Virus record (IMG/VR): IMGVR_UViG_3300015245_000002
Span: 1 to 64,000 of that record
Reading direction: 5' to 3' (one strand)
Length of the DNA stretch: 64,000 nucleotides
Source: a virus
A program made the position numbers and the translations under genes. Shown here piece after piece: positions 1 through 64,000 of this stretch. Position 1 is the stretch's first letter, and the number at the start of each line of letters is the position of its first letter. Below the pieces are notes generated by a model, which was not told the origin of the DNA, made no database searches, and saw only the letters and a list, made by a program, of their open reading frames with translations.

Positions 1-30
1 CGATCTGCTCGATCGGGAAGTATCCGATGA
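1..30 (+). CDS. 3' end of an upstream gene
   Basis: An open frame runs from the window edge to a TGA at 28-30. It is followed by a GGAG ribosome site and the GTG of the next gene, which suggests a real upstream gene ends here. Too little is visible to name a function. Confidence 0.35.
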   Translation, partial: RSARSGSIR

Positions 31-43
31 GGAGCACGAGATC

Positions 44-445
44 GTGCGTCGCAGCAGACGCCCGAGCGATGCGCCGCTGACCGTCGAAGACTTCGCCAAG
101 CTGATGCGCTATGCCCGGCGACAGGCGGAGAAATCCGAGGAGTCAGGTCGGCGGCGCCAAATGGCTTCACTCCAGGAGCTCCTGCGCCGGCCTCCAAAGG
201 AGCATGCCGACGCGCTCCTCGAGGAGCTCAGGCGGCTGGACGCACGCGTCACGAGCATGGAGCCTGACGTCGGGACGGTTCGCGCGATCAAGACGAAGAT
301 TTGGGCCTGGCTCGGCGTCGGCTCGTTGGCCACGCTCACCGCGATCGGCCTCTGGCTCTATCGCCGTGGTGGTGACGAGACCGCGGTGCAATTCAGACTC
401 CAGGCGCTCGAAACCGCCTGCCATATCCATCAGGTGACTCCATGA
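44..445 (+). CDS. Small coiled-coil membrane protein of the lysis end
   Basis: This 133-residue protein starts at GTG 44, with a GGAG site at 31-34. Residues 1-85 are highly charged and helical (repeated Glu, Arg and Leu), likely a coiled coil. A single membrane segment follows at about residues 88-107, beginning near IWAWLGV, and then a short tail. A helical soluble domain plus one membrane helix close to holin-like and endolysin genes fits a lysis accessory or holin-associated role. No family is recognised, so the function is inferred from position only. Confidence 0.7.
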   Translation: MRRSRRPSDAPLTVEDFAKLMRYARRQAEKSEESGRRRQMASLQELLRRPPKEHADALLEELRRLDARVTSMEPDVGTVRAIKTKIWAWLGVGSLATLTAIGLWLYRRGGDETAVQFRLQALETACHIHQVTP

Positions 446-558
446 AGCGACTACTCAAGACTGCCCTGATCTTGGCTGCGGCAATTTACGGATTGCAGCT
501 GTTTTTCGATACGTGCCACTACCTCGGCACGCGTAGTGTGCATGCGATGAGTAACTAG
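442..558 (+). CDS. Tiny membrane or secreted peptide (38 aa)
   Basis: Its ATG overlaps the upstream TGA in an ATGA junction. The peptide begins MKRLLKTALILAAAIYG, a classic positively charged start followed by a hydrophobic helix, and ends in a short polar tail with one Cys. It could be a membrane-anchored lysis accessory peptide. It is too short for family assignment. Confidence 0.6.
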   Translation: MKRLLKTALILAAAIYGLQLFFDTCHYLGTRSVHAMSN

Positions 559-585
559 TGTGCTATGCCGGTTGAAAGGAACATC

Positions 586-810
586 ATGAAACAAGCCCTC
601 CTCGAGCTCCTCGAAAGCAAGAAATTCCTAGTCGCGGTCGGTTCGATCATCATCTATGGAGTCGGCAAGCTCGGGCTGCACCTCGATCCCGATCTCGTCG
701 ACAAGATCGTCACCGCGCTACTCGTCTACGTCGGCGCCCAGGGCGTCGCGGACATCGGCAAGCCGGCCGCGCTCGTCACGGCGAAGGCCACCACCGGAGA
801 GACCAAGTGA
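586..810 (+). CDS. Holin candidate
   Basis: This 74-residue protein is placed at ATG 586 because AAAGGA lies six bases upstream; an in-frame ATG at 565 lacks such a site. It has a hydrophobic stretch at about residues 14-33 (FLVAVGSIIIYG) and a second amphipathic to hydrophobic stretch at about 45-60 (ALLVYVGAQG). Size, membrane helices and position before the lipoprotein, peptidase and endolysin genes fit a holin, which would form the inner-membrane lesion that releases the endolysin. No family motif is diagnostic. Confidence 0.55.
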   Translation: MKQALLELLESKKFLVAVGSIIIYGVGKLGLHLDPDLVDKIVTALLVYVGAQGVADIGKPAALVTAKATTGETK

Positions 811-1208
811 AGAACATCATCCTGCTCGCAACTGCCATCGCCGCGCTCGGCGCCTGCGGCCCAAAAACTACCGCGATCATCGATGCCGCACTGGACTGCA
901 CAACGCAGTCGCGCGCCGATCTGGTGACCGCGCTCGTGCCAACCGCGGAGAGCGCGATCCAGAAGATCGCCGATCCGAGCGGCAAGGTGACCCTCGACGC
1001 TCTCGCATCGCTGTTCTCCGGTGCGAACCTCAAGAGCGAGGCTGGTGTCATCGTGGCCTGTGTGGAGGCGAAGGCGATCGCGCTGTTCGGCACCCTGCTT
1101 GCCTCGCCGCGCGTGGCCGGCGGACCCGCGCCGCTGGACGTCAACAGTTTGCGGCTTGCCCTGGCGATGCAATTCCCCGGCGTGAGCTTCAGGACCGAGG
1201 CGCGGTGA
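807..1208 (+). CDS. Lipoprotein in the lysis cluster
   Basis: This 133-residue protein overlaps the holin candidate by 4 bases. Its N-terminus MKNIILLATAIAALGAC has a lipobox ending in Cys17, so it should be lipidated and exported. The mature part is Ala/Leu-rich with two further Cys and no recognised domain. A lipoprotein next to holin and endolysin genes suggests an outer-membrane spanin-like or other envelope role. That is inference; no coiled-coil spanin signature is clear. Confidence 0.65.
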   Translation: MKNIILLATAIAALGACGPKTTAIIDAALDCTTQSRADLVTALVPTAESAIQKIADPSGKVTLDALASLFSGANLKSEAGVIVACVEAKAIALFGTLLASPRVAGGPAPLDVNSLRLALAMQFPGVSFRTEAR

Positions 1209-1405
1209 GCAATCCGATCTGGCTCACGCAGAACGGACTCGGTCTCCGCCTACCGGAGCCGAGCCCGACGTGTGTCCCCATGCCGTTCGTGGGATCTGCA
1301 GAAGTGGTCGAATGGCGCTGGCGTCCTGCGCCACAACTATCTGACGGCGATGTCGACCGCATCGCGCGACGCGTGGCCGAACTGCTGCGCGAGGACAAGC
1401 CGTGA
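1205..1405 (+). CDS. Hypothetical protein (66 aa)
   Basis: GTG 1205 overlaps the lipoprotein stop (GTGA). The C-terminus has a short helix of the form DVDRIARRVAELLRE, a pattern seen again in the small gene before the integrase. The N-terminal half is Pro-rich. Function unknown; expression is probably coupled to its neighbours. Confidence 0.55.
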   Translation: MSNPIWLTQNGLGLRLPEPSPTCVPMPFVGSAEVVEWRWRPAPQLSDGDVDRIARRVAELLREDKP

Positions 1406-1653
1406 GAACGACACGCTCGTTCGCGATGCTGCAGGTCTCGTCCTCGGCCTACGCCGAGATTTGCGGGCTACTTGAGGCAGCTGACTATGACCACGCGTTC
1501 GGGTCCGATGACGGACGCGAGACCATCGATCTGCACGGCATCGCGCTGATTGGGCCGGAAGCCGCCCCCGCCGCACCCCTGGCGGACGAGATGCGCCGCG
1601 GCACTGCCAAGTTCGTCAACGCCGATGGGTCGGTGACCGGGCGGTCGCTGTGA
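1402..1653 (+). CDS. Hypothetical protein (83 aa)
   Basis: It starts at GTG 1402 with a 4-base overlap to the gene before and ends overlapping the peptidase gene. It is a mildly acidic soluble protein with no membrane segment or known motif. Gene order suggests it travels with the lysis cluster. Confidence 0.55.
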   Translation: MRTTRSFAMLQVSSSAYAEICGLLEAADYDHAFGSDDGRETIDLHGIALIGPEAAPAAPLADEMRRGTAKFVNADGSVTGRSL

Positions 1654-2423
1654 CCGCCTCGCGCCGCACTGGACGCATCCCGTCGCGGCGCGACCCGCGC
1701 ACGCTGCGGATGGCCAGCTACCTCGGCGCGCGCACAGCGCTTCCGACGCCGCCGGATGCCCGCGACTGGACGCACCCCACACATGCTCCAACGTGGGGTA
1801 TGTGGTCGAATGACGTCGCCGGTGATTGTACGTGCGCCTCACGTGCACACATTCTGCAGGCCGAGGCGTCGAACGCTGGACATCCCGCGCCAGCGATCAC
1901 GGACGCCGAGGTCCTGGCGCTCTACACCGCGGTGACCGGCTACGACCCGGCGCGGCCAGAGACGGATCGCGGTGCGCAGATGATCGACGTGCTTCGCATG
2001 CTGAAGAAGCGTGGGATCGCCGGGCGGCAGATTGGCGCGTACGTCGCGGTCGATCCGGCGAATCGTCTCGAGGTCGAGCACGCCATCAACATCTGTGGCT
2101 CGCTGTACCTCGGGCTGTCGCTCCCCGAGGCATGGCAAGTGAACACGATGTGGGACATCGCGCCTCCAAACGCTGCGCTTGCGCCGTGGAAGGCTGGCAG
2201 TTGGGGCGGCCACGCCGTCGCTGTGCTTGCCTACGATTGGGCCGGATTGTGGCTGGTCACGTGGGGCGCGCTCAAGCGGATCACGTGGGAAGGCCTGTTT
2301 GCCTACGGCGACGAGGCGTGGACCACGATCGACTCGCTGTGGCTGCAGGACTGCGGCGAAACGCCGAGCGGGTTCAATGCGGTGCAGCTCGTGCAGGATC
2401 TGGCGAGGATCGGATCGGCATGA
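1650..2423 (+). CDS. Papain-like cysteine peptidase
   Basis: This 257-residue protein has the order of a C1-fold peptidase. A catalytic Cys lies in NDVAGDCTCA (Cys60, with Asn54 as possible oxyanion residue), a catalytic His in SWGGHAVAV (His188), and a TWG turn about 16 residues later sits where the third residue would fall. No signal peptide is visible. Similar proteins occur in tailed-phage genomes near lysis or tail genes, but their substrates are mostly unknown. Here it lies between a lipoprotein and an endolysin, so a role in envelope degradation or virion entry is plausible. Fold assignment is fairly firm, role is not. Confidence 0.7.
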   Translation: MTASRRTGRIPSRRDPRTLRMASYLGARTALPTPPDARDWTHPTHAPTWGMWSNDVAGDCTCASRAHILQAEASNAGHPAPAITDAEVLALYTAVTGYDPARPETDRGAQMIDVLRMLKKRGIAGRQIGAYVAVDPANRLEVEHAINICGSLYLGLSLPEAWQVNTMWDIAPPNAALAPWKAGSWGGHAVAVLAYDWAGLWLVTWGALKRITWEGLFAYGDEAWTTIDSLWLQDCGETPSGFNAVQLVQDLARIGSA

Positions 2424-2737
2424 CCTCGCCTCCCTGGTCCGCTCTTGATACCGGCATCCGCGCGACCGTGCGCCTGCTCTGGGATGCCGGATTCGTCACG
2501 ACCGACAGCGGGGACGGCACCAAGGAGAACATGGCATGCGCGATCGCTGTGCCGCACGTCCTCATGCGGTGCGATCCAGCCGTGCTCGTAGTCGAGGCGC
2601 GACGGCTGGCGTACTTCGCTGCGTCGCACAGGCTCGTTGCTGCCGAGGGCTACGGCTCCGCGGTACAGGCAACGTACTCGCCGGCGGATGGGGTGGCCAT
2701 GCTGATGTTGTTCGGGACGCTGAGGGGTGAGCAGTGA
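2420..2737 (+). CDS. Hypothetical protein (105 aa)
   Basis: ATG 2420 overlaps the peptidase stop. The sequence contains alternating strand and helix segments around VLMRCDPAVLVVEARRLAYF and no catalytic motif that I can name. It belongs to the same translationally coupled run as the peptidase and the nucleotidyltransferase. Confidence 0.6.
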   Translation: MTSPPWSALDTGIRATVRLLWDAGFVTTDSGDGTKENMACAIAVPHVLMRCDPAVLVVEARRLAYFAASHRLVAAEGYGSAVQATYSPADGVAMLMLFGTLRGEQ

Positions 2738-3108
2738 CGTCCGGCGACCGCTTCCGCATACTCTGCGACCAGTCGCGGCTCCCGCAGGCGGAGCGCGATC
2801 GATGGCCCGAGTCGCTGCCGTGGTCGATCGTCGAGCCGTGGCGAGCGCAGGCTGAGCGCAACCACGGCCAGACGCTCGAGCGTCTCAACGAGCGTGGCGG
2901 ACTATCACCGTTGGAACTGTGGCTCGCCGCACACCAGCAACGTCCGTTCGCCGATGCGCACCTACCGGAGTGGGAGTGCGCTGAGTGGCTGATCCGGATC
3001 GTCGCAGACCACGAAGAAGAATCAGCCGAACGTCAGCGCAAGGAACGGCTTGAGCGCGAGTTTGAGGATGAACGCGAAAATCGGCTCTACGTCAGGGGTG
3101 AGCCGTGA
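2734..3108 (+). CDS. Hypothetical charged protein (124 aa)
   Basis: It starts at GTG 2734 (GTGA overlap). It is rich in Glu, Arg and Trp, and residues 85-120 form a strongly charged helix, probably a coiled coil. No membrane segment and no recognised family. Confidence 0.6.
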   Translation: MTSGDRFRILCDQSRLPQAERDRWPESLPWSIVEPWRAQAERNHGQTLERLNERGGLSPLELWLAAHQQRPFADAHLPEWECAEWLIRIVADHEEESAERQRKERLEREFEDERENRLYVRGEP

Positions 3109-3596
3109 CCGAGTCGCCGATCATGCCGGCGACCAACTCCCCAGTTGCCGAATTAACACCCATCGAACAGGCTGAGACGTTCGCGCTTCGATTCCGCGGC
3201 AATGCGAACCACCTGGCCATCGCCTACGGTGGGCCGCTGTACCTCGTGGGGTCGGCGCTGATCTCACTCACACCAGGCGATATAGACCTACGTCTATTGC
3301 TCGACCGCGCGGACTGCGAGGCGATGTGGGGCAGGCGTTTCGACCACAGCGACATCGAATGGTCGCACGGAAAGATTGCGCGCCATCGTGAAGAGCTGAA
3401 ACAGTCGCGTCGCCTGACACGGCGATGGCTAGGAGGTGCCGGGCTCGGGGGCGCGCGGCGTTTTGATTTTCAGTTCCAGACTGGACTATTCACTGACGAT
3501 GGCGATCGGCACCCGGTAATGCCCGAAAAGCCATTCCTGCGGCTCGACACGATTCCGTTAGCGATCTTGCTCGACGCTGGTCGAGGTGACCCATGA
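3105..3596 (+). CDS. Stand-alone nucleotidyltransferase-fold protein
   Basis: In this 163-residue protein, GS at residues 49-50 is followed by GDIDL with Asp59 and Asp61, and a third acidic residue appears in RRFDFQ (Asp121). This is the hG[GS]...[DE]h[DE]...D layout of the DNA polymerase beta-like nucleotidyltransferase superfamily, which transfers NMPs to nucleic acids, proteins or small molecules. No substrate-binding domain is attached, so it resembles minimal (MNT-type) enzymes. The partner or substrate is unknown. Lying just before the endolysin, it may be an accessory effector. Confidence 0.6.
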   Translation: MTESPIMPATNSPVAELTPIEQAETFALRFRGNANHLAIAYGGPLYLVGSALISLTPGDIDLRLLLDRADCEAMWGRRFDHSDIEWSHGKIARHREELKQSRRLTRRWLGGAGLGGARRFDFQFQTGLFTDDGDRHPVMPEKPFLRLDTIPLAILLDAGRGDP

Positions 3597-4450
3597 CCGC
3601 CGTGACCACAGGTAGCATCCTCATCTCCGGCCGGATCGTCCCTGTTCCGGGCCTCGCGATCACCCCACCGGCATCAGCCGGCGGACCCGCATGGGCACGA
3701 CTCGACCGCGGCGATTGTACCTCGCGGCACGGCTGGGTTCGTCAGGTCATCGTCCACACAACTGGCGGCGACTGGCCGATGCCGATCGGGGCCGGAGCCG
3801 GCGCAGGCGGCGAGTGCCCGCGCTACGCTGACATTTGGCAGACCGATCCGGCCCACAGCGCCGCCCATCTCGTCGTAGATAGCGCTGGCGCCGTGGCATG
3901 CCTCGCCGACTTGGCAACCACGACCGCGTACCATGCCGAGGGCTCGAACCCATGGAGCGTGGGGATCGAGATGGTCCAGGCTCACGACGGCACTGTGTTC
4001 CAGGCCACGATCGACGCATGCACACTGCTCGTGGCTGCGATCTGCGACGCCATCGGCATCCCGGAGCAAATGCCGCGCGGACCATACCGCGGGGGCCCGC
4101 TTCGACGCATGGAGGTCATCCAAGACGGACGGCGCATCAACACCGGCGGGCCTGACTGCATTGGCGTATTCGGTCACAGGGACAACACCAGTCAGCGAGG
4201 CCGAGGAGATCCGGGTGATGCGATCTGGACAGCACTGGCCGGGCTTGGATTCGAGGGGTGGGACTACGCCGCAGGCGAGGACATGGCAGTTGCCCGGGCC
4301 CGTCAGCGCACACTTGGCGTCGCGGATGACGGGTTGGTTGGCCCAGGCAGCCTCGCGGCGATGCGTGGCGCCGGGTACGCGCGCTGGCGCGACGTACCGC
4401 AGGCTAACGGACCGGCGGCGTCTGCTGTGGCGCGTTCTCCGCGCCCCTGA
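3593..4450 (+). CDS. Endolysin: N-acetylmuramoyl-L-alanine amidase (Amidase_2)
   Basis: This 285-residue protein has the Amidase_2/PGRP layout: His55 in VIVHTTGG, the strand AHLVVDSAG, AYHAEGSN followed by WSVGIEM, and His195 and Asp206 in GHRDN and RGDPGD, giving a zinc site. It cuts the bond between MurNAc and L-Ala in peptidoglycan. Residues 232-262 (RQRTLGV, DGLVGPGSL) resemble a peptidoglycan-binding repeat, so the binding domain is C-terminal. No signal peptide is seen, consistent with holin-dependent release. The last 16 codons overlap the convergent lipoprotein gene. Confidence 0.88.
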   Translation: MTAVTTGSILISGRIVPVPGLAITPPASAGGPAWARLDRGDCTSRHGWVRQVIVHTTGGDWPMPIGAGAGAGGECPRYADIWQTDPAHSAAHLVVDSAGAVACLADLATTTAYHAEGSNPWSVGIEMVQAHDGTVFQATIDACTLLVAAICDAIGIPEQMPRGPYRGGPLRRMEVIQDGRRINTGGPDCIGVFGHRDNTSQRGRGDPGDAIWTALAGLGFEGWDYAAGEDMAVARARQRTLGVADDGLVGPGSLAAMRGAGYARWRDVPQANGPAASAVARSPRP

Positions 4451-4951
4451 TCTTGGCCGCGTGCGCCGCGGCGAGACGCGCGCGGTCCATATCCGATACG
4501 TGCGGCATAGCGCCGGGCTGAATCCCTCCACCGCCACCGACGACATAGACGAAGCCAGCGTACGAGACGTAGATCCGACCCATGCGGTCCCGGGCGAAGT
4601 ACGAACTCAAGCCGTCCATCGAGCGGACCGTGCCGTCTGCATTGGTTAGCGCGACCGTCTCTACGGGGTGCTTCTGCCCCGCGGCGAACTTGTATAGGTG
4701 GCCATCCGCATTCACTGCGTACCGCGTACCCGAGGCATCGAAGACGATGCTCGCGTCGAGGAAGTCGATCGCATTGGCGTCGGGATCGGCAGGCACCGTG
4801 TTCTGGAATTCGATGCGGTCCAGCGAATCGCGCTGATCGATTCCGAGCTCTGCGCCGGTCGAGGCAGCGAATCCGCCAATTCGATGGTCACATCGGACTC
4901 ATGCGCGCACGCGGAGAGAAGTACAGCCGTCCACATCCATTTCCCAAGCAT
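4404..4951 (-). pseudogene. Lipoprotein gene interrupted by an apparent -1 frameshift
   Basis: The start at 4951 has an AGGAG site and encodes MLGKWMWTAVLLSAC, a lipoprotein signal with lipobox Cys. That frame becomes Ser/Arg/Pro-rich after about residue 30. A second frame, open from about 4897 to 4404, continues with sensible protein (LGIDQRDSLDRIEF, then NADGHLYKF, then VRSMDGLSSYF). One missing base between 4800 and 4895 would join the two into a lipoprotein of about 180 residues with beta-strand-rich repeats. It could be an assembly error, a decayed gene, or two separate genes with the second starting at GTG 4796. Confidence 0.55.
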
Positions 4952-5030
4952 TCGTATCTCCTATGATCGGTTTCTCGGTCGAACAGCACCATGCCGTCCA
5001 GCCGTTAGGCGCCACGACTTCGACGCCGGA

Positions 5031-5150
5031 CTACAGATTTCTTTGTGGATCGGTCATCCGTGCGCGCAGACTCCGCTCGAACACTCGCAACCAACGTGGG
5101 CGGTGCGAGCCGCGGCGTCTGCGCATGGGCGGGAGCGGTCGGGCGCTCAT
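5031..5150 (-). CDS. Very basic small protein (39 aa)
   Basis: ATG 5150 overlaps the TGA of the gene before it, the same coupling seen across this array. The product has about twelve Arg in 39 residues and no other feature. A nucleic-acid contact is possible. About 80 bases without a gene separate it from the lipoprotein start. Confidence 0.45.
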   Translation of the reverse strand: MSARPLPPMRRRRGSHRPRWLRVFERSLRARMTDPQRNL

Positions 5151-5761
5151 CGCCAGTTATCTGACCTGCGAGTACCGGGAGCCAATTGAACTCCAGTGAC
5201 GTGCAGATCCACCCAGATCCAGCGTGGGTCGACGACGACCTCGTAGCCGAGCGCCCGAATATCGGCCGCCGCAGCGGCCAGGGCAGACTCGCTGCCCTCC
5301 CCCATGACCTGACGCAACCCCGGGCTCGGGACGCAGCCATGGCGAGTCAGCACCGCGATCACCGGGGCCGAGCCCTTGACCGTGGGTGCAGCGACCAGCG
5401 CCGCCCCCACAGCGGAGGGTCCGCGCGCCATCAACTCGCCGGAGGTCGGATCTGCTTGCTCGTCGCGCAGGCCGGCGATCTTGTCGAGCTCGACATCTGG
5501 GACCTCCTCGCGATGGTGCGCGAGGTAGTGGATCGCGAGGCTGTGGGTGTTGATTCCGCCGACCTGGTACGTGCAGTTGGTGCTCGTTGCCGTACACCCT
5601 GCCCCGGTGCACGCGTGCCAGCCTCGCGTCGCGTCATTGTTTTCGATGCGCTCCCGCCACGCCGCGGTCAGGCGGCGAGTGAGGTCGTCGATCACGGGCT
5701 CGGCGGACGGCGCGCCGGTCGGCTCGATGTACAGCAGAGAGGTGTTCTTGGTATCGATCAT
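5147..5761 (-). CDS. Zinc-binding-like hypothetical protein (204 aa)
   Basis: The region around residues 48-85 has His and Cys spaced as GWHACTGAGC, then NCTYQVGG, then HSLAIHYLAHHREEVP, which looks like a small treble-clef or C2H2-type zinc domain that recurs in phage and bacterial proteins of unknown role. The rest is an alternating Ala/Val-rich alpha/beta region. It lies directly downstream of a ribbon-helix-helix gene behind the promoter at 5947-5981, so the two are likely co-regulated. Confidence 0.55.
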   Translation of the reverse strand: MIDTKNTSLLYIEPTGAPSAEPVIDDLTRRLTAAWRERIENNDATRGWHACTGAGCTATSTNCTYQVGGINTHSLAIHYLAHHREEVPDVELDKIAGLRDEQADPTSGELMARGPSAVGAALVAAPTVKGSAPVIAVLTRHGCVPSPGLRQVMGEGSESALAAAAADIRALGYEVVVDPRWIWVDLHVTGVQLAPGTRRSDNWR

Positions 5762-5763
5762 GG

Positions 5764-5946
5764 CTATAATCCTTCCGATAAAGCGGTTACGAAGACACCG
5801 AGTCCCCAGTCCGACACGGTCATGCCAGCTGCATCGGCTGCAGCCTTGACGCGAGCGGCGAACTCAGCCGTGGCTCGGACCCGGATCGTCGCGCTGCGCT
5901 TGGATGCGCCGAGCGCTGGCCGTCCGCCTCGGTTCGTCTTCACCAT
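5764..5946 (-). CDS. Ribbon-helix-helix-type DNA-binding protein
   Basis: In this 60-residue protein a basic N-terminus is followed by a strand (SATIRVRA) and two helices ending in TVSDWGLGVF, the order of Arc/CopG-type regulators, which bind operators as dimers through the strand. Its ATG is only six bases from a minus10-like hexamer, so the mRNA may be leaderless. An inverted TAGTT/AACTA pair overlaps that promoter and could be its own operator (inference). A close relative lies at 11845-12012. Confidence 0.65.
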   Translation of the reverse strand: MVKTNRGGRPALGASKRSATIRVRATAEFAARVKAAADAAGMTVSDWGLGVFVTALSEGL

Positions 5947-5981
5947 GAAGTAGTTGTAGCCACGAAACTATCCGGTGTCAA
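5947..5981 (-). promoter_or_regulatory. Predicted leaderless promoter
   Basis: Reading leftward: TTGACA at 5981-5976, a 17-base spacer, TACAAC at 5958-5953, six bases, then the ATG at 5946. TAGTT (5951-5955) and AACTA (5966-5970) form an inverted repeat over the minus10. There is no ribosome site between the minus10 and the ATG. Confidence 0.6.
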
Positions 5982-5988
5982 GTACTCG

Positions 5989-6132
5989 CTACGCGGTCTC
6001 GACGGTGCAACCGTCGATGGACGAGATGCCTCCGCCTCCTCCGCCGCCGCCGTGCGCACGTCCGAGGTCCTGCGTTCCGAGACGACGGATGATGTCTCTC
6101 CTGACAGAGAGCCTGCTGACTGACTTGATCAT
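5989..6132 (-). CDS. RiPP-like precursor peptide (47 aa)
   Basis: ATG 6132 overlaps the stop of the upstream gene (ATGA). The peptide has a leader-like helix RLSVRRDIIRRL, then LGRAH, then eight consecutive Gly, and a short end containing SSIDGC. This matches, in order and spacing, the N-termini of the two Cys-rich peptides at 20721-20975 and 21225-21479 (L-[SH]-[LV]-x2-[DE]-x2-R-x-L ... LG-GG). Such leaders are typical of class I lanthipeptide-like precursors. No modifying enzyme is seen. It could also be a free small regulatory peptide. Confidence 0.5.
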   Translation of the reverse strand: MIKSVSRLSVRRDIIRRLGTQDLGRAHGGGGGGGGISSIDGCTVETA

Positions 6133-6353
6133 TTCATTTCTCCTGCTGTTGGTGCAACGACGCGAAGCGCATGGATCTCATAGCGATCCCAGTAGAATTC
6201 ACAGACCTTGGTGCGGGGTCTGCCGCGGCGATTGGTCCGAGTCGTGCGCACGAAGACTCGCCCCTCGGCGATGCGCGAGATCACGCCACGATCGATTGCT
6301 GGGGCCGAGCCGCCCAGCGTCAGTTCCCACTCGACCATGTCACCGATCTTCAT
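6129..6353 (-). CDS. Small beta-rich protein (74 aa)
   Basis: It starts at ATG 6353, which overlaps the stop of the upstream gene. The sequence MKIGDMVEWEL... with later GVISRIAEGRVFVRT has the look of an SH3-like small barrel, as found in many short phage proteins that carry a GDxV start. A short tail with Tyr/Trp follows. Function unknown. Confidence 0.6.
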   Translation of the reverse strand: MKIGDMVEWELTLGGSAPAIDRGVISRIAEGRVFVRTTRTNRRGRPRTKVCEFYWDRYEIHALRVVAPTAGEMK

Positions 6354-6712
6354 CGGAACCGATACCAGACGGCTCGCAGCCCATTCTCGAGATCCGACAC
6401 CCTCGCGCCGTTGGCATCCCGCTCCTTGCATGCCGACATCCAGCTCTCGCACGCGGCGCGCGCAGATTCGGTGAGGCGAAGAACGCTGGTCTGCAAGCGA
6501 CGGACCTCAGCAAGGAGTTCGGGCACGTCGTCCACCAGTCGCTGCGCGCACAAGTTGCACAATGGGGTTGGCTCTAGTTCGCCCGGCGTGTGCACGCCCT
6601 CCCGACACGAAACGCACTGCTGTTCGAAATCCCCATCCCGCCAACGCCCCATCTCGGTGGTCAGTGCCTCGATCTCGGCCAGGCGATCAGCGGTGAATGG
6701 TGTCGTGGTCAT
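6350..6712 (-). CDS. Zinc-ribbon and coiled-coil protein (120 aa)
   Basis: ATG 6712 overlaps the stop of the gene before. Residues 32-57 hold CVSC and CNLC pairs spaced like a zinc ribbon, followed by a helix-rich coiled-coil segment (VPELLAEVRRLQTSVLRL). Possible nucleic-acid or protein adaptor; no family is recognised. Confidence 0.55.
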   Translation of the reverse strand: MTTTPFTADRLAEIEALTTEMGRWRDGDFEQQCVSCREGVHTPGELEPTPLCNLCAQRLVDDVPELLAEVRRLQTSVLRLTESARAACESWMSACKERDANGARVSDLENGLRAVWYRFR

Positions 6713-7254
6713 AACTTGGCTCCATATCCGCGGTCGATGGCTCTGCGTCTCCATTCGTCGCGCTCTGCCTCAAGCGTCGCCAGACGATCCGAGCGCGGCG
6801 TCCGTGGCGGTTCGCGGTAGTCCAGCAGCGCGTCTGCCGCCGGCGACCGCGAGTCGATTACGCGTCGCTTGATGAGCACGTCGATCTCGTCGGCCATGCG
6901 GTTGGCGCCGAGCTGGTCGAATAAACGCACGCCGGCCGCCTCCAGTTCCGCCAGGCGAATGCCCCGACGCTCGGCAGCTCGCTGTGCGAGCTCCATCGCG
7001 GTGCGTAAGTCGCTGCTATCCTGGCGCAGTCGCTCAGCCTCATCCAACGCCGCCGCGTAGCCGGTGAGCAGCGCGTGAGCGTTGTTTCGGAGCCAGGCGA
7101 TGCCGGAGGCGTCTGACCGCTTGCCCATGCTCGATATCCCGGCGTCTTGGCCGTTGGCATGGATACTTCCGTAGTCGTTTGTCGACCACTCACCGACCGT
7201 CATCCGCTTCTCGTGCTCGAGTCCGTCGGCGATCAGCCTGCGCGGATCGGTCAC
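6709..7254 (-). CDS. Ead/Ea22-like hypothetical protein (181 aa)
   Basis: The start is GTG 7254 (GTGA overlap). The N-terminal part has a pattern (WLRNNAHALLTGYAAALDEAERL) reminiscent of phage Ead/Ea22-type proteins, with a leading strand region and a C-terminal coiled coil. Such proteins are common in the early left arms of temperate phages and remain uncharacterised. Confidence 0.55.
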   Translation of the reverse strand: MTDPRRLIADGLEHEKRMTVGEWSTNDYGSIHANGQDAGISSMGKRSDASGIAWLRNNAHALLTGYAAALDEAERLRQDSSDLRTAMELAQRAAERRGIRLAELEAAGVRLFDQLGANRMADEIDVLIKRRVIDSRSPAADALLDYREPPRTPRSDRLATLEAERDEWRRRAIDRGYGAKL

Positions 7255-7646
7255 GTCGTCTCCTTCGGCTTGGTCTCAAACCAATCGGCCAGAACTCGCA
7301 GCTCATCTGCGGCCCGGCGCATTACGTCAGGCGTGCCAGCTATCACGGTTACGCCGATCGCTTCGCTACCGCAGCCCCATCGACTCTCGTATTCAACATG
7401 CGCGATCTCGGTTTTGGGCTGCGCCTCGCGCCATGCACGCATCGCCGCGTCGCGCTCGCGCTGGCCAACGTCAGCTGGCGTCTCGAGGGTGAGCTTCTCG
7501 AGGTAACAGCGCTCGGGCCTCACGATGATTTGTCCATCCCACTGGACCATGGCGGTTTTCTTCGAAACAGACACGACCGCGCCGAACTGCCGGGACCTGT
7601 TCTTGCTGCGCACGCGGGTGCCGACGGCGATAGGTAAGATCAACAT
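7251..7646 (-). CDS. Small-barrel plus helical protein (131 aa)
   Basis: The start at ATG 7646 overlaps the upstream gene by 7 bases. Residues 1-45 look like a small beta barrel (IAVGTRVRSKNR, FGAVVSVSKKTAMV). The tail is Ead/Ea22-like (TPDVMRRAADELRVLADWF). It carries the peptide RCYLEKLT, near-copies of which occur in the genes at 8069 and 14366. Confidence 0.55.
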   Translation of the reverse strand: MLILPIAVGTRVRSKNRSRQFGAVVSVSKKTAMVQWDGQIIVRPERCYLEKLTLETPADVGQRERDAAMRAWREAQPKTEIAHVEYESRWGCGSEAIGVTVIAGTPDVMRRAADELRVLADWFETKPKETT

Positions 7647-7858
7647 CCGAAGCAATCCTCGCAGTCGTCGACGCTGCAGTGATAGGCCGTCAGCACGGGC
7701 GCCGCGCCACGCAAACTGGGCCGACCTCCGGCTGCGCGCACTTTGGCATCCGCCGCCGCGCAGTCGTCGTGCAAGTTGCAACGGTTGCGATCTCGCTCAG
7801 ATGCGATGCGGTCTATCTCATCCTTCGATGGTTCGAACGGCCTCCAGTTGTTCGTCAT
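7640..7858 (-). CDS. Small Cys/His-rich protein (72 aa)
   Basis: ATG 7858 overlaps the stop of the previous gene. Several Cys occur in the N-terminal half (NRCNLHDDC) and at the end (YHCSVDDCEDCFGC), suggesting a metal site. Function unknown. Confidence 0.55.
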   Translation of the reverse strand: MTNNWRPFEPSKDEIDRIASERDRNRCNLHDDCAAADAKVRAAGGRPSLRGAAPVLTAYHCSVDDCEDCFGC

Positions 7859-8028
7859 GGTGTTCTCATGTCTGGCATCGCGAAGTACGTCCGCCGCTTC
7901 CCGGTGTATCCGCACTCGTGGCATCCAGCGCCTAGGCGACACCCGTCGTACGGGTAGTTGTGCTCGCTCCCGCCGTACTCGCCGGCTGAGTAGCAACCCG
8001 AGCATGGCAGGGTGACGTACCGGCTCAC
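7855..8028 (-). CDS. Small zinc-finger-like protein (57 aa)
   Basis: GTG 8028 has GAGG upstream. Cys residues occur as CSGC near the start and GCHECGY further on, a two-pair arrangement like a zinc ribbon. It is one of many such tiny metal-binding proteins in this array. Role unknown. Confidence 0.5.
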   Translation of the reverse strand: MSRYVTLPCSGCYSAGEYGGSEHNYPYDGCRLGAGCHECGYTGKRRTYFAMPDMRTP

Positions 8029-8068
8029 CTGTCGCCTCGCTTGGCGAGGCCGGTAGCCAGTCGTGCAA

Positions 8069-8326
8069 TCACGGCGCACGCTCGGCGCACACGGTGCGCT
8101 GGAACGTGTTGGCGCGGCGCTGCATGGCGGCGATCTGCTCACCGTCTGACCACACGACACAGCCGAGCATAGTCACGCACGCGACCAGCAGAATGGTCGT
8201 GGCAATCAGCCAGCCAGACGTTCCGCGGCGTGCTACCTCTTCGAGGTAGCACAGACGTCTGGCCACTTGGCTGTTGAACGCATCAAGATCGTAGAGTGGT
8301 CCGTTGAATGTGCGATACGGGCTCAT
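8069..8326 (-). CDS. Single-pass membrane protein (85 aa)
   Basis: ATG 8326 has an AGGAG site. A membrane helix lies at about residues 38-60 (WLIATTILLVACVTMLG), flanked by a charged N-terminal half and a short outer tail with Cys. The DNA for CYLEEVA forms a perfect hairpin (GTGCTACCTC with GAGGTAGCAC). Function unknown. Confidence 0.55.
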   Translation of the reverse strand: MSPYRTFNGPLYDLDAFNSQVARRLCYLEEVARRGTSGWLIATTILLVACVTMLGCVVWSDGEQIAAMQRRANTFQRTVCAERAP

Positions 8327-8430
8327 GAAGTCTCCTGGGTAGATGGTGCGCGGCAGATGATCACCACACTAGCCGGCCTGTCTTCGCGCCCCAGCCATTC
8401 GTCGGCGCCGGTAGGCAAAGTGATACTCAC
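8323..8430 (-). CDS. Tiny hypothetical protein (35 aa)
   Basis: It fits exactly between two neighbours, with GTG 8430 overlapping the RNA-ligase stop and its TGA overlapping the next ATG. That double 4-base overlap is the main evidence. The peptide has no motif. Confidence 0.45.
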   Translation of the reverse strand: MSITLPTGADEWLGREDRPASVVIICRAPSTQETS

Positions 8431-9299
8431 GGCTGCGCTCCGTTGAGTTTTGACTGCAGCCATTGCTTGAGCAGCACCGACGTTCGTTTCCCGATCGCCG
8501 ATGTCGCCTCTTTGCTCTCTACGATCTCGCCGGCTGCTTCCCGATATACGTCAGCGACCATGGCGGAGATCGCCCGCGGCGTTGCGGTCATGTCGACCGG
8601 AGCTGTCAACTTGTCGATCACGTGTTTCAGCCGCATCGGAGTCACCCACTCCTGCGCGATCGCATCGGCAGCAGCCAGAATTTGAAACTTCGCCGGGTCA
8701 ACGATCCTCTGCGGCGTGGCTCGCTCCGAGAACGCTTCACCTTTGTGCTTGGCGATGACGCGTGATCCGTTATTGAGCGTGACCTCGATCGGCGGATGAA
8801 GGACGATGCCCTCGCGATGCTTGTCCTGTCCACAGCCGCGAAGATCGGCCACCACGCTCGGCTGATCGCGCAGCCGATCAAGCGTCTCCAGGTCGGTCGG
8901 CACCTCCGAGAGCGGCACGAACTCCAAGCCAAGTCCTACGGTGATATTGTTGGCGTCCGGCACCGACAACCAGTGCTCGCCGATCTTCACGTCAAACGCA
9001 ATGAACCTCAAATCGGTGCCGTAGGTCAGCCGCATGCCTTGCTGGCTACCGCCGTACGCCTCGCCGTAGACCGTTACGTCCTGGTGTCCAAGTGTAGCAA
9101 AACGAGACGTGAGTTCACTGTGATCGAACAGCGCAGAGAACCGCGCGTGACTCTCGCCACCAGAGAACAGGATCAACGGTTGACCCTCGCGACATGTTAC
9201 GTGTGCGCTGGTTCCGTGCACTTTCTCGAGCGCGAAGCACGTTTTGAACATCAGAATCGTCTGATTCTTGTACAAGTTGTCGATATGCATGTAACCCAT
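8427..9299 (-). CDS. RNA ligase (Rnl2/T4 Rnl1-like nucleotidyltransferase)
   Basis: In this 290-residue enzyme, motif I is EKVHGTS with the lysine that would form the ligase-AMP adduct at residue 26. Later come VYGEAYGG (motif III region), FIAFDVK (IIIa), EGIVLHP (IV) and VIAKHKGEAF (V). Together these define a covalent nucleotidyltransferase RNA ligase that seals RNA ends with ATP. The C-terminal 80 residues are helical. It probably repairs tRNA or other RNA cut by host defence nucleases (known role of phage RNA ligases). No polynucleotide kinase gene is seen in the window. Confidence 0.85.
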   Translation of the reverse strand: MGYMHIDNLYKNQTILMFKTCFALEKVHGTSAHVTCREGQPLILFSGGESHARFSALFDHSELTSRFATLGHQDVTVYGEAYGGSQQGMRLTYGTDLRFIAFDVKIGEHWLSVPDANNITVGLGLEFVPLSEVPTDLETLDRLRDQPSVVADLRGCGQDKHREGIVLHPPIEVTLNNGSRVIAKHKGEAFSERATPQRIVDPAKFQILAAADAIAQEWVTPMRLKHVIDKLTAPVDMTATPRAISAMVADVYREAAGEIVESKEATSAIGKRTSVLLKQWLQSKLNGAQP

Positions 9300-9433
9300 T
9301 ACCAGTCTTCTCCCATGAAATGCGCCATCGAGAGATACACGATGCCATGGAAGCCGCACGCCTTCGGACACTCGCCGTTGAGCCGCGGGTACTCTTCGTA
9401 TGCAGATAAGAAGCTGCCTAGACGGTCGATCAT
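9299..9433 (-). CDS. Small CxxxC protein, stand-alone copy of a shared domain (44 aa)
   Basis: The start at ATG 9433 overlaps the upstream stop and its TAA shares a base with the ligase ATG. Residues 15-44 (YPRLNGECPKACGF, then IVYLSMAHFMG) nearly match the last 30 residues of the protein at 10144-10533. It may bind metal through the two Cys. Role unknown, but two copies near the RNA ligase point to a conserved module. Confidence 0.6.
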   Translation of the reverse strand: MIDRLGSFLSAYEEYPRLNGECPKACGFHGIVYLSMAHFMGEDW

Positions 9434-9669
9434 ATCTCACTCCTCCGAAACACCCGCCTCAACGCTGCGAGCCTAAGCGTCTGTCCCTGCGTGCTACCGA
9501 GCGCGATCAGCGCCGCGTACGCCTCCATTACGTCGGCGACCGACAGCAAGTCGCTGTGCGTCGGCGTGCCATAGCGCAAGGCGTGAGCGATGCGATCGAA
9601 CTCCTCGTCGGGCAATGGCCACGACGTCTCCGCGAGCGCTGGATCATCCAAACCGCCGGCACGCTTCAT
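9430..9669 (-). CDS. Helical hypothetical protein (79 aa)
   Basis: The start is ATG 9669 with GGAGG upstream. The protein is mostly helical (DEEFDRIAHALRYG, VADVMEAYAALIALG) with a basic end. No family recognised. Confidence 0.55.
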   Translation of the reverse strand: MKRAGGLDDPALAETSWPLPDEEFDRIAHALRYGTPTHSDLLSVADVMEAYAALIALGSTQGQTLRLAALRRVFRRSEI

Positions 9670-9806
9670 GGCTCCTCCCCGTACTCCTCGAACGTACCCC
9701 AGTCGGTGGCATTCGACGCACGAATCAGTAGCCACATGCACACCGATCGCGATAGGCGAAGCGACCACGCGATGTCATGCGCGCCGAGCCAGAAGCGGAG
9801 CTTCAC
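9666..9806 (-). CDS. Small protein (46 aa), possibly membrane-associated
   Basis: GTG 9806 and TGA 9666 both sit in 4-base overlaps with neighbours. The peptide has a Trp-rich hydrophobic patch (RFWLG, VCMWLLI). It is supported mainly by gene packing. Confidence 0.45.
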   Translation of the reverse strand: MKLRFWLGAHDIAWSLRLSRSVCMWLLIRASNATDWGTFEEYGEEP

Positions 9807-10147
9807 GGCCGAGCCTTGGCCAGCGCGACCCTGAGCGCCCTACGTGCATCGCAGCACCTGATCTGCCAGGCGTCGTCGTTCAGGCTGTCGCTGTCATGGG
9901 CCTCGAGCACGCCGATGGCGGCGGTGATGATGTCGAGGAGGAGTGGCGCGGAATTGTGGAGGCTGGCGATGTGTTTGGCCAGATCAACGCAGTAATCCTC
10001 GACATCGGTTTCGACTTCGGTGTCTTCACCGTCCGGTGATGTCGCGGTCCATCTTGCCGTGGTGCTGTCTTCGTCCGGAACCCAGTCGCTCGGCCACCGG
10101 CTGAGCTCGGCGCGCAGCTCTGCGATGCTCGGTTTATCGTCGATCAC
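9803..10147 (-). CDS. Ead/Ea22-like protein (114 aa)
   Basis: GTG 10147 is chosen because it overlaps the upstream stop; a second GTG lies three bases earlier. The pattern NSAPLLLDIITAAIGVLE followed by RRALRVALAKARP resembles the protein at 19663-20037 and phage Ead/Ea22 families (hxNxxPxLLdxhxxA). The role in phage early regions is unknown. Confidence 0.55.
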   Translation of the reverse strand: MIDDKPSIAELRAELSRWPSDWVPDEDSTTARWTATSPDGEDTEVETDVEDYCVDLAKHIASLHNSAPLLLDIITAAIGVLEAHDSDSLNDDAWQIRCCDARRALRVALAKARP

Positions 10148-10533
10148 CACTCACCGCCCAGGAAATGCGCCACCGAGACGTACGTGATGCCATTGAACCC
10201 GCATGCCTTCGGGCACTCGCCATCAAGCCTTGGATAACACTTTCGGATCGTATCGCGATCCATGTGCTGAGCCGTAGACTCGTCGAAGGTCAAGCCGTGG
10301 TCACATGCTGGCACATACGCGAATCGGTACGGGATCTTGTTTTTCGTGTCGATGACATGCGTCCCCGCGCGCTTAGACAAGAGCAGCAGATGCGTGTGGT
10401 CGTCCTCGACAGCATGCGACACCAGACCGTAGTGCAGATTCGCGATAAGCTGGCCGAGCCGCTGGTCAGGCGAGGTGTGCCAGTGCTGACGTAGGAGCTC
10501 GATGATGCGGTCGATGCGGCTGGGGTCTCTCAT
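10144..10533 (-). CDS. Two-domain phage protein with CPKACGF module (129 aa)
   Basis: Residues 1-35 (MRDPSRIDRIIELLRQHW, then DQRLGQLIANL) match a small helical domain common in phage and bacterial proteins of unknown role. Residues 100-129 carry YPRLDGECPKACGF, the module found alone at 9299-9433. The middle resembles a short beta region (HLLLLSKRAGTHVID). The fusion suggests the two parts act together. Confidence 0.6.
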   Translation of the reverse strand: MRDPSRIDRIIELLRQHWHTSPDQRLGQLIANLHYGLVSHAVEDDHTHLLLLSKRAGTHVIDTKNKIPYRFAYVPACDHGLTFDESTAQHMDRDTIRKCYPRLDGECPKACGFNGITYVSVAHFLGGEW

Positions 10534-10892
10534 GGCAACGCCCTAGCGGTAGGTGTGTAGAACTCGAGGATTTTCCATATCCGTGGCGAGCAGCGATCGC
10601 ACGCTCCAAACGGGGCCGGGTCACCGCGCCAAAGAGCGCACTGCCACTGGACGCATTCGCCATGAAGTCCGCGTCGCCACCACCACAGACGGATCCGGTC
10701 GTACAGGCTCAACTCGATCGGGGTGATGGTCGAGCCGGCTGGCGTCCTGGCAGTAACCGTGCGACGGCCTATAGTGTGGCGAGTCGGTTCGTCGTGCTGA
10801 TCATTTGCCGAACTAGACTCTCGCCGATCGATAGCTGCCTTACGGATGGCTCGCGCCTGGGTTAGCAGTTGCTCATTTAGGTCCTTGCTCAC
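10530..10892 (-). CDS. Cys/Trp-rich hypothetical protein (120 aa)
   Basis: The start is GTG 10892 (GTGA overlap). A charged helical N-terminus is followed by a WWWRRG stretch and Cys at CVQWQC and CDRC, possibly a zinc site. It belongs to the coupled array. Function unknown. Confidence 0.55.
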   Translation of the reverse strand: MSKDLNEQLLTQARAIRKAAIDRRESSSANDQHDEPTRHTIGRRTVTARTPAGSTITPIELSLYDRIRLWWWRRGLHGECVQWQCALWRGDPAPFGACDRCSPRIWKILEFYTPTARALP

Positions 10893-11011
10893 AGTCTCCT
10901 CAGCTTCCTTGCGATTTCACACCACGTCAAATTCGGATAGCGCTTGGCGACCTGGATTGCGCGCTCGGCGAGTGTCCCAACGAAGACGTCACGGGGGATG
11001 CGGATCGTCAT
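10889..11011 (-). CDS. Small basic helix protein (40 aa)
   Basis: ATG 11011 overlaps the upstream stop. The peptide MTIRIPRDVFVGTLAERA with NLTWCEIARKLRRL looks like one helix-turn-helix unit. A DNA-binding role is a guess. Confidence 0.5.
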   Translation of the reverse strand: MTIRIPRDVFVGTLAERAIQVAKRYPNLTWCEIARKLRRL

Positions 11012-11151
11012 CGCTTGTTCTCTTCCCTCTCGTGCGCTACCGCGTAGCGGTTCGCCAGTGGCAGAGGCAGCAGGTGCCGTGACTCGTTGCCGCAAGAGCA
11101 CCTCCACCCGTAGATTGTCCCGGATGAGACGAGTTCGGTTTGGTGAGTCAT
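11008..11151 (-). CDS. Small CxC zinc-knuckle-like protein (47 aa)
   Basis: ATG 11151 and TGA 11008 both lie in 4-base overlaps. It contains YGWRCSCGNESRHL, one CxC pair plus a His, and a helical end. Found by reading the gap between two larger genes. Confidence 0.5.
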   Translation of the reverse strand: MTHQTELVSSGTIYGWRCSCGNESRHLLPLPLANRYAVAHEREENKR

Positions 11152-11351
11152 CGTCTGTGGTCCCCTCTCGGATCGTTCTGCCCCTCGGTGCCGAATGCAT
11201 CCATGGACAGCAACTCGTCGAGCTTCGCGTTGAGCCAGGCGGCAAGCTCGGCGAGGCCATCGTCTTCATCGGGCCCATCGGCGATTAGGTACTTAGCGAA
11301 CGCTTTCAGGTCTTTGGCGACGGTGAAGGCGGTGGTTTTGCGGAACTTCAC
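11148..11351 (-). CDS. Hypothetical protein (67 aa)
   Basis: GTG 11351 overlaps the upstream TGA (GTGA); an ATG at 11366 would overlap that gene more. It begins VKFRKTTAFTVAKDLKAF and is helical and acidic later (DELLSMDAF). No family recognised. Confidence 0.55.
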   Translation of the reverse strand: MKFRKTTAFTVAKDLKAFAKYLIADGPDEDDGLAELAAWLNAKLDELLSMDAFGTEGQNDPRGDHRR

Positions 11352-11817
11352 TTCACGGCCTCCCATCGCTTCACGGGCCGCTCGACCTGATGCACTTTTG
11401 TACATTTTACCGAGTCGTAGATCTGCATGCCCTCGTCGTGGTGAACCTCAGCGGTGAACATCCAGTGTGCTCCGTCGTGCTCAAAAACGAAGGCCTCCCG
11501 AGTTCCATGGCGCCATGGTTGAGTCTCGATGGAGTCGAGATCCACATCTTCCAGAGCAGCGCGCAGCCAACGTTCATCAACGAGACGGTGATGCTCTCGT
11601 CTCGGTGCAGCTTGCGTACGATGACCTCGGCGAGGATCTCGCCATCGGCATCCGTGATGCGAAGATCCGAGTCTCCGTCATCGCGCTGCTCCGCATACGC
11701 CTTCGCGCCGGCCAGCTCGGCGCGAGCGGTAGCACCGGCGAAGGTCCACGCGATCTCCGGCCCTCCGGATAGGTTGACGTTGGGGATGGTGAATGGTTCG
11801 GTCATGGTCATGTTCAT
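11348..11817 (-). pseudogene. Hypothetical gene with an apparent -1 frameshift
   Basis: The start region is at ATG 11817 (11811 is also possible). Residues to about 70 read sensibly in one frame (ARAELAGAKAYAEQR, AEVIVRKLHRDE). That frame then turns poor, while another frame continues well from about 11600 (HHRLVDERWLRAALEDV, then FVFEHDGAHW) to the stop at 11348. One missing base near 11580-11620 would give a single protein of about 155 residues. Alternatively the second part starts at GTG 11545 as its own gene. Confidence 0.5.
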
Positions 11818-11844
11818 GTCCTCTCTGCTTTCGTTCTCGCGAGG

Positions 11845-12012
11845 CTACGTCGTCTTCTTAACGGCAGCCTCGAACAGCCTCCGCCCCCAATCACTCACCG
11901 ATCGACCATCGCGTTTCGCCGCCACGGCGATCAAACGGTCGAGTTCCGGCGTAACGAGGATCTTCACGAGCTCAGTGCGACGAGGCAGCCTCGAGCGGGG
12001 TCGTCCGGTCAT
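11845..12012 (-). CDS. Ribbon-helix-helix-type regulator (55 aa)
   Basis: ATG 12012 overlaps the stop of the pentapeptide-repeat gene. The basic start, the strand ELVKILVT, the helix PELDRLIAVAAKR and the end SVSDWGRRLFEAA match the protein at 5764-5946. A likely DNA-binding dimer. It may autoregulate the promoter region at 12753-12787 (inference). Confidence 0.65.
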   Translation of the reverse strand: MTGRPRSRLPRRTELVKILVTPELDRLIAVAAKRDGRSVSDWGRRLFEAAVKKTT

Positions 12013-12752
12013 CCCCCAGTCCCCTGATTCTCAGCCTGCCACTCCACGATCCAGCCCTCGACGATCTTAGCCACGGGGTTAATCGCCGGAACGTGGCCGG
12101 GTGAGATCGCCATGAACAAACGCTCGGCCGGACGAGCCGAGTCTGGCCTGATTCCATCCAGATGATCGAACGCTACCCCGCGCAGGTTACCGATCGTGCC
12201 GACAAGGCAGGCGCATTCACCCTCGTAGCAGGAGCCATCCACGCGACCCTCGCGGATCGCGAGGAGGAGTCCAGTGACTTCCGGGCGAGCGAGATCGAGG
12301 ATCTTGCGGAAGTCATCGCGGGCGCCGGTGAGGTTGGCGCCGGTGAGGTCGGCGTCGATGAGGTCGGCGCCGGTGAGGTTGGCGCCGGTGAGACGGGCGC
12401 CGGTGAGGTTGGCGCCGGTGAGGTCGGCGTCGATGAGGTCGGCGCCGGTGAGGTCGGCGTCGATGAGGTCGGCGCCGGTGAGGTCGGCGTCGATGAGACG
12501 GGCGCCGGTGAGGTTGGCGCCGGTGAGGTCGGCGTCGATGAGGTCGGCGCCGATGAGGTTGGCGCCGATGAGGTCGGCGCCGGTGAGGTTGGCGCCGGTG
12601 AGACGGGCGCCGGTGAGACGGGCATCGGTGAGGTGGGCGCCGGTGAGCAGAGCGGACACAACCGCATCCCGCATCGGGGTTTCGCTGTCGTCAGCAACGT
12701 CGACGACAGCACAGGGCGTAGTTCTCCAGCGATGAGGAATGGTGACCTTCAT
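12009..12752 (-). CDS. Pentapeptide-repeat protein
   Basis: In this 247-residue protein, residues 35-144 are 22 uninterrupted pentapeptides of the form L-[TI]-[GD]-A-[NDRH], which fold as a right-handed beta helix. Residues 145-247 form a separate domain ([36 protein letters not shown]) that I recall seeing attached to pentapeptide repeats in phages. Such helices can mimic DNA or act as scaffolds; the role here is unknown. The start codon directly follows a palindrome. The DNA repeat keeps other frames open, which should not be read as genes. Confidence 0.8.
12321..12650 (-). repeat. 15-base tandem repeat array (22 units)
   Basis: The unit is close to GGCGCCGGTGAGGTY on the + strand, one unit per pentapeptide. 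Near-identity of many units at DNA level implies recent expansion or gene conversion. It is not a CRISPR: there are no spacers. Confidence 0.85.
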
Positions 12753-12787
12753 GGTTTGTCCATACTATGGACGTCCTTGAGCCGAAC
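12753..12787 (-). promoter_or_regulatory. Palindrome and possible leaderless promoter
   Basis: GTCCATA-C-TATGGAC at 12758-12772 is a perfect 15-base palindrome ending six bases before the ATG at 12752. TATGGA (12764-12759) would be a minus10 with the six-base distance to ATG seen at other starts. The minus35 match is weak. The palindrome probably binds a dimeric repressor (inference). Confidence 0.5.
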
Positions 12788-12879
12788 GCAAGCTAATTCG
12801 TGTACCATCACCATGCACCATGACCGACGACGATCCGACCGCATGTACATAGATATCTCAATCCTCGTCAGCCGTCGCA

Positions 12880-12987
12880 CTACATGGCGGAGTGTGACTG
12901 ATGGTCGACGATCGAAATCTCCGACGAGGAATCGATCATTCGCGATGCGCGGATCGTATCTGTTCCGGTTGTCGTGTACGGCGTCAC
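12880..12987 (-). CDS. Doubtful Ser/Thr-rich small ORF (35 aa)
   Basis: It starts at GTG 12987, five bases after the integrase stop, and ends at TAG 12880. It fits the leftward run but has no motif. The rest of the gap to 12753 has no gene I can support. An attachment site could lie here, next to the integrase, but no repeat is identifiable without the host junction. Confidence 0.25.
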   Translation of the reverse strand: MTPYTTTGTDTIRASRMIDSSSEISIVDHQSHSAM

Positions 12988-12991
12988 GACG

Positions 12992-14068
12992 TCACGGCAC
13001 CAGTTTCAGCCGGCGCGCGGCACGTTCCGACCGAGTCGCATCCGACGCTCCGCGCTCGGCGTAGCTCCGCGTCGTGACCGGGGATGCGGCCGCGGTCGCG
13101 TGGCCAAGATGCTGCGAGACCGCGAGCGGGGCCACCGAGGCCTCGAGCGCGAGATCGGCGTTGGTGCGCCGCAACGCCTGCGGAGAAACTACCGAGACGC
13201 CTGCCAGCGCGCAGCACTCCATGACCCGCTTGCGCGCCAGAAAGCGGCTCAGACGCGCGCCGAGTTCGTTCAGGAAGATCGGTGCGTTGGTCGCCCGGCC
13301 AGCAACAAGCGTCAGAATCGCAGCGCGCAAATCTCCGGGCAGGTGCAGCGCTCGGCGACCCGCTTCGCTCTTGGTCTTGCCGATCTTGAGCACCATGGCG
13401 CCATCGTCGAGGTCCCGCACGTCGCGTCGACAAAGTTCCGATGCGCGAGCCCCGAGCAGCAGGTAAGCCAGCGTCAGGACCGCGTGCTGATTACCCAGAT
13501 GGTCGTAGCACCAAGCAGCGAGCTGCCGTGACTCATCCGTGCTGAGTCGCGCCTTGTCGGCGCCCATGGCGCGCTTACCCACGGGCTCAACGTCCGCCCA
13601 TGGGTTGGTGCGAATCCAGCGCTCCTTGACCAACCAGCGCCCCATCTCGCGTGCGCGCCCCAGCGCGAACTGGTGCGTGCCAGCCGCGTACGGCGTGCCC
13701 TCCTGATCCCGCTGCGCCCTCCGGTACAGCTCCTCACCACGACCGCTCAGGTAGCGCAGCGGCCGGGCCGCGCAATCTCCGAGCATCGACAGCAGTGCGA
13801 TCCGGTAGGTCCGCACCGTCGTCGGCAGGATGCCATCGACCTCGCGATGCGCCAGCCATGCCTTCATCGCCTGGTCTACTGTCCTGCCTTGCGCCTCATC
13901 GCGGGCAGCATCGATCCACGTCTCTGCTTCTGCCTGCGAAGCAAAGTACCGATACTCCGTCTTGCGTCGTCCTCGATCGTCTGCCTCGTCGACGATATGA
14001 ACACGCCAACGCCCTCCACGTCGGTACGGTCCGTAGATCCTGACTCCGGTTGCTCTGGGTCGTCCCAT
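12992..14068 (-). CDS. int: Tyrosine recombinase (phage integrase)
   Basis: This 358-residue enzyme shows the catalytic domain series: Arg in LLGARASELCRRD, Lys in KTKSEAGRR, then QALRRT where the usual HxxR has Gln in place of His, His in SQHLGH, and the nucleophile Tyr in TTRSYA. The N-terminal part (RRGGRWRVHIVDEADDRG) is an arm-binding AP2-like beta sheet, followed by a SAM-like core-binding domain. It would join attP with a host attB and, with an excisionase, reverse this. The start at ATG 14068 lacks a clear ribosome site, and an overlapping gene precedes it. Confidence 0.88.
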   Translation of the reverse strand: MGRPRATGVRIYGPYRRGGRWRVHIVDEADDRGRRKTEYRYFASQAEAETWIDAARDEAQGRTVDQAMKAWLAHREVDGILPTTVRTYRIALLSMLGDCAARPLRYLSGRGEELYRRAQRDQEGTPYAAGTHQFALGRAREMGRWLVKERWIRTNPWADVEPVGKRAMGADKARLSTDESRQLAAWCYDHLGNQHAVLTLAYLLLGARASELCRRDVRDLDDGAMVLKIGKTKSEAGRRALHLPGDLRAAILTLVAGRATNAPIFLNELGARLSRFLARKRVMECCALAGVSVVSPQALRRTNADLALEASVAPLAVSQHLGHATAAASPVTTRSYAERGASDATRSERAARRLKLVP

Positions 14069-14154
14069 GGCTGCGAGGGTCGCGCAGATCGGAGCTCGGC
14101 CGCAACCGCAGCGGCGATCGCCGGAATGTCGTCGGTGGTGAGCGGACGGCTCAC
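13876..14154 (-). CDS. Small ORF upstream of and overlapping the integrase
   Basis: GTG 14154 has GGGTGG upstream. The first 30 residues (LTTDDIPAIAAAVAAELR) look like a real helical start, but the frame then runs nearly 190 bases inside the integrase gene with poorer sequence. It could be an excisionase-size gene whose stop was lost, or part of the integrase leader with a frame error. Confidence 0.35.
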   Translation of the reverse strand: MSRPLTTDDIPAIAAAVAAELRSARPSQPWDDPEQPESGSTDRTDVEGVGVFISSTRQTIEDDARRSIGTLLRRQKQRRGSMLPAMRRKAGQ

Positions 14155-14369
14155 GATCCACCCCGCAGCACGATCTTGACGAGACCTCGACACGGCTTGT
14201 TCCTGTCGTCTCGTCGCCGAATGGTTCCGCAACTGGCGCAGCTATCGAAGTCGTCGTCGCGGAAACGGAACCAGCAGTGCACGCCGGGGTAGCGCTCGAT
14301 CCACTCGGCCTGGGTCGAGCAACCGCCAGCGGCGAGGGCTGCGGCCATGCCGGCGCGCCAGTCCGTCAC
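14151..14369 (-). CDS. Small CxxC protein (72 aa)
   Basis: GTG 14369 has GGGAGG upstream and overlaps the preceding stop. It holds WIERYPGVHCWFRF and CASCGTIRR, suggesting a zinc-ribbon fold. Function unknown. Confidence 0.55.
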   Translation of the reverse strand: MTDWRAGMAAALAAGGCSTQAEWIERYPGVHCWFRFRDDDFDSCASCGTIRRRDDRNKPCRGLVKIVLRGGS

Positions 14370-14494
14370 GACTTCATCCTCCCGATCTCCATCGTGAGCT
14401 CCTCGAGGTAGCACCGCGCGCTGACGCCGCTGGCGTAGGACAGCGCGGCCATGAACGCGAGCACGAGGTGGCGCGGACGCGGGGTGCCACTCAT
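14366..14494 (-). CDS. Small hydrophobic protein (42 aa)
   Basis: ATG 14494 overlaps the stop of the gene before it. A hydrophobic stretch (HLVLAFMAALSYASG) is followed by RCYLEELTMEI, the recurrent CYLEE peptide also in the genes at 7251 and 8069. Possibly membrane-bound. Confidence 0.5.
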   Translation of the reverse strand: MSGTPRPRHLVLAFMAALSYASGVSARCYLEELTMEIGRMKS

Positions 14495-14631
14495 AGCGCC
14501 AGCCCCAACTCGTCCACGTACCGCCATAGCCGCTCGTTCACCGAGACCCACGGATACGGCGCTGCGTCGCCGGCGCGGATCGCAGCGCTGATCGTTTTGC
14601 TGCGCTCGCGCATGCCGAGGCGGGCCGGCAT
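14491..14631 (-). CDS. Small basic protein (46 aa)
   Basis: The gene lies between the exported Cys-rich protein and its neighbour, with ATGA coupling downstream. The sequence (MRERSKTISAAIRAGD, WVSVNERLWRYVDELG) suggests one DNA-binding-like helical unit. Function unknown. Confidence 0.5.
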   Translation of the reverse strand: MPARLGMRERSKTISAAIRAGDAAPYPWVSVNERLWRYVDELGLAL

Positions 14632-14632
14632 C

Positions 14633-15055
14633 TTATCTCGTGGCGCCGCGCATGCAGTAGACTACTTCATTGCTAGTCAGCACGGAAGTGCACTCTAACA
14701 ACTGAAGAAATTCAGCGCCGAGTTCATCCGTTGGCAAACGCATCGCGGGGACCGGGAGCGGCACTCCTAGCGAGTCGCTGCAAGCGCGCAGATCACTATT
14801 TACGCGACTCGCGAGCAAGATCTGGTCTAGTGGAGTAGACGTCGTTGCCTGTGCTCCACAGTCCTGCGTACAGGACGCATCTGCCTCTTCCTGTGAGGCG
14901 CCAAAACCGCAGTGCATCTGCCACACTCCAGGTATCTCAGCAGTTACGGTACAATACATCGGTTGCACGTACTCTGGAGGTGAGCACGCTGATCCGGCCG
15001 TCGCCGGGGACGCAGCAGTGACCGTTACGATAAGCGATAGTACCAAAGCCTTCAT
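14633..15055 (-). CDS. Exported Cys-rich protein (140 aa)
   Basis: A Sec signal peptide (MKALVLSLIVTVTAASPATA) precedes a mature part with ten Cys, for example CSPPEYVQPMYC, CTQDCGAQ and YCMRGA, likely disulfide-bonded in the periplasm or outside the cell. The site AAAGGAA precedes the ATG. It is a candidate for lysogenic conversion or surface exclusion. Family not recognised. Confidence 0.65.
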   Translation of the reverse strand: MKALVLSLIVTVTAASPATAGSACSPPEYVQPMYCTVTAEIPGVWQMHCGFGASQEEADASCTQDCGAQATTSTPLDQILLASRVNSDLRACSDSLGVPLPVPAMRLPTDELGAEFLQLLECTSVLTSNEVVYCMRGATR

Positions 15056-15070
15056 GATGGATTCCTTTCG

Positions 15071-15181
15071 TTAAAGATTCGTAAAGGTGGTGAGCGGTGA
15101 ATCCGTGGAGCCGCAGTTCGCGGCCCACGTGTCGTTGACACGATCGACGTCGAATGCGGTGAAGCGTGGCGGACCGATCAT
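15071..15181 (-). CDS. Tiny hypothetical protein (36 aa)
   Basis: ATG 15181 overlaps the stop of the upstream gene. The peptide is polar with one Cys and a Ser/Thr-rich end (CGSTDSPLTTFTN). No motif. Confidence 0.4.
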   Translation of the reverse strand: MIGPPRFTAFDVDRVNDTWAANCGSTDSPLTTFTNL

Positions 15182-15780
15182 GCGGCGCCCTCCGGGATGT
15201 ACAGGTTTGTCGGGTTGTCCCTGTGGAGTTGGACCGCGCCGAAGATCGGGAGCTGCCCGTCGGTGTCCACAAAGCCGTACGCGCGCGTATCGAACGGGAC
15301 CGAGATCAGGTGCTCACCACGCCTCGACGGGATGCGAGCGCGCAACCTTCCACGATCAGCCAGTAGCGTGGCGAGCCGCTCAGATCGGTCGTTGATCGCG
15401 TCGACGTCGAACAGCCACAACTTCTCGTTCGGCGACGTCGTGCCACATGCTCGATTGTATAACGACTTCATTCCGGCCCAATTCGCGGTCAATGATGCCT
15501 CGACAACCATGCGTGTGAACGTCGCGCCAACCTTGGCGTAGCTGCGAGGCGCAAGCCGGGTGCACGCGCGGACCTTGGATAGGTCGCAGAGCTGCTTGAT
15601 CGTCGGCCATTGCTCTCGGAATTCTTCGGCGCTGCGGTGATAGAAAGTCCGCAGTAAGCGTACGCCGTTGTTTCCCTTGCGCTTCATCCGATCTAGCATC
15701 TCAGTGTAGATGAACGTATCACCGTCGGCGGCGGCCGGGCAGAAGCCAATTATCAGGTCTGAGTTGTCGATGGTGGTCAT
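15178..15780 (-). CDS. Primase-polymerase-like (AEP-like) hypothetical protein
   Basis: In this 200-residue protein a central LWLFDVDAIND segment gives a DxD-type acidic pair. Downstream are IPSRRGEHLISVPF, with a His on a strand, and RDNPTNLYIP at the end. This order (DxD, then xHhh, then a conserved tail) resembles archaeo-eukaryotic primase folds and a family of phage proteins of unknown role. Catalytic capability is not certain. It overlaps both neighbours by 4 bases. Confidence 0.45.
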   Translation of the reverse strand: MTTIDNSDLIIGFCPAAADGDTFIYTEMLDRMKRKGNNGVRLLRTFYHRSAEEFREQWPTIKQLCDLSKVRACTRLAPRSYAKVGATFTRMVVEASLTANWAGMKSLYNRACGTTSPNEKLWLFDVDAINDRSERLATLLADRGRLRARIPSRRGEHLISVPFDTRAYGFVDTDGQLPIFGAVQLHRDNPTNLYIPEGAA

Positions 15781-15959
15781 GACTGAATCTCCCCTTCGCA
15801 CGCCACCGGCTCATCACGCACCAGAGCGGTCCACCACCACGCGAGTGGTCCCGACATGCCGTAGTCTAGTATTCCGCGCCGCATCTGGTGTGCGATGCGG
15901 GAGAGCCGGGCATCTTCTGGTTCGCCGTTTAGGCGATCGAAGATACGCGGCGCGGTCAT
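15777..15959 (-). CDS. Hypothetical protein (60 aa)
   Basis: ATG 15959 overlaps the upstream stop. It is mostly helical (RIFDRLNGEPEDARLSRIAH) with a WWWTAL patch. Unknown. Confidence 0.55.
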   Translation of the reverse strand: MTAPRIFDRLNGEPEDARLSRIAHQMRRGILDYGMSGPLAWWWTALVRDEPVACEGEIQS

Positions 15960-16426
15960 CTCAGCCTCCATCCGCTGTGATCCAGCAGTTTGCCGTTAGG
16001 AGCGATCACGTGCAGCGCAGAGAGCCGATTCGCACGCCACTTCCTGAGCGCCATGAACGTGGTAGCCCACGTTCCGCCATGCGGCTGCGGCTCCGGTTCT
16101 AATGGCATCGAGATCATGACGCCACAGGCGGACGCAACCTCGCTGACGATCGTCGCGTTGCGCTTCATGTGCGGCAGCGGATCGCGCGTCTCGTCGCAGG
16201 TGACGTCGGCGCGATGATCGGTAGGCAGTCCGGGGTGCCCAACAATACGAACCGGACCACCTCGCGGCTCCCGACAGATCGCATGGAACTGCGCATCGCC
16301 ACCGATGCACATGCCGTGGTGCGCGGTGAATCCGTCGAGCCGAAATGTCTCACCCAGAAGCCAACGAAGCGTATCAAGCTGCGCGTCAGTCGCGCCGTAG
16401 CGGGTCGCGGTGCAGCCAACGCGCAT
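15956..16426 (-). CDS. SLOG-domain (DUF2493/YspA-like) protein
   Basis: In this 156-residue protein, MRVGCTATRYG is followed by a helix, then TAHHGMCIGGDAQFH, a late RNATIV helix, and GGTWATTFMALRK. This is the Rossmann-like SLOG pattern (HHG-x-C-x-G-x-D and a GTW turn) that binds nucleotide-derived ligands. SLOG proteins act as sensors or hydrolases in conflict systems, and short phage copies are common and unstudied. ATG 16426 shares a base with the stop of the gene before it. Confidence 0.65.
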   Translation of the reverse strand: MRVGCTATRYGATDAQLDTLRWLLGETFRLDGFTAHHGMCIGGDAQFHAICREPRGGPVRIVGHPGLPTDHRADVTCDETRDPLPHMKRNATIVSEVASACGVMISMPLEPEPQPHGGTWATTFMALRKWRANRLSALHVIAPNGKLLDHSGWRLR

Positions 16427-16593
16427 CACGCTCTCCACGGCGAGCGATACCGCTCGAACAATTGATCGATCTCCGACGCTCGAGCCGCGATGTACCCGAG
16501 CTCGTGGTGATCCGCCAGCGGCGATTGCGCGATCTCCAGCGACCGGATCCACAGTAACGCGCAATGGAAATCCACACGCACGGGGTGACTCAT
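16426..16593 (-). CDS. Small helical protein (55 aa)
   Basis: ATG 16593 overlaps the upstream stop and its TGA overlaps the SLOG gene start. It includes the segments DFHCALLWIRSLEIAQS and ASEIDQLFERYR. No family recognised. Confidence 0.5.
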   Translation of the reverse strand: MSHPVRVDFHCALLWIRSLEIAQSPLADHHELGYIAARASEIDQLFERYRSPWRA

Positions 16594-16838
16594 TGGTTAG
16601 CTCCGTTCACCGCGCGCAACTGTGCTAGCTGCCGAGCACTCCACTGCGCGGCGAGGCGCGCCTCGTAGGCTTCAATTCGGTGCAGATTGCGCTCGCGGCG
16701 AAGCGCAGCGATGCTGTGTTGGGCGCTCGCCAACGACTCGCGAAGTGCACTGACGTTGCGGAGCGTACGCAGATACATGATCAGTACACCTAGCACTAGG
16801 CCGGCCAATACGAAACAGAACGCGCTCAGAGCGATCAT
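16590..16838 (-). CDS. Membrane-anchored coiled coil (82 aa)
   Basis: An N-terminal membrane helix (MIALSAFCFVLAGLVLGVLI) is followed by a charged coiled coil (ALRRERNLHRIEAYEA). Size and order match the protein at 20180-20428, and both follow genes with an HTH or small membrane protein. Possible spanin or entry-exclusion-like role, but unproven. Confidence 0.6.
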   Translation of the reverse strand: MIALSAFCFVLAGLVLGVLIMYLRTLRNVSALRESLASAQHSIAALRRERNLHRIEAYEARLAAQWSARQLAQLRAVNGANQ

Positions 16839-17269
16839 GGCTGGCTCTCCACTGCTACTCTCAGACGCCGCATATCATCGAGCAGCGTCGGACGTGACTG
16901 CGCGCGCCGCTGGCGGATCTCGAGCTGGATCTCGGTGCGCGCCTGACGCGCCTCGGTGAGGCGATCTCCGATCGAGTCCCTGGCCGTCTCCAGTCGCGCG
17001 ATGTCCTCGGCGATTGCATCATCGGCTTGACGGAGCTCGGCGATTCGACTGATGTTGGGCTCCTGACAGTCCGTTCCCTGCTCGATACCGAGGGCATCGT
17101 TGATCTGGTCGACCAGCGCGCTCCGATCGACCTTTCCGGCGAGCAGCATGCAGACCTGCGCATGGCTTACGTTCGACCTCCGCGCCAAGTCTCGCCGCGA
17201 CATCCTCCGCTCCTCGATAGCCTCGGAGACCGTGCGGCGCCATTCTTCGGTGACCTCGGTGATGGTCAC
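16835..17269 (-). CDS. XRE-type HTH protein with coiled coil
   Basis: In this 144-residue protein, residues 12-62 (SEAIEERRMSRRDLARRS, SHAQVCMLLAGK) are a helix-turn-helix of the Cro/XRE type, followed by a long helical region (EDIARLETARDSIG) likely to dimerise. Probable transcription regulator of nearby leftward genes. The start is GTG 17269. Confidence 0.7.
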   Translation of the reverse strand: MTITEVTEEWRRTVSEAIEERRMSRRDLARRSNVSHAQVCMLLAGKVDRSALVDQINDALGIEQGTDCQEPNISRIAELRQADDAIAEDIARLETARDSIGDRLTEARQARTEIQLEIRQRRAQSRPTLLDDMRRLRVAVESQP

Positions 17270-18267
17270 GGGGCCCTCATGATCGTACTGGAGTCGGAGG
17301 TCGTGGTCGGCAGTCGCGGTGCGTGTGGACGCGCCTCGATCATCGCGATCGCGCCGTGCAACGAGACGAAGGTCCGGTTCACCGAGCGCTGCATGGCGCC
17401 GATCTCGTCGTCTCGATCCGTAACCGAGATCTTGACTGCGAGCTCGCTGGTGTCCGGGCTCTGGCTCACTCGATCCATCTCGGTCGAGAGCGCGACGAGC
17501 GGACGGATCATGCGCCGACTCAGCAGAAACATCCCTGCGATAGCCAGCAGTACGAGCGCGCCGAACGTTACCGACAGTCGCATGATCAGGTCATTGCGCT
17601 GCGCCGTGATCCGGTCCTGCGATACGCCGACACGGAACGCGCCCCAGTGCTGCCCATGGACGAAGATCGGCGCGGCAACGTCCCAGGCCAGTTCTCCGGT
17701 GTCGCGGGGGTATTGCTGGACGAGCACACCAGATCCGGCGTAGCCAGCAGCCGCGACAGGCTCCGCGCCCGGGTAGATCATCTTGCCTCGAGACAGCTGA
17801 GGGTCGGTAGCGTCCCCTTTCGGTGGTCCGTCCTGACGAGAATTCGTCGTCGGAACATAGCCGCCGCTGGCACCCGACTCCAGGCGGATCCGCATCATTC
17901 CCGAAGCGAACAGGCAGTCACTACACGAGCCGACTACCGCGTCCTCGATCTGCTGGATCCCGTGCGAGTCCGTGTAATCGGACAGCAGCGATCGATACCT
18001 GGCGTGCTCGACCTTGACCGAGAATTTGATCTCATCGAGCCGTGGGTGCACGACGTCATCGATCGTCAGCTTACCCGCCTCGACTGCATCGTCGAGGAGT
18101 CGACCATACGCCGCGGCGCTGGCGAGGGCCGTGGTTTGCGCATCCTTGACACGAGCCCCTGTGACCACGTCCATTTCCCGGGCCGTCACGGCGGCACCGG
18201 CCATGGCGAGGAGTAGGAGCATGATCGCAGCGGAGAATACGGAGAGGCGTACGGAGATTCGCTTCAT
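17266..18267 (-). CDS. Chemoreceptor-like membrane protein with HAMP domain, no signalling domain
   Basis: In this 333-residue protein, membrane helix 1 is at about residues 8-30 and a periplasmic sensor domain spans about 31-215 (containing VGSCSDCLF and AWDVAAPIFVHGQHWGAFRVG). Membrane helix 2 (FGALVLLAIAGMFLL) and a HAMP linker (MIRPLVALSTEMDRVSQ, then DEIGAMQRSVN) follow. The layout matches methyl-accepting chemotaxis proteins, but the protein ends right after HAMP. It could heterodimerise with host receptors and alter signalling (inference). An ATG at 18267 is preferred to an upstream GTG. Confidence 0.75.
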   Translation of the reverse strand: MKRISVRLSVFSAAIMLLLLAMAGAAVTAREMDVVTGARVKDAQTTALASAAAYGRLLDDAVEAGKLTIDDVVHPRLDEIKFSVKVEHARYRSLLSDYTDSHGIQQIEDAVVGSCSDCLFASGMMRIRLESGASGGYVPTTNSRQDGPPKGDATDPQLSRGKMIYPGAEPVAAAGYAGSGVLVQQYPRDTGELAWDVAAPIFVHGQHWGAFRVGVSQDRITAQRNDLIMRLSVTFGALVLLAIAGMFLLSRRMIRPLVALSTEMDRVSQSPDTSELAVKISVTDRDDEIGAMQRSVNRTFVSLHGAIAMIEARPHAPRLPTTTSDSSTIMRAP

Positions 18268-18695
18268 GGGATCTTTCTGGCGCGATAGGAGTCGAAGCAG
18301 GTGCATCGCGCCGACACGCAACCATGGTCACACAGTCGCATCGTCTCCACCATCGGAACGACGTCATCAATGTGGTCGACACCGGTCTGATTCACGACGT
18401 GACGGATCGTTGCGCTGGCGGCGCGGAACTCTTCGCGTAGCCCGCGGATATCATCGGACGTGACCGTCGCCGGATCGCGATCGCCATGCGTCTCGTCGAG
18501 GTAGGCCAACTGTAGCGCGCGGAGAGCGTACTCCGCAGCAAGCGCGCGACCGCGCCAGTCCTGAGTCGGCTCCTCGCACCTGTCGTGGCGGTTCCAGAGG
18601 CGCCAGCACAAGTGCTGGCCGTCACCTTCCGGAATCGTGTCGTAGTCTGCCTGCGTTGCCGTTGACTTATCGCAGTTTTCGCAGCGGTCAGCCAT
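18264..18695 (-). CDS. Cys-rich hypothetical protein (143 aa)
   Basis: The CENCDKS and CRLWNRHDRC spacing at the N-terminus and CDHGCVSARCTC at the end suggest metal sites, with helices between. It overlaps the receptor-like gene by 4 bases. Function unknown. Confidence 0.6.
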   Translation of the reverse strand: MADRCENCDKSTATQADYDTIPEGDGQHLCWRLWNRHDRCEEPTQDWRGRALAAEYALRALQLAYLDETHGDRDPATVTSDDIRGLREEFRAASATIRHVVNQTGVDHIDDVVPMVETMRLCDHGCVSARCTCFDSYRARKIP

Positions 18696-18885
18696 GGGGC
18701 ACCTCAAACGGACGACGCCAGGCCAGTTCGAGCCCGCCGGCGATCGACAGGTTGGCCAGCAACACGGTCAGGTCGTAGTCGGTCTCATAGCGGATCGCCT
18801 TCATGCCTGGCCCGGTGAGCACCCACTCGGCGCGGTGCCAGATAGCCGGATCGTCGCCGTAGGTCGTGCTGGTGATGATGTTCAC
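18688..18885 (-). CDS. Hypothetical protein (65 aa)
   Basis: ATG 18885 overlaps the MazG-like stop. It has the segment AEWVLTGPGMKAIRYE and a hydrophobic helix (LTVLLANLSIAGG). No family known. Confidence 0.55.
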   Translation of the reverse strand: MNIITSTTYGDDPAIWHRAEWVLTGPGMKAIRYETDYDLTVLLANLSIAGGLELAWRRPFEVPHG

Positions 18886-19286
18886 GGCTCCTCCTTGACG
18901 TGCTGGCCGTGGCCGTCTCCTGCGGTGCTCCAGCGGCGTGCCCGGTTGATCGCCATCTTGGCGTCGACTAGGTCAACCTGCTCTTGCCCGTGTGCGCCTG
19001 GGATGCCTGCGAGCACGATCTGCACGTCGGCTACCTCGGTGCCAGCGCGCGGATCGTTGTCGTCGATGATCAGCGCTTCGATCAGCTCGGCGAGTTCCTC
19101 GGCGGCGCGGATCGCACGGGATAGATTGGGGCGAAGGACGGCTGGCTCGTCGACGATCGCAGTCTTGGCGTGCCACATTGCGCCGCGCATCGCCTCATCG
19201 CTGCGATCGACACGCTCCCATGTCGTGGTGGCCGGACCGAACGTCTCGTTCTGCCACTGCGCGATAGATGCGGTGGTTTCCTTCAC
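18882..19286 (-). CDS. MazG-like nucleotide pyrophosphohydrolase
   Basis: In this 134-residue protein the second helix holds AAEELAELIEAL (the ExxE metal site) and the next GTEVADVQIVL (ExxD), as in the all-alpha NTP-pyrophosphatase fold. It should hydrolyse (d)NTPs to NMP and pyrophosphate. Phage copies are thought to tune nucleotide or ppGpp pools. GTG 19286 overlaps the preceding stop (GTGA). Confidence 0.65.
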   Translation of the reverse strand: MKETTASIAQWQNETFGPATTTWERVDRSDEAMRGAMWHAKTAIVDEPAVLRPNLSRAIRAAEELAELIEALIIDDNDPRAGTEVADVQIVLAGIPGAHGQEQVDLVDAKMAINRARRWSTAGDGHGQHVKEEP

Positions 19287-19666
19287 GTCCTCACCTCTTC
19301 CTGTGCCGCGAACGCAATCACGGCCTGCCCCGCTTCGGTCAGCGGATGATGCCGCTTCGGGGCCTTGGAGGCGGCCCAACTCTGACCCGTTGGTCCCGGC
19401 TCCGGCGACGGCTCGATCCATCCGAGGCGTAGGAATGCGCGGCGCATCGCCGATGGGATCCTGCGAGTCGGATCGGCATGAAGTCTCCGAAGCATCTCGA
19501 GCCGCCCCGGGTTGAGCTCTGGCGCGAATCTCGACGCAGCCATACGCTCGGTGTGACACGACACCATCGGCTCTCCACCTGTCGATACGCAATGGTCGAA
19601 CATCGCCGAGCCGCAGTGGGCGCAGGCGACGCGGCGTCCAGTGCTGGCGATTGAGGTTCCGCTCAT
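19283..19666 (-). CDS. Zinc-ribbon plus winged-helix-like protein (127 aa)
   Basis: CAHCGSAMFDHC gives a metal knuckle near the start. The remainder (MLRRLHADP, RRAFLRLGWI, HPLTEAGQAVIA) looks like a MarR-type winged helix. Possible regulator. ATG 19666 overlaps the upstream stop. Confidence 0.55.
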   Translation of the reverse strand: MSGTSIASTGRRVACAHCGSAMFDHCVSTGGEPMVSCHTERMAASRFAPELNPGRLEMLRRLHADPTRRIPSAMRRAFLRLGWIEPSPEPGPTGQSWAASKAPKRHHPLTEAGQAVIAFAAQEEVRT

Positions 19667-20037
19667 GGGCGGACCGCGGAGAGCGCCATGGCGAGTCGCT
19701 CCCCTTCTGGGGTGCCGGCCACGGAGTCGCGCCATGCCAGCGCCGCGGCCACGATCTCGAGCAGCGCCGGTGCAGCGTTGCGAAGGTCGGCGATCGCGAT
19801 GGCATCGGAGGCGACGCCGAATGGAGAATTGCAGCAACCGCAGCCACCGATCACGAGCGTAGCAGCGGTTCCCTGCTTGCTGTCATCGACAGTAATACTG
19901 ACGTCTTCGGCGCTCGATGGCGCGATTTCGGTGTAGACAAGCTTCTCATTCATCTCGTACTGCCATGAGCCAGCCTTCCAGGGACCGGCGGTCATGCTGG
20001 CTACGGACCGCTGCAATTCGTCGATGCTCGGCATCAT
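19663..20037 (-). CDS. Ead/Ea22-like protein (124 aa)
   Basis: DLRNAAPALLEIVAAALAWRD matches the signature of early-region Ead/Ea22 proteins and echoes the gene at 9803. The N-terminal part starts MMPSIDELQRSVASMTAGPW. Role unknown. Confidence 0.6.
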   Translation of the reverse strand: MMPSIDELQRSVASMTAGPWKAGSWQYEMNEKLVYTEIAPSSAEDVSITVDDSKQGTAATLVIGGCGCCNSPFGVASDAIAIADLRNAAPALLEIVAAALAWRDSVAGTPEGERLAMALSAVRP

Positions 20038-20183
20038 GTCGTCTCTCCTTTGTCGGCCGTCGCTGGCGTCTGCTGCGCCCTCACGCCAGCCTCGAACCCT
20101 CGTCTGTGTGCCATCGCGAACAGGTACGTGTCCGCGATCCACACGGCGCCGACAGACACCGGAATCCACCACCAATGAATCAC
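20034..20183 (-). CDS. Small membrane protein (49 aa)
   Basis: GTG 20183 overlaps the upstream stop. A Trp-rich hydrophobic helix (HWWWIPVSVGAVWI) is followed by a polar tail. Probably one membrane pass. Function unknown. Confidence 0.5.
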   Translation of the reverse strand: MIHWWWIPVSVGAVWIADTYLFAMAHRRGFEAGVRAQQTPATADKGETT

Positions 20184-20428
20184 GCCTCACCGCCATGTGG
20201 TCGCCCAGGCGTCAGCCAGCTCTGCGCCGCGATGGAAGCGGACAAGCGGGCGTTCTCAGCCTCCAACTCGCAAACACGCCTCGCGGACCATTCCGCGCTG
20301 GCGAACCTCACCGCTGCCGCGAAGCGTTCCTCGCGGAGGTCGATGCGCAGCGCGGTGATGATGCGAGCCGATGACCGGATGGCTTGCAGCGCGACGAGGA
20401 GCGACAGGATGGCGAGGAGCGCGATCAT
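20180..20428 (-). CDS. Membrane-anchored coiled coil (82 aa)
   Basis: An N-terminal membrane helix (MIALLAILSLLVALQ) and a charged helix (RRVCELEAENARLSAS) follow the same plan and length as the protein at 16590-16838. The pair likely arose by duplication within the array. Confidence 0.6.
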   Translation of the reverse strand: MIALLAILSLLVALQAIRSSARIITALRIDLREERFAAAVRFASAEWSARRVCELEAENARLSASIAAQSWLTPGRPHGGEA

Positions 20429-20724
20429 CAGGTGCCGCCCAGGATCCGAGAGATCACGGCGCGGGCTGCGTTGACCATAGACGTGTGTTTCCTGGACACG
20501 CTGTCGACGCAGCCGGCGACCGGGTTGTTACAGATCAGGCGATCGGCGTATCTGAGCGCGTCGATGTCTGTGTCGGACAGTACAGATCGATCGTCGAGGC
20601 GTAACAGCAGTGCATCCCGCTCCGCCACCAACGCCGCGGCGACCTGATGCGCATGATCGAGCTGAGCCGACATCTCCGCGACCGCCTGTACGTGTTCGCA
20701 TCTCTCGTCGACGATGATAGTCAC
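20428..20724 (-). CDS. Helical hypothetical protein (98 aa)
   Basis: The start is GTG 20724 with GGAGG upstream. A coiled-coil N-terminus (AEMSAQLDHAHQVAAALVAE) is followed by a more compact end with two Cys. Unknown. Confidence 0.5.
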   Translation of the reverse strand: MTIIVDERCEHVQAVAEMSAQLDHAHQVAAALVAERDALLLRLDDRSVLSDTDIDALRYADRLICNNPVAGCVDSVSRKHTSMVNAARAVISRILGGT

Positions 20725-20975
20725 TGCGGCTCCTCCGTGCCGCACACGTCGCTGCCTCCGCCGCCGAGTGTGCCGCCGCCGCCGCCGGGCGGCCACGGAC
20801 ACACCGCTGGGCAACTCGCTCCGCCAGATCGACCGCCGCATCCGTCACTGCATGTGGCGTAGAAGGTGACCGGGACGGTCTGCGGTCCAGCGCCCCGCAC
20901 GCCGCCAAGACTGGCAGACGCCAGGAGACGGATGGTGTCGGAATTCAGGTGCAACTTCTTGTCGTGTCGCTTCAT
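20721..20975 (-). CDS. RiPP-like Cys/Gly-rich precursor peptide (84 aa)
   Basis: The leader-like start MKRHDKKLHLNSDTIRLL and LGGVRG precede a core rich in Cys (six) and Gly (TCSDGCGG, CPAVCPWPPGGGGG). The pattern L-x-L-x3-T-[IV]-R-x-L followed by a Gly-Gly turn is typical of class I lanthipeptide-like or GG-leader precursors. Related leaders occur at 5989-6132 and 21225-21479. No LanB/LanC or protease-transporter gene is seen in the window. Confidence 0.55.
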   Translation of the reverse strand: MKRHDKKLHLNSDTIRLLASASLGGVRGAGPQTVPVTFYATCSDGCGGRSGGASCPAVCPWPPGGGGGTLGGGGSDVCGTEEPQ

Positions 20976-21220
20976 TTGATCCCCATCGAGATTGTTTCAA
21001 TCAGTTGCATGATCGGCACCCCTGTATTCCTGGAGCAAGCGGACAACCTTGCGTACGTATCGCCCGACACCGATATGCTGCCGCGTGTGGATCGGTTGTG
21101 TGGCGATCGCTGCATCACGGCTCCGCACCGAGGACATGGCGCCGATGGTGCAGCGAGCCCCAGGGTGCTGACGCTGATGCGCCCGTGACTGGGGCAAGTA
21201 TATTTGGCCGGTCCGCTCAT
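20972..21220 (-). CDS. Zinc ribbon fused to RHH-like region (82 aa)
   Basis: The N-terminus has CPSHG and CPRCG pairs, a zinc ribbon. Residues 47-82 (SISVSGDTYARLS, TGVPIMQLIETI) have the strand-helix-helix form of a ribbon-helix-helix. It sits between the two Cys-rich leader peptides and overlaps one of them by 4 bases, so it may regulate them (inference). Confidence 0.5.
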   Translation of the reverse strand: MSGPAKYTCPSHGRISVSTLGLAAPSAPCPRCGAVMQRSPHNRSTRGSISVSGDTYARLSACSRNTGVPIMQLIETISMGIK

Positions 21221-21224
21221 GACG

Positions 21225-21479
21225 CTACGGAGATCCGCCGTTGCCGCAGTCGAGCGACGCAGCGTTGCACGTCGGCATGTTCACCGACATGAACTGGCAC
21301 TGATTCGCTGTGCATGCAGCATCGAAGCTGTTGCAAGTCATGACCCGCGAGCAGTCGCAGGTTGCACCGAACGTTGGGTTCGGCACGGATGCGCCGCCCC
21401 ATGCCCTGCCGAGCTGCGGAGAGGTCAGTGAGCGGACCGCTTCTTTTCGAAGGTGTAGCCTTTGGGAGATCTTGTGCAT
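21225..21479 (-). CDS. RiPP-like Cys-rich precursor peptide (84 aa)
   Basis: ATG 21479 has AGAGGA upstream. The leader-like segment RLHLRKEAVRSL, then LGRAWGG, is followed by a core with six Cys (GATCDCSRVMTC, AACTANQC, DCGNGG). Leader spacing matches the peptide at 5989-6132 closely (LGRA-x-GG in both). It is likely a secreted or modified Cys-rich peptide, or a non-catalytic mimic of one. Confidence 0.55.
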   Translation of the reverse strand: MHKISQRLHLRKEAVRSLTSPQLGRAWGGASVPNPTFGATCDCSRVMTCNSFDAACTANQCQFMSVNMPTCNAASLDCGNGGSP

Positions 21480-21487
21480 GTTGTCCT

Positions 21488-22609
21488 CTAAAACGGTGAA
21501 TCTGCCACTGGTTCGTCGTCAGTCGTGACGAGCTGCGGCTTGGTGTCGTATTCCTCGATCACTGTCGTAGACTTGCGCTCGGATCCGCCGGCGGCCCGAA
21601 CCGCCTCGATCACGGCCTTCGCCGCGCCGCGCTTGCCCTTGAGCGCCGCGTCGAGCCGAGTCTTCGTGGCGACACGCGCGACCGCAGCGTCGGCCGTTGC
21701 TTGGTCGTGCAGCCGCTTGACGGTCTCGTAGACCACGTCACCGTCGAGCTTTTCGTTGCCGAGCTTGTGGTGCGGGCCGAATGTCTTGCCTAAGCGCAGT
21801 TGGATCGGTCGCTCAGCGGCCCGCGCATGCAACGCGGCGTTGAGCCTTGATACAACAATCTTGATCCGCTGCAGTAATTCATACGCCTCCGCCGCTTCGG
21901 TGTCGTCCTGGAACGGGATCATCGCTTCGATGCGTACCGCGATCTCTCCGGTTCCAGCCTGAATCGCGAGTGCTTTTTGTTCGGGGCACGACAAAAACGC
22001 GTGGCAGTATTTGCAGTGTGGTCCGGTACGCAACGTTTTGTCGGTTGAAATCAACATGTCCCGCAACCGAACGAAATGAGCGTCGAGTTCGAGCACGCCA
22101 AGTGTAGCGATGTCAGCAGGAAGCCACGACGCACCGAGATAGACGATTGCTACGGTGACCTCGTCACGACCAGAAGCTCGAGCAACCGCGAGCGCTGCGC
22201 ATGCGAGCTGCCGGTTGTCGGCTGCGGACGTGACTCGCTCAAAGCCCTTGTAGTCCACGACGAGGATTCGCCGCTCGCCGTAGACGATCAGGTCAATCGT
22301 CCCAGGGATCTCGAACGGTCGAAGTCCGGTGTAGTCGCGCCATGCGATGTGACCAAGAGCGCGCGCCGTGTCGTCGCTGGTGTCGATCGCCATGGCACAT
22401 TCAGCCGACAGAACATCGCCGGGCTCGAGGAGCTTGCGTACCTGCCACGGAAGATCTTCGTTCGCGCCAAGCACCACCGCCGCTTCCGCATCCCCGTGCC
22501 GATCGTTGCCCTGATCAGCATACGTCGTGTGGTAGTCGTGCTGCGGCAGGTGAGCGGAGCCTGGGCATGCCAGGACGCGCTCCACGGACGAAAACGAATG
22601 ACGGATCAT
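21488..22609 (-). CDS. Cas4/RecB-like PD-(D/E)XK exonuclease (DUF2800-like)
   Basis: In this 373-residue protein, Cys15 (VLACPGS) pairs with a later CKYCHAFLSC cluster, the four-Cys iron-sulfur arrangement of Cas4/AddB-type nucleases. The active site is GTIDLIVYG followed by ILVVDYKGF (D...DxK). It would degrade one DNA strand to feed the RecT annealase encoded just upstream in the operon. The remaining C-terminus is Ala/Lys-rich and helical. ATG 22609 is chosen because homologous sequence begins there. Confidence 0.75.
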   Translation of the reverse strand: MIRHSFSSVERVLACPGSAHLPQHDYHTTYADQGNDRHGDAEAAVVLGANEDLPWQVRKLLEPGDVLSAECAMAIDTSDDTARALGHIAWRDYTGLRPFEIPGTIDLIVYGERRILVVDYKGFERVTSAADNRQLACAALAVARASGRDEVTVAIVYLGASWLPADIATLGVLELDAHFVRLRDMLISTDKTLRTGPHCKYCHAFLSCPEQKALAIQAGTGEIAVRIEAMIPFQDDTEAAEAYELLQRIKIVVSRLNAALHARAAERPIQLRLGKTFGPHHKLGNEKLDGDVVYETVKRLHDQATADAAVARVATKTRLDAALKGKRGAAKAVIEAVRAAGGSERKSTTVIEEYDTKPQLVTTDDEPVADSPF

Positions 22610-22611
22610 GG

Positions 22612-22923
22612 CTACGGCGCCTCGGTCCAGGAGCTCGGCGCCTCTTGGTCCACGACGAGTCTGTCGTGATGTTCCAGCGCGTCGCACAGCACGCCAATCA
22701 CCTCTCCTTCGTTGCGCATGGCGATCGCCTTTCTGACCGCCTGCAGTACGACGCGCGCTGCATCGAGCTCGTTCATGATCGAGCGCAGCGCGTTCGATGC
22801 CTCGCCTTGCGGAGGATGCCAATGTTCGTCGTATCGCAGGATGCTGACCCTATAGTCACCAGATGGGACGACGAAGGTGAACTTGCCTCCATCAACACGG
22901 ACACGGCGATCCTGATTGTTCAC
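22612..22923 (-). CDS. Hypothetical protein (103 aa) between nuclease and RecT
   Basis: GTG 22923 overlaps the RecT stop. A beta-rich start (VRVDGGKFTFVVPSGDYRV) is followed by a helix (NALRSIMNELDAARVVLQ). Position suggests an accessory of recombination. No family recognised. Confidence 0.55.
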   Translation of the reverse strand: MNNQDRRVRVDGGKFTFVVPSGDYRVSILRYDEHWHPPQGEASNALRSIMNELDAARVVLQAVRKAIAMRNEGEVIGVLCDALEHHDRLVVDQEAPSSWTEAP

Positions 22924-23798
22924 GACACCTCACCCGTGCTTGCGTCGGATTGCGTCACGGGGACCACAGGCGGCATCGCTTCGACCGATGACGAACCGCC
23001 TGATGTAGGGCGCCGCTTGAGGTCTGCCACCTTGGCCTTGTACTTCGCGTTGATCGCCTCGTACGCGGGATGTCCGGGCTTGAGCCCGCGCTTGGAAAAG
23101 CGATTGGCAATCACTTGGCATTCGGACATCGAGTCTGCGACGTCCAGTTCGGCGAACTCCTGGTAGTCGCTGGTGTTGAACGGCGGTGGAGTCGTTTGTG
23201 CGTCGGTGAACTCGGCGTCGATGACATCGGATTGCGTAGCGGCGGATGAAGCCTGCGCCACAGTGCTCGGCTCGCGATCGGCGATCTCGTCACTGGTGAA
23301 GCAGCCAGCGAGCACGTCCGGGTAAACGTCGCGTGCGAGCTCTGACTTCGCACGCGACGCCAGCATTGCGCGCGGAAAGGTCCGCCAGTTGTCCTTCTGG
23401 TGCAGCGCCGCTGACTTGGCCATCTCGATCGTCCACGTGCACTTCTGCTCGGGCTCTCCTCGGCGCTTCGTCACGTACGTGACGCTCCTGTCGGTCCCCT
23501 CGCCGGAACGGCGGAAGTACTCCGCCTTGCCACTGCCGAGCACGACCGCGACCATGGCGTCTGCGGTCATCACCGGCTTGCCAGAGATGATGTTGAAGCT
23601 ACGTAGCGACGCCATCGAGTACAGGCCGAGTTCCTGACCGGCCATGATCTGCATCAGGACGTCTGGAACCTTGCCCTTGAGGGCGTCGGGCAGTAGGGAG
23701 GACTTCGCAAGACGTTCCGCGAGGTCAATCACTTCGGCGAGGGTGCGCGGAACGATAACCGTCGTAGTCTGGCGGACCAGTGCGTTTTCTTCGCTCAC
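22920..23798 (-). CDS. recT: RecT-family single-strand annealing protein
   Basis: In this 292-residue protein the core (LPDALKGKVPDVLMQIMAG, YSMASLRSFNIISGKPVM, TADAMVAVVLGSGKAEYFR, then MLASRAKSELARDVYPDVLAG) matches the RecT fold. It anneals complementary DNA strands in phage recombination. A low-complexity tail rich in Ser/Thr/Pro follows residue 175. It is placed between the SSB-like gene and the nuclease, as in other Red-type modules. Confidence 0.82.
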   Translation of the reverse strand: MSEENALVRQTTTVIVPRTLAEVIDLAERLAKSSLLPDALKGKVPDVLMQIMAGQELGLYSMASLRSFNIISGKPVMTADAMVAVVLGSGKAEYFRRSGEGTDRSVTYVTKRRGEPEQKCTWTIEMAKSAALHQKDNWRTFPRAMLASRAKSELARDVYPDVLAGCFTSDEIADREPSTVAQASSAATQSDVIDAEFTDAQTTPPPFNTSDYQEFAELDVADSMSECQVIANRFSKRGLKPGHPAYEAINAKYKAKVADLKRRPTSGGSSSVEAMPPVVPVTQSDASTGEVS

Positions 23799-24406
23799 CG
23801 CAGCACCTTGGCGATCTGCGCGACGGTGCGGTCATACGCTGACGAGCAGGAGATGAACGGGATCGCATCCTCGTCACCCGGCGGCGGAATGTCATCCGAT
23901 GGCGGCGCCCCACTGTACATCTGACCGCTCTGACCGCCGGCGTCTTCCGCCAGTGCGGCACGCAGGGCAGCGTCGGAATCGGTCAGGTTCTCCTGGCTCG
24001 ACGCCTTGAGTGGCGCCGGACCGCGACCGATGCTGTTCGGCTTCACCCAGATCGGCGCAGGCCCAACCCTGCCGCCGCGGTCCCACTCGTCAAACCTCTT
24101 CCCCCTCCTCATCTCAATGTGCTTGATCTCGATGGTCGACTCGCCGCCGGTTGCCTTGACCCATTCTGCGACATCGCTCTCGATCGTGGCCAGCGTCTGG
24201 CATTTCCAGCCAACCGCCTTGCAGGTCCGCGCGATGTACGGCGCCTGCTTGTTGTTAACCGCCTCTTCGTACGTGTACATCTTCCCTTTGTGCTCACCCT
24301 TGGTGATCTCGACATTGATCCGAACCACCGGGATATTGCGACTGTCGTCTCCGTAAAAACCGTCGAGAACTTTGCATGGCCAAAAACCAGCTGCGATATC
24401 TGACAT
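23795..24406 (-). CDS. Single-stranded DNA-binding-like protein
   Basis: In this 203-residue protein, ATG 24406 has AAGGA nine bases upstream. The N-terminal half is beta-rich (RINVEITKGEHKGKMYTYEE), followed by an acidic, Pro-rich tail (DDIPPPGDEDAIPF) like the acidic tips of SSB. It neighbours recT and the nuclease, so it likely coats single strands during recombination or replication. The open frame extends upstream to GTG 24556, a less likely start. Confidence 0.55.
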   Translation of the reverse strand: MSDIAAGFWPCKVLDGFYGDDSRNIPVVRINVEITKGEHKGKMYTYEEAVNNKQAPYIARTCKAVGWKCQTLATIESDVAEWVKATGGESTIEIKHIEMRRGKRFDEWDRGGRVGPAPIWVKPNSIGRGPAPLKASSQENLTDSDAALRAALAEDAGGQSGQMYSGAPPSDDIPPPGDEDAIPFISCSSAYDRTVAQIAKVLR

Positions 24407-24569
24407 TTTTGTGTGTCCTTGTATTTTCCGTCGGTGGACCGCTGACGAGTCGAACGTCAAAACCCGGTCGATCCAGATCTCGGCAGGCTGTCCTGGCTCA
24501 GCCTTGGGTGTCTCGTCCGTCCAGCTGGGATTAGCAGCATGCAGCCGGATCGGCACAACCGAGAAAGCG

Positions 24570-24600
24570 ATTATAGCCCTAGAGCGGACTCGTTGGGCAA
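24570..24600 (-). promoter_or_regulatory. Possible internal promoter before the SSB-like gene
   Basis: TATAAT (24575-24570, leftward) is a perfect minus10 overlapping the stop of the upstream gene. The minus35 is poor (TTGCCC at 19 bases spacing). A 163-base untranslated stretch follows, unusual in this packed array, and could give the recombination genes their own transcript. Confidence 0.35.
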
Positions 24601-24741
24601 GAGTATAAGGCCGTCCGTGAGTGAGAACGCAACGCGGCAATGGGAGTGCGACTGAGTGTGGCATCCGCAAAGCTCGGCAACGGCGCTGCCGGATCTGGCG
24701 ATCCAGACATCGATGTTGTGGCGAGACAGGGATACCTTCAC
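24571..24741 (-). CDS. Small His/Cys-rich protein (56 aa)
   Basis: GTG 24741 overlaps the previous stop (GTGA). The segments LCGCHTQSHSHCRV suggest a metal site. The function is unknown. Confidence 0.5.
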   Translation of the reverse strand: MKVSLSRHNIDVWIARSGSAVAELCGCHTQSHSHCRVAFSLTDGLILLPNESALGL

Positions 24742-24944
24742 GTCCGCACCACACGGCGCATGCGAACAGTTTCCTCGCGCCCGATCACTGGAATGCGAGA
24801 TCCCAGCGATTGTCGACGGGGCCATGCCGACCAAACGATCAGGGCAGCGCACCCGATCGCGGTTCCGGTCATCGAGTACCATCCGGTCGACCAGAAGCTA
24901 ACCTGGCCGACGAACAGGGCGAAGAGGACGAGCAGAGCGGTCAC
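24738..24944 (-). CDS. Two-helix membrane protein (68 aa)
   Basis: GTG 24944 overlaps the previous stop. Two hydrophobic stretches (LLVLFALFVGQVSFW and IGCAALIVWSAW) precede a basic tail. Unknown role. Confidence 0.55.
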   Translation of the reverse strand: MTALLVLFALFVGQVSFWSTGWYSMTGTAIGCAALIVWSAWPRRQSLGSRIPVIGREETVRMRRVVRT

Positions 24945-25468
24945 TTGACGGCTCCGAGGAGGCGGTCGATGAGCGCGCATGCGACATGGACATCCCGGAC
25001 TGCAGTTCCGACTCTCCAGTCGTGGCCACCCTCATCCAGGTGGAGGCGGATCAACTGAAACCCACGTAGTTCTGCGTCGGTAATCGTGTACGCACCGATC
25101 GGCGACGACGGCGCCAGCCGCAACCTCGCCAGTTCACGTAGCCACGCCAGACCTCGCTCGACGCGAGCGGTCCGCATCGCCTGGTCCTCCAGGATCTTGA
25201 TCTCAGTAGCGAGACCGTCATCGGTCGCAGTGGACTGCCTGCCGATCCACCCCATGCCAGCGCGTTCTGCCTCGAGATCGGACTCCAACTTTCGGATGCG
25301 CTCTGCGTATAGCTTCGCTTCTTCGATGCGAGCCCACAGAGCCTCGCGAAGTGCCACAAACTCGGCGGTCCGCTCGTCCCTGCTCCGCTTGAGCTCATCC
25401 AGCGCATCGCGTAGTTGTGGATCGATTTCGGTCTGCAGCCAGCTGTCGAGATCGTCGTCGGTGATCAC
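24941..25468 (-). CDS. Coiled-coil protein (175 aa)
   Basis: GTG 25468 overlaps the stop before. A long charged coiled coil (LDELKRSRDERTAEFVALRE, RIRKLESDLEAERAG) is followed by a mixed alpha/beta C-terminus. No family recognised. Confidence 0.55.
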   Translation of the reverse strand: MITDDDLDSWLQTEIDPQLRDALDELKRSRDERTAEFVALREALWARIEEAKLYAERIRKLESDLEAERAGMGWIGRQSTATDDGLATEIKILEDQAMRTARVERGLAWLRELARLRLAPSSPIGAYTITDAELRGFQLIRLHLDEGGHDWRVGTAVRDVHVACALIDRLLGAVK

Positions 25469-25644
25469 GGTCCACCGTCCGGTAGCGACATGACGCCGTC
25501 AGCGCCGACGTACCCGCCGCGCAGGTTCGCGCCGCGCAGGACGAGCGATTCAACCGCTTCACGAATCGGCTGAGTCGACCCGTCTGGAACATCGACGGTG
25601 CGGATGCCTGCGTCGGTATAGCGGTTTTTGATTGTAACGATCAT
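25465..25644 (-). CDS. Small protein with pentapeptide-like end (59 aa)
   Basis: ATG 25644 overlaps the stop before it and the TGA overlaps the next GTG. The N-terminus resembles a short beta sheet (MIVTIKNRYTDAGIRTVDV) and the end LRGANLRGGYVGADG gives about three pentapeptide repeats. Function unknown. Confidence 0.55.
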   Translation of the reverse strand: MIVTIKNRYTDAGIRTVDVPDGSTQPIREAVESLVLRGANLRGGYVGADGVMSLPDGGP

Positions 25645-26006
25645 GGATTTCTCTCGATCTCTGTCGTGTCAGGCGGGACATTCGGCCACTGATCCGCGAG
25701 TGGCCGGTCGATGGACCATGGGTAATAAGTCTCACCGTGGGTCAACATCGAAAGCCATCCCTCGGTATCGATCCACGCGTCGAGGGCATACCCGACCCGC
25801 GCGAGAGTTCTGGCTATGTGATCGATAGTCTCCGCGGCATCCGAGTCATTGCTCGGGACAATACCCTTGGTGGCTCCGCATCTACAACTGTAGCCGATCC
25901 AGAGATCGGACAGATCACCGGTATACTGGTACAGCGAACTCTCGAAATCGGTGCTAGTTCCATCGGCATAGGCGTACGACCACCGATGACTACACTTATC
26001 AGTCAC
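25641..26006 (-). CDS. Hypothetical protein (121 aa)
   Basis: GTG 26006 is in a GTGA overlap. The segments CSHRWSYAYADG and YSCRCGATKG suggest a zinc ribbon, followed by a helix and an aromatic-rich end. No family known. Confidence 0.55.
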   Translation of the reverse strand: MTDKCSHRWSYAYADGTSTDFESSLYQYTGDLSDLWIGYSCRCGATKGIVPSNDSDAAETIDHIARTLARVGYALDAWIDTEGWLSMLTHGETYYPWSIDRPLADQWPNVPPDTTEIERNP

Positions 26007-26275
26007 CTCAACACCTCCTCCGGTATCCCTGCCGTGTTGACGTCATCCGACATCATGGGCACGGCCTCCCGGCTCGCAATCACCGCTGCAATGTAGCCTC
26101 GCCGTTTCGACTGCATCAGGCCGCACGAAGCGGCCATGCTGCTATCCGGATCCGGGCAGCTCATGGCGATCTCGCCGATGGCATCACACAGCGCGGCGAT
26201 GGCAGGCATCGGACGGCTACCGGCCGCTGCGAGGGCATGCGCGGCCAGCGCCTTGATCAGTCCGTTGTCGGTCAC
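26003..26275 (-). CDS. Ala-rich helical protein (90 aa)
   Basis: GTG 26275 has GGAGGTG upstream and overlaps the stop of its neighbour. Helices ALAAHALAAAG and AIAALCDAIGEIAM dominate. Unknown. Confidence 0.5.
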   Translation of the reverse strand: MTDNGLIKALAAHALAAAGSRPMPAIAALCDAIGEIAMSCPDPDSSMAASCGLMQSKRRGYIAAVIASREAVPMMSDDVNTAGIPEEVLR

Positions 26276-26877
26276 GATTTCACCTCCGTGCACGCCGCGT
26301 CCGTGCACGCCGCATCCACGATCGAAAGCCGCCGACCGATTCGCGAGGCCAGCCGAAGCGCGGCGTACAGCGCCGTGGTGATCTTCACGACCTCGACGGG
26401 TCGTCGATCCTCGAAGGCGACGTCGTCGGCAGGCGGCACCGCGAGATCCGCCGCGAGCTCGGCGACGGTCCGCCCGGTGATTGCCAGCGCGGCGCGACCA
26501 AACATGGCATCAAGCCTGTCCCGCGCTGCCAGCTCCGCGGCCACGTCGGCGATGTGAAGCTGCAGCGCTCTTCGCGCCCGCTCGGAGCGCTGGAATGAAT
26601 CACGCAGATCCAACAGCGTGCCGCAGAGCTGCAGGACATGGCGCGGCGACCCGAGCAGCATGCCGAGCTCCGGGCGAGACGGGTCGGCGGCGACGTCGGC
26701 CATGGCGAGCATGGAATCAGTGAGTCGACCGAAGTCCGGATCGTCGAGATCGGGCAGCGGGGTGACCGGCTCGCGGAGCGCCGGGAGATCCATGCGGGTC
26801 CCGGTGCGTGACATGATCTCGACAGCCTCGTAGGGCGCCGTAAGATGGCCATCTTCGTCGTAAAACGGGTGAAGCAT
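26272..26877 (-). CDS. Helical hypothetical protein (201 aa)
   Basis: The start is ATG 26877. The region from residue 50 onward is predicted helical and Ala/Leu/Arg-rich (GMLLGSPRHVLQLCGTLLDL, LQLHIADVAAELAARDRL). It belongs to the first genes from the leftward early promoter. No recognised domain. Confidence 0.55.
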   Translation of the reverse strand: MLHPFYDEDGHLTAPYEAVEIMSRTGTRMDLPALREPVTPLPDLDDPDFGRLTDSMLAMADVAADPSRPELGMLLGSPRHVLQLCGTLLDLRDSFQRSERARRALQLHIADVAAELAARDRLDAMFGRAALAITGRTVAELAADLAVPPADDVAFEDRRPVEVVKITTALYAALRLASRIGRRLSIVDAACTDAACTEVKS

Positions 26878-26922
26878 TTGCTGAATCCTTGTTGTGGAGC
26901 CGCGGGATGCGGCGCAGTCAGT

Positions 26923-27300
26923 TCAGTCGACGACCGGAAACTCGCACTCGGTGGCCGCGCTCCACGCGGCCCGAAACTCCTGCCGATCACTGCACAGATC
27001 GATCAGATCGCTTCCGGCGTCGCGATCGCTCGCTCGAAGGTCGCCGAGCCTGCCATAGAAGATCGCCCAGATCCTCGCCGTGGGCGACCGCGGATCATCT
27101 ACGCCAACGAACGACTGCTCTGCGGTATCGCGCAGATACCTGATCACGCAGGCGACCTCCGCGGCGCTCTGCTCCCGAGCGGTCACTGACTGGAACGCGA
27201 CCCGGCTGTCGAGGCCGATTGCGGCATAGGAGGTATGGCGCAGCGCGTGGTCGGAAGTGGCGATGGCCACGCGCTGGCAGTGGGAGACGGCTGGGGTCAC
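26923..27300 (-). CDS. Hypothetical protein (125 aa)
   Basis: GTG 27300 overlaps the stop of the first leftward gene. Mixed alpha/beta with one HCQRV near the start and a helix-rich middle. A 45-base gap with a short hairpin (GCCGC/GCGGC) follows it. Unknown. Confidence 0.5.
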   Translation of the reverse strand: MTPAVSHCQRVAIATSDHALRHTSYAAIGLDSRVAFQSVTAREQSAAEVACVIRYLRDTAEQSFVGVDDPRSPTARIWAIFYGRLGDLRASDRDAGSDLIDLCSDRQEFRAAWSAATECEFPVVD

Positions 27301-27506
27301 GACCGCACCTCGTCCCCGCCGAAAGTCGGAAGATCGCGGGTTCGCGTGCGGCCAATCGTCGGCAGCACCATAGTGACGGTGTGGCTCTCCGTGCGCATCG
27401 CAGCGCTCGGCGACGGCGGAGCCAATGTGCCCTGTGCGACGAGCTGATCACGCGGAGACCAGCCGGTGGGGAGGACTTCGGTGGTACGTCCGGGTCGGTT
27501 CGTCAT
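27297..27506 (-). CDS. First gene of the leftward early operon (69 aa)
   Basis: ATG 27506 lies six bases from the minus10 of a strong promoter overlapped by an operator. The product is basic and Thr/Pro-rich (RPGRTTEVLPTGW, TMVLPTIGRTRTRDLP) with beta-like segments. By position it could be an early regulator, for example an antiterminator, but no motif supports that. Confidence 0.55.
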   Translation of the reverse strand: MTNRPGRTTEVLPTGWSPRDQLVAQGTLAPPSPSAAMRTESHTVTMVLPTIGRTRTRDLPTFGGDEVRS

Positions 27507-27541
27507 ATGCACACCGTGCACTCTCCAAGCCCCGCCGTCAA
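27507..27541 (-). promoter_or_regulatory. Leftward early promoter with operator
   Basis: Reading leftward: TTGACG at 27541-27536, 17 bases, CACGGT at 27518-27513, six bases, ATG 27506. A perfect TGCAC-N3-GTGCA palindrome (27508-27520) covers the minus10, so a bound repressor would block the polymerase. Predicted leaderless. Confidence 0.65.
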
Positions 27542-27550
27542 CCCCTAAAA

Positions 27551-27563
27551 TGCACTCTGTGCA
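27551..27563. promoter_or_regulatory. Second operator, TGCAC-CTC... type
   Basis: TGCAC-TCT-GTGCA is a second perfect palindrome with the same half-sites as 27508-27520, placed just upstream of the minus35. Spacing of about 43 bases centre to centre (four helical turns) would suit cooperative binding. Confidence 0.6.
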
Positions 27564-27575
27564 ACAGCCGCGAAT

Positions 27576-27779
27576 CTATTGAATGTTTCCCGTCGGGATC
27601 AACGCGGCTCGAGCGAGCAGATCGGCGGGGGACGTCACCGGGGTCTCGTAGATCGAGACGTAGACCAGCATCAGGTGCAGCACAATCTGAAATCTCGCCG
27701 GATCTATGGCGATCAGCTTACGAGCGGCCTCGGCGAGTGCCTCTAGCCCTGACTCCACTGCCACCGTGCGGATCGCCAT
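27576..27779 (-). CDS. Hypothetical protein after the repressor (67 aa)
   Basis: It overlaps the repressor gene end by 62 bases. It is hydrophobic and helical (LEALAEAARKLIAI, FQIVLHLMLVYVSIY). It would be co-transcribed with the repressor and so expressed in the lysogen. Function unknown; the start is uncertain. Confidence 0.5.
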   Translation of the reverse strand: MAIRTVAVESGLEALAEAARKLIAIDPARFQIVLHLMLVYVSIYETPVTSPADLLARAALIPTGNIQ

Positions 27780-28206
27780 TGGTCGACGACACTACCGCAG
27801 TGAGCGATTTTGTCACAATGCCTCGTGCGATTTCTTTTTGCGCCACCCCGTCGATCACATCCAGGGCTTCTGCTCTGGCAGCGTGTGCCGCAAGTTCCTC
27901 CTGTGCGCGACGTACAACAGCGAGCATTTCGGATGCCGCGCGTTCCGTCGGCGCGATGAAAAACGGAGGTGGTACGCCGAGCGCCGCGCTGATTCCGTTG
28001 GCGAGGGCCACGCTTCGACCGACACCGTCCTTGAATTTCGAGATCGAATCAGACTTCCACTCATGACCGTTCGGTCGTCCAGCATGCGCGCTTGCAGCGC
28101 GTGCAATATCTGCGTTCTTGATCGAAGGGCTGTCGAGCAGTGGGATCGCCTTGCGGAGCCACCACTCAGGTAGATCCGGGTTACCGGCTCGCTCTTTCCT
28201 AGACAT
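27718..28206 (-). CDS. CI-type phage repressor candidate
   Basis: In this 162-residue protein, residues 28-75 show helix-turn-helix elements (IKNADIARAASAH, WKSDSISKFKDG, GRSVALANGISAALG). The C-terminal half is helical and could dimerise. There is no LexA-like peptidase domain, so induction would need another signal or an anti-repressor. It reads leftward, opposite to the cro-type gene at 28289. Its ATG is six bases after TAATAT. Confidence 0.7.
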   Translation of the reverse strand: MSRKERAGNPDLPEWWLRKAIPLLDSPSIKNADIARAASAHAGRPNGHEWKSDSISKFKDGVGRSVALANGISAALGVPPPFFIAPTERAASEMLAVVRRAQEELAAHAARAEALDVIDGVAQKEIARGIVTKSLTAVVSSTNGDPHGGSGVRARGTRRGRS

Positions 28207-28218
28207 TACAAAATATTA
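28207..28218 (-). promoter_or_regulatory. Repressor maintenance promoter (minus10 element)
   Basis: TAATAT at 28218-28213 (leftward), six bases, then ATG 28206. The minus35 17 bases away (TCCTGT) is weak, as expected for a promoter that needs activation. Predicted leaderless, as for lambda cI from PRM. Confidence 0.5.
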
Positions 28219-28251
28219 CGCGATGACGCGTGGCTACAGGATACATGACCA

Positions 28252-28280
28252 TTGACGTTGCACGGTGCACACTGTACAAC
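28252..28280 (+). promoter_or_regulatory. Rightward early promoter with operator
   Basis: TTGACG (28252-28257), 17 bases, TACAAC (28275-28280), eight bases, ATG 28289. The spacer holds TGCACGGTGCA (28259-28269) and the overlapping TGCAC-ACT-GTACA (28266-28278), near-copies of the two leftward operators. Confidence 0.65.
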
Positions 28281-28288
28281 GAACAGAG

Positions 28289-28558
28289 ATGTCGGATCCG
28301 AGAGATGCCCTTCGCGCTGCGATGCGCGATCGGGGCTACACGCACGAGCGACTGCTGCTTGAATCGGGCCTGAAATGCGATCTAAGCTCCCTGAACCGCA
28401 AGCTAAACGGCGGTCAGGGACTCGAAGCACATGAGGCACGTGATCTTGCACGCGTACTCGGCGTGCGCGTCGCCGGCATCGACCGCATGCTGGCGCTGGC
28501 CGACACCATCGGCGCCATTGCGACGTGGCCCGCGGATCGAAGGAGAGGTGAGTCATGA
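28289..28558 (+). CDS. Cro-like XRE-family regulator (89 aa)
   Basis: A compact helix-turn-helix protein (ALRAAMRDRGYTHERLLLESG, SSLNRKLNGGQGLEAHE, ARDLARVLGVRV), divergent from the repressor and first in the rightward operon. It likely lowers early transcription by binding the same operators. An ATG is preferred over the upstream in-frame start because it follows the promoter. Confidence 0.7.
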   Translation: MSDPRDALRAAMRDRGYTHERLLLESGLKCDLSSLNRKLNGGQGLEAHEARDLARVLGVRVAGIDRMLALADTIGAIATWPADRRRGES

Positions 28559-28773
28559 TCGTAGGCGAAACAAGTAGCCACCCGGGCGATGGTCCACAAC
28601 AGGACCATGCGTACAGTGCAACCGGAAAGCAATCCGGAGTGTTGTGGTCGGTCGTCGCGGCGTACGTCGCGATCGTCGCCCTCGGACCGCACGACATTGC
28701 CTGGCTCGCTCTGGTCGGCGTGTCGTTGTCTGCCACGGCTCTACTGATCGTCATCCTGGACCGGGACGCATGA
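28555..28773 (+). CDS. Two-helix membrane protein (72 aa)
   Basis: ATG 28555 overlaps the cro-like stop. The end has two hydrophobic helices (VLWSVVAAYVAIVALG and LALVGVSLSATALLIVI). Possible superinfection-exclusion or other membrane function; unproven. Confidence 0.55.
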   Translation: MIVGETSSHPGDGPQQDHAYSATGKQSGVLWSVVAAYVAIVALGPHDIAWLALVGVSLSATALLIVILDRDA

Positions 28774-29570
28774 CGCCGGAAGACGTAATCGTGAGGATGA
28801 GCAGACTCAGAGTTCCGCTCGCGCATGTCGCGGCGCATCTGGCCATGCACGATCGGATCTCGATCGCCGCAGCGGCTCGCATCGTCGCGGATCTGACAGG
28901 CGAGCGCGTCATGGCAGCTGCTGCTGTCGCGGCGTGGCGGAAGCTGTACCCAGGTCGCCGGCCATTCGACCGCGAGCTACGTCCGCGATCGTCCAATTCG
29001 CAGTCGGCTAAGGCCGTCGAGTGGATCGAGGCCAACGGCGGGTCGCTGACCGACGGTGCACTTAGGTTCGGCGTCACCGCACAGTCAGTGTCTCGGCGCT
29101 GGCATCGGGTCCACGGGGACACTCCGACGCCGCTGGGACAGCGCAGCGCCCGGGTACGAGTCGAGGTGGTCGAGCTGCTACGGCGAGGCATGAGCCTGCG
29201 AACTGCGGCCCGCGTCGTTGGGACCTCGCACAGCACTGCGGAGCGGTTCGCGAAAGCCGCTGGAGTCTCCACGGTAGAGATTGCTGCGCAGCGGAGAGCG
29301 GAGGTCCGCCAGCGGATCGTCGCGGAACTGGCTGCTGGAGCGACCCTGCAGGATGCCGGGATCAACGCTGGCGTCTCTCGTCGCCTCGCGACGTGCCTCG
29401 CCGCCGAGGCCGGCGTCCGTCCTGCAGCACGGAGCAGCCGCCGCGACGGGTGCATGGCTCGCGCAGTAGCGCTGGTCCACGGCGGGATGAGCGTGGTGGC
29501 GGCTTGTAGGTCCGAGCGCTGCTCGGAGACGGGCGTGTACATCAGGACCAGGGAATTGAGGCAGAGGTGA
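28770..29570 (+). CDS. Multi-HTH DNA-binding protein (266 aa)
   Basis: ATG 28770 overlaps the upstream stop. At least four resolvase-like helix-turn-helix units can be seen (SIAAAARIVADL, LTDGALRFGVTAQSVS, SLRTAARVVGTSHSTAERF, TLQDAGINAGVSRRLA) without a catalytic domain. Similar N- and C-terminal parts occur in the protein at 48967-49506. Possibly a regulator or DNA organiser; not recognised further. Confidence 0.65.
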   Translation: MTPEDVIVRMSRLRVPLAHVAAHLAMHDRISIAAAARIVADLTGERVMAAAAVAAWRKLYPGRRPFDRELRPRSSNSQSAKAVEWIEANGGSLTDGALRFGVTAQSVSRRWHRVHGDTPTPLGQRSARVRVEVVELLRRGMSLRTAARVVGTSHSTAERFAKAAGVSTVEIAAQRRAEVRQRIVAELAAGATLQDAGINAGVSRRLATCLAAEAGVRPAARSSRRDGCMARAVALVHGGMSVVAACRSERCSETGVYIRTRELRQR

Positions 29571-29719
29571 CCCGCCGAGAGCGTCGAGCCGCGGTGATCG
29601 CGAAGCGGCTGGCAAGCAAGACGCGCGGCGCGGTACCACCGCTGCTCGAAGGATCGGCACGAGCCGATGATCCGAAGTGGCATGTGGTGTGGGTGGACAC
29701 GGATAAGGAGCAGATCTGA
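29567..29719 (+). CDS. Small basic protein (50 aa)
   Basis: GTG 29567 overlaps the stop before it. A basic helical start (RRERRAAVIAKRLAS) is followed by a strand (KWHVVWVDTD). Function unknown. Confidence 0.55.
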   Translation: MTRRERRAAVIAKRLASKTRGAVPPLLEGSARADDPKWHVVWVDTDKEQI

Positions 29720-29916
29720 TGATGCGATGGGTTCGAGGCTGGAGTTTATTCGACTGGGTTCTCTTGGTTATCGTGATCACGTTCGCCGCGAGCCAGTTCA
29801 GCTACGCGGTCGACTGGGTAGATCGACGATCGTGTCGCACCAACGGCGGCCGAGTCATTGAAAGTGAGCATCATGACTGGCGCTGCGCAACGACACCGCC
29901 AGAGCGTGCGCCGTGA
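29719..29916 (+). CDS. Single-pass membrane protein (65 aa)
   Basis: The start at ATG 29719 (or 29722) shares bases with the upstream TGA. A membrane helix (SLFDWVLLVIVITFAA) is followed by a polar tail with two Cys. No family known. Confidence 0.6.
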   Translation: MMRWVRGWSLFDWVLLVIVITFAASQFSYAVDWVDRRSCRTNGGRVIESEHHDWRCATTPPERAP

Positions 29917-30092
29917 GCGCCCCACCATGCATCTGGTGCCACGACGCCAACTGCTCACCGAGGAATTCACCCGAGCATTACTGCCTGGACTGCGAGGCGC
30001 CACTCGAACCGTGTCAGTGTCGTTCGGGCTGCCCAGGCGGACAGTGCTCGGGTGGATGTCGCTCAACTCCAGAGGTCGGGTACATCCCATGA
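29913..30092 (+). CDS. Cys-rich zinc-finger-like protein (59 aa)
   Basis: GTG 29913 overlaps the stop before it. Eleven Cys and His residues (CIWCHDANC, HYCLDCEAPLEPCQC, SGCPGGQCSGGC) suggest two metal sites. Located by reading inside a larger, poorer frame. Function unknown. Confidence 0.6.
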   Translation: MSAPPCIWCHDANCSPRNSPEHYCLDCEAPLEPCQCRSGCPGGQCSGGCRSTPEVGYIP

Positions 30093-30322
30093 CAATCTCG
30101 ATCACCGTCCACTCGGCCCGCGAAGTCTCCGTCCACGATGAGCCAGGCCCGATCGCTCGACTCATCGGACGGCGCCGCAGGGACTATGCCGCCTTCCTCG
30201 CCGTCGATGACTGGTTCGGGCCGGACAACCGATCACTGCCGGATCGGCTGCAAGATCGGATCGATCGCGCAGTGACGCGGTGGTTCGCGCAGAACCGAAT
30301 CGACGGACTCAAGAGACAGTAG
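30089..30322 (+). CDS. Hypothetical protein (77 aa)
   Basis: ATG 30089 overlaps the stop of the Cys-rich gene. It contains IARLIGRRRRDYAAFLAVDDWF, mostly helical with a strongly basic patch. Unknown. Confidence 0.55.
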   Translation: MTISITVHSAREVSVHDEPGPIARLIGRRRRDYAAFLAVDDWFGPDNRSLPDRLQDRIDRAVTRWFAQNRIDGLKRQ

Positions 30323-30352
30323 TTCCCGACACCGTCGGGTAGGAGCTCACAG

Positions 30353-30940
30353 GTGACATACACGAGTCGTAGGCCGCGCGTCCTGGTAGACGTCGACGGT
30401 GTGCTGGCCGATTTCATGGGCGCAGCGCTGAAAATCATCAATCGAGAGCTCGGGACTCTTCACGTTATCGAGGACGTGACCGAGTTCGATTTCGCCAAAG
30501 CACTCGGCCTGAGCGCCATGGATGCCACGACGGTCAAACGCGCCATCGGCAACGAACCAAGGCTTGCGGCCGGACTCGGCGTTCTGGCCGGCTCGGTTGA
30601 TGGCATGCGCGCGCTACGCAGCGTCTCCGACGTCTACATCGTCACTTCATCCTGGGACAGCAACGAGACATGGGAGTTCGATCGCAAGGCGTGGTTGCGC
30701 AGGAACTTCGACATCCATCACCACGAAATCGTGTTCACCGCGGCCAAGCATGTCTGCGGAGGCGACTTCCTCGTCGATGACAGGACCGAGACGCTCGTGC
30801 GATGGCAAGCCGAGCATCCGAGTGGCCGCGCTGTGCAGTGGCGGACGTTGCACAACCGGCGCGACGAGTGGAATGGAATCAGCACAGCGTCCTGGGGCAA
30901 GATCATCGATCTCGTTCGTCGTCGAGTCGGGTGTCCATGA
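30353..30940 (+). CDS. 5'(3')-deoxyribonucleotidase-like HAD phosphatase
   Basis: In this 195-residue protein, motif I is LVDVDGVLADF with the nucleophile and acid/base Asp pair. Motif II is IVTSSWD, and later DFLVDDRTE is motif IV. This matches the NT5C branch of the HAD superfamily, which removes the phosphate from deoxynucleotides. GTG 30353 has GGAG upstream. It may adjust nucleotide pools for phage DNA synthesis. Confidence 0.78.
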   Translation: MTYTSRRPRVLVDVDGVLADFMGAALKIINRELGTLHVIEDVTEFDFAKALGLSAMDATTVKRAIGNEPRLAAGLGVLAGSVDGMRALRSVSDVYIVTSSWDSNETWEFDRKAWLRRNFDIHHHEIVFTAAKHVCGGDFLVDDRTETLVRWQAEHPSGRAVQWRTLHNRRDEWNGISTASWGKIIDLVRRRVGCP

Positions 30941-31104
30941 TCCGCGTCAACCACAGTATGATCGGCCCATTCGACGTGCGCTGCCCTACGTGCAGCGCAG
31001 GCATTGGCTCGGCATGCCACAGCGATCGTCGGCGATCGCTGATCGATCCGACTCCGCCGCCGCACCCGTTGCGAGTCACACGAGCAGCAAGAGGTAACAG
31101 ATGA
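30937..31104 (+). CDS. Small zinc-finger protein (55 aa)
   Basis: ATG 30937 overlaps the nucleotidase stop. VRCPTCSAGIGSACHSD is a short zinc knuckle, as in many actinophage-type small proteins. The rest is basic and Pro-rich. Confidence 0.6.
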   Translation: MIRVNHSMIGPFDVRCPTCSAGIGSACHSDRRRSLIDPTPPPHPLRVTRAARGNR

Positions 31105-31391
31105 TCCGCGTCACCATCGCCCTATCAGGCGACAGATTTCACTCGATCCTCGCCTATGTCTATGGGGACTGGGCAGTGCACAGCGACGGCACCCCCGAGG
31201 GGTGGAGAGTCACGCTGCTGAATTCCGGCCGCAGCGCGAACCCGATCAGCATGTCAAAAGCCGGCGCCCGGCGTGCCGCGGCCTGGCTCCAGAGACACAT
31301 CACCCACGACGAGATCCTCGACTGGGCAGAGCTCAACGAAAGCGTCAAGGCACGGATCCAGCAGGGCATCGAGATCGGAGCGGATAAATGA
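31101..31391 (+). CDS. Hypothetical protein (96 aa)
   Basis: ATG 31101 overlaps the stop before it. A beta-rich start (VTIALSGDRFHSILAYVYG) precedes a helical C-terminus (ARRAAAWLQRHITHDE). No known family. Confidence 0.6.
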   Translation: MIRVTIALSGDRFHSILAYVYGDWAVHSDGTPEGWRVTLLNSGRSANPISMSKAGARRAAAWLQRHITHDEILDWAELNESVKARIQQGIEIGADK

Positions 31392-31657
31392 CCCAACGAC
31401 GGTCCTACTCCAGGTGGAACCCTAAGACCGGAGATGTCGACTGGATCGATCCATCCACGCCGGTCACGCCGCCGCGGGTCCGCTCACGTATCGAGACTGA
31501 CGATGAGGTCCGGGCACGGCTCACGCCAGCGCATCACGCGCAGAACCCGCACTATCCGCCGGAGCACTTCCGCGGGACGCATGGTCGATCGCTCGACGAC
31601 TTGCTCAAGATCTACGGACTACCGCCCAGGCGGTATGTCGACGAGGTGATCTCATGA
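31388..31657 (+). CDS. Hypothetical protein (89 aa)
   Basis: ATG 31388 overlaps the upstream stop. Pro- and Arg-rich with no clear fold (SRWNPKTGDVDWIDPS, PPEHFRGTHG). Part of the coupled rightward run. Confidence 0.55.
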   Translation: MTQRRSYSRWNPKTGDVDWIDPSTPVTPPRVRSRIETDDEVRARLTPAHHAQNPHYPPEHFRGTHGRSLDDLLKIYGLPPRRYVDEVIS

Positions 31658-31914
31658 AGGCCCCCGGCAGACGCACTCGCGAAGATGCAGCCCTGATATG
31701 TGCGGTCGCAGAGAGCACGTTCGCCGGCATGGGATACCGCGCGATCGGAAGGTGGCTCAATGTCAGCAGAGCTGCGTGCGATCTTGCCATCAGCGCCGAG
31801 TCGGCAGTGTTTGACGTATCCGTCGATGGCACACAAGGCGATGCAGAGGCCGAATCTCTACTGCGCTGCGGCTGGTGCCCTGGTGATCTGATCGAGCGCA
31901 GGGGTGCGAAATGA
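31654..31914 (+). CDS. HTH-containing protein (86 aa)
   Basis: The segment MGYRAIGRWLNVSRAACDLAI is a helix-turn-helix like those in neighbouring genes. A short Cys-containing tail (LRCGWCPGD) follows. Probable DNA binder. Confidence 0.55.
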   Translation: MKAPGRRTREDAALICAVAESTFAGMGYRAIGRWLNVSRAACDLAISAESAVFDVSVDGTQGDAEAESLLRCGWCPGDLIERRGAK

Positions 31915-32267
31915 CCCCGCTCGCGCTCCACCGCGCCGAGGTCCGCCGTCTACGGGCCAGCGGCTACCACACCACGAGTCGGGTCCGAGTCGCGGTCCGC
32001 TACGCCGTGATCATGGACTGCTCCATCACCGAGGCGGCTCGTGTCCTCGGGGTCTCCGCCGGCGGCGTCTGGCATGCCTGGGATCGGATGTTCCCGGATC
32101 TACCGCATCCGCTGGAACCAGCGGGCCGGGCCGGACGCGGTGAGTACGCGCTCGAGCTCGTCGACAGTGGCATGTCCACGCGGGCCGCAGCCGCTACAGC
32201 CCGCGTGTGCGTTCAGACCATTTACGGCGCGCGATCGAGACGACGCGCGGAAGCGCGGGGGACGTGA
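31911..32267 (+). CDS. Double-HTH DNA-binding protein (118 aa)
   Basis: Two helix-turn-helix units are visible: CSITEAARVLGVSAGGVWH and GMSTRAAAATARVCVQTIYG. It looks like a shortened relative of the proteins at 28770 and 48967. ATG 31911 overlaps the stop before. Confidence 0.6.
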   Translation: MTPLALHRAEVRRLRASGYHTTSRVRVAVRYAVIMDCSITEAARVLGVSAGGVWHAWDRMFPDLPHPLEPAGRAGRGEYALELVDSGMSTRAAAATARVCVQTIYGARSRRRAEARGT

Positions 32268-32446
32268 AGCCGCTGCGCAAGATCGCCAGCGACGCGGTTC
32301 GTTTCTTCTCTAAGACCATGCGATCCGGCAATGGCCGTCTCGAGTGGATCGGCGGGATCGTTCGCGCTACCGCAATTCACATGGGGATATCGCCACCCAC
32401 AGCATATGGTGCCGTGGGTGGTGCAAACTGGAAGTATGTAAAATGA
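32264..32446 (+). CDS. Small basic protein (60 aa)
   Basis: GTG 32264 overlaps the stop of the double-HTH gene. It has one possible helix-turn-helix (IHMGISPPTAYGAV) and a basic start. Function unknown. Confidence 0.55.
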   Translation: MKPLRKIASDAVRFFSKTMRSGNGRLEWIGGIVRATAIHMGISPPTAYGAVGGANWKYVK

Positions 32447-33012
32447 GTAGCGCCTACAGCGTAATCGTCGCAGATCCACCTTGGGCACCGCGCGACAAGT
32501 TGCCTGGCAAGACCCGCGGCGCGGCCAAGCAGTACCGTGTGCTATCGACGCCGCAGATCTGCTCGTTCCTCGTCGACAACAGCGTCCGGGTCGCCGATAA
32601 CGCGCTGCTGTTCCTCTGGAGGATCGCCAGCATGCAGCGCGACGCGCTGGACGTCGCGCTGGCCTGGGGGTTCGACGTCAAGGCCGAGTTCGTGTGGCGC
32701 AAGCTGACGCGGACCGGAAAACCGCACTTCGGCATGGGCCGATACGTCCGCAACGGTCACGAGGTGTGCCTGATCGGTGCACGCGGTCAGGCGGCCAAGT
32801 TGATCGCCAGCCACAGCGTGCGATCGGTGTTCGAGGCGTCGGTGCCAGCCGACGCAGACGGCAAGATCATCCACAGCAAAAAGCCCGAGGCGTTCTGGAC
32901 CGAGGTCGTCGAGCCGCTGACCACCGGCTACGGCATCGAGCTGTTTGCGCGCACACGGCGACTCGGCTGGGACGCGATCGGCGATCAACTACCCGCGCAG
33001 GAGGCCACATGA
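32443..33012 (+). CDS. MT-A70-type DNA adenine N6-methyltransferase
   Basis: In this 189-residue protein, the motif IV DPPW occurs at residues 11-14 (IVADPPWAPRD). Later segments YGIELFART and WDAIGDQ form the SAM-binding side. In this circularly permuted class the catalytic motif precedes the SAM motif, as here. It would methylate adenine in DNA (or RNA), probably to protect phage DNA against restriction. ATG 32443 overlaps the upstream stop. Confidence 0.78.
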   Translation: MSSAYSVIVADPPWAPRDKLPGKTRGAAKQYRVLSTPQICSFLVDNSVRVADNALLFLWRIASMQRDALDVALAWGFDVKAEFVWRKLTRTGKPHFGMGRYVRNGHEVCLIGARGQAAKLIASHSVRSVFEASVPADADGKIIHSKKPEAFWTEVVEPLTTGYGIELFARTRRLGWDAIGDQLPAQEAT

Positions 33013-33668
33013 GGCGCCCGGTCGCCGCCCGCCCCTCCTCCTGCGCGATCTGCGTCGATCGCCCGCCGACGGTGTACCGCCAGCTCGAGGGCGACGATTT
33101 CTCCTGCTGGATCTGCTCGGAGTGCGACGGGGAGTCGATCGCACCGGCGCGCCCGCGCCGTGACCGTGGCTACGAAGTCCCTGAGCGCTCGGTTCGGTCC
33201 GGAAGCACTCTCGAGCAGTTCAGAACCGGATCCGCTCTCGTGGCTCCCGCCACCTCGCCGCGCGTCCCGTACATCGGACGCGACCCGACGCCTGGGTTCT
33301 TGCTCGTCAAGGTCCCGCGCAGCCGTGCGCGAGTCCCCATCGATCGTCGCCAAGCGCTGGACACCCTCAGCGGGAAGCCTTGGTTCGCAGAGGTCCGCTA
33401 CGTCGGCTGTGATGTTCGCTGGTACGTGTTCGAGCGTCCCGATGACAAGCTTTCCGCAGCCGCGCGGCGGGCACCGACGTACGACGTAACGGAAGCGCTG
33501 AAACAGATGAGTTCTACGTCGCGCGAGCGCGAGTATCAGGCCGACCGCCGCGATGCGGCGCGCGCCGCTGGCAGTTGCATCAACGAAACGAACGCGGGCA
33601 CACACGGAATGGCGACGGATGGTGTCAGGTGTGCGACGTGCGCGGCAACGCATCGGAGGTCGGCATGA
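33009..33668 (+). CDS. Zinc-ribbon hypothetical protein (219 aa)
   Basis: ATG 33009 overlaps the methyltransferase stop. CAICVDRPPTVYRQLEG with CWICSECDGES forms an N-terminal metal domain. A central beta-rich region (FLLVKVPRSRARVPID, VRWYVFERPDD) and a Cys-containing end (CATCAATH) follow. No family recognised. Confidence 0.55.
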   Translation: MRRPVAARPSSCAICVDRPPTVYRQLEGDDFSCWICSECDGESIAPARPRRDRGYEVPERSVRSGSTLEQFRTGSALVAPATSPRVPYIGRDPTPGFLLVKVPRSRARVPIDRRQALDTLSGKPWFAEVRYVGCDVRWYVFERPDDKLSAAARRAPTYDVTEALKQMSSTSREREYQADRRDAARAAGSCINETNAGTHGMATDGVRCATCAATHRRSA

Positions 33669-34087
33669 AGCTCATCGATCTCAAGGAACTCTGCAAGTTG
33701 TACATCCCCAAGGCGTCGAGGCACCCCGCGTCGATCCGCGGTCCCGGAGACTGGTGGCCGGCGCACGAACTCGGCCACCTGCTCACGGTGCCGCGGCGGA
33801 CGATAGGTAAGCCGCTCTTCGGCATGGATACCACCACGGGCACATGGGCGCCGGACTTCGATCGGGTCTCCGCCTATGAGATCGCCGCGATGTTCATCAG
33901 CGAACGGCTGCTCGTGGCGTGCGGCAGGACCGACCTGTTCGACGAGGAGGTTGCCAACACGGACCCCGAAATCAAGGAGTACGGTTCCCGATCTCGCGCA
34001 TCGCAGATCTTGCGCCGAAGGTGCCCGCGGGTATCGACCACACGCGCGGGGCTCGAGCGGATGTGCCGTCGGGCGGTGGGCAGATGA
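33665..34087 (+). CDS. HELGH zinc-metallopeptidase-like protein (ImmA/IrrE-like)
   Basis: In this 140-residue protein, PAHELGHLL gives the HExxH zinc motif, with YEIAAMFISERLLVACG about 45 residues later, the E..A..F...LL pattern of the ImmA/IrrE fold. ImmA-type peptidases cut phage-type repressors in mobile elements, so it may act as an anti-repressor (inference). The last 35 residues are basic and poor; another frame (FPISRIADLAPKVPAG) reads better and would fuse it to the next gene if one base is missing near 33980. Confidence 0.5.
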   Translation: MKLIDLKELCKLYIPKASRHPASIRGPGDWWPAHELGHLLTVPRRTIGKPLFGMDTTTGTWAPDFDRVSAYEIAAMFISERLLVACGRTDLFDEEVANTDPEIKEYGSRSRASQILRRRCPRVSTTRAGLERMCRRAVGR

Positions 34088-34353
34088 CCCCTGTCTGGAT
34101 CCGTACTCACCGCCAGTGGTGCGTGCTCCGCTACGCCGATCCGTCCGGCTGCATCTCCACGCTCTGCCTCGATAGCTATGAGCGGCCCACGGGCCTCATG
34201 CTGCGCACCACGGATCCAGGCGCGGATGCCTGCACCGCGTGCCGAAACGAGATCCGTGCGGGTACGCAGGGCGCGGCCGTGGCCGTCGGAAGAGTGAAGA
34301 CAAGGGACCTCAGACCACCGGTTGAAGTGGAGATCGAGGAGTGGGGACCATGA
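34084..34353 (+). CDS. Zinc-finger-like protein (89 aa)
   Basis: ATG 34084 overlaps the upstream stop. It contains CVLRYADPSGCISTLCLD and CTACRNEIRAG, a possible split zinc site. It may instead be the C-terminal half of the HELGH protein. Confidence 0.5.
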   Translation: MTPVWIRTHRQWCVLRYADPSGCISTLCLDSYERPTGLMLRTTDPGADACTACRNEIRAGTQGAAVAVGRVKTRDLRPPVEVEIEEWGP

Positions 34354-34790
34354 AGCTAAAAATAGTCCCGATGACAGTGACAGCAGCAAGGGCCTTTGTG
34401 AAGGAACACCACAGACATCTTCCGGACATCCAGGGCGGACTATTCGCCGCCGGAGTATCGATTGATAACGAAACCAAGGGAGTGGCCATCGCCGGAAACC
34501 CAGCGCGCGTTTGGCAGGGAACGGGGCGAATCGTAATCGCACGTGTTGCGACCGACGAGACGCGCAATGCGTGCTCAATGCTTTACGGATCACTGTGTAG
34601 GGCAGCCGCTGCCCTGGGGTACATCGAAGCGTGGACGTATACGCTTCCCGACGAACCAGGAACGTCATTACGCGCGGCAGGATTCACGCTGATCGGCGTA
34701 TCTGCCGGTGGAGAACACAATCGTCCATCGCGCCCACGCGGCCCGGCCGTTTGCCCACAGCCCAAACAGCGATGGATGAGGAAATTGTGA
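34350..34790 (+). CDS. XF1762-like GNAT-type protein
   Basis: In this 146-residue protein, MTVTAARAFVKEHHRHLPD, then GRIVIARVATDETRNACSML and RAAGFTLIG, match a small family (XF1762-like) with an acetyltransferase-like fold, common next to phage methyltransferases. An acyl-CoA P-loop is not obvious. ATG 34350 overlaps the stop before it. Confidence 0.65.
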   Translation: MKLKIVPMTVTAARAFVKEHHRHLPDIQGGLFAAGVSIDNETKGVAIAGNPARVWQGTGRIVIARVATDETRNACSMLYGSLCRAAAALGYIEAWTYTLPDEPGTSLRAAGFTLIGVSAGGEHNRPSRPRGPAVCPQPKQRWMRKL

Positions 34791-35517
34791 CCGATCCATT
34801 TCACGAACTCTGCCAAATCCTGCGCGAGATCGGGGCAACGCTGACCTATTACGGCGGGCGGGGACCATTGAGCCGTTCGCCGGCGCCGCTGGGTACTCGC
34901 TCCGATACCCAGAGCGGCAGGTGATCCTCGTCGAGAAGTATCACGTCATCGCCGAGATCTGGCGGTGGCTGATCGGCGCCGACCCGGCGGAGATCCGCGC
35001 CATCCCGGAGGTCGATGCGGTCGCGGATCTACCCGAGTGGGTGCCACAGGGGGCGCGGTGGCTGGTGGGGTTCTCGATGAACTCGGTGGCGTCGACTCCG
35101 AGGCGAACACTATCTGCCGGACGACGGATGCTGCGAGCCGCAAACCGTCAGTTCGAGGGATGGACGCCGAGCCTGCGAGACCGCGTCTCCCAACAGGTCA
35201 CAGCGATTCGGCATTGGCGCATCGTCGAAGGCGACTACACCGCAGCGCCAGATATCGAGGCCACGCAGTACATTGACCCTCCGTACCAAGGACGGCCAGG
35301 TTCTCACTACACGCATGGCAGCAGAAAAATCGACTACCCTGCTCTCGCGCGCTGGTGCCGCGCGCGCCGCGGCCAGACCATCGTCTGCGAGTCAGCCACA
35401 GCCGACTGGCTCCCGTTCGTGCCGTTCGGCTCCGTGCGTGGCATGTCCGGCGCCGCGTCCCGCGAAGCGATCTGGTGGTCGGACTCGGCGAAGCAACAAG
35501 AGCTGATGCCGTGGTGA
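34787..35517 (+). pseudogene. D12-class DNA adenine methyltransferase with a -1 frameshift
   Basis: GTG 34787 overlaps the previous stop. The first frame gives LREIGATLTYYGGRG. At the GGGG run (34860-34863) the frame must change by -1 to continue with TIEPFAGAAGYSLRYP (SAM motif I), then YIDPPYQGRPGSHYTH (motif IV, DPPY) and on to 35517. The corrected protein of about 243 residues is a normal D12/Dam-type adenine methyltransferase. As read, translation from 34787 stops after 45 residues at 34924. A missing G in the run, a true mutation or programmed slippage would explain it. A separate start at GTG 34921 would lack motif I. Confidence 0.7.
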
Positions 35518-35723
35518 CCTCCGACCTCTGCTCCAATTGCCACCGCCCCGCGATCGCACTCGCCATCCTCACCCACCACACCGGTCCGTATCAGCTCTGC
35601 GCGAGCTGCTACGGGCATGACGGCGAGCGGCGCGCGCCCGCGCCGGCCTGGTCCACTGCACCGGCGCCAGCACCGAAGACATCCACCCCGCGCCATATCA
35701 CTCGAGAAATGGACCTCAAATGA
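35514..35723 (+). CDS. Zinc-ribbon small protein (69 aa)
   Basis: GTG 35514 overlaps the methyltransferase stop. It has CSNCHRPA and CASCYGHD pairs at ribbon spacing, with an Ala/Pro-rich tail. Possibly a nucleic-acid-binding accessory. Confidence 0.6.
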   Translation: MTSDLCSNCHRPAIALAILTHHTGPYQLCASCYGHDGERRAPAPAWSTAPAPAPKTSTPRHITREMDLK

Positions 35724-36010
35724 CCGCCATCATCCTTCCGCGCCAGTACGGCGTAAAGCTCGTGTGCAATGGCTGCGGCGCGACCCAGCGAACCGCCATG
35801 TGCGGGATCCGCGCGAGCCGCAAATGGTTCGCTACCCATGGTTGGGGCCGCGGATCGTACCGCGGATCGCGCTACCGGACACCTACGACGTCGTATGACC
35901 TATGTCCGGTCTGCCTCGCCGTGGACCACACAGCCAAGGCAGCGCGCGGTGCCAGGCGCGCCGCGCAGATCACGGCCCGCGACGCGAAGAGGAAGCAACG
36001 CGCGGCGTGA
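35720..36010 (+). CDS. Zinc-finger protein (96 aa)
   Basis: ATG 35720 overlaps the stop before it. CNGCGATQ and CPVCLAVD pairs with a long insert and a basic helical tail suggest a zinc ribbon. Next to the helicase gene. Confidence 0.6.
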   Translation: MTAIILPRQYGVKLVCNGCGATQRTAMCGIRASRKWFATHGWGRGSYRGSRYRTPTTSYDLCPVCLAVDHTAKAARGARRAAQITARDAKRKQRAA

Positions 36011-37344
36011 CCGCGCTTCGTCCATATCAGGAGCGCGCGATCGAAGCGCTCCGCCGCAGTTACACCAGCGGACGCCGCGCACCTTGCCTCGTTCTTCCCA
36101 CCGGATCAGGGAAAACGGTCATCGCGGCCACGATCATATCCGGCGCTCAGGCGCGCGGAAACAGGGCACTATTCGTCGCGCCGCGTCGCGAGCTCATTCA
36201 ACAGACCGTCCGCAAACTAGCCGACGCAGGGATCTGGGATGTGCGGGTAATCCAGGCGTCGAACGACACCGGTCGGCCCGACGCCCCGGTGATCGTTGGC
36301 TCGATTCAGACCCTGACCATGGCGCGCTGGCTCGGCCAACTCCCACCGGCCGAGCTCGTGATCCCGGACGAATGCCATCATCTAGTCTCCGATCACTGGA
36401 GTAAACTGGCCGCCGCTTATCCACAGGCGCGCTGGCTCGGGCTCACCGCGACACCAGAGCGCAGCGATGGCCGGCCGCTGGGCGATGTCTTCGACGATCT
36501 GATCGTCGGCGCTTCGGTTCGCGAGCTCATGGAACTCGGCTACCTCGTCCCATGCCGCGTCTTCGCGCCGCCAGAGGCGCTCGAAACCGCACAGCTCGCA
36601 ACCGATCCGGTCGCGGCATATATGACTTATGGCGAAGGCGGCAGAGCCATCGTGTTCTGCGTCACCGTGGATCACGCGACCCAGGTCACCGCCGCGTTCA
36701 TCGCCGCAGACATTCCGGCCGGCCTGGTCACCGGATCCTGCGCAGTTGCAGATCGCTCCAGTGTTCTGCAGCGCTTCTCCGCTGGCGAACTCCGGGTCTG
36801 CGTCAACGTCAACGTGTTGACCGAAGGCTTCGACGATCCGCCGGTGTCGTGCTGCATCCTGGCCCGCAAACCACAACACGCTGGCACGTTTTTGCAGATG
36901 GTCGGCCGCGTACTGCGCCCCGCGCCGGGCAAATCCAGAGCAACCGTCGTAGATCTCTGCGGCTCGGTACACGAACATGGTCCTCCTGACCTGGAACGCG
37001 AATACAGCCTTGACGGCAAGGCGATCAGCGGCGTCGGGCGCATTCCGATACGGCAGTGTCCGAGCTGTGGATGTGTGTTTCGCGCCGGACCGCAGGCATG
37101 TCCGGAATGCGGAACACAACTGCCCGCGCATGTCGTAGAGTCGCCACGATCGGTCGGTGTCGGGCTCGTCGATATCGCCACGTTGCCCCGCGCGCTAAAA
37201 CGCGTCTATACCTTGTCAATCACGGCGAAATTCCCCGGTAGGTGCCATAAGTGCACCGGATCTATCGATCCTGGTCAGCAAATCTATTGGGCCAAAGGCG
37301 AGAAACCACGACACGTCGAGTGCCGTAACGCGGAGGCTGTATGA
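36007..37344 (+). CDS. SF2 DEAD/DECH-box DNA helicase
   Basis: In this 445-residue protein, motif I is LPTGSGKT, II DECHH, III LTATPER, and VI QMVGRVLRPAPGKS, typical of the RecG/RadD-like SF2 superfamily. The C-terminal region holds CPSCGCVF and CPECGTQ zinc fingers and a last CHKCTGSI finger with a basic end. It unwinds DNA for replication or recombination. GTG 36007 overlaps the upstream stop. Confidence 0.85.
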   Translation: MTALRPYQERAIEALRRSYTSGRRAPCLVLPTGSGKTVIAATIISGAQARGNRALFVAPRRELIQQTVRKLADAGIWDVRVIQASNDTGRPDAPVIVGSIQTLTMARWLGQLPPAELVIPDECHHLVSDHWSKLAAAYPQARWLGLTATPERSDGRPLGDVFDDLIVGASVRELMELGYLVPCRVFAPPEALETAQLATDPVAAYMTYGEGGRAIVFCVTVDHATQVTAAFIAADIPAGLVTGSCAVADRSSVLQRFSAGELRVCVNVNVLTEGFDDPPVSCCILARKPQHAGTFLQMVGRVLRPAPGKSRATVVDLCGSVHEHGPPDLEREYSLDGKAISGVGRIPIRQCPSCGCVFRAGPQACPECGTQLPAHVVESPRSVGVGLVDIATLPRALKRVYTLSITAKFPGRCHKCTGSIDPGQQIYWAKGEKPRHVECRNAEAV

Positions 37345-37694
37345 GCCGCTCTCAGCAAGAAACGTTGATCATGGATCAGATCCGGCTCGCCCTGGGCCGA
37401 GATCCCGGTGTGCTGTTGTTCCGGAACAACATCGGTTCAGCGCAGATGCACGGTGGGTTCCGCGTCACTTTTGGTGTCGGCGGCCCTGGCGGAGCGGATT
37501 TACTGGGCATTCTCGACGCGCGCCCGCTGGCCATCGAGGTAAAATCCGCCACCGGGCGGCAGTCACCGGAGCAGCGGCGTTTTCAGGTCCTGTGGGAAGC
37601 GCGCGGTGGGATCTATCTGATGCCGCGCAACGTCGACGAAGCGGTTGCTCAGGTATCCGATGCACGGTCCGCGTCTCGCGCCGGCGGCCAGTAA
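37341..37694 (+). CDS. VRR-NUC domain nuclease
   Basis: In this 117-residue protein, GGADLLGILDARPLAIEVKS holds the D...ExK core of the PD-(D/E)XK fold, followed by RQSPEQRRFQ. Small stand-alone VRR-NUC proteins cut branched DNA and commonly sit beside phage helicases, as here. Confidence 0.78.
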   Translation: MSRSQQETLIMDQIRLALGRDPGVLLFRNNIGSAQMHGGFRVTFGVGGPGGADLLGILDARPLAIEVKSATGRQSPEQRRFQVLWEARGGIYLMPRNVDEAVAQVSDARSASRAGGQ

Positions 37695-39760
37695 TGGTCA
37701 CGATCAGTCGCTTCGTCGGGCTGCTGAAGACGGACGCCGAGGCCATTCAGATCGATCTGGATCAATGGCTGGACTCGCTCGCGCTCGAGCCCAGCGAGGA
37801 CTACTCGGGGCAGTTCTACCATCCCGGTTGGAGCCCGGTGCTCTACGACCCGCCGAAACGGGCCGCATCGAACGTGCGCCATGTCTATGCGCTCGTACTT
37901 GATCACGATGACGGCGCGACATGGAATTCCCTCGCGACGCTCTGGCAGCAAAGTGCCGGCGTTATCTACACGACGAAGTCTCACACCGCCGATAAGCCTA
38001 GATACCGAGTTATCCTTGCGCTGTCGAGACCTGTGTCCCCACTTGAGTACGCCAAGATTTGGCGCTGGGGGGCGGATCGCAGCGCCGCCGCGAGTTGCCC
38101 CGTGGACGAGCAGTGCAAGGACGTGTCCCGGTTCTGGTATGACCCCACCACGCCGCCAGGTGGCTGGCGCGCGCAGCGCCTGAGCGGATCCGCGACCGAT
38201 CCGGACGTTATCCTCGCCGCCGCACCTGCGCCGCCGCAACTTCGCGTCGTCAGGACTCAGGCCACACCGACACCCGATGACAAGATCCGTCGAGCTCGTG
38301 CCTATCTCGCCAAGATCCCCGGCGGAGTCAGTGGTTCATCTGGTCACACCGCCACGTTCAACGCCGTGGCGGCGGTCCTTCTCGGGTTTGACCTCTCAGA
38401 ACCAGACGCGCTGCGCTTGATTACCGAGGACTATAATCCGCGCTGCGATCCACCATGGTCAGAGAAAGATTTACAACACAAGATTTCATCTGCAGCTCAG
38501 CGCTGCAAGCGCGAGCGTGGTTATCTGCTCACCGACAGGAGCCGGGTATCAGACACCAGATCTGCCGCGGCTCAGGCCCCGCAGCCCGCCGAAGATCTGG
38601 ACGTTGACTGGGCATCAAAACTTCTGGTCTCGGACAAAAATAAGACACGCAAGGCATATTACAACACCGCATTATTCGTCAGGCATCACCCAGAGTTCCG
38701 CGGCAGATGGTCCATGGATCTAATGACGAGACTGCCCTGGTTCGATGACACTGTCATGGATCCGTCGATGGTGCACCATATCCGCGGTCAGGCCGACTGC
38801 AGGCTCGGCTACACGCCACCGGCAACCGACGTCGAGGCTGCGATCGTATCTGCGGCAATGGATCGCCAGTTTCACCCGATCCGGCAATACCTGCGCTCAT
38901 TGGACTGGGATGGTGAGCCGCGACTGTCAGCCATGGCACGCGATTACTTCGATAGCGATGATGCACTCCACTCCACCATGCTCCGTATGTTCATGATCGG
39001 GGCTGCGGCCCGGGCCCTGTGGCCCGGCTGTAAGCATGACACCGCATTGATGCTGGTCGGCGCTCAGGGCACCCGGAAATCTACGTTTTTCAAGATTCTG
39101 GGTGGGTCATGGCACAGTGATACCTATCTAGATCTGGGGAATCATCGAGACGCGACCATGCAGCTTCATGGCGCATGGATCTATGAACTGTCTGAGCTCG
39201 AAAACGTACTGGCCGGCAAGGCCGAGTCCCGGATGAAGGCCTGGACCTCCTCGACTCACGACAATGTCAGACTGCCGTATATGAAGACTACCTCGCAGCT
39301 CGCACGCGGCACCGTACTCGCCGGTACCACGAACCGAACCCGGTTCCTGACCGACGAGACCGGATCGCGACGAAGTTGGATCATCCCGGTTACGGGGATG
39401 ATCCCGTTTCAACTGCTCGAGTCCTGTCGCGATCAGTTGTGGGCCGAGGCGTGCGCGGCGGCAGAAGCAGGCGAGCCATGGTGGCTGGACGGATCCGACG
39501 ACCGCGCGCGCGAGGACCGGAATCAGGCCTATATTGACGAAGATTCATGGGAAGAGATTATCGCCCTCTGGACCGTTGGGCGTGAGATCACTTCAATGTC
39601 TGAAACACTTTCAGAGGCACTAAAGCTTGATGTAGGTAAACATGATAGATCATCGCAGATGAGAGTGGCGAAAGCGCTCAGGAGGTTGGACTGGGTCAGG
39701 CGTCGGCGCGGGGGCATTTGGGTGTACGAAAGGACCATTGCCAGTAACGTGCCATCATGA
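37694..39760 (+). CDS. Primase-helicase with VirE/D5-like ATPase
   Basis: In this 688-residue protein the N-terminal 300 residues look like a bifunctional primase-polymerase domain (YALVLDHDDGATW, then YRVILALSRPV, with an LDHDD acidic motif). Residues 360-640 match the virulence-associated E ATPase (IRQYLRSLDWDGEPRLSAMA, GAQGTRKSTFFKILGG as Walker A). It would prime and unwind at the origin. The start shares a base with the TAA of the VRR-NUC gene. It directly precedes the origin candidate. Confidence 0.8.
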   Translation: MVTISRFVGLLKTDAEAIQIDLDQWLDSLALEPSEDYSGQFYHPGWSPVLYDPPKRAASNVRHVYALVLDHDDGATWNSLATLWQQSAGVIYTTKSHTADKPRYRVILALSRPVSPLEYAKIWRWGADRSAAASCPVDEQCKDVSRFWYDPTTPPGGWRAQRLSGSATDPDVILAAAPAPPQLRVVRTQATPTPDDKIRRARAYLAKIPGGVSGSSGHTATFNAVAAVLLGFDLSEPDALRLITEDYNPRCDPPWSEKDLQHKISSAAQRCKRERGYLLTDRSRVSDTRSAAAQAPQPAEDLDVDWASKLLVSDKNKTRKAYYNTALFVRHHPEFRGRWSMDLMTRLPWFDDTVMDPSMVHHIRGQADCRLGYTPPATDVEAAIVSAAMDRQFHPIRQYLRSLDWDGEPRLSAMARDYFDSDDALHSTMLRMFMIGAAARALWPGCKHDTALMLVGAQGTRKSTFFKILGGSWHSDTYLDLGNHRDATMQLHGAWIYELSELENVLAGKAESRMKAWTSSTHDNVRLPYMKTTSQLARGTVLAGTTNRTRFLTDETGSRRSWIIPVTGMIPFQLLESCRDQLWAEACAAAEAGEPWWLDGSDDRAREDRNQAYIDEDSWEEIIALWTVGREITSMSETLSEALKLDVGKHDRSSQMRVAKALRRLDWVRRRRGGIWVYERTIASNVPS

Positions 39761-40120
39761 TTGGTAAGACCAATTCACTATATCGATCCAACCTAACGCC
39801 TAAAAGGTTGGATCAATTGGCTGTTGGGCATGAGGTTGGGCAGGTCTTCAAGTGCTAATTATGACTAGTCTTTCCGACCCTGATCCAACCTTACCAACCT
39901 ATATATATATATATATAATAAATATATATAATAGGGGTAGGGGGTAGAACTCGCGGCCGGGTTGTCAGTAGGTTGGTAAGGTTGGATCAGCAACCAAAAC
40001 ATGAACTAAATCATTAACTTAACATGTGGCCAACGTTGGGCGAAGGTTAGATCGGTTGGTCATGCGTACTAAAACCTACTAGTAGCATTTCACAGTACCG
40101 CAAATGAAGGTGACTCACCA
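39761..40120. other. Candidate replication origin: AT-rich tract with inverted repeats
   Basis: The 360-base gap after the primase-helicase gene has no gene. It holds a perfect 22-base inverted repeat (39880-39901 and 39967+2 to 39990, containing GATCCAACC and GGTTGGATC) flanking an alternating AT tract at 39901-39934. A further short pair of GATCCAACC and GGTTGGATC lies at 39785-39814, with GGTTGG-type repeats to 40060. Iterated repeats plus AT-rich DNA beside the replication gene are usual for phage origins. Confidence 0.55.
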
Positions 40121-40780
40121 ATGAACGACAGCGAATCCAACGACCAGGACTCGGACCCCGCCGAAAAGGCTTCTGGCTTGCCCGTGGCGCAATTGGAGTT
40201 GGACGACCGGCCGCAGGGTTATCCGGCTCCGCGCGAGCTCCTGGAGCATTTGGTGAAGGAGCCACCGCATCCTGTCACGCACCCCAATAGTGCGCTGATG
40301 TGGTCAAATAGGCTACGAGAGCTAGTAGCAGATATGCGTACAAATTACGACATGTCACCATCGGAACCAGCCGCACCTTGCACGCTGGACGATCTGCTCG
40401 ATGCGCAGCAGGCGTTAGGCGTACTCCGAACGGAAGCGCTTGGCGCTCGCAACGCGCTGGCGCGCGAGCTCGAGCGAATCGACGGAGAGCACTCGTCGAG
40501 CCTGACGGATTGCGCGGAGCGAGCCGCGAAGCTGCTGGCCGACGGCCCGGTGGGCATCGTAAGGCGCTGCGAGACCCTTGGCACCATCCTAGGCGAGATG
40601 GTTCGACAGGCCGAGCGCCACGACCTAGGCAACCTGGACGACGAATTTGAGCGCGTTGTTTCGACGGCCAGGGAAGCCCTGGCGGCGTCGACGTCTCCGA
40701 CGCCACGACCGGCCGCATCCGCGAGCTCGAGCACGCACTCGCCGCGGTGGAGTTCATCGTGGAGTTGCTTACCGAGATGA
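40121..40780 (+). CDS. Hypothetical protein with a probable frame error near its end
   Basis: In this 219-residue protein the helical part (APCTLDDLLDAQQALGVL, LGNLDDEFERVVSTAREAL) is convincing. After about 40680 the frame becomes Ser/Pro/Arg-rich, while the -1 frame reads DATTGRIRELEHALAAVEF and runs to 40941. One missing G in CTGGCGGCG would join them. Its stop also makes a normal ATGA overlap with the next start, so the present reading cannot be excluded. Confidence 0.5.
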   Translation: MNDSESNDQDSDPAEKASGLPVAQLELDDRPQGYPAPRELLEHLVKEPPHPVTHPNSALMWSNRLRELVADMRTNYDMSPSEPAAPCTLDDLLDAQQALGVLRTEALGARNALARELERIDGEHSSSLTDCAERAAKLLADGPVGIVRRCETLGTILGEMVRQAERHDLGNLDDEFERVVSTAREALAASTSPTPRPAASASSSTHSPRWSSSWSCLPR

Positions 40781-40941
40781 GCCCGGGTGACACGCCACGG
40801 AAGGGACGGAACTCGTCGACAGTCTCGACGGCCCCGACCCGGGAAGCCGTCGATGCCGTCGGTGACGCCCAGTGTGTCTACGCCACCAAACCGGACGGAT
40901 ACACTATCGCGCACGCGCACCGCGTCTGCGGTGCGCGATAG
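40777..40941 (+). CDS. Short ORF, likely tail of the preceding gene (54 aa)
   Basis: ATG 40777 overlaps the stop at 40780. The product (REAVDAVGDAQCVYATKP) is in the same frame as the coding-like segment just before it. Either a separate small gene or the end of the 40121 gene after frame correction. Confidence 0.35.
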   Translation: MSPGDTPRKGRNSSTVSTAPTREAVDAVGDAQCVYATKPDGYTIAHAHRVCGAR

Positions 40942-41131
40942 AAAGCCGCGCACCACCCGCGAGATCGCGCTCGCCGCCAAGGCCATACATCTCTGGGTGA
41001 ACGAGGGCAGCGTCCCGGCGGCAGTCGCCCGAATGGGCACCATGGATCCGCCGCTGCAACTCGTTCAACAGGGCGAGAACGATCGGGGGCACCCGCTGTA
41101 TATCCTAGCTCCGACGGAGACGTCACTATGA
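40853..41131 (+). CDS. Hypothetical protein (92 aa)
   Basis: The start codon is uncertain: ATG 40853 is used, though good protein sequence begins near residue 28. The part with TREIALAAKAIHLWVNEG and AAVARMGTMD resembles one helix-turn-helix. It ends 300 bases before the next real gene. Last clear gene of the rightward early operon. Confidence 0.45.
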   Translation: MPSVTPSVSTPPNRTDTLSRTRTASAVRDRKPRTTREIALAAKAIHLWVNEGSVPAAVARMGTMDPPLQLVQQGENDRGHPLYILAPTETSL

Positions 41132-41359
41132 ACACACGAATCCCGGGCCGCCTCGGCGCGGATCGACGAGAGCAACAGAGGAGGTAAGCCGAGGCCGATG
41201 TCCGGAATGGCGAAGCCGCCCTGGCAGGGGCGGCTTCTTGATCGACACCGAGGGGTTAGCCTCAGAGGGACCGTCAGTACCCTTGAGGCTAGCGCGTTGC
41301 CGCTCCTCGGTCAACTACAGTGGCACGAAGAGGTAACTGGACAAATGCGCGTCAAATAG
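41128..41359 (+). other. End of operon: two doubtful small ORFs
   Basis: ATG 41128 overlaps the stop before it and encodes 19 residues ending at an AGGAGG site. A 53-residue frame follows at 41198-41359 with a 14-base spacing from that site. Neither has a motif, and a stable hairpin lies inside the second, so coding is doubtful. Confidence 0.25.
41212..41237. terminator. Hairpin at the end of the rightward operon
   Basis: A perfect 10-base stem (GAAGCCGCCC with GGGCGGCTTC) around a six-base loop. No clear U-tract follows on either strand, so a factor-dependent or processing role is possible. Confidence 0.45.
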
Positions 41360-41361
41360 CT

Positions 41362-41405
41362 GAAAGCAGAGCGGGCTCCGATTCGTCGGGGCCCTCTCTG
41401 CTTTC
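41362..41405. terminator. Bidirectional terminator-like hairpin
   Basis: GAAAGCAGAG (41362-41371) pairs perfectly with CTCTGCTTTC (41396-41405) and a GC-rich inner stem. It sits between convergent transcripts (rightward early operon and the leftward gene ending at 41453), the usual place for a shared terminator. Confidence 0.6.
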
Positions 41406-41452
41406 GGTCGGCGCGATCCCGGGGTGGTCGGCGATCACGCCATGGCTTCGGC

Positions 41453-41749
41453 TCAGCGCGAGCGCTTGCCGCCGCGAGCCGCCGCGAGCTGCGCCGTCAA
41501 CTCCTCGTCCCGCTCCAGCACGCCCTGTGCGCGCTCGGAGGTCTTGGAGACGAGCGTGTACAGCCGCTTCAGGGTCCGCTTGTGCTTCCCCGTCGGGGTC
41601 ACGGGCAGGTTCGTTACCGCTTCGTCGGCGGTGACCGCAAGGGCCTCGATCTCGACGAGGCCATCGTAGACCAGCGAGATCGTCGTCAGGATCTCGGGGT
41701 CCAGGTTGTGGGGTGGCACGTGGTACACCGTACGAATATATTCGCGCAA
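41453..41749 (-). CDS. Helical hypothetical protein (98 aa)
   Basis: LVYDGLVEIEALAVTADEA and LKRLYTLVSKTSERAQGVLE are long helices; a basic end (AARGGKRSR) follows. Last gene of a short leftward block. Unknown function. Confidence 0.55.
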   Translation of the reverse strand: MREYIRTVYHVPPHNLDPEILTTISLVYDGLVEIEALAVTADEAVTNLPVTPTGKHKRTLKRLYTLVSKTSERAQGVLERDEELTAQLAAARGGKRSR

Positions 41750-41770
41750 CGGGGAGGGGGTCGGCGCGGT

Positions 41771-42097
41771 TCAGATCCGCAGCACGGCCTTCGGCCGGAC
41801 ACGCCATTCGCCATCCGGCAGTTGATCGAAATCTCCGCTGAGGTATCCGAGATCCACATCGACTGCATCGACGCGAGTCACATGCCACGTACTATCGCGC
41901 TCGTCGAGCACGCGACACATGTCGCCGACCCGCCACCCGCCAACGGGATGCGCCCTGATGTCGCCGAGCCCAACGGTCATGCTCGTCATCGCGAGATCGA
42001 ATAGCTCGGCGGTAAGATCGCCGGTGATCCTGGCATCGAACCAGTGAGCGCCCTCGCGGAGCCGTACCTGTACTACCTGTCCAATTTCGTAGCTCAT
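41771..42097 (-). CDS. Beta-rich hypothetical protein (108 aa)
   Basis: GQVVQVRLREGAHWFDARI and VGDMCRVLDERDSTWHV suggest a repeated small barrel (two SH3-like units). Function unknown. Confidence 0.55.
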   Translation of the reverse strand: MSYEIGQVVQVRLREGAHWFDARITGDLTAELFDLAMTSMTVGLGDIRAHPVGGWRVGDMCRVLDERDSTWHVTRVDAVDVDLGYLSGDFDQLPDGEWRVRPKAVLRI

Positions 42098-42184
42098 AAT
42101 TTTACCTTCCCGCCGCTCCCGCGGCGATTCAAAAACAGATGACGACAGGAATCTGTGAAACGGGGTCCTGTCGTCGGATACGGA

Positions 42185-42427
42185 TCAGATCCGCGCGACC
42201 TTGGCGCCGAGAACCATCAGTTGGTGGGCCTCTTCCGAGGTCAGCCAGCGCTCCTCGGTGTAGGGCGAGATCCGCGCTGCGTTCCAACGCTCGGCTGCAT
42301 CGAGCTTTGCCTCGATGGCCTCTGACTCGACGTAGTACGGCCCCCATCCGACTAGACCGCCCATCCAATGCTGCTCCGGCGAGGTCCGTATGGCGAGATG
42401 CCAGACCGTGACGAGATACTTATTCAC
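42185..42427 (-). CDS. Hypothetical protein (80 aa)
   Basis: GTG 42427 overlaps the stop before it. It starts with a Trp-rich strand-like part (YLVTVWHLAI, GWGPYYVES) followed by a helix and LTSEEAHQLMVLG. Unknown. An 85-base gap follows. Confidence 0.55.
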   Translation of the reverse strand: MNKYLVTVWHLAIRTSPEQHWMGGLVGWGPYYVESEAIEAKLDAAERWNAARISPYTEERWLTSEEAHQLMVLGAKVARI

Positions 42428-42687
42428 GTGATCCCTCCGATCACGGCCGAGCACTTAGGCTCGGTCCGGTCAGTGACATCGGCCCAGTCGGCCATCTCCA
42501 CCGTGCCATAGATGTAATTGTTGGCTCCCGGCGTGGAGGTGTGAATCCGGCTGTCCAGGGCGACGACGCGATAGACCTCGCCGTCGTTCCCCGCAACGAA
42601 GTCCCCTACGTCGGGGAACCCGTTTCCCCGCTCGTGGATGGTTGAACTGACTGCGCTGAGTGCTTCATATCCGTCCGTGATCGTCAT
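42424..42687 (-). CDS. Hypothetical protein behind a leaderless promoter (87 aa)
   Basis: ATG 42687 lies six bases after TACAGT. The segments VGDFVAGNDGEVYRVVALDS look like a small barrel. The frame is also open upstream to ATG 42816, which overlaps the stop of the previous gene, but the promoter and hairpin in between favour 42687. The start region (MTITDGYEA) resembles that of 48346-48567 (MNITDDQIR). Confidence 0.6.
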   Translation of the reverse strand: MTITDGYEALSAVSSTIHERGNGFPDVGDFVAGNDGEVYRVVALDSRIHTSTPGANNYIYGTVEMADWADVTDRTEPKCSAVIGGIT

Positions 42688-42722
42688 GTTGTTACTGTAC
42701 GTACAGAAGTGCCCGGTGTCAA
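42688..42722 (-). promoter_or_regulatory. Predicted leaderless promoter with CTGTACGTACAG palindrome
   Basis: Leftward: TTGACA (42722-42717), 17 bases, TACAGT (42699-42694), six bases, ATG 42687. A perfect 12-base palindrome (42695-42706) overlaps the minus10. The same arrangement and most bases recur at 48568-48602. Confidence 0.65.
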
Positions 42723-42741
42723 GCCCGATCTCTCCCCACGA

Positions 42742-42795
42742 GTGACGCCGTGTGCACCGCCGGCGGAGGAGAGGATCCGCGGGGCACGGCGTCAC
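42742..42795. terminator. Strong hairpin upstream of the promoter
   Basis: GTGACGCCGTG (42742-42752) pairs perfectly with CACGGCGTCAC (42785-42795), with an inner CCGC/GCGG stem. It may insulate the promoter at 42688 from leftward read-through. Confidence 0.5.
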
Positions 42796-42812
42796 GCCTA
42801 GGGAGGGATCGG

Positions 42813-43163
42813 TCATAGCCAATGCATGCAAGCGGCCAGACCGCTAACGGCCGCGAGCAGCAGCGCTGCGTTACGCGCGGCGTCGCGGAGCGCAGAGCGG
42901 TGATGGGGTAGGGGCGTAACTGCCAGCACGACCTGCTCCGGCGCCGTGTACGCGGGTGCCTCGGTCCGCAGGTGCAGCTCGCGGCGGCGCGCGTAGATCG
43001 CCAGGTCGGGGAGCGTCGCGGCCCACACCTCGGCCGCGTTGCGGGTGTCGATCTCGACCGACCGGACGCGTGGCGCAGGATAGACGCGCACCTGGATCTC
43101 GTCGCCCGGGAGTTCGAGCGCGTCTAGCCAACGCGGGCTGTTGCGGGTGGTGGCCTTACTCAC
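42813..43163 (-). CDS. Hypothetical protein (116 aa)
   Basis: GTG 43163 overlaps the stop before it. A beta-rich middle (DEIQVRVYPAPRVRSVEID) is followed by a hydrophobic C-terminal helix (NAALLLAAVSGLAAC) that may anchor it in a membrane. Unknown. Confidence 0.55.
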   Translation of the reverse strand: MSKATTRNSPRWLDALELPGDEIQVRVYPAPRVRSVEIDTRNAAEVWAATLPDLAIYARRRELHLRTEAPAYTAPEQVVLAVTPLPHHRSALRDAARNAALLLAAVSGLAACMHWL

Positions 43164-43525
43164 GGGTCACGTCCGATCAGCGCAATGGCCTCGCACGTGA
43201 AGAACATAGCGCCGATGTCGGCCTCCGGCTGCGTCGGCTCGGGCGCCTCGGCATACCTGAGTTGCGCAGCGTCGACATCGATGCGCCGCTGTTCCAAGAT
43301 GCGATCCTCACACCAGTTGCGGGCCTCCTCCGCGGTCATTGCGAGGATCTCCGTGAGGCGTTCGGGCGCAATCGTGGCGCCCGAGCTCGTCCAATAGTCG
43401 AGGACACTCCTTGACGCCAGCACCATGAGTCGGTGCTCCTCGCAGTCAAGAGCAAACGCATGGATGTCATCGTCGGTGATGGTGTCGTGCCACACGCACG
43501 GGTCCCGAGTCGGTAGCCAAGTCAT
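43160..43525 (-). CDS. Hypothetical protein (121 aa)
   Basis: Helix-rich with acidic segments (DDDIHAFALDCEEHRLMVLA, TAEEARNWCEDRILEQ) and a hydrophobic end. Unknown; co-transcribed with its neighbours. Confidence 0.55.
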   Translation of the reverse strand: MTWLPTRDPCVWHDTITDDDIHAFALDCEEHRLMVLASRSVLDYWTSSGATIAPERLTEILAMTAEEARNWCEDRILEQRRIDVDAAQLRYAEAPEPTQPEADIGAMFFTCEAIALIGRDP

Positions 43526-43531
43526 GATTTC

Positions 43532-43750
43532 CTAGACTTTGGCCGCGATGAGCAGATCACCGCGCCGGGTGACCAGTTGCGTGCGCTCCATCAGGTTGAT
43601 CATGCTCTCATACCCGGCGAGAGAGTCGAACGCGGGCATCATCTCGGCATAGAGATGGCCGCTCGGTTTGCCGCTCGCTCCAGCGGACGCAACGATGGTG
43701 TATGCAATGCGGATAAGGTCGATGACTGCGGATGCTTGCGCGTTCGTCAT
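43532..43750 (-). CDS. Helical hypothetical protein (72 aa)
   Basis: Two to three helices (AVIDLIRIAYTIVASAG, AGYESMINLMERTQL). Could be a small winged or HTH domain (ends LVTRRGDLLI). Unknown. Confidence 0.55.
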   Translation of the reverse strand: MTNAQASAVIDLIRIAYTIVASAGASGKPSGHLYAEMMPAFDSLAGYESMINLMERTQLVTRRGDLLIAAKV

Positions 43751-43768
43751 GATGTCCTGTAGTTATGG

Positions 43769-44014
43769 TTACGATGCGCAGTCGTAGCAGCGGCAGTCGC
43801 TGCGGTCGGTGCAGTAGCCCGCGTACCCCTTCACTGCGGCTGCGGATCCGTGACCGCGTCCGAGGGTGCTCGATTGCGGGCGCGGAGTCTGTCCGGCATG
43901 GATCCGGCATCGCACCTGCCAGCCCGTCGTCGTCTTGGTTGCTGTACCCGCTGCTGCTGCCACCGAGCACGAGCAGACCGAGCATCGACCGGGGTACTTG
44001 TTTGCGATCGTCAT
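43769..44014 (-). CDS. Cys-rich small protein (81 aa)
   Basis: CSVCSCSVA near the start and CTDRSDCRCYDC at the end give about eight Cys, a likely double metal site. First gene of a leftward block, behind a predicted leaderless promoter divergent from the gene at 44103. Confidence 0.55.
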   Translation of the reverse strand: MTIANKYPGRCSVCSCSVAAAAGTATKTTTGWQVRCRIHAGQTPRPQSSTLGRGHGSAAAVKGYAGYCTDRSDCRCYDCAS

Positions 44015-44102
44015 GTTGAAAGTTGTAATGCACGTTCGCCCCGCGCGCAAGCGAAATCTTTGGCCTTGCGTAACGGTCGCGGATGCATTACGGTTTTCAA
44101 CG
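44015..44102. promoter_or_regulatory. Symmetrical divergent leaderless promoters
   Basis: Leftward: TTGCGC (44050-44045), 17 bases, TACAAC (44027-44022), seven bases, ATG 44014. Rightward: TTGCGT (44066-44071), 17 bases, TACGGT (44089-44094), eight bases, ATG 44103. Both carry (G/A)TGCATTAC across the minus10 and TTTCAAC before the ATG, as mirror images, so one regulator could bind both. Confidence 0.6.
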
Positions 44103-44216
44103 ATGAGACTACAGAAGCAGGTCCAACGCGCGCAGCTGACTGACTGGTCGCTGGCTGTCACCGCTTGGGCGATTACCTCGGCGATTGGTGCTGCGATCGG
44201 CTGGGCGGCGCTGTGA
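44103..44216 (+). CDS. Tiny membrane protein (37 aa)
   Basis: One C-terminal hydrophobic helix (SLAVTAWAITSAIGAAIGW) after a basic start. Behind a predicted leaderless promoter and overlapping the next GTG. Unknown. Confidence 0.5.
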   Translation: MRLQKQVQRAQLTDWSLAVTAWAITSAIGAAIGWAAL

Positions 44217-44410
44217 GCCACGGCGGTTCTCGCCGTGGAAGCGGGCGCGGCAAGCTCGGAGACGACAAGCTGACCGCGGTCATCGCGGCGACACGGCTCA
44301 CTAGCGGTGAGCGGCAACTCATCGAGGAAGCTGCGGCTCAGGAAGGGTTGAGCCTCGCTGGGGCGGTGCGGCGGGCATTGGCAGAATGGGTGCAGAGGGT
44401 GCTGAAATGA
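44213..44410 (+). CDS. Ribbon-helix-helix-type regulator (65 aa)
   Basis: A basic flexible start, the strand LTAVIAATRLT, then GERQLIEEAAAQEGLSLAGA and VRRALAEWVQ form a typical RHH order. It may control the divergent promoter just upstream (inference). Confidence 0.6.
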   Translation: MSHGGSRRGSGRGKLGDDKLTAVIAATRLTSGERQLIEEAAAQEGLSLAGAVRRALAEWVQRVLK

Positions 44411-44832
44411 GGACATGGATGATGTACGCGCATTGCAACGCGCGCGGCCAACTGATGCATATCGGCACTCGTCGGTTCGTAGAGCTTCACGATCTGCCAG
44501 ATCCGATTGTCCCGGTCCTAGTTGAGGAAATCGAAGGCGATCCGAAGACGCCAGAGGTCACTCACTATGGCTGGCAGGAATTCGACCGGCCGCACGGAGC
44601 AGACAAAGGCTTACCTTGCATGATCCAGGTCCGGTGCGGATCGACCGAACAACAATTGCAGATGCCGTGGATGATTCTCAACATATGCTTCCCATATGGC
44701 ATGAAGTTGGAGGTTGATCATGGTAGCGGTCGCATGCTCGCGCTGAGAATTACAGAGAGGACTGAGGATGAAGACTTCGCTCGCGCGTTCGAGCATTGGA
44801 AGCGCCGCATCGCGGCAGGAGGTGACGAGTGA
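44407..44832 (+). CDS. Hypothetical protein (141 aa)
   Basis: ATG 44407 overlaps the upstream stop. Mixed alpha/beta with Trp/Met-rich parts (QMPWMILNICFPYGM) and a charged end. No family known. Confidence 0.55.
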   Translation: MRTWMMYAHCNARGQLMHIGTRRFVELHDLPDPIVPVLVEEIEGDPKTPEVTHYGWQEFDRPHGADKGLPCMIQVRCGSTEQQLQMPWMILNICFPYGMKLEVDHGSGRMLALRITERTEDEDFARAFEHWKRRIAAGGDE

Positions 44833-45062
44833 CTGAGGACGAAATCCAGGAGCGCTTGAAGATTTGTCAGGCGCTGCTCGCGAGCATCACGGCGACCAAC
44901 CCGAATGAGGTTCTGGTTACGATACTCGATCAACTCGTCGAGCTGTCGTGCGGCGCCAACCCGGCGCTCAGGAGTCTGATGAGAATGAAATTCTACGAGG
45001 CCGTTTGCGAGAAACTGAGCCGCAACTTGTTCCCGCGACTGGGCGAAAGGAGTGAGTCGTGA
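44829..45062 (+). CDS. Helical hypothetical protein (77 aa)
   Basis: GTG 44829 overlaps the stop before it. Helices IQERLKICQALLASI and EVLVTILDQLVELS dominate. Unknown. Confidence 0.55.
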   Translation: MTEDEIQERLKICQALLASITATNPNEVLVTILDQLVELSCGANPALRSLMRMKFYEAVCEKLSRNLFPRLGERSES

Positions 45063-45595
45063 TCTACGCGGTGATCTACGAGGTGATCTACGAGGTAGGC
45101 GAGCTGGTGCAGGCGAATACCGGCGAGTGGAAGATCGGAGATGAGTGCTGGGCGACGAGTCCATTCTCTCGTTACCCGGCGGGGGAACCACGATTCGGTG
45201 TTATCGCTGAGGTCGCCGCCGAGCGCATCTCCGTTCGTTTCAGCGACGACTGTGTTTCGCATTACTACGATGACACCTTCCACAGATTGAGCCGCGTGGC
45301 GCCGCCTCCGGTATGCGAGGTTCTTCTCATCGAGAAGGTGCCACCATCTGATCCGCTCGACGCAGTCATCTCGCCCGGCGACACGCTGCGCGCACTTCTC
45401 GCGGTCGATCGTTTCAACCAACGAGAAGCCGACGATTGCCCGATCCGTCTCACCGCCATTCAGCGCGTAGCGGTGTCGTCTCACCGCTCCGCCGAGTTCC
45501 GCGCTCTCGTCGCCGCGGGCCCATCGGTCGACGCCGCTCGCTGGCGCAAGGATCAGCAGCCCAGCGTGTGGCTGGACTGCGCGGAGGACATGTGA
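45059..45595 (+). CDS. Hypothetical protein with repeated start (178 aa)
   Basis: GTG 45059 overlaps the stop before. The first 36 bases are three near-copies of a 12-base unit (GTGATCTACGAG), giving IYxV repeats, so three alternative start codons are in frame. The rest is beta-rich (FGVIAEVAAERISVRFSDD) and resembles a small-barrel domain plus a helical end. Confidence 0.55.
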   Translation: MIYAVIYEVIYEVGELVQANTGEWKIGDECWATSPFSRYPAGEPRFGVIAEVAAERISVRFSDDCVSHYYDDTFHRLSRVAPPPVCEVLLIEKVPPSDPLDAVISPGDTLRALLAVDRFNQREADDCPIRLTAIQRVAVSSHRSAEFRALVAAGPSVDAARWRKDQQPSVWLDCAEDM

Positions 45596-45960
45596 CCGCG
45601 CTCTGCACCCACGGCGAGCCGCTGTGCCCTCACGGCGACTGCGCAGCGCGCTGCACACCATGCCTGATCGCGCCGTGGAACTGGCGGGCTGCCGAGAAGC
45701 TGGCCGCGCGCTGGAGTCCGCTACTGGATGCAGCAGCGCTGCTGCTTGTGAACATGGGCTACACTGCCCGCGTGACGCAGGTGGTGCAGTCTGATGGCAT
45801 TGGCGGTCGCCGCGTACTCGTGCTTGATGCGGTCGAGAAAGACGGACGCATCGTCGGCGGACGCGAGGTCTTCGAGGTCGTCACCGCCGTAGAGCAGGTG
45901 GACTGGACGTTCACGTTCACGCACACGTTGAAGTGGCTGTGGCGGGAGGTGACCCCGTGA
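45592..45960 (+). CDS. Zinc-ribbon hypothetical protein (122 aa)
   Basis: GTG 45592 overlaps the stop before. CTHGEPLCPHGDC and CTPCLIA give a metal-binding start, followed by a helical and then beta part (VFEVVTAVEQVDWTFTFTH). Unknown. Confidence 0.55.
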   Translation: MTALCTHGEPLCPHGDCAARCTPCLIAPWNWRAAEKLAARWSPLLDAAALLLVNMGYTARVTQVVQSDGIGGRRVLVLDAVEKDGRIVGGREVFEVVTAVEQVDWTFTFTHTLKWLWREVTP

Positions 45961-46355
45961 ACTGTCCTGCCTGTGGCACGCCGATCCCAAGGGTCGTCAA
46001 GCCGACCCCATGCCGCAACATCGATTGCAAGAACCAGTACGCGGCAGTGTGGGCGGTCGCATCGGCGTCGGCATATAAGCTTACTGTGCAGTTGGACACC
46101 GACGTGCATGCTGTACGTCAGCGGTTGCCACGCCGTGTGAACATGGTTCTTGAGTGGTTCCGTGATGCGTGGGAATGCTGGACGTTGAACCTAGTGCGAC
46201 CAGACGTAGGATGGAAGCTGGACATGGAGAAAACCATGGTGGTTCAGATCGCAGATTTCAGCCCGGCTCGTGATTCGGTGGCGGGCACCACCTCCGACAC
46301 GCCGGTGTTCCGGCCGACGACGCGGGTGCAAGGTCTCACGAGCAACTTTCCGTGA
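45957..46355 (+). CDS. Zinc-ribbon hypothetical protein (132 aa)
   Basis: GTG 45957 overlaps the stop before. NCPACGTPIPR with CRNIDCKNQY is a zinc ribbon; the middle is a helix-rich region with Trp (LEWFRDAWECW). Unknown. Confidence 0.55.
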   Translation: MNCPACGTPIPRVVKPTPCRNIDCKNQYAAVWAVASASAYKLTVQLDTDVHAVRQRLPRRVNMVLEWFRDAWECWTLNLVRPDVGWKLDMEKTMVVQIADFSPARDSVAGTTSDTPVFRPTTRVQGLTSNFP

Positions 46356-46806
46356 TCGACGTCGACGTCGACGTCGACGTCGACGTCGTGTCGCCGTCGG
46401 GCCCATGGTGGACGCCGGAGCGCGAGCAGGCGTTCGTCCTGACGCTCCAGGGTGTCCCGCAGCACCAGGTCGCGGCCGAGCTCCAGCGTGACCGCCACAC
46501 GGTTGCGCGGTGGGCGGAGGACGATCGCTTCACGCAGCGGCTGTTCGACGAGAACGCGTCGCGGTTCAAGGCGTCGCGGCAACGCCGGGCGATGCAGACC
46601 CTGCGGCTCACGGACAAGGCGGAGCACCTCGCGACATCGCCGCTCTGCAAGCAGTTCGCTCCGTGGTCGCCGACGTCTTCCAGTACCCGCGGATCGCACT
46701 GCAGCGGCACAACGGCAACGTGCTGGCGATCTACCCGATCGGCGAGAGCAATGAGAAGTACGAGTTGAACAGCCTGCAGATCGTGATGTCACGCCGGCGG
46801 ATCTGA
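46352..46806 (+). pseudogene. HTH (terminase-small-like) gene with a -1 frameshift
   Basis: GTG 46352 overlaps the stop before. A run of GACGTC repeats encodes DVDVDV at the start, followed by TPEREQAFVLTLQGVP and ELQRDRHTVARWAEDD, a homeodomain-like helix-turn-helix. Near 46633 the reading breaks, and the -1 frame continues with DIAALQAVRSVVADVF and NGNVLAIYPIGES to 46806. A lost G in GCG(G)ACATC is the simplest cause. Possible small-terminase or regulatory role. Confidence 0.5.
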
Positions 46807-46879
46807 CTTTTATGGAGCGTCACCACGGGCTCGGTGGTCGACATCGATGCAGTCGGACGCCTAGCCGGCCGTGCTCTTC

Positions 46880-47620
46880 CTATTGCACTGTCTCGTTACA
46901 GTGCGTGATCGCGAACGTCCCCGTGCCTGACGTCACCGCCTCGTAGTAGTGCCCCGCTGGCACGTCGTACTCGAGAGACCACGGCGTGGTCACGCCGACT
47001 CCGATCCCGAGCGTCACGGCGCAGGACTGGTTATCGCGTACCGTGGTCGGCGTCGTCGCGCTGTCCGATCGAAGCTCCACCGTACCGCTCGCAGTCACCG
47101 TCGAAGTCCACGTACCGCTCACGCGCACCCGCGTCCCGCGGCTATCGCTGCGCACCGCCGATGGGTTGCGGGCCGTGTTCAGCGCCAGAGACACCGAGGT
47201 CCCGGCCGTGGCCTGTGCGCACCTCGAGCTCGCATCAGGCACTGCGGTTATGGCCGACGCCACGTCGGCGAACGTCGGTAGCGCTTGTACCGCGGTCAAT
47301 AATGCCTGGTTCCCGAAGTCGGGATCCCCGATCTCGTTGAGTGCCGCGTTGGCCTGGTTGTTGGTCGAGATCAGATCTGACGCGTTTGCCAACCAGCCGG
47401 TAAGGCTCAGATTTGAGCTGTCGTACTGTCCCGTGCCTGAGCCCGCGGAGACGCCAGCGACGTGCTTGATCAGCACGCCCGGCGGCTCGCCGGTGGGCCA
47501 TGCCGCACCGTCGCCGTAGGCGTCCAGATCGACGGTACTGGCGCCGATCGCCGTGACCCTGGCTCCGTGCCAACGGCCGGAGGCGGACTGATATCTGATT
47601 GCGTCACCAATGGTAGGCAT
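46880..47620 (-). CDS. Beta-rich hypothetical protein (246 aa)
   Basis: After a barrel-like start (IRYQSASGRWHGARVTAIG) the protein is Thr/Ser/Ala-rich with strands (RVRVSGTWTSTVTASGTVEL), like a virion decoration or fibre segment. It is on the minus strand, away from the structural operon, so this is uncertain. No family recognised. Confidence 0.5.
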   Translation of the reverse strand: MPTIGDAIRYQSASGRWHGARVTAIGASTVDLDAYGDGAAWPTGEPPGVLIKHVAGVSAGSGTGQYDSSNLSLTGWLANASDLISTNNQANAALNEIGDPDFGNQALLTAVQALPTFADVASAITAVPDASSRCAQATAGTSVSLALNTARNPSAVRSDSRGTRVRVSGTWTSTVTASGTVELRSDSATTPTTVRDNQSCAVTLGIGVGVTTPWSLEYDVPAGHYYEAVTSGTGTFAITHCNETVQ

Positions 47621-47657
47621 GCCACTGGGGTAACGCTGGGGTAGTCAGCGGGGCCAT

Positions 47658-47828
47658 TCACCGGGCGCGGCGCGCCGCGGCGAGTAGTTCGTCTCTGATC
47701 CAGTCCGAGGCCGTTGCGCCGGCGGGAACCGCTGCGGCGAGCTCTTGCTGCTCCTCGGGAGAGACTCGCACAGTGGGCAGACGCCGGCTGCGTGCGGATC
47801 CGGTAACCGGGGGTCGCCCGGACCTCAT
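47658..47828 (-). CDS. Ribbon-helix-helix-type regulator (56 aa)
   Basis: ATG 47828 overlaps the stop before. Basic start, strand RLPTVRVS, helix EEQQELAAAVPAG and end ATASDWIRDELLAA match the form of the proteins at 5764 and 11845. Likely DNA binding. Confidence 0.6.
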   Translation of the reverse strand: MRSGRPPVTGSARSRRLPTVRVSPEEQQELAAAVPAGATASDWIRDELLAAARRAR

Positions 47829-48349
47829 GGAATCACCGCGCAGCAGAAGATGGGCCACCATCCTCGCTCCTCGAGCCGGACCCAATCGAATGGCTCACCG
47901 CCGCGGCGCGCCGGCACCGGGCGGTGCTCGGCGATCACGTCCACGTAGATCCGGCGCGGCTCGGGGTTCGTCACCACGACGCGTGTACCCACGGGATCGG
48001 ACGGAAGCGCCGTCCGCAGTCCGGGCGCCGGTGTTGCGTCGGGCAACTGTCGCGTCAACCCGCATGTCGTGCACGGATACGCCGTCGAGCCGTGACCGCG
48101 TTGTGTGGTGGGTCCGCGTACGCAAGGCGCGCCACATGGAGCGCTGTGCCGGGCGATACAGCGATACTGCGGGTGCGGAGTCATCAGGCCATCGTAGTAC
48201 TGCACATGCTCCTGGGTGAGGCCACAGCCATCGCAGGGGCGGGTAACGATCTCGGTGGTGCGCACGCAGCGCTGACACACGAGATCGAGATCTCGGAGCG
48301 GCGTGCAGGTACCGGGCTCGCCGCAGAGCTGGCATCCGCGGGGCTTCAT
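47825..48349 (-). CDS. Multi-zinc-finger protein (174 aa)
   Basis: Six CxxC-type pairs (CQLCGEPGTC, CQRCVR, CDGCGLTQ, CTTCGLTRQ) separated by short loops, then a basic beta end. Possible RNA or DNA binding. Unknown role. Confidence 0.6.
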   Translation of the reverse strand: MKPRGCQLCGEPGTCTPLRDLDLVCQRCVRTTEIVTRPCDGCGLTQEHVQYYDGLMTPHPQYRCIARHSAPCGAPCVRGPTTQRGHGSTAYPCTTCGLTRQLPDATPAPGLRTALPSDPVGTRVVVTNPEPRRIYVDVIAEHRPVPARRGGEPFDWVRLEERGWWPIFCCAVIP

Positions 48350-48567
48350 GAACCGATCGCCTTGACGCAGAGCGCCCGGGCGACCTCGTCGGAATCGACG
48401 AGCGCGGGGTAGATACCGAGCGCCTCGAGAGCGGCCCGATGCTCTCCGACCTCAGCGATTTCCGGCCACTCGGTTAGTGCCACGTTGCAGATCGCGACCT
48501 GGAGATGGTCACCAGCGATGTTGGCTTCTTTGCGGAGTGTGCGGATCTGGTCGTCGGTGATGTTCAT
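48346..48567 (-). CDS. Hypothetical protein behind a leaderless promoter (73 aa)
   Basis: ATG 48567 lies six bases after TACAGT. The start MNITDDQIRTLRKEA resembles the start of 42424-42687. The helical rest (ALEALGIYPALVDSDEVARAL) is unlike it. Unknown. Confidence 0.6.
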   Translation of the reverse strand: MNITDDQIRTLRKEANIAGDHLQVAICNVALTEWPEIAEVGEHRAALEALGIYPALVDSDEVARALCVKAIGS

Positions 48568-48602
48568 GCTTCTACTGTACGCACAGAAGTGGGCCTCGTC
48601 AA
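48568..48602 (-). promoter_or_regulatory. Predicted leaderless promoter, copy of 42688-42722
   Basis: Leftward: TTGACG (48602-48597), 17 bases, TACAGT (48579-48574), six bases, ATG 48567. CTGTACGCACAG (48575-48586) is the same palindrome with one mismatch. The spacer shares CACTTCTGT with the other copy. Confidence 0.65.
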
Positions 48603-48625
48603 GCCCAGTCAGCCGGAGGCCCGCC

Positions 48626-48970
48626 TTACCGCTTCGCGGCAGCATTTGCCACGGCAGTTAGCCATGCGCTCACTGCCGAGTGGCCGGCGCGCTTCGTCGC
48701 CCCGGCCCATGCCTTGAACTGCAGCGGATCGGGGCGCAGTTGCACTGCCTTGCGCGCAGCGGTGGCCAGGCGCGGCTGTCGCCGCACCAGCAGACCGACA
48801 TCAGCCTCTGCCATGGTCCACGTGCCATCGGGCTCGCGTCGCGCTGGCACCCTGCCGCGGGTTACGAGCGTGTGTGCATGGGACCGGGATATACCTTGGG
48901 CTCGAGCCGCGGCGACGAGGGTAACGCGGCCGAGCGGAGCGGTTGCAGGTGGTCGGCCTCGTGGGATCAC
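48626..48970 (-). CDS. MerR/excisionase-like HTH protein (114 aa)
   Basis: GTG 48970 overlaps the stop before it; an ATG at 48988 would overlap more. RVTLVAAARAQGISRSHAHTLV with RGRVPARREPDGTW is a winged helix-turn-helix. The C-terminal part is basic and Ala-rich. Possible excisionase or regulator. Confidence 0.55.
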   Translation of the reverse strand: MIPRGRPPATAPLGRVTLVAAARAQGISRSHAHTLVTRGRVPARREPDGTWTMAEADVGLLVRRQPRLATAARKAVQLRPDPLQFKAWAGATKRAGHSAVSAWLTAVANAAAKR

Positions 48971-49506
48971 TTGTTGCCTCGCAGACATGCCAATGCATTG
49001 TACAAGCCGCTCACAGAGCACCCCTCGAACTTGGAGGCAGACGAGATCGACACGCGGCCCTCAACGACTTGTTTTACGGCTCGTGCGATCGCTGCATGGC
49101 GGTCTGCAGCTCGCAGCTGGCCAAGCGTGGGAGACTCACTATACGTTCGTCTCCATTCGAATCGAACGGCCTGGCGTGTGACGCCGAAGCGCTGGGCTGC
49201 TGCGAGCGGTGTGCAGCCCTGATCGAGCATCCATTCGACAGCGCGCTGTGATGGAGATCTGGAATGGCAAATGCCCATTCGCCGGCCCGATGTTTTGACT
49301 CCTGGGTAGATCAGCGACCATGCCGCATATACCGAATGGTCCGATACCGGAACGCCGGTAATTTCGGACAGGTCACGCGCTGCCTGCACGAGCTTCACCC
49401 CAGCGATCATCGCGTAGTGCGCTGCGACCCGAGACAGAGCGGTAGCTGGTGGCGTCAGCGGTGCGCGCGGTCGACCCGCTCCGGCACGGCGTCCGCCGCG
49501 GGTCAT
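48967..49506 (-). CDS. Multi-HTH DNA-binding protein (179 aa)
   Basis: The segments VAAHYAMIAGVKLVQAARDL, then RAVEWMLDQGCTPLAAAQRF, GVTRQAVRFEW and SISSASKFEGCSVSGLYN align with parts of the protein at 28770-29570. No catalytic domain. It is likely a paralogue, here in the leftward arm. Confidence 0.6.
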   Translation of the reverse strand: MTRGGRRAGAGRPRAPLTPPATALSRVAAHYAMIAGVKLVQAARDLSEITGVPVSDHSVYAAWSLIYPGVKTSGRRMGICHSRSPSQRAVEWMLDQGCTPLAAAQRFGVTRQAVRFEWRRTYSESPTLGQLRAADRHAAIARAVKQVVEGRVSISSASKFEGCSVSGLYNALACLRGNK

Positions 49507-49736
49507 GGGCGCAACGCCTGCAATATGAGCTTGCGCAGGTCACCCAGCGACAGCCGCGGGAAGATCTGCCGCAGGAGTTTGACGGCGTGCGTTTCGCCGA
49601 TGTCAATGTCACGTGGACTGTATCCGACGTCAGCGAGGACCATGCGGGCCAGCTCGACCATCTGGGAGTGCGTGTAGGACACGGTCTCGCCGCGCTCGTT
49701 GATGTGGTAGTAGGGCTTGAGGCCGACGGAGATCAT
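49503..49736 (-). CDS. Hypothetical protein (77 aa)
   Basis: ATG 49736 overlaps the stop before. A helical C-terminus (HAVKLLRQIFPRLSLGDLRK) follows a short beta part. Unknown. Confidence 0.55.
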   Translation of the reverse strand: MISVGLKPYYHINERGETVSYTHSQMVELARMVLADVGYSPRDIDIGETHAVKLLRQIFPRLSLGDLRKLILQALRP

Positions 49737-49984
49737 GGCGTCACCGTCCTAGCCCGCCGCAGATCGTCGCGCATCGCATTTCGCTCACTCTGGACTCGAA
49801 GCAACAGCACGAACACCGCGTGGATGTGCTCGACGGCGTGTTTGGCCCAAGCGTCGGTCTGCGACAGGTAGCCCTTGGTGCCGGGGATTGGATCGGGTTC
49901 CATGTTCAGGGCTGACTCTGCGGAGATCAGCTCGCTGATTGCTCCGTTGACGGCGTCTTCGTGGTCGAAGTGTGGGGCGCTCAT
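49733..49984 (-). CDS. Helical hypothetical protein (83 aa)
   Basis: Contains AVNGAISELISAESALN and HIHAVFVLLLRVQSERNA, a two-helix layout with a basic end. Unknown. Confidence 0.55.
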   Translation of the reverse strand: MSAPHFDHEDAVNGAISELISAESALNMEPDPIPGTKGYLSQTDAWAKHAVEHIHAVFVLLLRVQSERNAMRDDLRRARTVTP

Positions 49985-50160
49985 GGCTTGCTCCAGTCAT
50001 GGCCCGGATCTCGAGCTTTTGAAGCCAGCGAGAGCGTCACACCGAGGTCGCGCCGGGTCGGTCGAGACAGCATCACCTGCGTGGTCTCGTGATCGGCGAA
50101 GCGCCAGGTTTCGAGCGGGTCGCCGAGGATCAGCATGCCGTCGGGGTTGTCGTCGGTCAC
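49981..50160 (-). CDS. Hypothetical protein (59 aa)
   Basis: GTG 50160 overlaps the stop before. Mixed sequence (GMLILGDPLETWRFADHETT) with no motif. Read inside a larger poor frame. Confidence 0.5.
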   Translation of the reverse strand: MTDDNPDGMLILGDPLETWRFADHETTQVMLSRPTRRDLGVTLSLASKARDPGHDWSKP

Positions 50161-50393
50161 TTGGCCTCCTTGTCGTAGTACTCCACGTCCCACTCCTCGG
50201 CTGTCATCACCTTGGCGCAGATCGCGCACACGCGGGTCTGGCATTCCGGTACGTAGCCAACGGCGGGCTCGAGGCACTGCGTCTCGAGGTGCAGCGTGCC
50301 GTAGTCGGGCTCGGGGGAGCTGACCTCGACCATCTCGCACTGCGTCGCGGTCGGCGCCACGTGCGGCTTGCCGATGTTGCTCTTGAAGCTCAT
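50157..50393 (-). CDS. Cys-containing hypothetical protein (78 aa)
   Basis: Cys at VPECQTRVCAICAKV and earlier QCEMVE give a possible zinc site before an acidic end (EEWDVEYYDKE). Unknown. Confidence 0.55.
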   Translation of the reverse strand: MSFKSNIGKPHVAPTATQCEMVEVSSPEPDYGTLHLETQCLEPAVGYVPECQTRVCAICAKVMTAEEWDVEYYDKEAK

Positions 50394-50396
50394 TGG

Positions 50397-50588
50397 TCAG
50401 ATCTCGATCTTGTTGGTTTTGTCGCGCCGACATGCGCGGCATTCGTGCGACAGCCTCTTTGCCGTATGGCATCCGGCGTGATGCGCGCACAGGTCGCACT
50501 TCTGGCCCTCATAGTCGAGCCCATGCTTGCCCGTCGGGCACATTCCGCTCCATGGCTTGCTGGACGACTTTGCGTACGGCTTGCTCAT
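50397..50588 (-). CDS. Zinc-finger-like protein (63 aa)
   Basis: CPTGKHGLDYEGQKCDLC, then HHAGCHTAKRLSHECRAC, give eight metal-type residues in two groups. Basic. Unknown role. Confidence 0.55.
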   Translation of the reverse strand: MSKPYAKSSSKPWSGMCPTGKHGLDYEGQKCDLCAHHAGCHTAKRLSHECRACRRDKTNKIEI

Positions 50589-50806
50589 GGCGTGAGGCTC
50601 CGCCCGAGCATGTCGTCGAGCATGATGCGGGATTCGCGGTCAAGTGAGTCTCCGATCGACCGCATCACGATGATGGTGCGGCCCGCTCGCCTCGCAGCCT
50701 CATGACTGCTCTTGTCGTCCGCCAGGGTCCGGACAAACTCCGCCGCCCAGACCATGCGCTCGCCGGGGGACAGCGTCCGGTCGTCCTCGATCCGGCGATC
50801 GGTCAT
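50585..50806 (-). CDS. Helical hypothetical protein (73 aa)
   Basis: ATG 50806 overlaps the stop before. MVWAAEFVRTLADDKSSHEA and RAGRTIIVMRSIGDSL form an alpha plus beta unit. Unknown. Confidence 0.5.
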   Translation of the reverse strand: MTDRRIEDDRTLSPGERMVWAAEFVRTLADDKSSHEAARRAGRTIIVMRSIGDSLDRESRIMLDDMLGRSLTP

Positions 50807-51087
50807 GGGGTCTCCTTGCGCTTGATTGGGCGATAATCCAGGTACCCTAGATCTGGCTCTAGGGCCAGCCCGAGGCGCTCTGCCACGATACGGCAGAGTT
50901 CCGCATGACTCGCCATCCGGATCATGGCGCAAGCATCTCTCTCGATAATGCCAGCGCCAACGTATTCGTGCCGCTCACGGAGTCGATGTGCAGCGGCTAG
51001 CCGCTGGACAGCTTCGGCTGAGGAGTGTGAATAAGCGCGTTCCCGCTCGTCGTACGTGGCGAGCTTCAGTAGGTCTCGTTCGGTCAC
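50803..51087 (-). CDS. Helical hypothetical protein (94 aa)
   Basis: Begins MTERDLLKLATYDERERAY and is helical throughout, with a Tyr-rich end. Unknown. Confidence 0.55.
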   Translation of the reverse strand: MTERDLLKLATYDERERAYSHSSAEAVQRLAAAHRLRERHEYVGAGIIERDACAMIRMASHAELCRIVAERLGLALEPDLGYLDYRPIKRKETP

Positions 51088-51782
51088 TTGTTATCTCCAT
51101 TGCGGGCCTCGGCGCGGGTCGCGAGGCCGCCATCGCGCTTGAGGATGGAGACCAGGCGTCGTCCACCATCGTGGCTGTCAACCCAATGCGCTCGTCCGGC
51201 ATGAATCACCCGGATCGCGGTCGCGAAGTAACACGGCTCCTCCACTTGGGCACCGGACGGCAGAGCGCCACGCAACCACGCCGCGAGGGGCGGAGCCCAC
51301 CCACCCGATCCTCCGTCGAGCATACGGATCAGGCTGATGCTGATGACCTCGGCGCAGATACGCCGGGCCTCGGAGCGCGTTGCCGGTGCGCCATTCCATG
51401 GCCACACGAGATCCGTGACGTCACCGTTGCCATCGACGTCCTGTGTCTCCCATCGGGAGAGTGCGAGATCGCAGCACTCAACCTGACGATCGTCGCCATC
51501 CTCCACGGCTGCCTCGCGTAGTCTGACGATCTCCGCGACGGTGATCTCGATCTCCATCTTGCGCGCGATGGCGCCGTCGGGACGGGCGGTGTCGATGTTG
51601 CCGATGAGGTCGACAACGGCGCTCTCGTCGCAGGGAGCGAAGCACCACTCGTCCACGACCGACGCGATACGCCCAACCGCCCACCCCTCACCTGCGAGCG
51701 CCGCGGTACAGAGGTGCGCGAAGTCTATCTCGTTGTTGGTAACTGCGAAGCTGCGGAGGGACTCGATGGCCGTCTTATTCAT
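51084..51782 (-). CDS. Hypothetical protein (232 aa), first gene of a leftward block
   Basis: ATG 51782 lies six bases after a CATGGT minus10. Mixed alpha/beta with acidic helices (EIEITVAEIVRLREAAVED). No recognised domain. The C-terminal part has CYFATAIRVIHAGRAHWVD. Confidence 0.55.
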   Translation of the reverse strand: MNKTAIESLRSFAVTNNEIDFAHLCTAALAGEGWAVGRIASVVDEWCFAPCDESAVVDLIGNIDTARPDGAIARKMEIEITVAEIVRLREAAVEDGDDRQVECCDLALSRWETQDVDGNGDVTDLVWPWNGAPATRSEARRICAEVISISLIRMLDGGSGGWAPPLAAWLRGALPSGAQVEEPCYFATAIRVIHAGRAHWVDSHDGGRRLVSILKRDGGLATRAEARNGDNK

Positions 51783-51817
51783 GCCATCACCATGCCCCTC
51801 CCCGAGCCTCTTGTCAA
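51783..51817 (-). promoter_or_regulatory. Predicted leaderless promoter
   Basis: Leftward: TTGACA (51817-51812), 17 bases, CATGGT (51794-51789), six bases, ATG 51782. The minus10 is weaker than in the other copies. The region to 51893 separates this gene from the divergent rightward block. Confidence 0.5.
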
Positions 51818-51893
51818 CAACGGACCGAATGAAACTATGCTTACGGTGCTATTCGCCTCCCCCGCCGGGCCCACCGCATGCTCGCGATCGAAC

Positions 51894-52286
51894 ATGCCAA
51901 CCGATCCTCCTACCATCAACTTCGACGCTGTGACCCGCAACCCGGTATACGCTGAGGTCGTCGTGACCGCGAACGCGGTCGATCCGGCCACTGGAAGCAA
52001 CCCCGGCTCGATCGACACTTCGACCACGCTCACGTTCGATTTCCTCCAAGGGGGGCCGGGCCCGGCCCCCGCCGCGGTGAATATCACCGAGATCGGGCAG
52101 GCGGCCGGGGCCCGAGTCCTGCGCTTCGCGCCTGGCATCACCACGAGCGGCCAGCCCTGGAGCGTGCGAGTTTCCGCTGCGGGTCGCACCGGGACCGTGA
52201 CGTTCAGCGGGACCACGCCTGCGCCGGCTGACGTCAGCGGTGTGAGCTGGAACGGTGTCGGGCCGCAGGTCACGCCGCCCGCGTGA
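51894..52286 (+). CDS. Beta-rich hypothetical protein (130 aa)
   Basis: ATG 51894 is preferred, though the frame is open to ATG 51837. Short strands (AEVVVTANAVDP, TLTFDFLQGG, SVRVSAAGRTGTVTFSG) suggest an Ig-like domain, like decoration proteins. Unknown. Confidence 0.5.
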   Translation: MPTDPPTINFDAVTRNPVYAEVVVTANAVDPATGSNPGSIDTSTTLTFDFLQGGPGPAPAAVNITEIGQAAGARVLRFAPGITTSGQPWSVRVSAAGRTGTVTFSGTTPAPADVSGVSWNGVGPQVTPPA

Positions 52287-52575
52287 TCGCCCTTATGCTC
52301 GCGCTGGCCACTGGGCGTATCCCGTGCTCGTCGGCGCAGCGGACCGCGGCTGTGTGGTGGATACGCGTGCGCGGTCCTGTGCTATCCTGATCTCAGGGTG
52401 CAGTCCGCCATAGGAGCGATGGGAGATCCATCGACCGCCGACCCCGATGTTGGGATGTGCGTCGGGGAGTTCATTGAACAGCGGACACCCGACTTATCTA
52501 GTTCCGTACCGCGTGTGTCGAGAGCGCTCGAATGGTGTACAGTGATCGTCATGGGTGAGTTCAACCCCGTGCACG
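52287..52575 (+). other. Gap with one doubtful ORF
   Basis: A 62-residue frame at 52398-52586 has a possible start but no motif. TACAGT at seven bases before an ATG at 52551 resembles the leaderless layout but lacks a minus35. I see no other feature. Confidence 0.3.
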
Positions 52576-53205
52576 ATGCCTGCTGAGAAGCTTTCGTACC
52601 TGGACCGCAAGTCCATCGGGCGCTGTGTGCAGGATGGCTGCGACAGGGAGGCGGCACCCGACATCAACAGGTGCATCATGCACCATCGGCGTGCGCTGAA
52701 GTCAGCCGCGGAGTCTGCGGCTCGCAGGCGCGAGGTGAGGCTAGCCGACGGCCTGTGCGTGAGGTGTCCGGTCGGCAATGTCAGGAAGGTCTGGCCGGCT
52801 ACTAGTGACACCTGTTTGGCCTGTCGAGTCCTGCGCCGCAGGATCAGAAAGGCCGACGGTACGCGCGATAAGGAGCTAGATAGGGACGCCGCCATCGCCG
52901 CGGCTACCCGCACCCACGAGGACGGACGAACTCGCTACCATGGTCAGGGCAAGCGCGGGCAGCAACCCCAGGCGCAATTGAACCGACAGGATATCGGCAT
53001 GGCGCGCCGAGCAATCGACGCCGGCGAACAGGGGCTCGAGCTCCTCGAGACCGAGGAGGTCAGGGCGCTGCCGCGGATTCAACGGAGTGACGTCAAGCAA
53101 GCCGCGGCGCATCAATTGGATCGAGCGACACGGCACATCGACGATGTGCTCGAGCGGCTGGGACATTTTGGAAAGAAACACGGACGTAGAACAGGTGACG
53201 AATGA
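52576..53205 (+). CDS. Zinc-finger plus coiled-coil protein (209 aa)
   Basis: ATG 52576 is preferred over GTG 52555. CVQDGCDREAAPDINRC and CVRCPVGNVR with CLACRV give two metal clusters in the first 80 residues; the last 90 residues are helical. It ends RTGDE, as the next protein ends KTGDE, suggesting a related pair. Confidence 0.6.
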   Translation: MPAEKLSYLDRKSIGRCVQDGCDREAAPDINRCIMHHRRALKSAAESAARRREVRLADGLCVRCPVGNVRKVWPATSDTCLACRVLRRRIRKADGTRDKELDRDAAIAAATRTHEDGRTRYHGQGKRGQQPQAQLNRQDIGMARRAIDAGEQGLELLETEEVRALPRIQRSDVKQAAAHQLDRATRHIDDVLERLGHFGKKHGRRTGDE

Positions 53206-53564
53206 GCGCCGCACGTCCGGGTCGCCCCGTCTCCGTGTACACACGAAAGCGCGTCCTGGAGCGCCTGCGTCGTGCTCGATTGCGCATCGCACGTCAGTGT
53301 GTGGGGTGTGCTGCGCCGGTCGAGGCTGGGTGCTTATGTGACACCTGCGCTGGCTTGAGTCGTGCCTCGCAGGCCAAAACAGCGCACCGGAGACGGCAGC
53401 TCAGGGTCTGCCGCGAATGCGGCAAGCGGCGCACGGAATTCGGCTTTACAAGGTGCTCCAACTGCCGTGAGAAGCGAGCGCTGGTCCCGAGCAGACAGCC
53501 AGCCGCGCGGCGGCTTGAAGGCGAACGCAGGAAGCGGCAAGGCCGCAAGACAGGAGACGAGTAG
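53202..53564 (+). CDS. Zinc-ribbon protein (120 aa)
   Basis: ATG 53202 overlaps the stop before it. Three CxxC pairs (CVGCAAPV, CDTCAG, CRECGKRR, CSNCREK) in a basic helical protein. Possible nucleic-acid binding. Confidence 0.6.
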   Translation: MSAARPGRPVSVYTRKRVLERLRRARLRIARQCVGCAAPVEAGCLCDTCAGLSRASQAKTAHRRRQLRVCRECGKRRTEFGFTRCSNCREKRALVPSRQPAARRLEGERRKRQGRKTGDE

Positions 53565-54023
53565 ATGAGCGAAGACACCGATCCCCACCGTCGCCTCGCC
53601 ACGGAACTGGCCGGCCCACTCGAGACGAGCACGGTCGGGATTCCGATCATGCGGGCGCCGTCGCCCGAGATGACGCCTGATATAAAGCGCAAACTTGCGG
53701 CGATTCGTGCCTCGGCCGGCCCGCTGCTCGGCGTGCTGAACGACGGGGCATGGACCGAGCTCGCCGCCGCAGTGGCCGACGTCCCGCCTGGCGCTGTCAG
53801 CAGCGACGCCCCGGCGTGGTTGATCCGGCTGCACAGCGCTGCGTGCGATGTGGTCGGGAAGGAGAGCATCGCCCAAGGCGATGTCGTCTACCTGTGTTCG
53901 GGTGGACCGGCGATGACGGTGGAGTTCATCGCCGGTGGCCAAGCGCTGTGCGCATGGGGGGATGACACGACGACGGAGTACGCCAAATTCTCCGTCGTCG
54001 CGCTGACCAAGGTCAGGCCGTGA
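53565..54023 (+). CDS. DUF2158 (YodC)-like protein (152 aa)
   Basis: The C-terminal third GDVVYLCSGGPAMTVEFI with CAWGDDTTTEYAKF matches the DUF2158 small beta domain (GDxV..KSGGPxMTV). The first 90 residues are an unrelated helical part. The function of the family is unknown. Confidence 0.65.
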   Translation: MSEDTDPHRRLATELAGPLETSTVGIPIMRAPSPEMTPDIKRKLAAIRASAGPLLGVLNDGAWTELAAAVADVPPGAVSSDAPAWLIRLHSAACDVVGKESIAQGDVVYLCSGGPAMTVEFIAGGQALCAWGDDTTTEYAKFSVVALTKVRP

Positions 54024-54223
54024 GCGCGGAGCGCTGGTGGCAGTGGCCAGCGTTTACGCTTTTGGCGCTCTTCACACTTCACGATGCGAGGATTCTCATC
54101 CGCAAGGCGTGGATCGCGCCGAAGACCACTGTGCCGATGCGCAACATGGGGCAGCCGTTGATCTGGTCAACTGTGTGGGTCACGTTGACACTGGCCGTGG
54201 CGCTGACGATGGTGCCGAAGTGA
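54020..54223 (+). CDS. Two-helix membrane protein (67 aa)
   Basis: GTG 54020 overlaps the stop before. Hydrophobic stretches WPAFTLLALFTL and STVWVTLTLAVALTM with a basic loop. Unknown. Confidence 0.55.
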   Translation: MSAERWWQWPAFTLLALFTLHDARILIRKAWIAPKTTVPMRNMGQPLIWSTVWVTLTLAVALTMVPK

Positions 54224-54573
54224 GCACCAAGGTCCTCCGCGAAACTCACCGCATCCCAGCGCTTCACGGTGGAGATGCGCTCGGTTCCTTCACGCTGCGA
54301 CTGTACTGGGACACGCGGTCCGATGGTCGCGTAGGTTGGGTGGAGTTCGAACTGTTCGAGGTCGTTGGTACCGGCGGATCGCCGTCGCTCGACGGCGCCA
54401 GGGCAGTAGCCTCCGGCATGGTGGAGTGGGACGGATGTACGCAGTTCGAGGTGGCCAACGTTCATATCGAAGAGCTGTGCGATCTCGAGAACCTGTTCCA
54501 CGGGATCCGCGAGACCCGGAAGCTATGCGCCAAGGCGATGGCGTGGAGCACGCGCAATTGGAGCGGAGTATGA
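54220..54573 (+). CDS. Beta-rich hypothetical protein (117 aa)
   Basis: GTG 54220 overlaps the stop before. Repeated strands (SFTLRLYWDTRSDGRVG, WVEFELFEVVG) and a helical end (ENLFHGIRETRKL). Unknown. Confidence 0.55.
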   Translation: MSTKVLRETHRIPALHGGDALGSFTLRLYWDTRSDGRVGWVEFELFEVVGTGGSPSLDGARAVASGMVEWDGCTQFEVANVHIEELCDLENLFHGIRETRKLCAKAMAWSTRNWSGV

Positions 54574-54893
54574 TCTATGTTGAGCACTCTCGGTCTCATC
54601 GTGAGGCGTCCATGAAGCTTCCGCGGCACATCTCGATGCGCATCAGCCACAACCCGCACGCCGGCGACTACCAACCACTCGAGGAATGGCTACACCTGCA
54701 GATCTACTTGGAGGCCTGTGCCGGTTTCTCGCAGGATGAGTTCGTTTCTCCAGCCGATTTGGCCGAGATCCTGTCACGCGGCGAGGTGTGGGAGATCAAC
54801 TGGAACCCGGACACGCCGGTCGGCTCGTGCACCGTGATCGCTGCAACGCTGGAGCGCGCGCTGGAACTGGCGTGCGCGGGAGACGATCTGTGA
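54570..54893 (+). CDS. Hypothetical protein (107 aa)
   Basis: ATG 54570 overlaps the stop before. Mixed alpha/beta (YQPLEEWLHLQIYLEACAG, GSCTVIAATLERALELA). Unknown. Confidence 0.55.
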   Translation: MIYVEHSRSHREASMKLPRHISMRISHNPHAGDYQPLEEWLHLQIYLEACAGFSQDEFVSPADLAEILSRGEVWEINWNPDTPVGSCTVIAATLERALELACAGDDL

Positions 54894-55015
54894 CCGTTCG
54901 CCGCTGCCCCCAGTGCTCCGCACCGCTTCGGCGTGATCTCCGCCACCTGAACGGTGACGATTCTCAGTTCTGCGACCTCAACGAGACCGCGTTGGCCATG
55001 GACGTGCCGTGCTGA
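54890..55015 (+). CDS. Small zinc-knuckle protein (41 aa)
   Basis: GTG 54890 overlaps the stop before. RRCPQCSAPLRR and FCDLNE with a terminal Cys suggest a metal site. Unknown. Confidence 0.5.
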   Translation: MTVRRCPQCSAPLRRDLRHLNGDDSQFCDLNETALAMDVPC

Positions 55016-55188
55016 TCTCCCTCCCCTGCGGCGCGACCTGGCTCATGGACTCTATCCACCGCGGACTCCATGGCCTACCAACTCGGTTCACGCAGATCGG
55101 GGTGACAAGAGCTTCGCTGGAGCGAGTGATGACGATCGCGCCTCCAAATCGTCACCTCACCACCCCTACCAGTAAGCTGATCAAGTGA
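55009..55188 (+). CDS. Hypothetical protein (59 aa)
   Basis: GTG 55009 begins just before the stop of its neighbour and the gene ends in a GTGA overlap with the DUF5681 gene. It has no motif (WLMDSIHRGLHGLP). Supported mainly by packing. Confidence 0.45.
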   Translation: MLISLPCGATWLMDSIHRGLHGLPTRFTQIGVTRASLERVMTIAPPNRHLTTPTSKLIK

Positions 55189-55664
55189 CCGCAGACGGAC
55201 GACGACGTAATGCCCGCAATTTTGTGGCCGGTAAGGGCAACCCGCATTGGGAGAAAGGCAAGAGCCAGAACCCCGGCGGCAGGCCCAAGGCCGACAAGGT
55301 GATGCGGCAGATGATCGCCAGCGAGACGTGCAACGGCCGCGAACTCGCGGCCTATGCTCTTGGCGTGATGCGCTCCACCAATACGGTCAAACTCAAGGAC
55401 GACACCGTGTACAAGTTCACGGATTTGCCAACCGACGGCAAGAGCCGGAACTACGCCCATGACTGGCTCACCGTGCGCGTGGCCGGCAAGGCGCCGTTAG
55501 TCGTGACGGTCGAGGCGCACGAAAGCGATGCCGAGTCGCCCGTGAACTTCGATGCGCTCACCGATGCGCAGCTCGAAGCGCTCGAGGCGCTCGATCGCGC
55601 CTCGGAGCCCAAGCCGGATGTGCCCGATGAGGACGCTGTACCCGCCGCAGACGGCCAGAACTGA
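55185..55664 (+). CDS. Small terminase subunit-like protein (DUF5681)
   Basis: In this 159-residue protein, GNPHWEKGKSQNPGGRPK is the DUF5681 signature, a basic DNA-binding segment usually found in the gene before a large terminase, as here. The rest is mixed with an acidic end. It likely recognises the packaging site. GTG 55185 overlaps the stop before. Confidence 0.7.
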   Translation: MTADGRRRNARNFVAGKGNPHWEKGKSQNPGGRPKADKVMRQMIASETCNGRELAAYALGVMRSTNTVKLKDDTVYKFTDLPTDGKSRNYAHDWLTVRVAGKAPLVVTVEAHESDAESPVNFDALTDAQLEALEALDRASEPKPDVPDEDAVPAADGQN

Positions 55665-57513
55665 GATCGCCGCTGGGGCCAGGGAGGCGCTGGCGCGGAG
55701 ACGTAGACTCGTCAGCGCCGATGCCGCCAGGGAATCGTTCGCCGAGTTTTGTCGGCAAGCTATTGTGGCTGGCGAGGTCGAAGGAATCACGCGCGTTGAA
55801 TGGGGTAGGCATCTTGAACTTCATTGCTGGGAAGTTCAGATGCAGCTCGAGTCCTGGTTGGTGGCCAACGGCCACGGCACCGAGGAGATGGTGCAGCGCC
55901 AGCGCGGAGCATGGGAGCGAACCGGCGCGACCTGGGAGGATGGCGATTCGGATCCGTGGCTCCGTTACGTATTGGTGCAGAACGCGATCGACAATCTGCC
56001 GCCGGGCACTCTCAAGAGCACGATCGTCATGGTGCTGGCCTTGCCGTGGATCTGGCTGTGGTGCGCCACGTTCTCGATGGGCGCGCTATCCGGGATTGAT
56101 GCCAACGTCGGCCGCGACTCGCGCGCCTGTCGCGAACTCGTGCGCAGTGCGTGGTATCGTGAGACGTTCGGGATCTCATGGACCGACTGCACCATCGACG
56201 ATCCGCTCGATCCGGGCGATGCCCTCGATCTGACGATCAAACGAGACGCCGACGCCGTGGAGGCCTGGGCCACATCGGCTGGAGGTAAGCGTATCTCGCG
56301 AACCATCACCAGGGGGCTTACGGGCGCGCACGTTGACGGAATTTTCCTCGACGATCCAGACGATGCGGATCGCGTCTACAGCGAGCCCGACAGACTTCGT
56401 CCGCAGAACCGATGGGCCCGAGTTGTTGAAACGCGCGTCAACAGTGATCACAGTTCGATCCGCCGAGTCTTGCAGCAGGTTACCCATCCCGAAGGCTTCA
56501 CGACCTACGTGCTATCGATCGCGCGATGGTCTCCGGCGCGCCCCAAGGGTTGGTCGTTGTTCTGTTTACCGGCCGAGTTCGGCTTCGGTCCCGATGATGC
56601 GCCGGCTGAGACGCCATACGGGACCCGGGACTGGCGCAGTCTCAAGGGGGAAACACTACATTCGCGACTATCGCCTGGCGTGCTCGCGGATCGCAAGCTC
56701 AAGATCCCAGGCTACGAGTACCAGTTCAATCAGCGGCGAGACACACTGACCGGCGGAGATTTCGAGCGTCGCTTCGCCAAGTTCTTTATTTTTGAAGGCG
56801 AGCGCATGCCGACCCGTGCGCGTCCGTTGATGTGCGTGACGCGGCTCGATTGTCCGCCGCTAATCGTCAAGCAATCATCACTCGATCGATGGACGCTGAG
56901 CGTTGACGCTGCGAACAGCATCGATCCGGATCCAAAAGGAAAAACCAGCGCAGTCGGCCTGATCGTCGGCGCGACTCGAGCTGACGACAGGTTCATCGTT
57001 GATGATCGCACTCGAGTCCTCGGTGCGTCGGCGACCTATCTGGCGATCTACGAGGCCATCGTCGCCTGGCCGATCGCCTGCGTTTTGGTCGAGCTCAAGG
57101 CGATGGGCCCCAGCGTGATCGCCGAGATTAGGCTGACGATTCAGCGCGGCTGGTATATCCATCCAACATCGAGCGAGCGGATCGATCTGCTCGGCCCGGA
57201 CGGGCGCCGTCCTCGCTGCGAGGTTGAGGCGTTCAAGCCTGGCAAGGACAGTAAGGAACAGCGTTGGCAGGGCATGCTTCCGGACTGGCAAGGCGGACGC
57301 ATATACATGCACGACGGTGCGGACTGGCTGGATCCGACGGTAGATGAGAACCGCCGGACGCTGGACGAGGGATTCGTCGGGGAAATTTCAGCCTTGCCGA
57401 AATCACGGCGTACAGATCGAGCTGATGCGACCGCGCAGTTTATCGCCAAGTACCGCGGACCGCCTGTGTCTCGCCCCTCCTACTCCGGCTGGGTCGTCCC
57501 GATAGCGCGCTGA
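55627..57513 (+). CDS. Terminase large subunit
   Basis: In this 628-residue protein, the Walker A variant PPGTLKSTIV, Walker B GIFLDDPDD and a nuclease part with SVDAANS, VELKAMG and later Asp residues match the phage packaging ATPase-nuclease. It translocates phage DNA into proheads and cuts it. ATG 55627 overlaps the small subunit by 38 bases, as in other phages. Confidence 0.88.
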   Translation: MRTLYPPQTARTEIAAGAREALARRRRLVSADAARESFAEFCRQAIVAGEVEGITRVEWGRHLELHCWEVQMQLESWLVANGHGTEEMVQRQRGAWERTGATWEDGDSDPWLRYVLVQNAIDNLPPGTLKSTIVMVLALPWIWLWCATFSMGALSGIDANVGRDSRACRELVRSAWYRETFGISWTDCTIDDPLDPGDALDLTIKRDADAVEAWATSAGGKRISRTITRGLTGAHVDGIFLDDPDDADRVYSEPDRLRPQNRWARVVETRVNSDHSSIRRVLQQVTHPEGFTTYVLSIARWSPARPKGWSLFCLPAEFGFGPDDAPAETPYGTRDWRSLKGETLHSRLSPGVLADRKLKIPGYEYQFNQRRDTLTGGDFERRFAKFFIFEGERMPTRARPLMCVTRLDCPPLIVKQSSLDRWTLSVDAANSIDPDPKGKTSAVGLIVGATRADDRFIVDDRTRVLGASATYLAIYEAIVAWPIACVLVELKAMGPSVIAEIRLTIQRGWYIHPTSSERIDLLGPDGRRPRCEVEAFKPGKDSKEQRWQGMLPDWQGGRIYMHDGADWLDPTVDENRRTLDEGFVGEISALPKSRRTDRADATAQFIAKYRGPPVSRPSYSGWVVPIAR

Positions 57514-57551
57514 TTTCGCCCCATTGCACCTCGCGCGCCGACACTTCAGCG

Positions 57552-59996
57552 GTGAAGTGGCGATTTCCGTGGAGCCGCGAAGCGGCCGTTATCGATAAGG
57601 CCGCGGCTGCCGGCCCGGGGGGCTTCACGCCAACAGTGACTGTCCCGCCGCCCACGAAGCCAGCCGGCGCCGACGGCACGGCGATCATCGGCGGTTTCGT
57701 CGTCTCGGGCGAGCGCGATCCGAAGCTGACCTCGCTCAACAAGTGGGTGACCTACGACAACGCGACGCTCAACGTCGCGATCATCGGCTCAGCGATCAAC
57801 GTTTGGACGCAGCTCGCGGGCTCGGCGACTTGGAGTGTCGAGCCGAACAAGCGCGGCGGCGCGGATGCGCAGCGGGCCGCGGATCTCGTGCAAGAGGGCT
57901 TGCTCGATGCGCAGCTCTCGGTGCCCTGGCGGCAGATCGTACGCCGCCAGATCATGAAAAAGTTCCGTGGTTTCGCGATGCACGAAATCGTGTTGCGGCG
58001 ACGGAGCGACGACATGATCGTCGTCGGGGATATCCAGGACAGGCCGCAGTGGACAATATACCGCTGGAACAGGCCAGATCCGCAGGCTGAATGGGAGGGC
58101 GTCGAGCAGCTCACTCAGCAGGGTTACTCGAGTACGTACTACATCCCGCGCGAGCGGCTGTTCTACAGCGTCGAGAATACGCTGTCGCCGAACCCGGAAG
58201 GCGTCGGACTCCTGCGGCAGATGGCCGAGAGCGTGCGCGTGCTGGAGATCTACCAGCGGCTCGAGGGTGTCGGTTTTCAGACCGAGCTCGGTGGGGTGCC
58301 GATCGCCAGGGCGCCGTTATCGAAGATCGCTCAGGATCTCGGCACACAGGGCAAGTCAGATCTGGAGATTCAGGTCGCTGTCAGGGAGAAGGTCTCGATG
58401 CTCGAGGCATTCCTGCGTAGCCACAACCGGAACCCCGAGTCTGGCCTGATGCTCGACAGCGCGACCTACACGAACCGGGACGCGTCGCTCACCCCGAGCT
58501 CGATCTACGAGTGGGCCTTCGATCTGATCAAGTCCTCGGGTGGAGACATGGGCTCGATCGGTACGGCGATCGGACGTGTCACCCGCGACATCGCCCGGGT
58601 CATGTGCGCGGAGTGGCTACTCCTCGGCGGCGAGGATAGCGGCGGCGCGTACTCGATGCACGCGGACAAGACGGCCATGTTTGGCCTCGTCGTGAACTCC
58701 GCGCTAAACGACGTGGCCGACGACGCTCGCCGGGACATCGCGACGCGGCTCGTGGCGCTCAACGGCCTGGATCCGGAGCTCTGCACGCCGCGTCTGGTCG
58801 CTGCGCCCGTCGCCACGGGTGCGGTCAAGGACGCATGCGCAGCTCTCGCTGCGCTGTTCCAGGCCGGGCTCAATCCGACCGATCCAGCCATCAACGTGCT
58901 GCGCAGTCGGATGGATCTGCCGCCGGCGCCCTCGATCGACGAGACGGATCTACTCCTGCCCCGCGGCACGGAGATCGAGCGTCTTGGAGCCGATGGGCGG
59001 ATCGAGGCGGTCGAGGCCGCGACGGGGCAGCCTGTCGGCCCTGGGGCCGCACCGACCGACGCCGCACCAGGCAAGCCTGGGAACGCGAACGCGCGATCCG
59101 TGGGGAAATACGCGCCCGATCAGTCAAGGGATGAGCATGGGCAATGGTCCAGCGGAGGTGGCGGTGGCGGTGGCGGGGCGTGGACGCGCGCCTTTGACTC
59201 TCGCGATCACATGCGAGAGATCGAGATTCACCGATCTACCGAATCCGAGCACCGGGCCGCGGCCAGTGATCTAAAATCAAAGATCGGCGAGCTCCGAAGT
59301 CAATCGAAAGACGCAACGCCGGGCCGGGCCGCGCAAATCGATCGTCGTATCGGTCGACTGCAGGCGCAGCACGACGAGCATGTCGGGATCGCGCATGACG
59401 CCGCATCCGCGCGGCGTGCCACGCAGGCAGATCTCGCGGGTCGCCGCGCCTCGCATGCTCAGGGCTTACGCGATCAGGCCGATGCCCGTCGCGAGGCAGA
59501 TGCGCATCAGGTACAAGACGAGCGAGACGCGATCGGCAGAGTCGGCGGTATGCGGATCGGCGGTGAAGGCGATCACGGCGCCGAGGGCGAGAGCAGCAGC
59601 CCCGTTCCGCACTACTCGGATACGCCCGATCACCACATGGGGATCGGTACAGGTGAACGGATCGCTGGCGAGCCTGTCGTGGCGCCAGTGGTGCCCCAAC
59701 GGGGACTGACCTCGGAGGACTGGGCGGAGCGTGGCCGTGCGAGCCACGCCGAGTGGGCCGCGGCGCAGGATCATCAACGACTGCAAGCCGAGACCGCGGC
59801 GCGCCAAACGGCCCGCGCCAACGATGAATACAAGCAACGGGAGCAAGGCGCCCGTGATCTGCCAGTAGCCAGCGCCAGGCCCAGTCTCGGGCAACGGCTA
59901 CGCGGGATGCTGGGCAGCAAGAAGGCATCGGCCACTGCGGTCGACTTGCTCGAGCTTGAGGCGATGCTCGATGAGCACGAGGAGCCGACGAAGTGA
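57552..59996 (+). CDS. Portal protein (Mu gp29/DUF935-like) with long extension
   Basis: In this 814-residue protein, residues 1-480 match the DUF935 portal family (FRGFAMHEIVLRRR, TLSPNPEGVGLLRQ, SGGDMGSIGTAIGRVTRD). It forms the dodecameric ring for DNA entry. After residue 515 come SRDEHGQWSSGGGG, a Gly tract, and about 280 charged helical residues, longer than the usual portal. The extension may act as an internal scaffold or ejection part. GTG 57552 is the start. Confidence 0.82.
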   Translation: MKWRFPWSREAAVIDKAAAAGPGGFTPTVTVPPPTKPAGADGTAIIGGFVVSGERDPKLTSLNKWVTYDNATLNVAIIGSAINVWTQLAGSATWSVEPNKRGGADAQRAADLVQEGLLDAQLSVPWRQIVRRQIMKKFRGFAMHEIVLRRRSDDMIVVGDIQDRPQWTIYRWNRPDPQAEWEGVEQLTQQGYSSTYYIPRERLFYSVENTLSPNPEGVGLLRQMAESVRVLEIYQRLEGVGFQTELGGVPIARAPLSKIAQDLGTQGKSDLEIQVAVREKVSMLEAFLRSHNRNPESGLMLDSATYTNRDASLTPSSIYEWAFDLIKSSGGDMGSIGTAIGRVTRDIARVMCAEWLLLGGEDSGGAYSMHADKTAMFGLVVNSALNDVADDARRDIATRLVALNGLDPELCTPRLVAAPVATGAVKDACAALAALFQAGLNPTDPAINVLRSRMDLPPAPSIDETDLLLPRGTEIERLGADGRIEAVEAATGQPVGPGAAPTDAAPGKPGNANARSVGKYAPDQSRDEHGQWSSGGGGGGGGAWTRAFDSRDHMREIEIHRSTESEHRAAASDLKSKIGELRSQSKDATPGRAAQIDRRIGRLQAQHDEHVGIAHDAASARRATQADLAGRRASHAQGLRDQADARREADAHQVQDERDAIGRVGGMRIGGEGDHGAEGESSSPVPHYSDTPDHHMGIGTGERIAGEPVVAPVVPQRGLTSEDWAERGRASHAEWAAAQDHQRLQAETAARQTARANDEYKQREQGARDLPVASARPSLGQRLRGMLGSKKASATAVDLLELEAMLDEHEEPTK

Positions 59997-60634
59997 CCAT
60001 CTTCACCCAAACCATCGGCTCGAACTCCTACGAGGTCTACGGGGGACTCACCGCTGCACTGGCGTACCTGACCGCAGCGGCGGATGATGGTGCGGTAGCG
60101 TTCATCGGGCTCGATGCAGACAACCAGGTCAGGCGTCTGGTCGGCGCGACCCGCTACATCGACTCGATGTCGTGGGTGGGCGCCCCGACGGGGCTCGCAG
60201 GTGCCACGCCGACCACGCTGCAGTTTCCGCGCACCGGACTCACCAACGGACTCATGCAGCCGGTGGATAGCACCACGGTGCCGCTGGTCGTGGTCGAGGC
60301 AGCGTTCGAAATGGCTGCGATCCTCTCAGGGGACTCGAGCGCAGCGGCGAACGTCGACACCGGAAGCAACGTGCAGAGCCTTGGTGCCGGCCCGGCGAAC
60401 CTGTCGTTTTTTAGGCCGCAGTCCGTGGCCGACGGCAACGCGACCCGGCTACCGACTGTGGTGGACCGGCTCATCGGCAGGTGGCTGGCCTCGAGCGGCA
60501 GCACGGTGGTTGCGGGGATCGCTACGGGCGTGGATGGACGCAGCGACTTCAGAGAGGCGGCGTGCGGCAGGTGTGGGGCCACGAGCGGGTGCCGCTGCGT
60601 GAGGGGTGTGCGGGATGTTAAGTGGCCGGTGTAG
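59993..60634 (+). CDS. Head-completion (DnaT-like) protein
   Basis: In this 213-residue protein, LTAALAYLTAAADDGAVAFIG, TRYIDSMSWVGAP and LQFPRTGL match a small family annotated DnaT-like, encoded between portal and capsid genes in many phages and thought to be a head-tail adaptor. The last 25 residues hold CGRCGATSGCRC, an unusual Cys-rich tail. ATG? GTG 59993 overlaps the portal stop. Confidence 0.65.
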   Translation: MTIFTQTIGSNSYEVYGGLTAALAYLTAAADDGAVAFIGLDADNQVRRLVGATRYIDSMSWVGAPTGLAGATPTTLQFPRTGLTNGLMQPVDSTTVPLVVVEAAFEMAAILSGDSSAAANVDTGSNVQSLGAGPANLSFFRPQSVADGNATRLPTVVDRLIGRWLASSGSTVVAGIATGVDGRSDFREAACGRCGATSGCRCVRGVRDVKWPV

Positions 60635-60646
60635 ATTGTCGCTGAC

Positions 60647-61066
60647 GTGATCTCGCCCCATCCCGTCACCCGCCGCGATGCTGTCCTCGTGGCTCTCAAC
60701 ATCGCCAAAACGATCGCCTCGGCCCTTTCCAAGGCTGGCAAGCCGTTGGGCGTGAAGTCCTGCACGCTGCTCAAGTCGAGCCCCGGCACCCGCGCTCCAG
60801 GCGCCACTGCCAGCGGCACAAATCCGACCGTGACGAGTTACGCGGCCGTCGGCATGGTCACGGCTTATGCGACCGAGATTTTGCCCGACTCCACGATCGC
60901 GGTGAAGAAGCGCTCCGTGCTGTTGCTTGGCGCGACCATCGTGGGCGGTGCTATGCCGGCTCCAGGCGACCGCATCGTCATCGGTGGCGAGACGCTGACC
61001 ATCGATCCGGGTGGCGCCAAGGCGGATCCGGTCCAAGCCACTTGGCAATGCGAGACCACGCTGTGA
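60647..61066 (+). CDS. Head-tail joining-like protein (139 aa)
   Basis: GTG 60647 is the start. The beta-rich end (PAPGDRIVIGGETLTIDPGG, VQATWQCET) and size fit the minor head or tail-adaptor proteins that follow DnaT-like genes. Assignment mainly from gene order. Confidence 0.55.
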   Translation: MISPHPVTRRDAVLVALNIAKTIASALSKAGKPLGVKSCTLLKSSPGTRAPGATASGTNPTVTSYAAVGMVTAYATEILPDSTIAVKKRSVLLLGATIVGGAMPAPGDRIVIGGETLTIDPGGAKADPVQATWQCETTL

Positions 61067-61067
61067 C

Positions 61068-62048
61068 ATGCGGACCGCCGCCGACGCTCAATCCCTGATC
61101 GGCAACACCGCCGCTGCGGTCAAGCATGCCTGGATCGCGCTCGTGGTTCGGCTGCGGGCCGCGAACCCGCCGGACGCGCTCCAGCACCGGCTGCATGCCA
61201 TGGAGCCGGTGCTCGGCACTGATCCAGCGGCTCGCGCCCTGGCCGCTGCGTATACTTCGCAGTTCGTGGCCACGGGCGCCGCGGTCGCGGCAGATGCGAC
61301 GCAGCAGTCGGCCGCTTCGGTCCGCAAGGACGTCGGCTCACCCGCCGACGTGATCGGGTTCGATCCAATCGCCCAAGGCGTGTTGACTTGGGCCGAGCGT
61401 AACCGGCTCGATCTGATCCGGGGCATCACATCCGAGCAGCGGATCATGATCCGTTTCGCGCTCAGCGAGGCGCAGTCCAGCGGCGAGAGTCCGCTGACCA
61501 CGGCACGGGTGATCCAGGAGTCGATCGGACTGAGCGAGCAGCAACTCGAGTGGGTGCAGAGCTTCGAGCGATCCCTGCGCGCCGGTCAGCTCTCCGCAGC
61601 CGCGGATCGCGCTCTGGTCGATGGCCGCACCGCGCGCATGCTGCGGACCGCGGACGAGCTCGCGCCCGCGCAGATCGATCGCGCTGTCTCCAGGTACCGC
61701 GACAAGATGATCACGTTCCGTGCTCAGACCATCGCTAGAACCGAGGCCTCGCGCATCGTGGGTCAGGGTACAACCGAGATGTACGATCAGGCGATCGAGC
61801 GCGGAGACTTAGTCGCGACGCAGCTCGAATGCACGTGGAATCACAGCCCGACGGCCAAGGATCACAGCCACGATCGCGACTTCCATGTTTCGATGCACAA
61901 GCAGACTCGCGCATGGGGTGAGCCGTTCGTCTCGGGCCTCGGCAACGAACTCATGTATCCGTGCGATCCAGACGCGGAGCCGAAGGAGACCGTGAACTGT
62001 CGTTGTGCGCGTACGGTACGACTGAGACCGAGGCGCAGTTTGGTGTAA
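61068..62048 (+). CDS. Head morphogenesis protein (SPP1 gp7/Mu F-like)
   Basis: In this 326-residue protein, RTEASRIVGQGTTEMYDQA and the end CTWNHSPTAKDHSHDRD with VNCRCARTVRL are the signature of phage minor head proteins that assist DNA ejection and capsid assembly. ATG 61068 lies just after the preceding stop. Confidence 0.78.
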   Translation: MRTAADAQSLIGNTAAAVKHAWIALVVRLRAANPPDALQHRLHAMEPVLGTDPAARALAAAYTSQFVATGAAVAADATQQSAASVRKDVGSPADVIGFDPIAQGVLTWAERNRLDLIRGITSEQRIMIRFALSEAQSSGESPLTTARVIQESIGLSEQQLEWVQSFERSLRAGQLSAAADRALVDGRTARMLRTADELAPAQIDRAVSRYRDKMITFRAQTIARTEASRIVGQGTTEMYDQAIERGDLVATQLECTWNHSPTAKDHSHDRDFHVSMHKQTRAWGEPFVSGLGNELMYPCDPDAEPKETVNCRCARTVRLRPRRSLV

Positions 62049-62084
62049 TCGCCCCCAGGTGCCAGCGGGCACGAAGCTTGCTGT

Positions 62085-64000
62085 ATGCCCGCAGCGCCAT
62101 ACTACAGGCTTCGAATCAAGAGCCTGAAATTCATTTCTGCCGTCGATGCAGGCGCGCAGGGACCCATCGCAAATGTGGCGCTGATCAAGCGCGCGCCGAC
62201 CGGGGATGACGTCGATGCGACTTGTCGGGTCGTCAAGGTCGACGAGAAAATGGGCCTTGTCTTCGGGTGGGCCCTGGCCACATCGCTTGACGGCGGCGAG
62301 ACGCCACATGTCGATCTCCAGCAGGACGCAATCGTCGGTGACGACGAGCTGATCAAGATCGCCGCGGAGTTCATGGAGGCTTCTGCGGCGTCGGACGTGA
62401 TGCACGATGACAGCCCCGACGGGAAGATCGTGTTCTGTATCCCGCTCACCAAGGCGGTGACCGACGCTCTTGGCATCGCGTCCAAGGTCCACGGCCTGGC
62501 GATCGGCATGCGACCGTCGCCGGAGACGTTTGCGCGGTTCGTGAGCAAGGAGCTCAACGCGTTTTCCATTGCCGGCATCGGCGAGCGAGAGCTCGTTGCG
62601 AAGACTGACGTGCCGGCGTGCTCGAGCTGCGGCAAGTACGGCAAGGCAGACGACGAGACTTGCAAGGATTGCGGCAAGGCGATGAAGGCTGCGACCACCA
62701 AGTCTGTCCTCTCCACCGCGGACAAGGACTCGCTGCCAGACAGCGCGTTTCTGTTCGTCGAGAGCGGTGGCACCAAGGAAGGCGGCAAGACGACCCCGCT
62801 CTCGTTGCGGCACTTCCCGTATCGCGACAGCGCCGGGAAACTGGATATCGTGCACTTGCGCGCGGCGTGCAGCGATATCCCGAAGTCTTCGTTGCCCAAG
62901 GATGTTCGCGACAAGCTCCAGGTCAGGGCCGAGAAGTTGCTCGGACAGCAACACATGGCGGCGAAGCGCGCCGCCGTTTCGGTCCCTGGCCAGGTCGCCA
63001 AGGGTACCGTCCTGACCAGCGCCGTCGACGGCCATGCGCACTCGATCGTGCTCACGGATCCGGCTGACAAATGGCGCTGCGGCGCATGGTCCACGAGCTA
63101 TCAGGCCAGCGAGGGCTCGGACATGACCCACAACCATGCGCTGACCTACGACGAAGCGACCGGAGTCATCACCGTTGGTGAGGACAGCGGCCACACGCAT
63201 ACGGTCGACGCGATCGTGCCGATTGGACTTCGGGCCGCGGCGGTCTCCGACGAGTCGAGTGATGGCGTCTGCGCGGCGCCACCTGTCGACGATGATGATG
63301 GGTCCGGGCCGACGATCGTTATCGTCTCAGCGCGAGCCCCTGAAGGTATTTCGCCCCCCTCAACCCAAGCACGTAGCGTGAAGAGTAAGGACAAGGAGCC
63401 CACTGTAATGGCCGACCACAACGATGTGATTCGCGCTCTCCAAACGGAGAACGCACTGCTCAAGAGCATGGCCACGCTGACCGACGCGCAGCGGGCCCAC
63501 CACGACAAGCTGATTTCCAAGGGCGTCAAGAGCGATGCCGATGCATTCCTGTCGCTCACCTCGACGCAGCGGAATGTGGTTCTCGGCGAGATCGCCAAGG
63601 CCAACACCGAGGTCTACACCTCCAAGAGCACCGGGCGCGTCTACCGCAACGATGACGCCATCGAGATTATCGAGGCGGCCCGTCAGACCGATGCGATGGC
63701 CGAGACCATGAAGCGTCTCGACACCGAGCGTACCGAGTTGGACTTCTCCAAGCGCGGAGCGGTCGCCTTCGCAAATTTCGCGAAGGGCGTGAAGGGCAAC
63801 CTACACGGCCGATTCATGAAGGCGCTGGCTGGTGAGTTCACTGATCCGGCCGAATTCGCCGAGGCCGAGCGTGCATTCAAGCAGGCCAATGTGGCACTCG
63901 CCGAACTCACCAAGGTCCGTGGCTACACGCCGAGCGAAGAGGAGTCTGGCGCGAACGTGGCGCAGAAGAAACTGCACGTCGCCGTCGACGAATTCGCCAA
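62085..64000 (+). CDS. XkdF-like prohead protease/structural protein (partial)
   Basis: This frame is open to the right edge (638 residues seen). Residues 1-175 (FISAVDAGAQGPIANV, VFGWALATSLDGGE, DVMHDDSPDG, LNAFSIAGIGERE) match XkdF-type proteins thought to act as capsid proteases. A zinc ribbon (CSSCGKYG, CKDCGKA), a DUF-like HFPYRDSAGKLD segment, a His-rich region (HAHSIVL, HNHALTY, HTHTVD) and a helical Lys/Glu-rich part (IEIIEAARQTDAM) follow. It is far longer than a simple protease, so protease and scaffold may be fused. No ribosome site is clear before the start. Confidence 0.7.
   Translation, partial: MPAAPYYRLRIKSLKFISAVDAGAQGPIANVALIKRAPTGDDVDATCRVVKVDEKMGLVFGWALATSLDGGETPHVDLQQDAIVGDDELIKIAAEFMEASAASDVMHDDSPDGKIVFCIPLTKAVTDALGIASKVHGLAIGMRPSPETFARFVSKELNAFSIAGIGERELVAKTDVPACSSCGKYGKADDETCKDCGKAMKAATTKSVLSTADKDSLPDSAFLFVESGGTKEGGKTTPLSLRHFPYRDSAGKLDIVHLRAACSDIPKSSLPKDVRDKLQVRAEKLLGQQHMAAKRAAVSVPGQVAKGTVLTSAVDGHAHSIVLTDPADKWRCGAWSTSYQASEGSDMTHNHALTYDEATGVITVGEDSGHTHTVDAIVPIGLRAAAVSDESSDGVCAAPPVDDDDGSGPTIVIVSARAPEGISPPSTQARSVKSKDKEPTVMADHNDVIRALQTENALLKSMATLTDAQRAHHDKLISKGVKSDADAFLSLTSTQRNVVLGEIAKANTEVYTSKSTGRVYRNDDAIEIIEAARQTDAMAETMKRLDTERTELDFSKRGAVAFANFAKGVKGNLHGRFMKALAGEFTDPAEFAEAERAFKQANVALAELTKVRGYTPSEEESGANVAQKKLHVAVDEFA

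Follow-up and report, generated by a model that had tools for sequence, protein, structure and literature searches.

Precursors of class I lanthipeptides (LanA) carry leaders with the motif LxLxKx5L, many of them with a GG end (Walker et al. 2020, PMC7268733). Three peptides of the phage described here have a leader resembling this motif, the GG end, a Cys-free leader and variable cores with Ser, Thr and Cys in common with LanA (PMC7268733; NF038153). Judged from sequence, their leader is of the LxLxKx5L...GG type already described for class I lanthipeptides. They differ from LanA in being phage-borne, in occurring as several scattered copies, and in that no LanB or LanC was found in their 83.7-kb record, which may be incomplete. 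In the smallest of them, a peptide of 47 residues (the 47-mer), the motif additionally deviates, the core is minimal and the NF038153 cut-off is not reached.

The prochlorosins (class II; PMC10783134), with their enzyme ProcM and scattered ProcA precursors, are comparable in the conserved GG-ended leader, the variable cores and the many precursor genes distant from a single enzyme. However, they have a leader of the Nif11 type and a LanM in the same cell genome, while the profile assigns the phage leader to class I and no LanM was among the Pfam matches of the scanned phage genes. Phages are not mentioned in the prochlorosin paper. The lanthiphages of Actinomycetota, as described in PMC12715929 and PMC12360287, likewise place class I LanBC chemistry at the interface of phage and host, but there whole clusters of bacterial genes are directed against phages. 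The present case consists of precursors alone, they are carried by the phage, and a complete LanBC cluster was not found in the record.

The leader type is known, and what is new in the material examined is the occurrence in phages of several scattered precursor genes without the enzymes. Phage genes of this precursor-only kind were not described in the literature searched (open-access full texts). We give a probability of roughly 0.55 to the reading that the 47-mer belongs to a set of three dispersed, phage-borne orphan precursors of the class I lanthipeptide type, which would be modified in trans by LanB and LanC of the host.

The 47-residue ORF and its phage setting

The window, i.e. the whole stretch of DNA analysed, comprises bases 1-64,000 of a viral record of 83,744 bases. 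The features discussed are listed in Table 1.

Table 1. Precursor genes and neighbouring features in the window
Feature	Position	Strand	Remarks
47-aa orphan precursor-like ORF (47-mer)	5989..6132	-	product MIKSVSRLSVRRDIIRRLGTQDLGRAHGGGGGGGGISSIDGCTVETA
Leader of the 47-mer, residues 1-29, MIKSVSRLSVRRDIIRRLGTQDLGRAHGG	6046..6132	-	LxVxRx5L...GG; BLASTP and leader HMM
Putative core of the 47-mer, GGGGGGISSIDGCTVETA	5992..6045	-	Gly tract, S37/S38, single Cys42 (SxxxC)
Shine-Dalgarno site AGGAG of the 47-mer ORF	6140..6144	-	7 nt 5' of ATG
Upstream gene, 74 aa, no family	6129..6353	-	stop overlaps the ATG of the 47-mer (ATGA)
Downstream gene, 60 aa, NikA-like	5764..5946	-	26.6 bits, below the cut-off of 27
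Second precursor, 84 aa	21225..21479	-	LHLRKEAVRSL, exact LxLxKx5L; 7 Cys in core
Third precursor, 84 aa	20721..20975	-	leader KLHLNSDTIRLL; 5 Cys in core
DUF2800/PD-(D/E)XK nuclease	21488..22609	-	adjoins the second precursor
Tyrosine integrase	12992..13867	-	

The ATG of the 47-mer (6132-6130) is preceded by a Shine-Dalgarno site graded good, and its overlap with the upstream stop occupies 6129-6132. A simple codon-usage gene caller called this ORF with a score of 5.9 and the second precursor with 0.8; the third precursor was not called by it. No Pfam, NCBIfam or PHROGs family matched the 47-mer.

The motif of the 47-mer is a conservative, non-literal variant of LxLxKx5L, and G28-G29 open a tract of eight Gly. 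The first-pass annotation had proposed a core of 12 residues with one Cys. The single Cys stands, and the length of 12 holds when counted past the last Gly, whereas 18 residues follow the first GG. The core contains SSIDGC, which fits the ring spacing S/T(x)2-7C (PMC7268733), though with one Cys in its 18 residues. It is the shortest core among the 12 viral peptides compared, its tract is made of simple GGC/GGA codons, and no orthologue of the 47-mer was found in any related viral record examined. These three observations would fit a decayed copy, namely a former precursor that lost its core, in part through slippage at the Gly codons, and is now functionless. We consider such decay possible but unlikely, since the ORF is intact, with its Shine-Dalgarno site and ATGA coupling, and since cellular precursors with equally short cores, or without Cys, exist, among them the LanB-linked short-core examples L121, L122 and L124.

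The second precursor gene begins 8 nt past the nuclease gene, which is kept in related phages without a precursor behind it, and the stop of the third overlaps the GTG start of the gene that follows it. Both adjoin phage recombination genes. The tyrosine integrase suggests that the phage is temperate. Genes for a Mu-like portal, a tape measure and VapE-like replication are present, the large terminase subunit (TerL) is 22-29% identical to those of phage isolates including Myxococcus phage Mx4, and the viral record G003 is colinear with this phage across a large part of the structural region. Scans of the window for Rfam families and tRNAs gave no matches. The window further encodes a 237-aa protein adjoining the amidase/lysis genes (1710-2423, plus strand; PHROG 19005, function unknown, 1.9e-24), a HAMP-domain protein with a weak sCache match (17266-18267, minus strand) and a pentapeptide-repeat protein (12009-12674, minus strand), which is 61% identical to one in the leader-bearing phage record G017.

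Likeness of the leaders

A match between the leaders of the 47-mer and the second precursor had been proposed earlier, and it was confirmed: in a single pairwise BLASTP comparison, 13 of 30 positions (43%) were identical over residues 1-30, with an E value of 4e-7. A degenerate DNA pattern for both leaders had two matches in the window, none in 100 shuffles and no other occurrence in 2.9 million IMG/VR contigs, the pattern being partly circular because it was derived from these two peptides themselves. Since the two had been chosen for their likeness in the first place, two HMMs were built from which the phage's own sequences were left out.

The first HMM, made from 17 cellular leaders, gave 28.2 bits for the third precursor, 14.4 for the second and 6.1 for the 47-mer, which rank first, second and third in this order among 1,801 six-frame segments. 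The remaining member of the three related leaders noted in the first-pass annotation is presumably our third precursor. In 4 of 20 shuffled sets, however, the best score reached or exceeded 6.1 bits (once 11.4), so that this HMM, taken alone, says little about the 47-mer. In one search the match of the 47-mer spans leader residues 12-29 only (E value of 0.006). Against NF038153 the second precursor scored 12 bits, short of the cut-off of 22, and the 47-mer had no match at all.

The second HMM combined the cellular leaders with those of other phages. All precursors scored at least 16.8 bits, the 47-mer being lowest at exactly this value, and the best unrelated ORF reached 9.4 bits. The 37,569 start-ORFs scored were taken from 30 viral records, some of which were counted twice (as locus and as full record). 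The leaders of the other phages had been collected with a DNA pattern modelled on a G003 precursor and the third precursor; therefore this HMM is independent of the 47-mer and not wholly of the phage.

These data bear on the idea that the 47-mer is an unrelated short phage protein, in which a helix rich in Arg and Leu followed by a Gly tract mimics a leader by chance. The result with the purely cellular model would allow this, but the distance to the best unrelated ORF in the second HMM, the pairwise E value against the second precursor and the correct spacing of the motif from the start codon make such mimicry improbable.

Leader-bearing genes in other phages and in bacteria

The leader pattern was found in viral contigs at 11 stretches, six of them precursor-like. 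Altogether, six other viral records hold nine further orphan precursors: two in G003, three in G016 and one each in G017, G018, G015 and G014. The copies in G003 and G016, two related phages, are dispersed. The precursors of G016, which has several genes in common with this phage, lie at 2904-3071 (minus strand), 23314-23532 (plus strand) and 57850-58038 (minus strand) and have cores with Cys. Searches for LanB, with a model validated by positive matches in bacterial genomes, and for LanC found neither in the precursor-bearing viral records, which may be incomplete. For the larger genes of G003, G016, G017 and G018, neither enzyme was among the Pfam matches listed, and Pfam scans of the predicted genes of this phage of at least about 70 aa gave no RiPP enzyme.

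Searches of viral contigs with the three peptides or the G003 precursor were superseded by the DNA patterns, because such queries are too short; the G003 precursor, a short query for tblastn, returned itself alone. In tblastn, which is insensitive at such lengths, neither two of the peptides nor an artificial consensus leader matched any of the INPHARED isolate phages. One match from a profile of the phage's own peptides (L026) was inspected and judged to be due to chance.

The alignment suggested earlier, in which leaders should be conserved while cores vary, was carried out with 12 viral peptides from seven records. Leader-leader similarity had a median z of 6.55 with 95% of the pairs above 3, and core-core similarity a median z of 0.35 with 3% of the pairs above 3. 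This supports the earlier view of a diversified family with a common leader rather than chance, and further members occur in two related phages and in LanB-carrying bacteria. The cores of the 11 other viral peptides contain 12.7% Cys, compared to 1.6% in the phage proteome, and in the viral cores Ser and Thr together make up 21.8%, compared to 13.8%.

In public genomes the pattern was found at 17 stretches, mostly in short ORFs composed of the leader and a core with Ser, Thr and Cys. LanB (PF04738) is present in 10 of the 12 genomes bearing such stretches; it is absent from those of L043 and L057 (Nocardioides and Bipolaricaulota), where the pattern falls in a long ORF. L043, L054 and L057 were rejected as precursors, since they are long unrelated ORFs. 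In Myxococcota, LanB was found in all 34 leader-positive genomes versus 73 of 193 overall (P 9e-18, phylogeny not corrected for), and 51 of 69 leader matches are at most 12 kb from a LanB match. Leader genes, LanC and LanB occur together in G024 (C255), G022 (C23), G025 (C145), G021 (C75) and G107.

It could be argued that the leader serves another enzyme, such as a PEARL-type small LanB-like ligase, a radical SAM enzyme or some other RiPP enzyme, because in some Myxococcota the only LanB-like proteins are short ones, about 790 aa long. We regard this as very improbable: the LanB co-occurring with the leader is long (frames of about 1,100 aa) with LanC adjacent, and the cores are rich in Cys, Ser and Thr.

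In G021 (Thermoanaerobaculum sp. MAG b48_HoplandSoilSeptJan), 43-53 class I-type leaders, mostly on separate contigs, were counted along with three LanB matches (loci examined: L045-L048, L055 and L058). Its relatives G518-G520 have 34, 24 and 8 such leaders, and G020 (Phycisphaerae) has 23 leaders and one LanB. By analogy, the layout in G021 and G020 seems to be for class I what that of the prochlorosins is for class II. Since dispersed cellular precursors far outnumber LanB in both genomes, use of the enzyme in trans is plausible.

Host and possible role

The phage probably has a bacterial host from soil. Relatives of its TerL were found in 4 of 195 Myxococcota and in none of 297 Acidobacteriota, and its portal protein has no relatives in 149 genomes from the class to which G021 belongs. 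The tetranucleotide profile is nearer to G021 (Acidobacteriota) than to Myxococcota, based on small and unequal samples. Because these results disagree, we do not claim a particular host.

Modification, product and function of the phage precursors are what we infer from the considerations above. During infection or lysogeny, LanB of the host would bind the leader and dehydrate Ser and Thr in the core. LanC would then close thioether rings on Cys; the 47-mer could form no more than one, from S37 or S38 to C42. After cleavage behind GG by a host protease, the product could serve the phage or the lysogen, for example against competitors. As precursor-type leaders occur in the phage without genes for modifying enzymes, the phage seems to feed the machinery of the host with substrates or decoys. 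Counting against this reading are that no modifying enzyme was found in the phage and, for the 47-mer, the departure from the literal motif, the Gly-rich core, the one Cys, the lack of any family match, the lack of an orthologue in the related records and the match that spans residues 12-29 only. The 47-mer is the shortest, weakest and least typical of the three precursors, and therefore the family is better supported than the role of this peptide as a functional precursor.

With its leader retained and its core nearly empty, the 47-mer might instead be a decoy, whose vestigial core and leader would occupy LanB and LanC of the host and blunt a possibly anti-phage lanthipeptide pathway. The lanthiphages mentioned above and the position of the other two precursors beside recombination genes would be in line with this. 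We nevertheless consider it unlikely, since most other phage precursors retain cores rich in Cys, Ser and Thr, which a decoy does not need, and no report of anti-phage lanthipeptides was found for the candidate host phyla. Extended to whole precursor sets, the notion becomes one of counter-defence or manipulation, in which the leaders would recruit LanB and LanC of the host and near-coreless members such as the 47-mer would divert the enzymes during infection. We hold this to be rather unlikely; given that class I lanthipeptides may act against phages, the precursor-only phage genes make it a testable idea.

Mining for RiPPs mostly starts at the modifying enzyme, and thus precursors that stand alone in a phage are overlooked. 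Further, if LanB of the host acts on the phage precursors, phages would serve as a mobile store of lanthipeptide cores and might alter what a lysogen makes.
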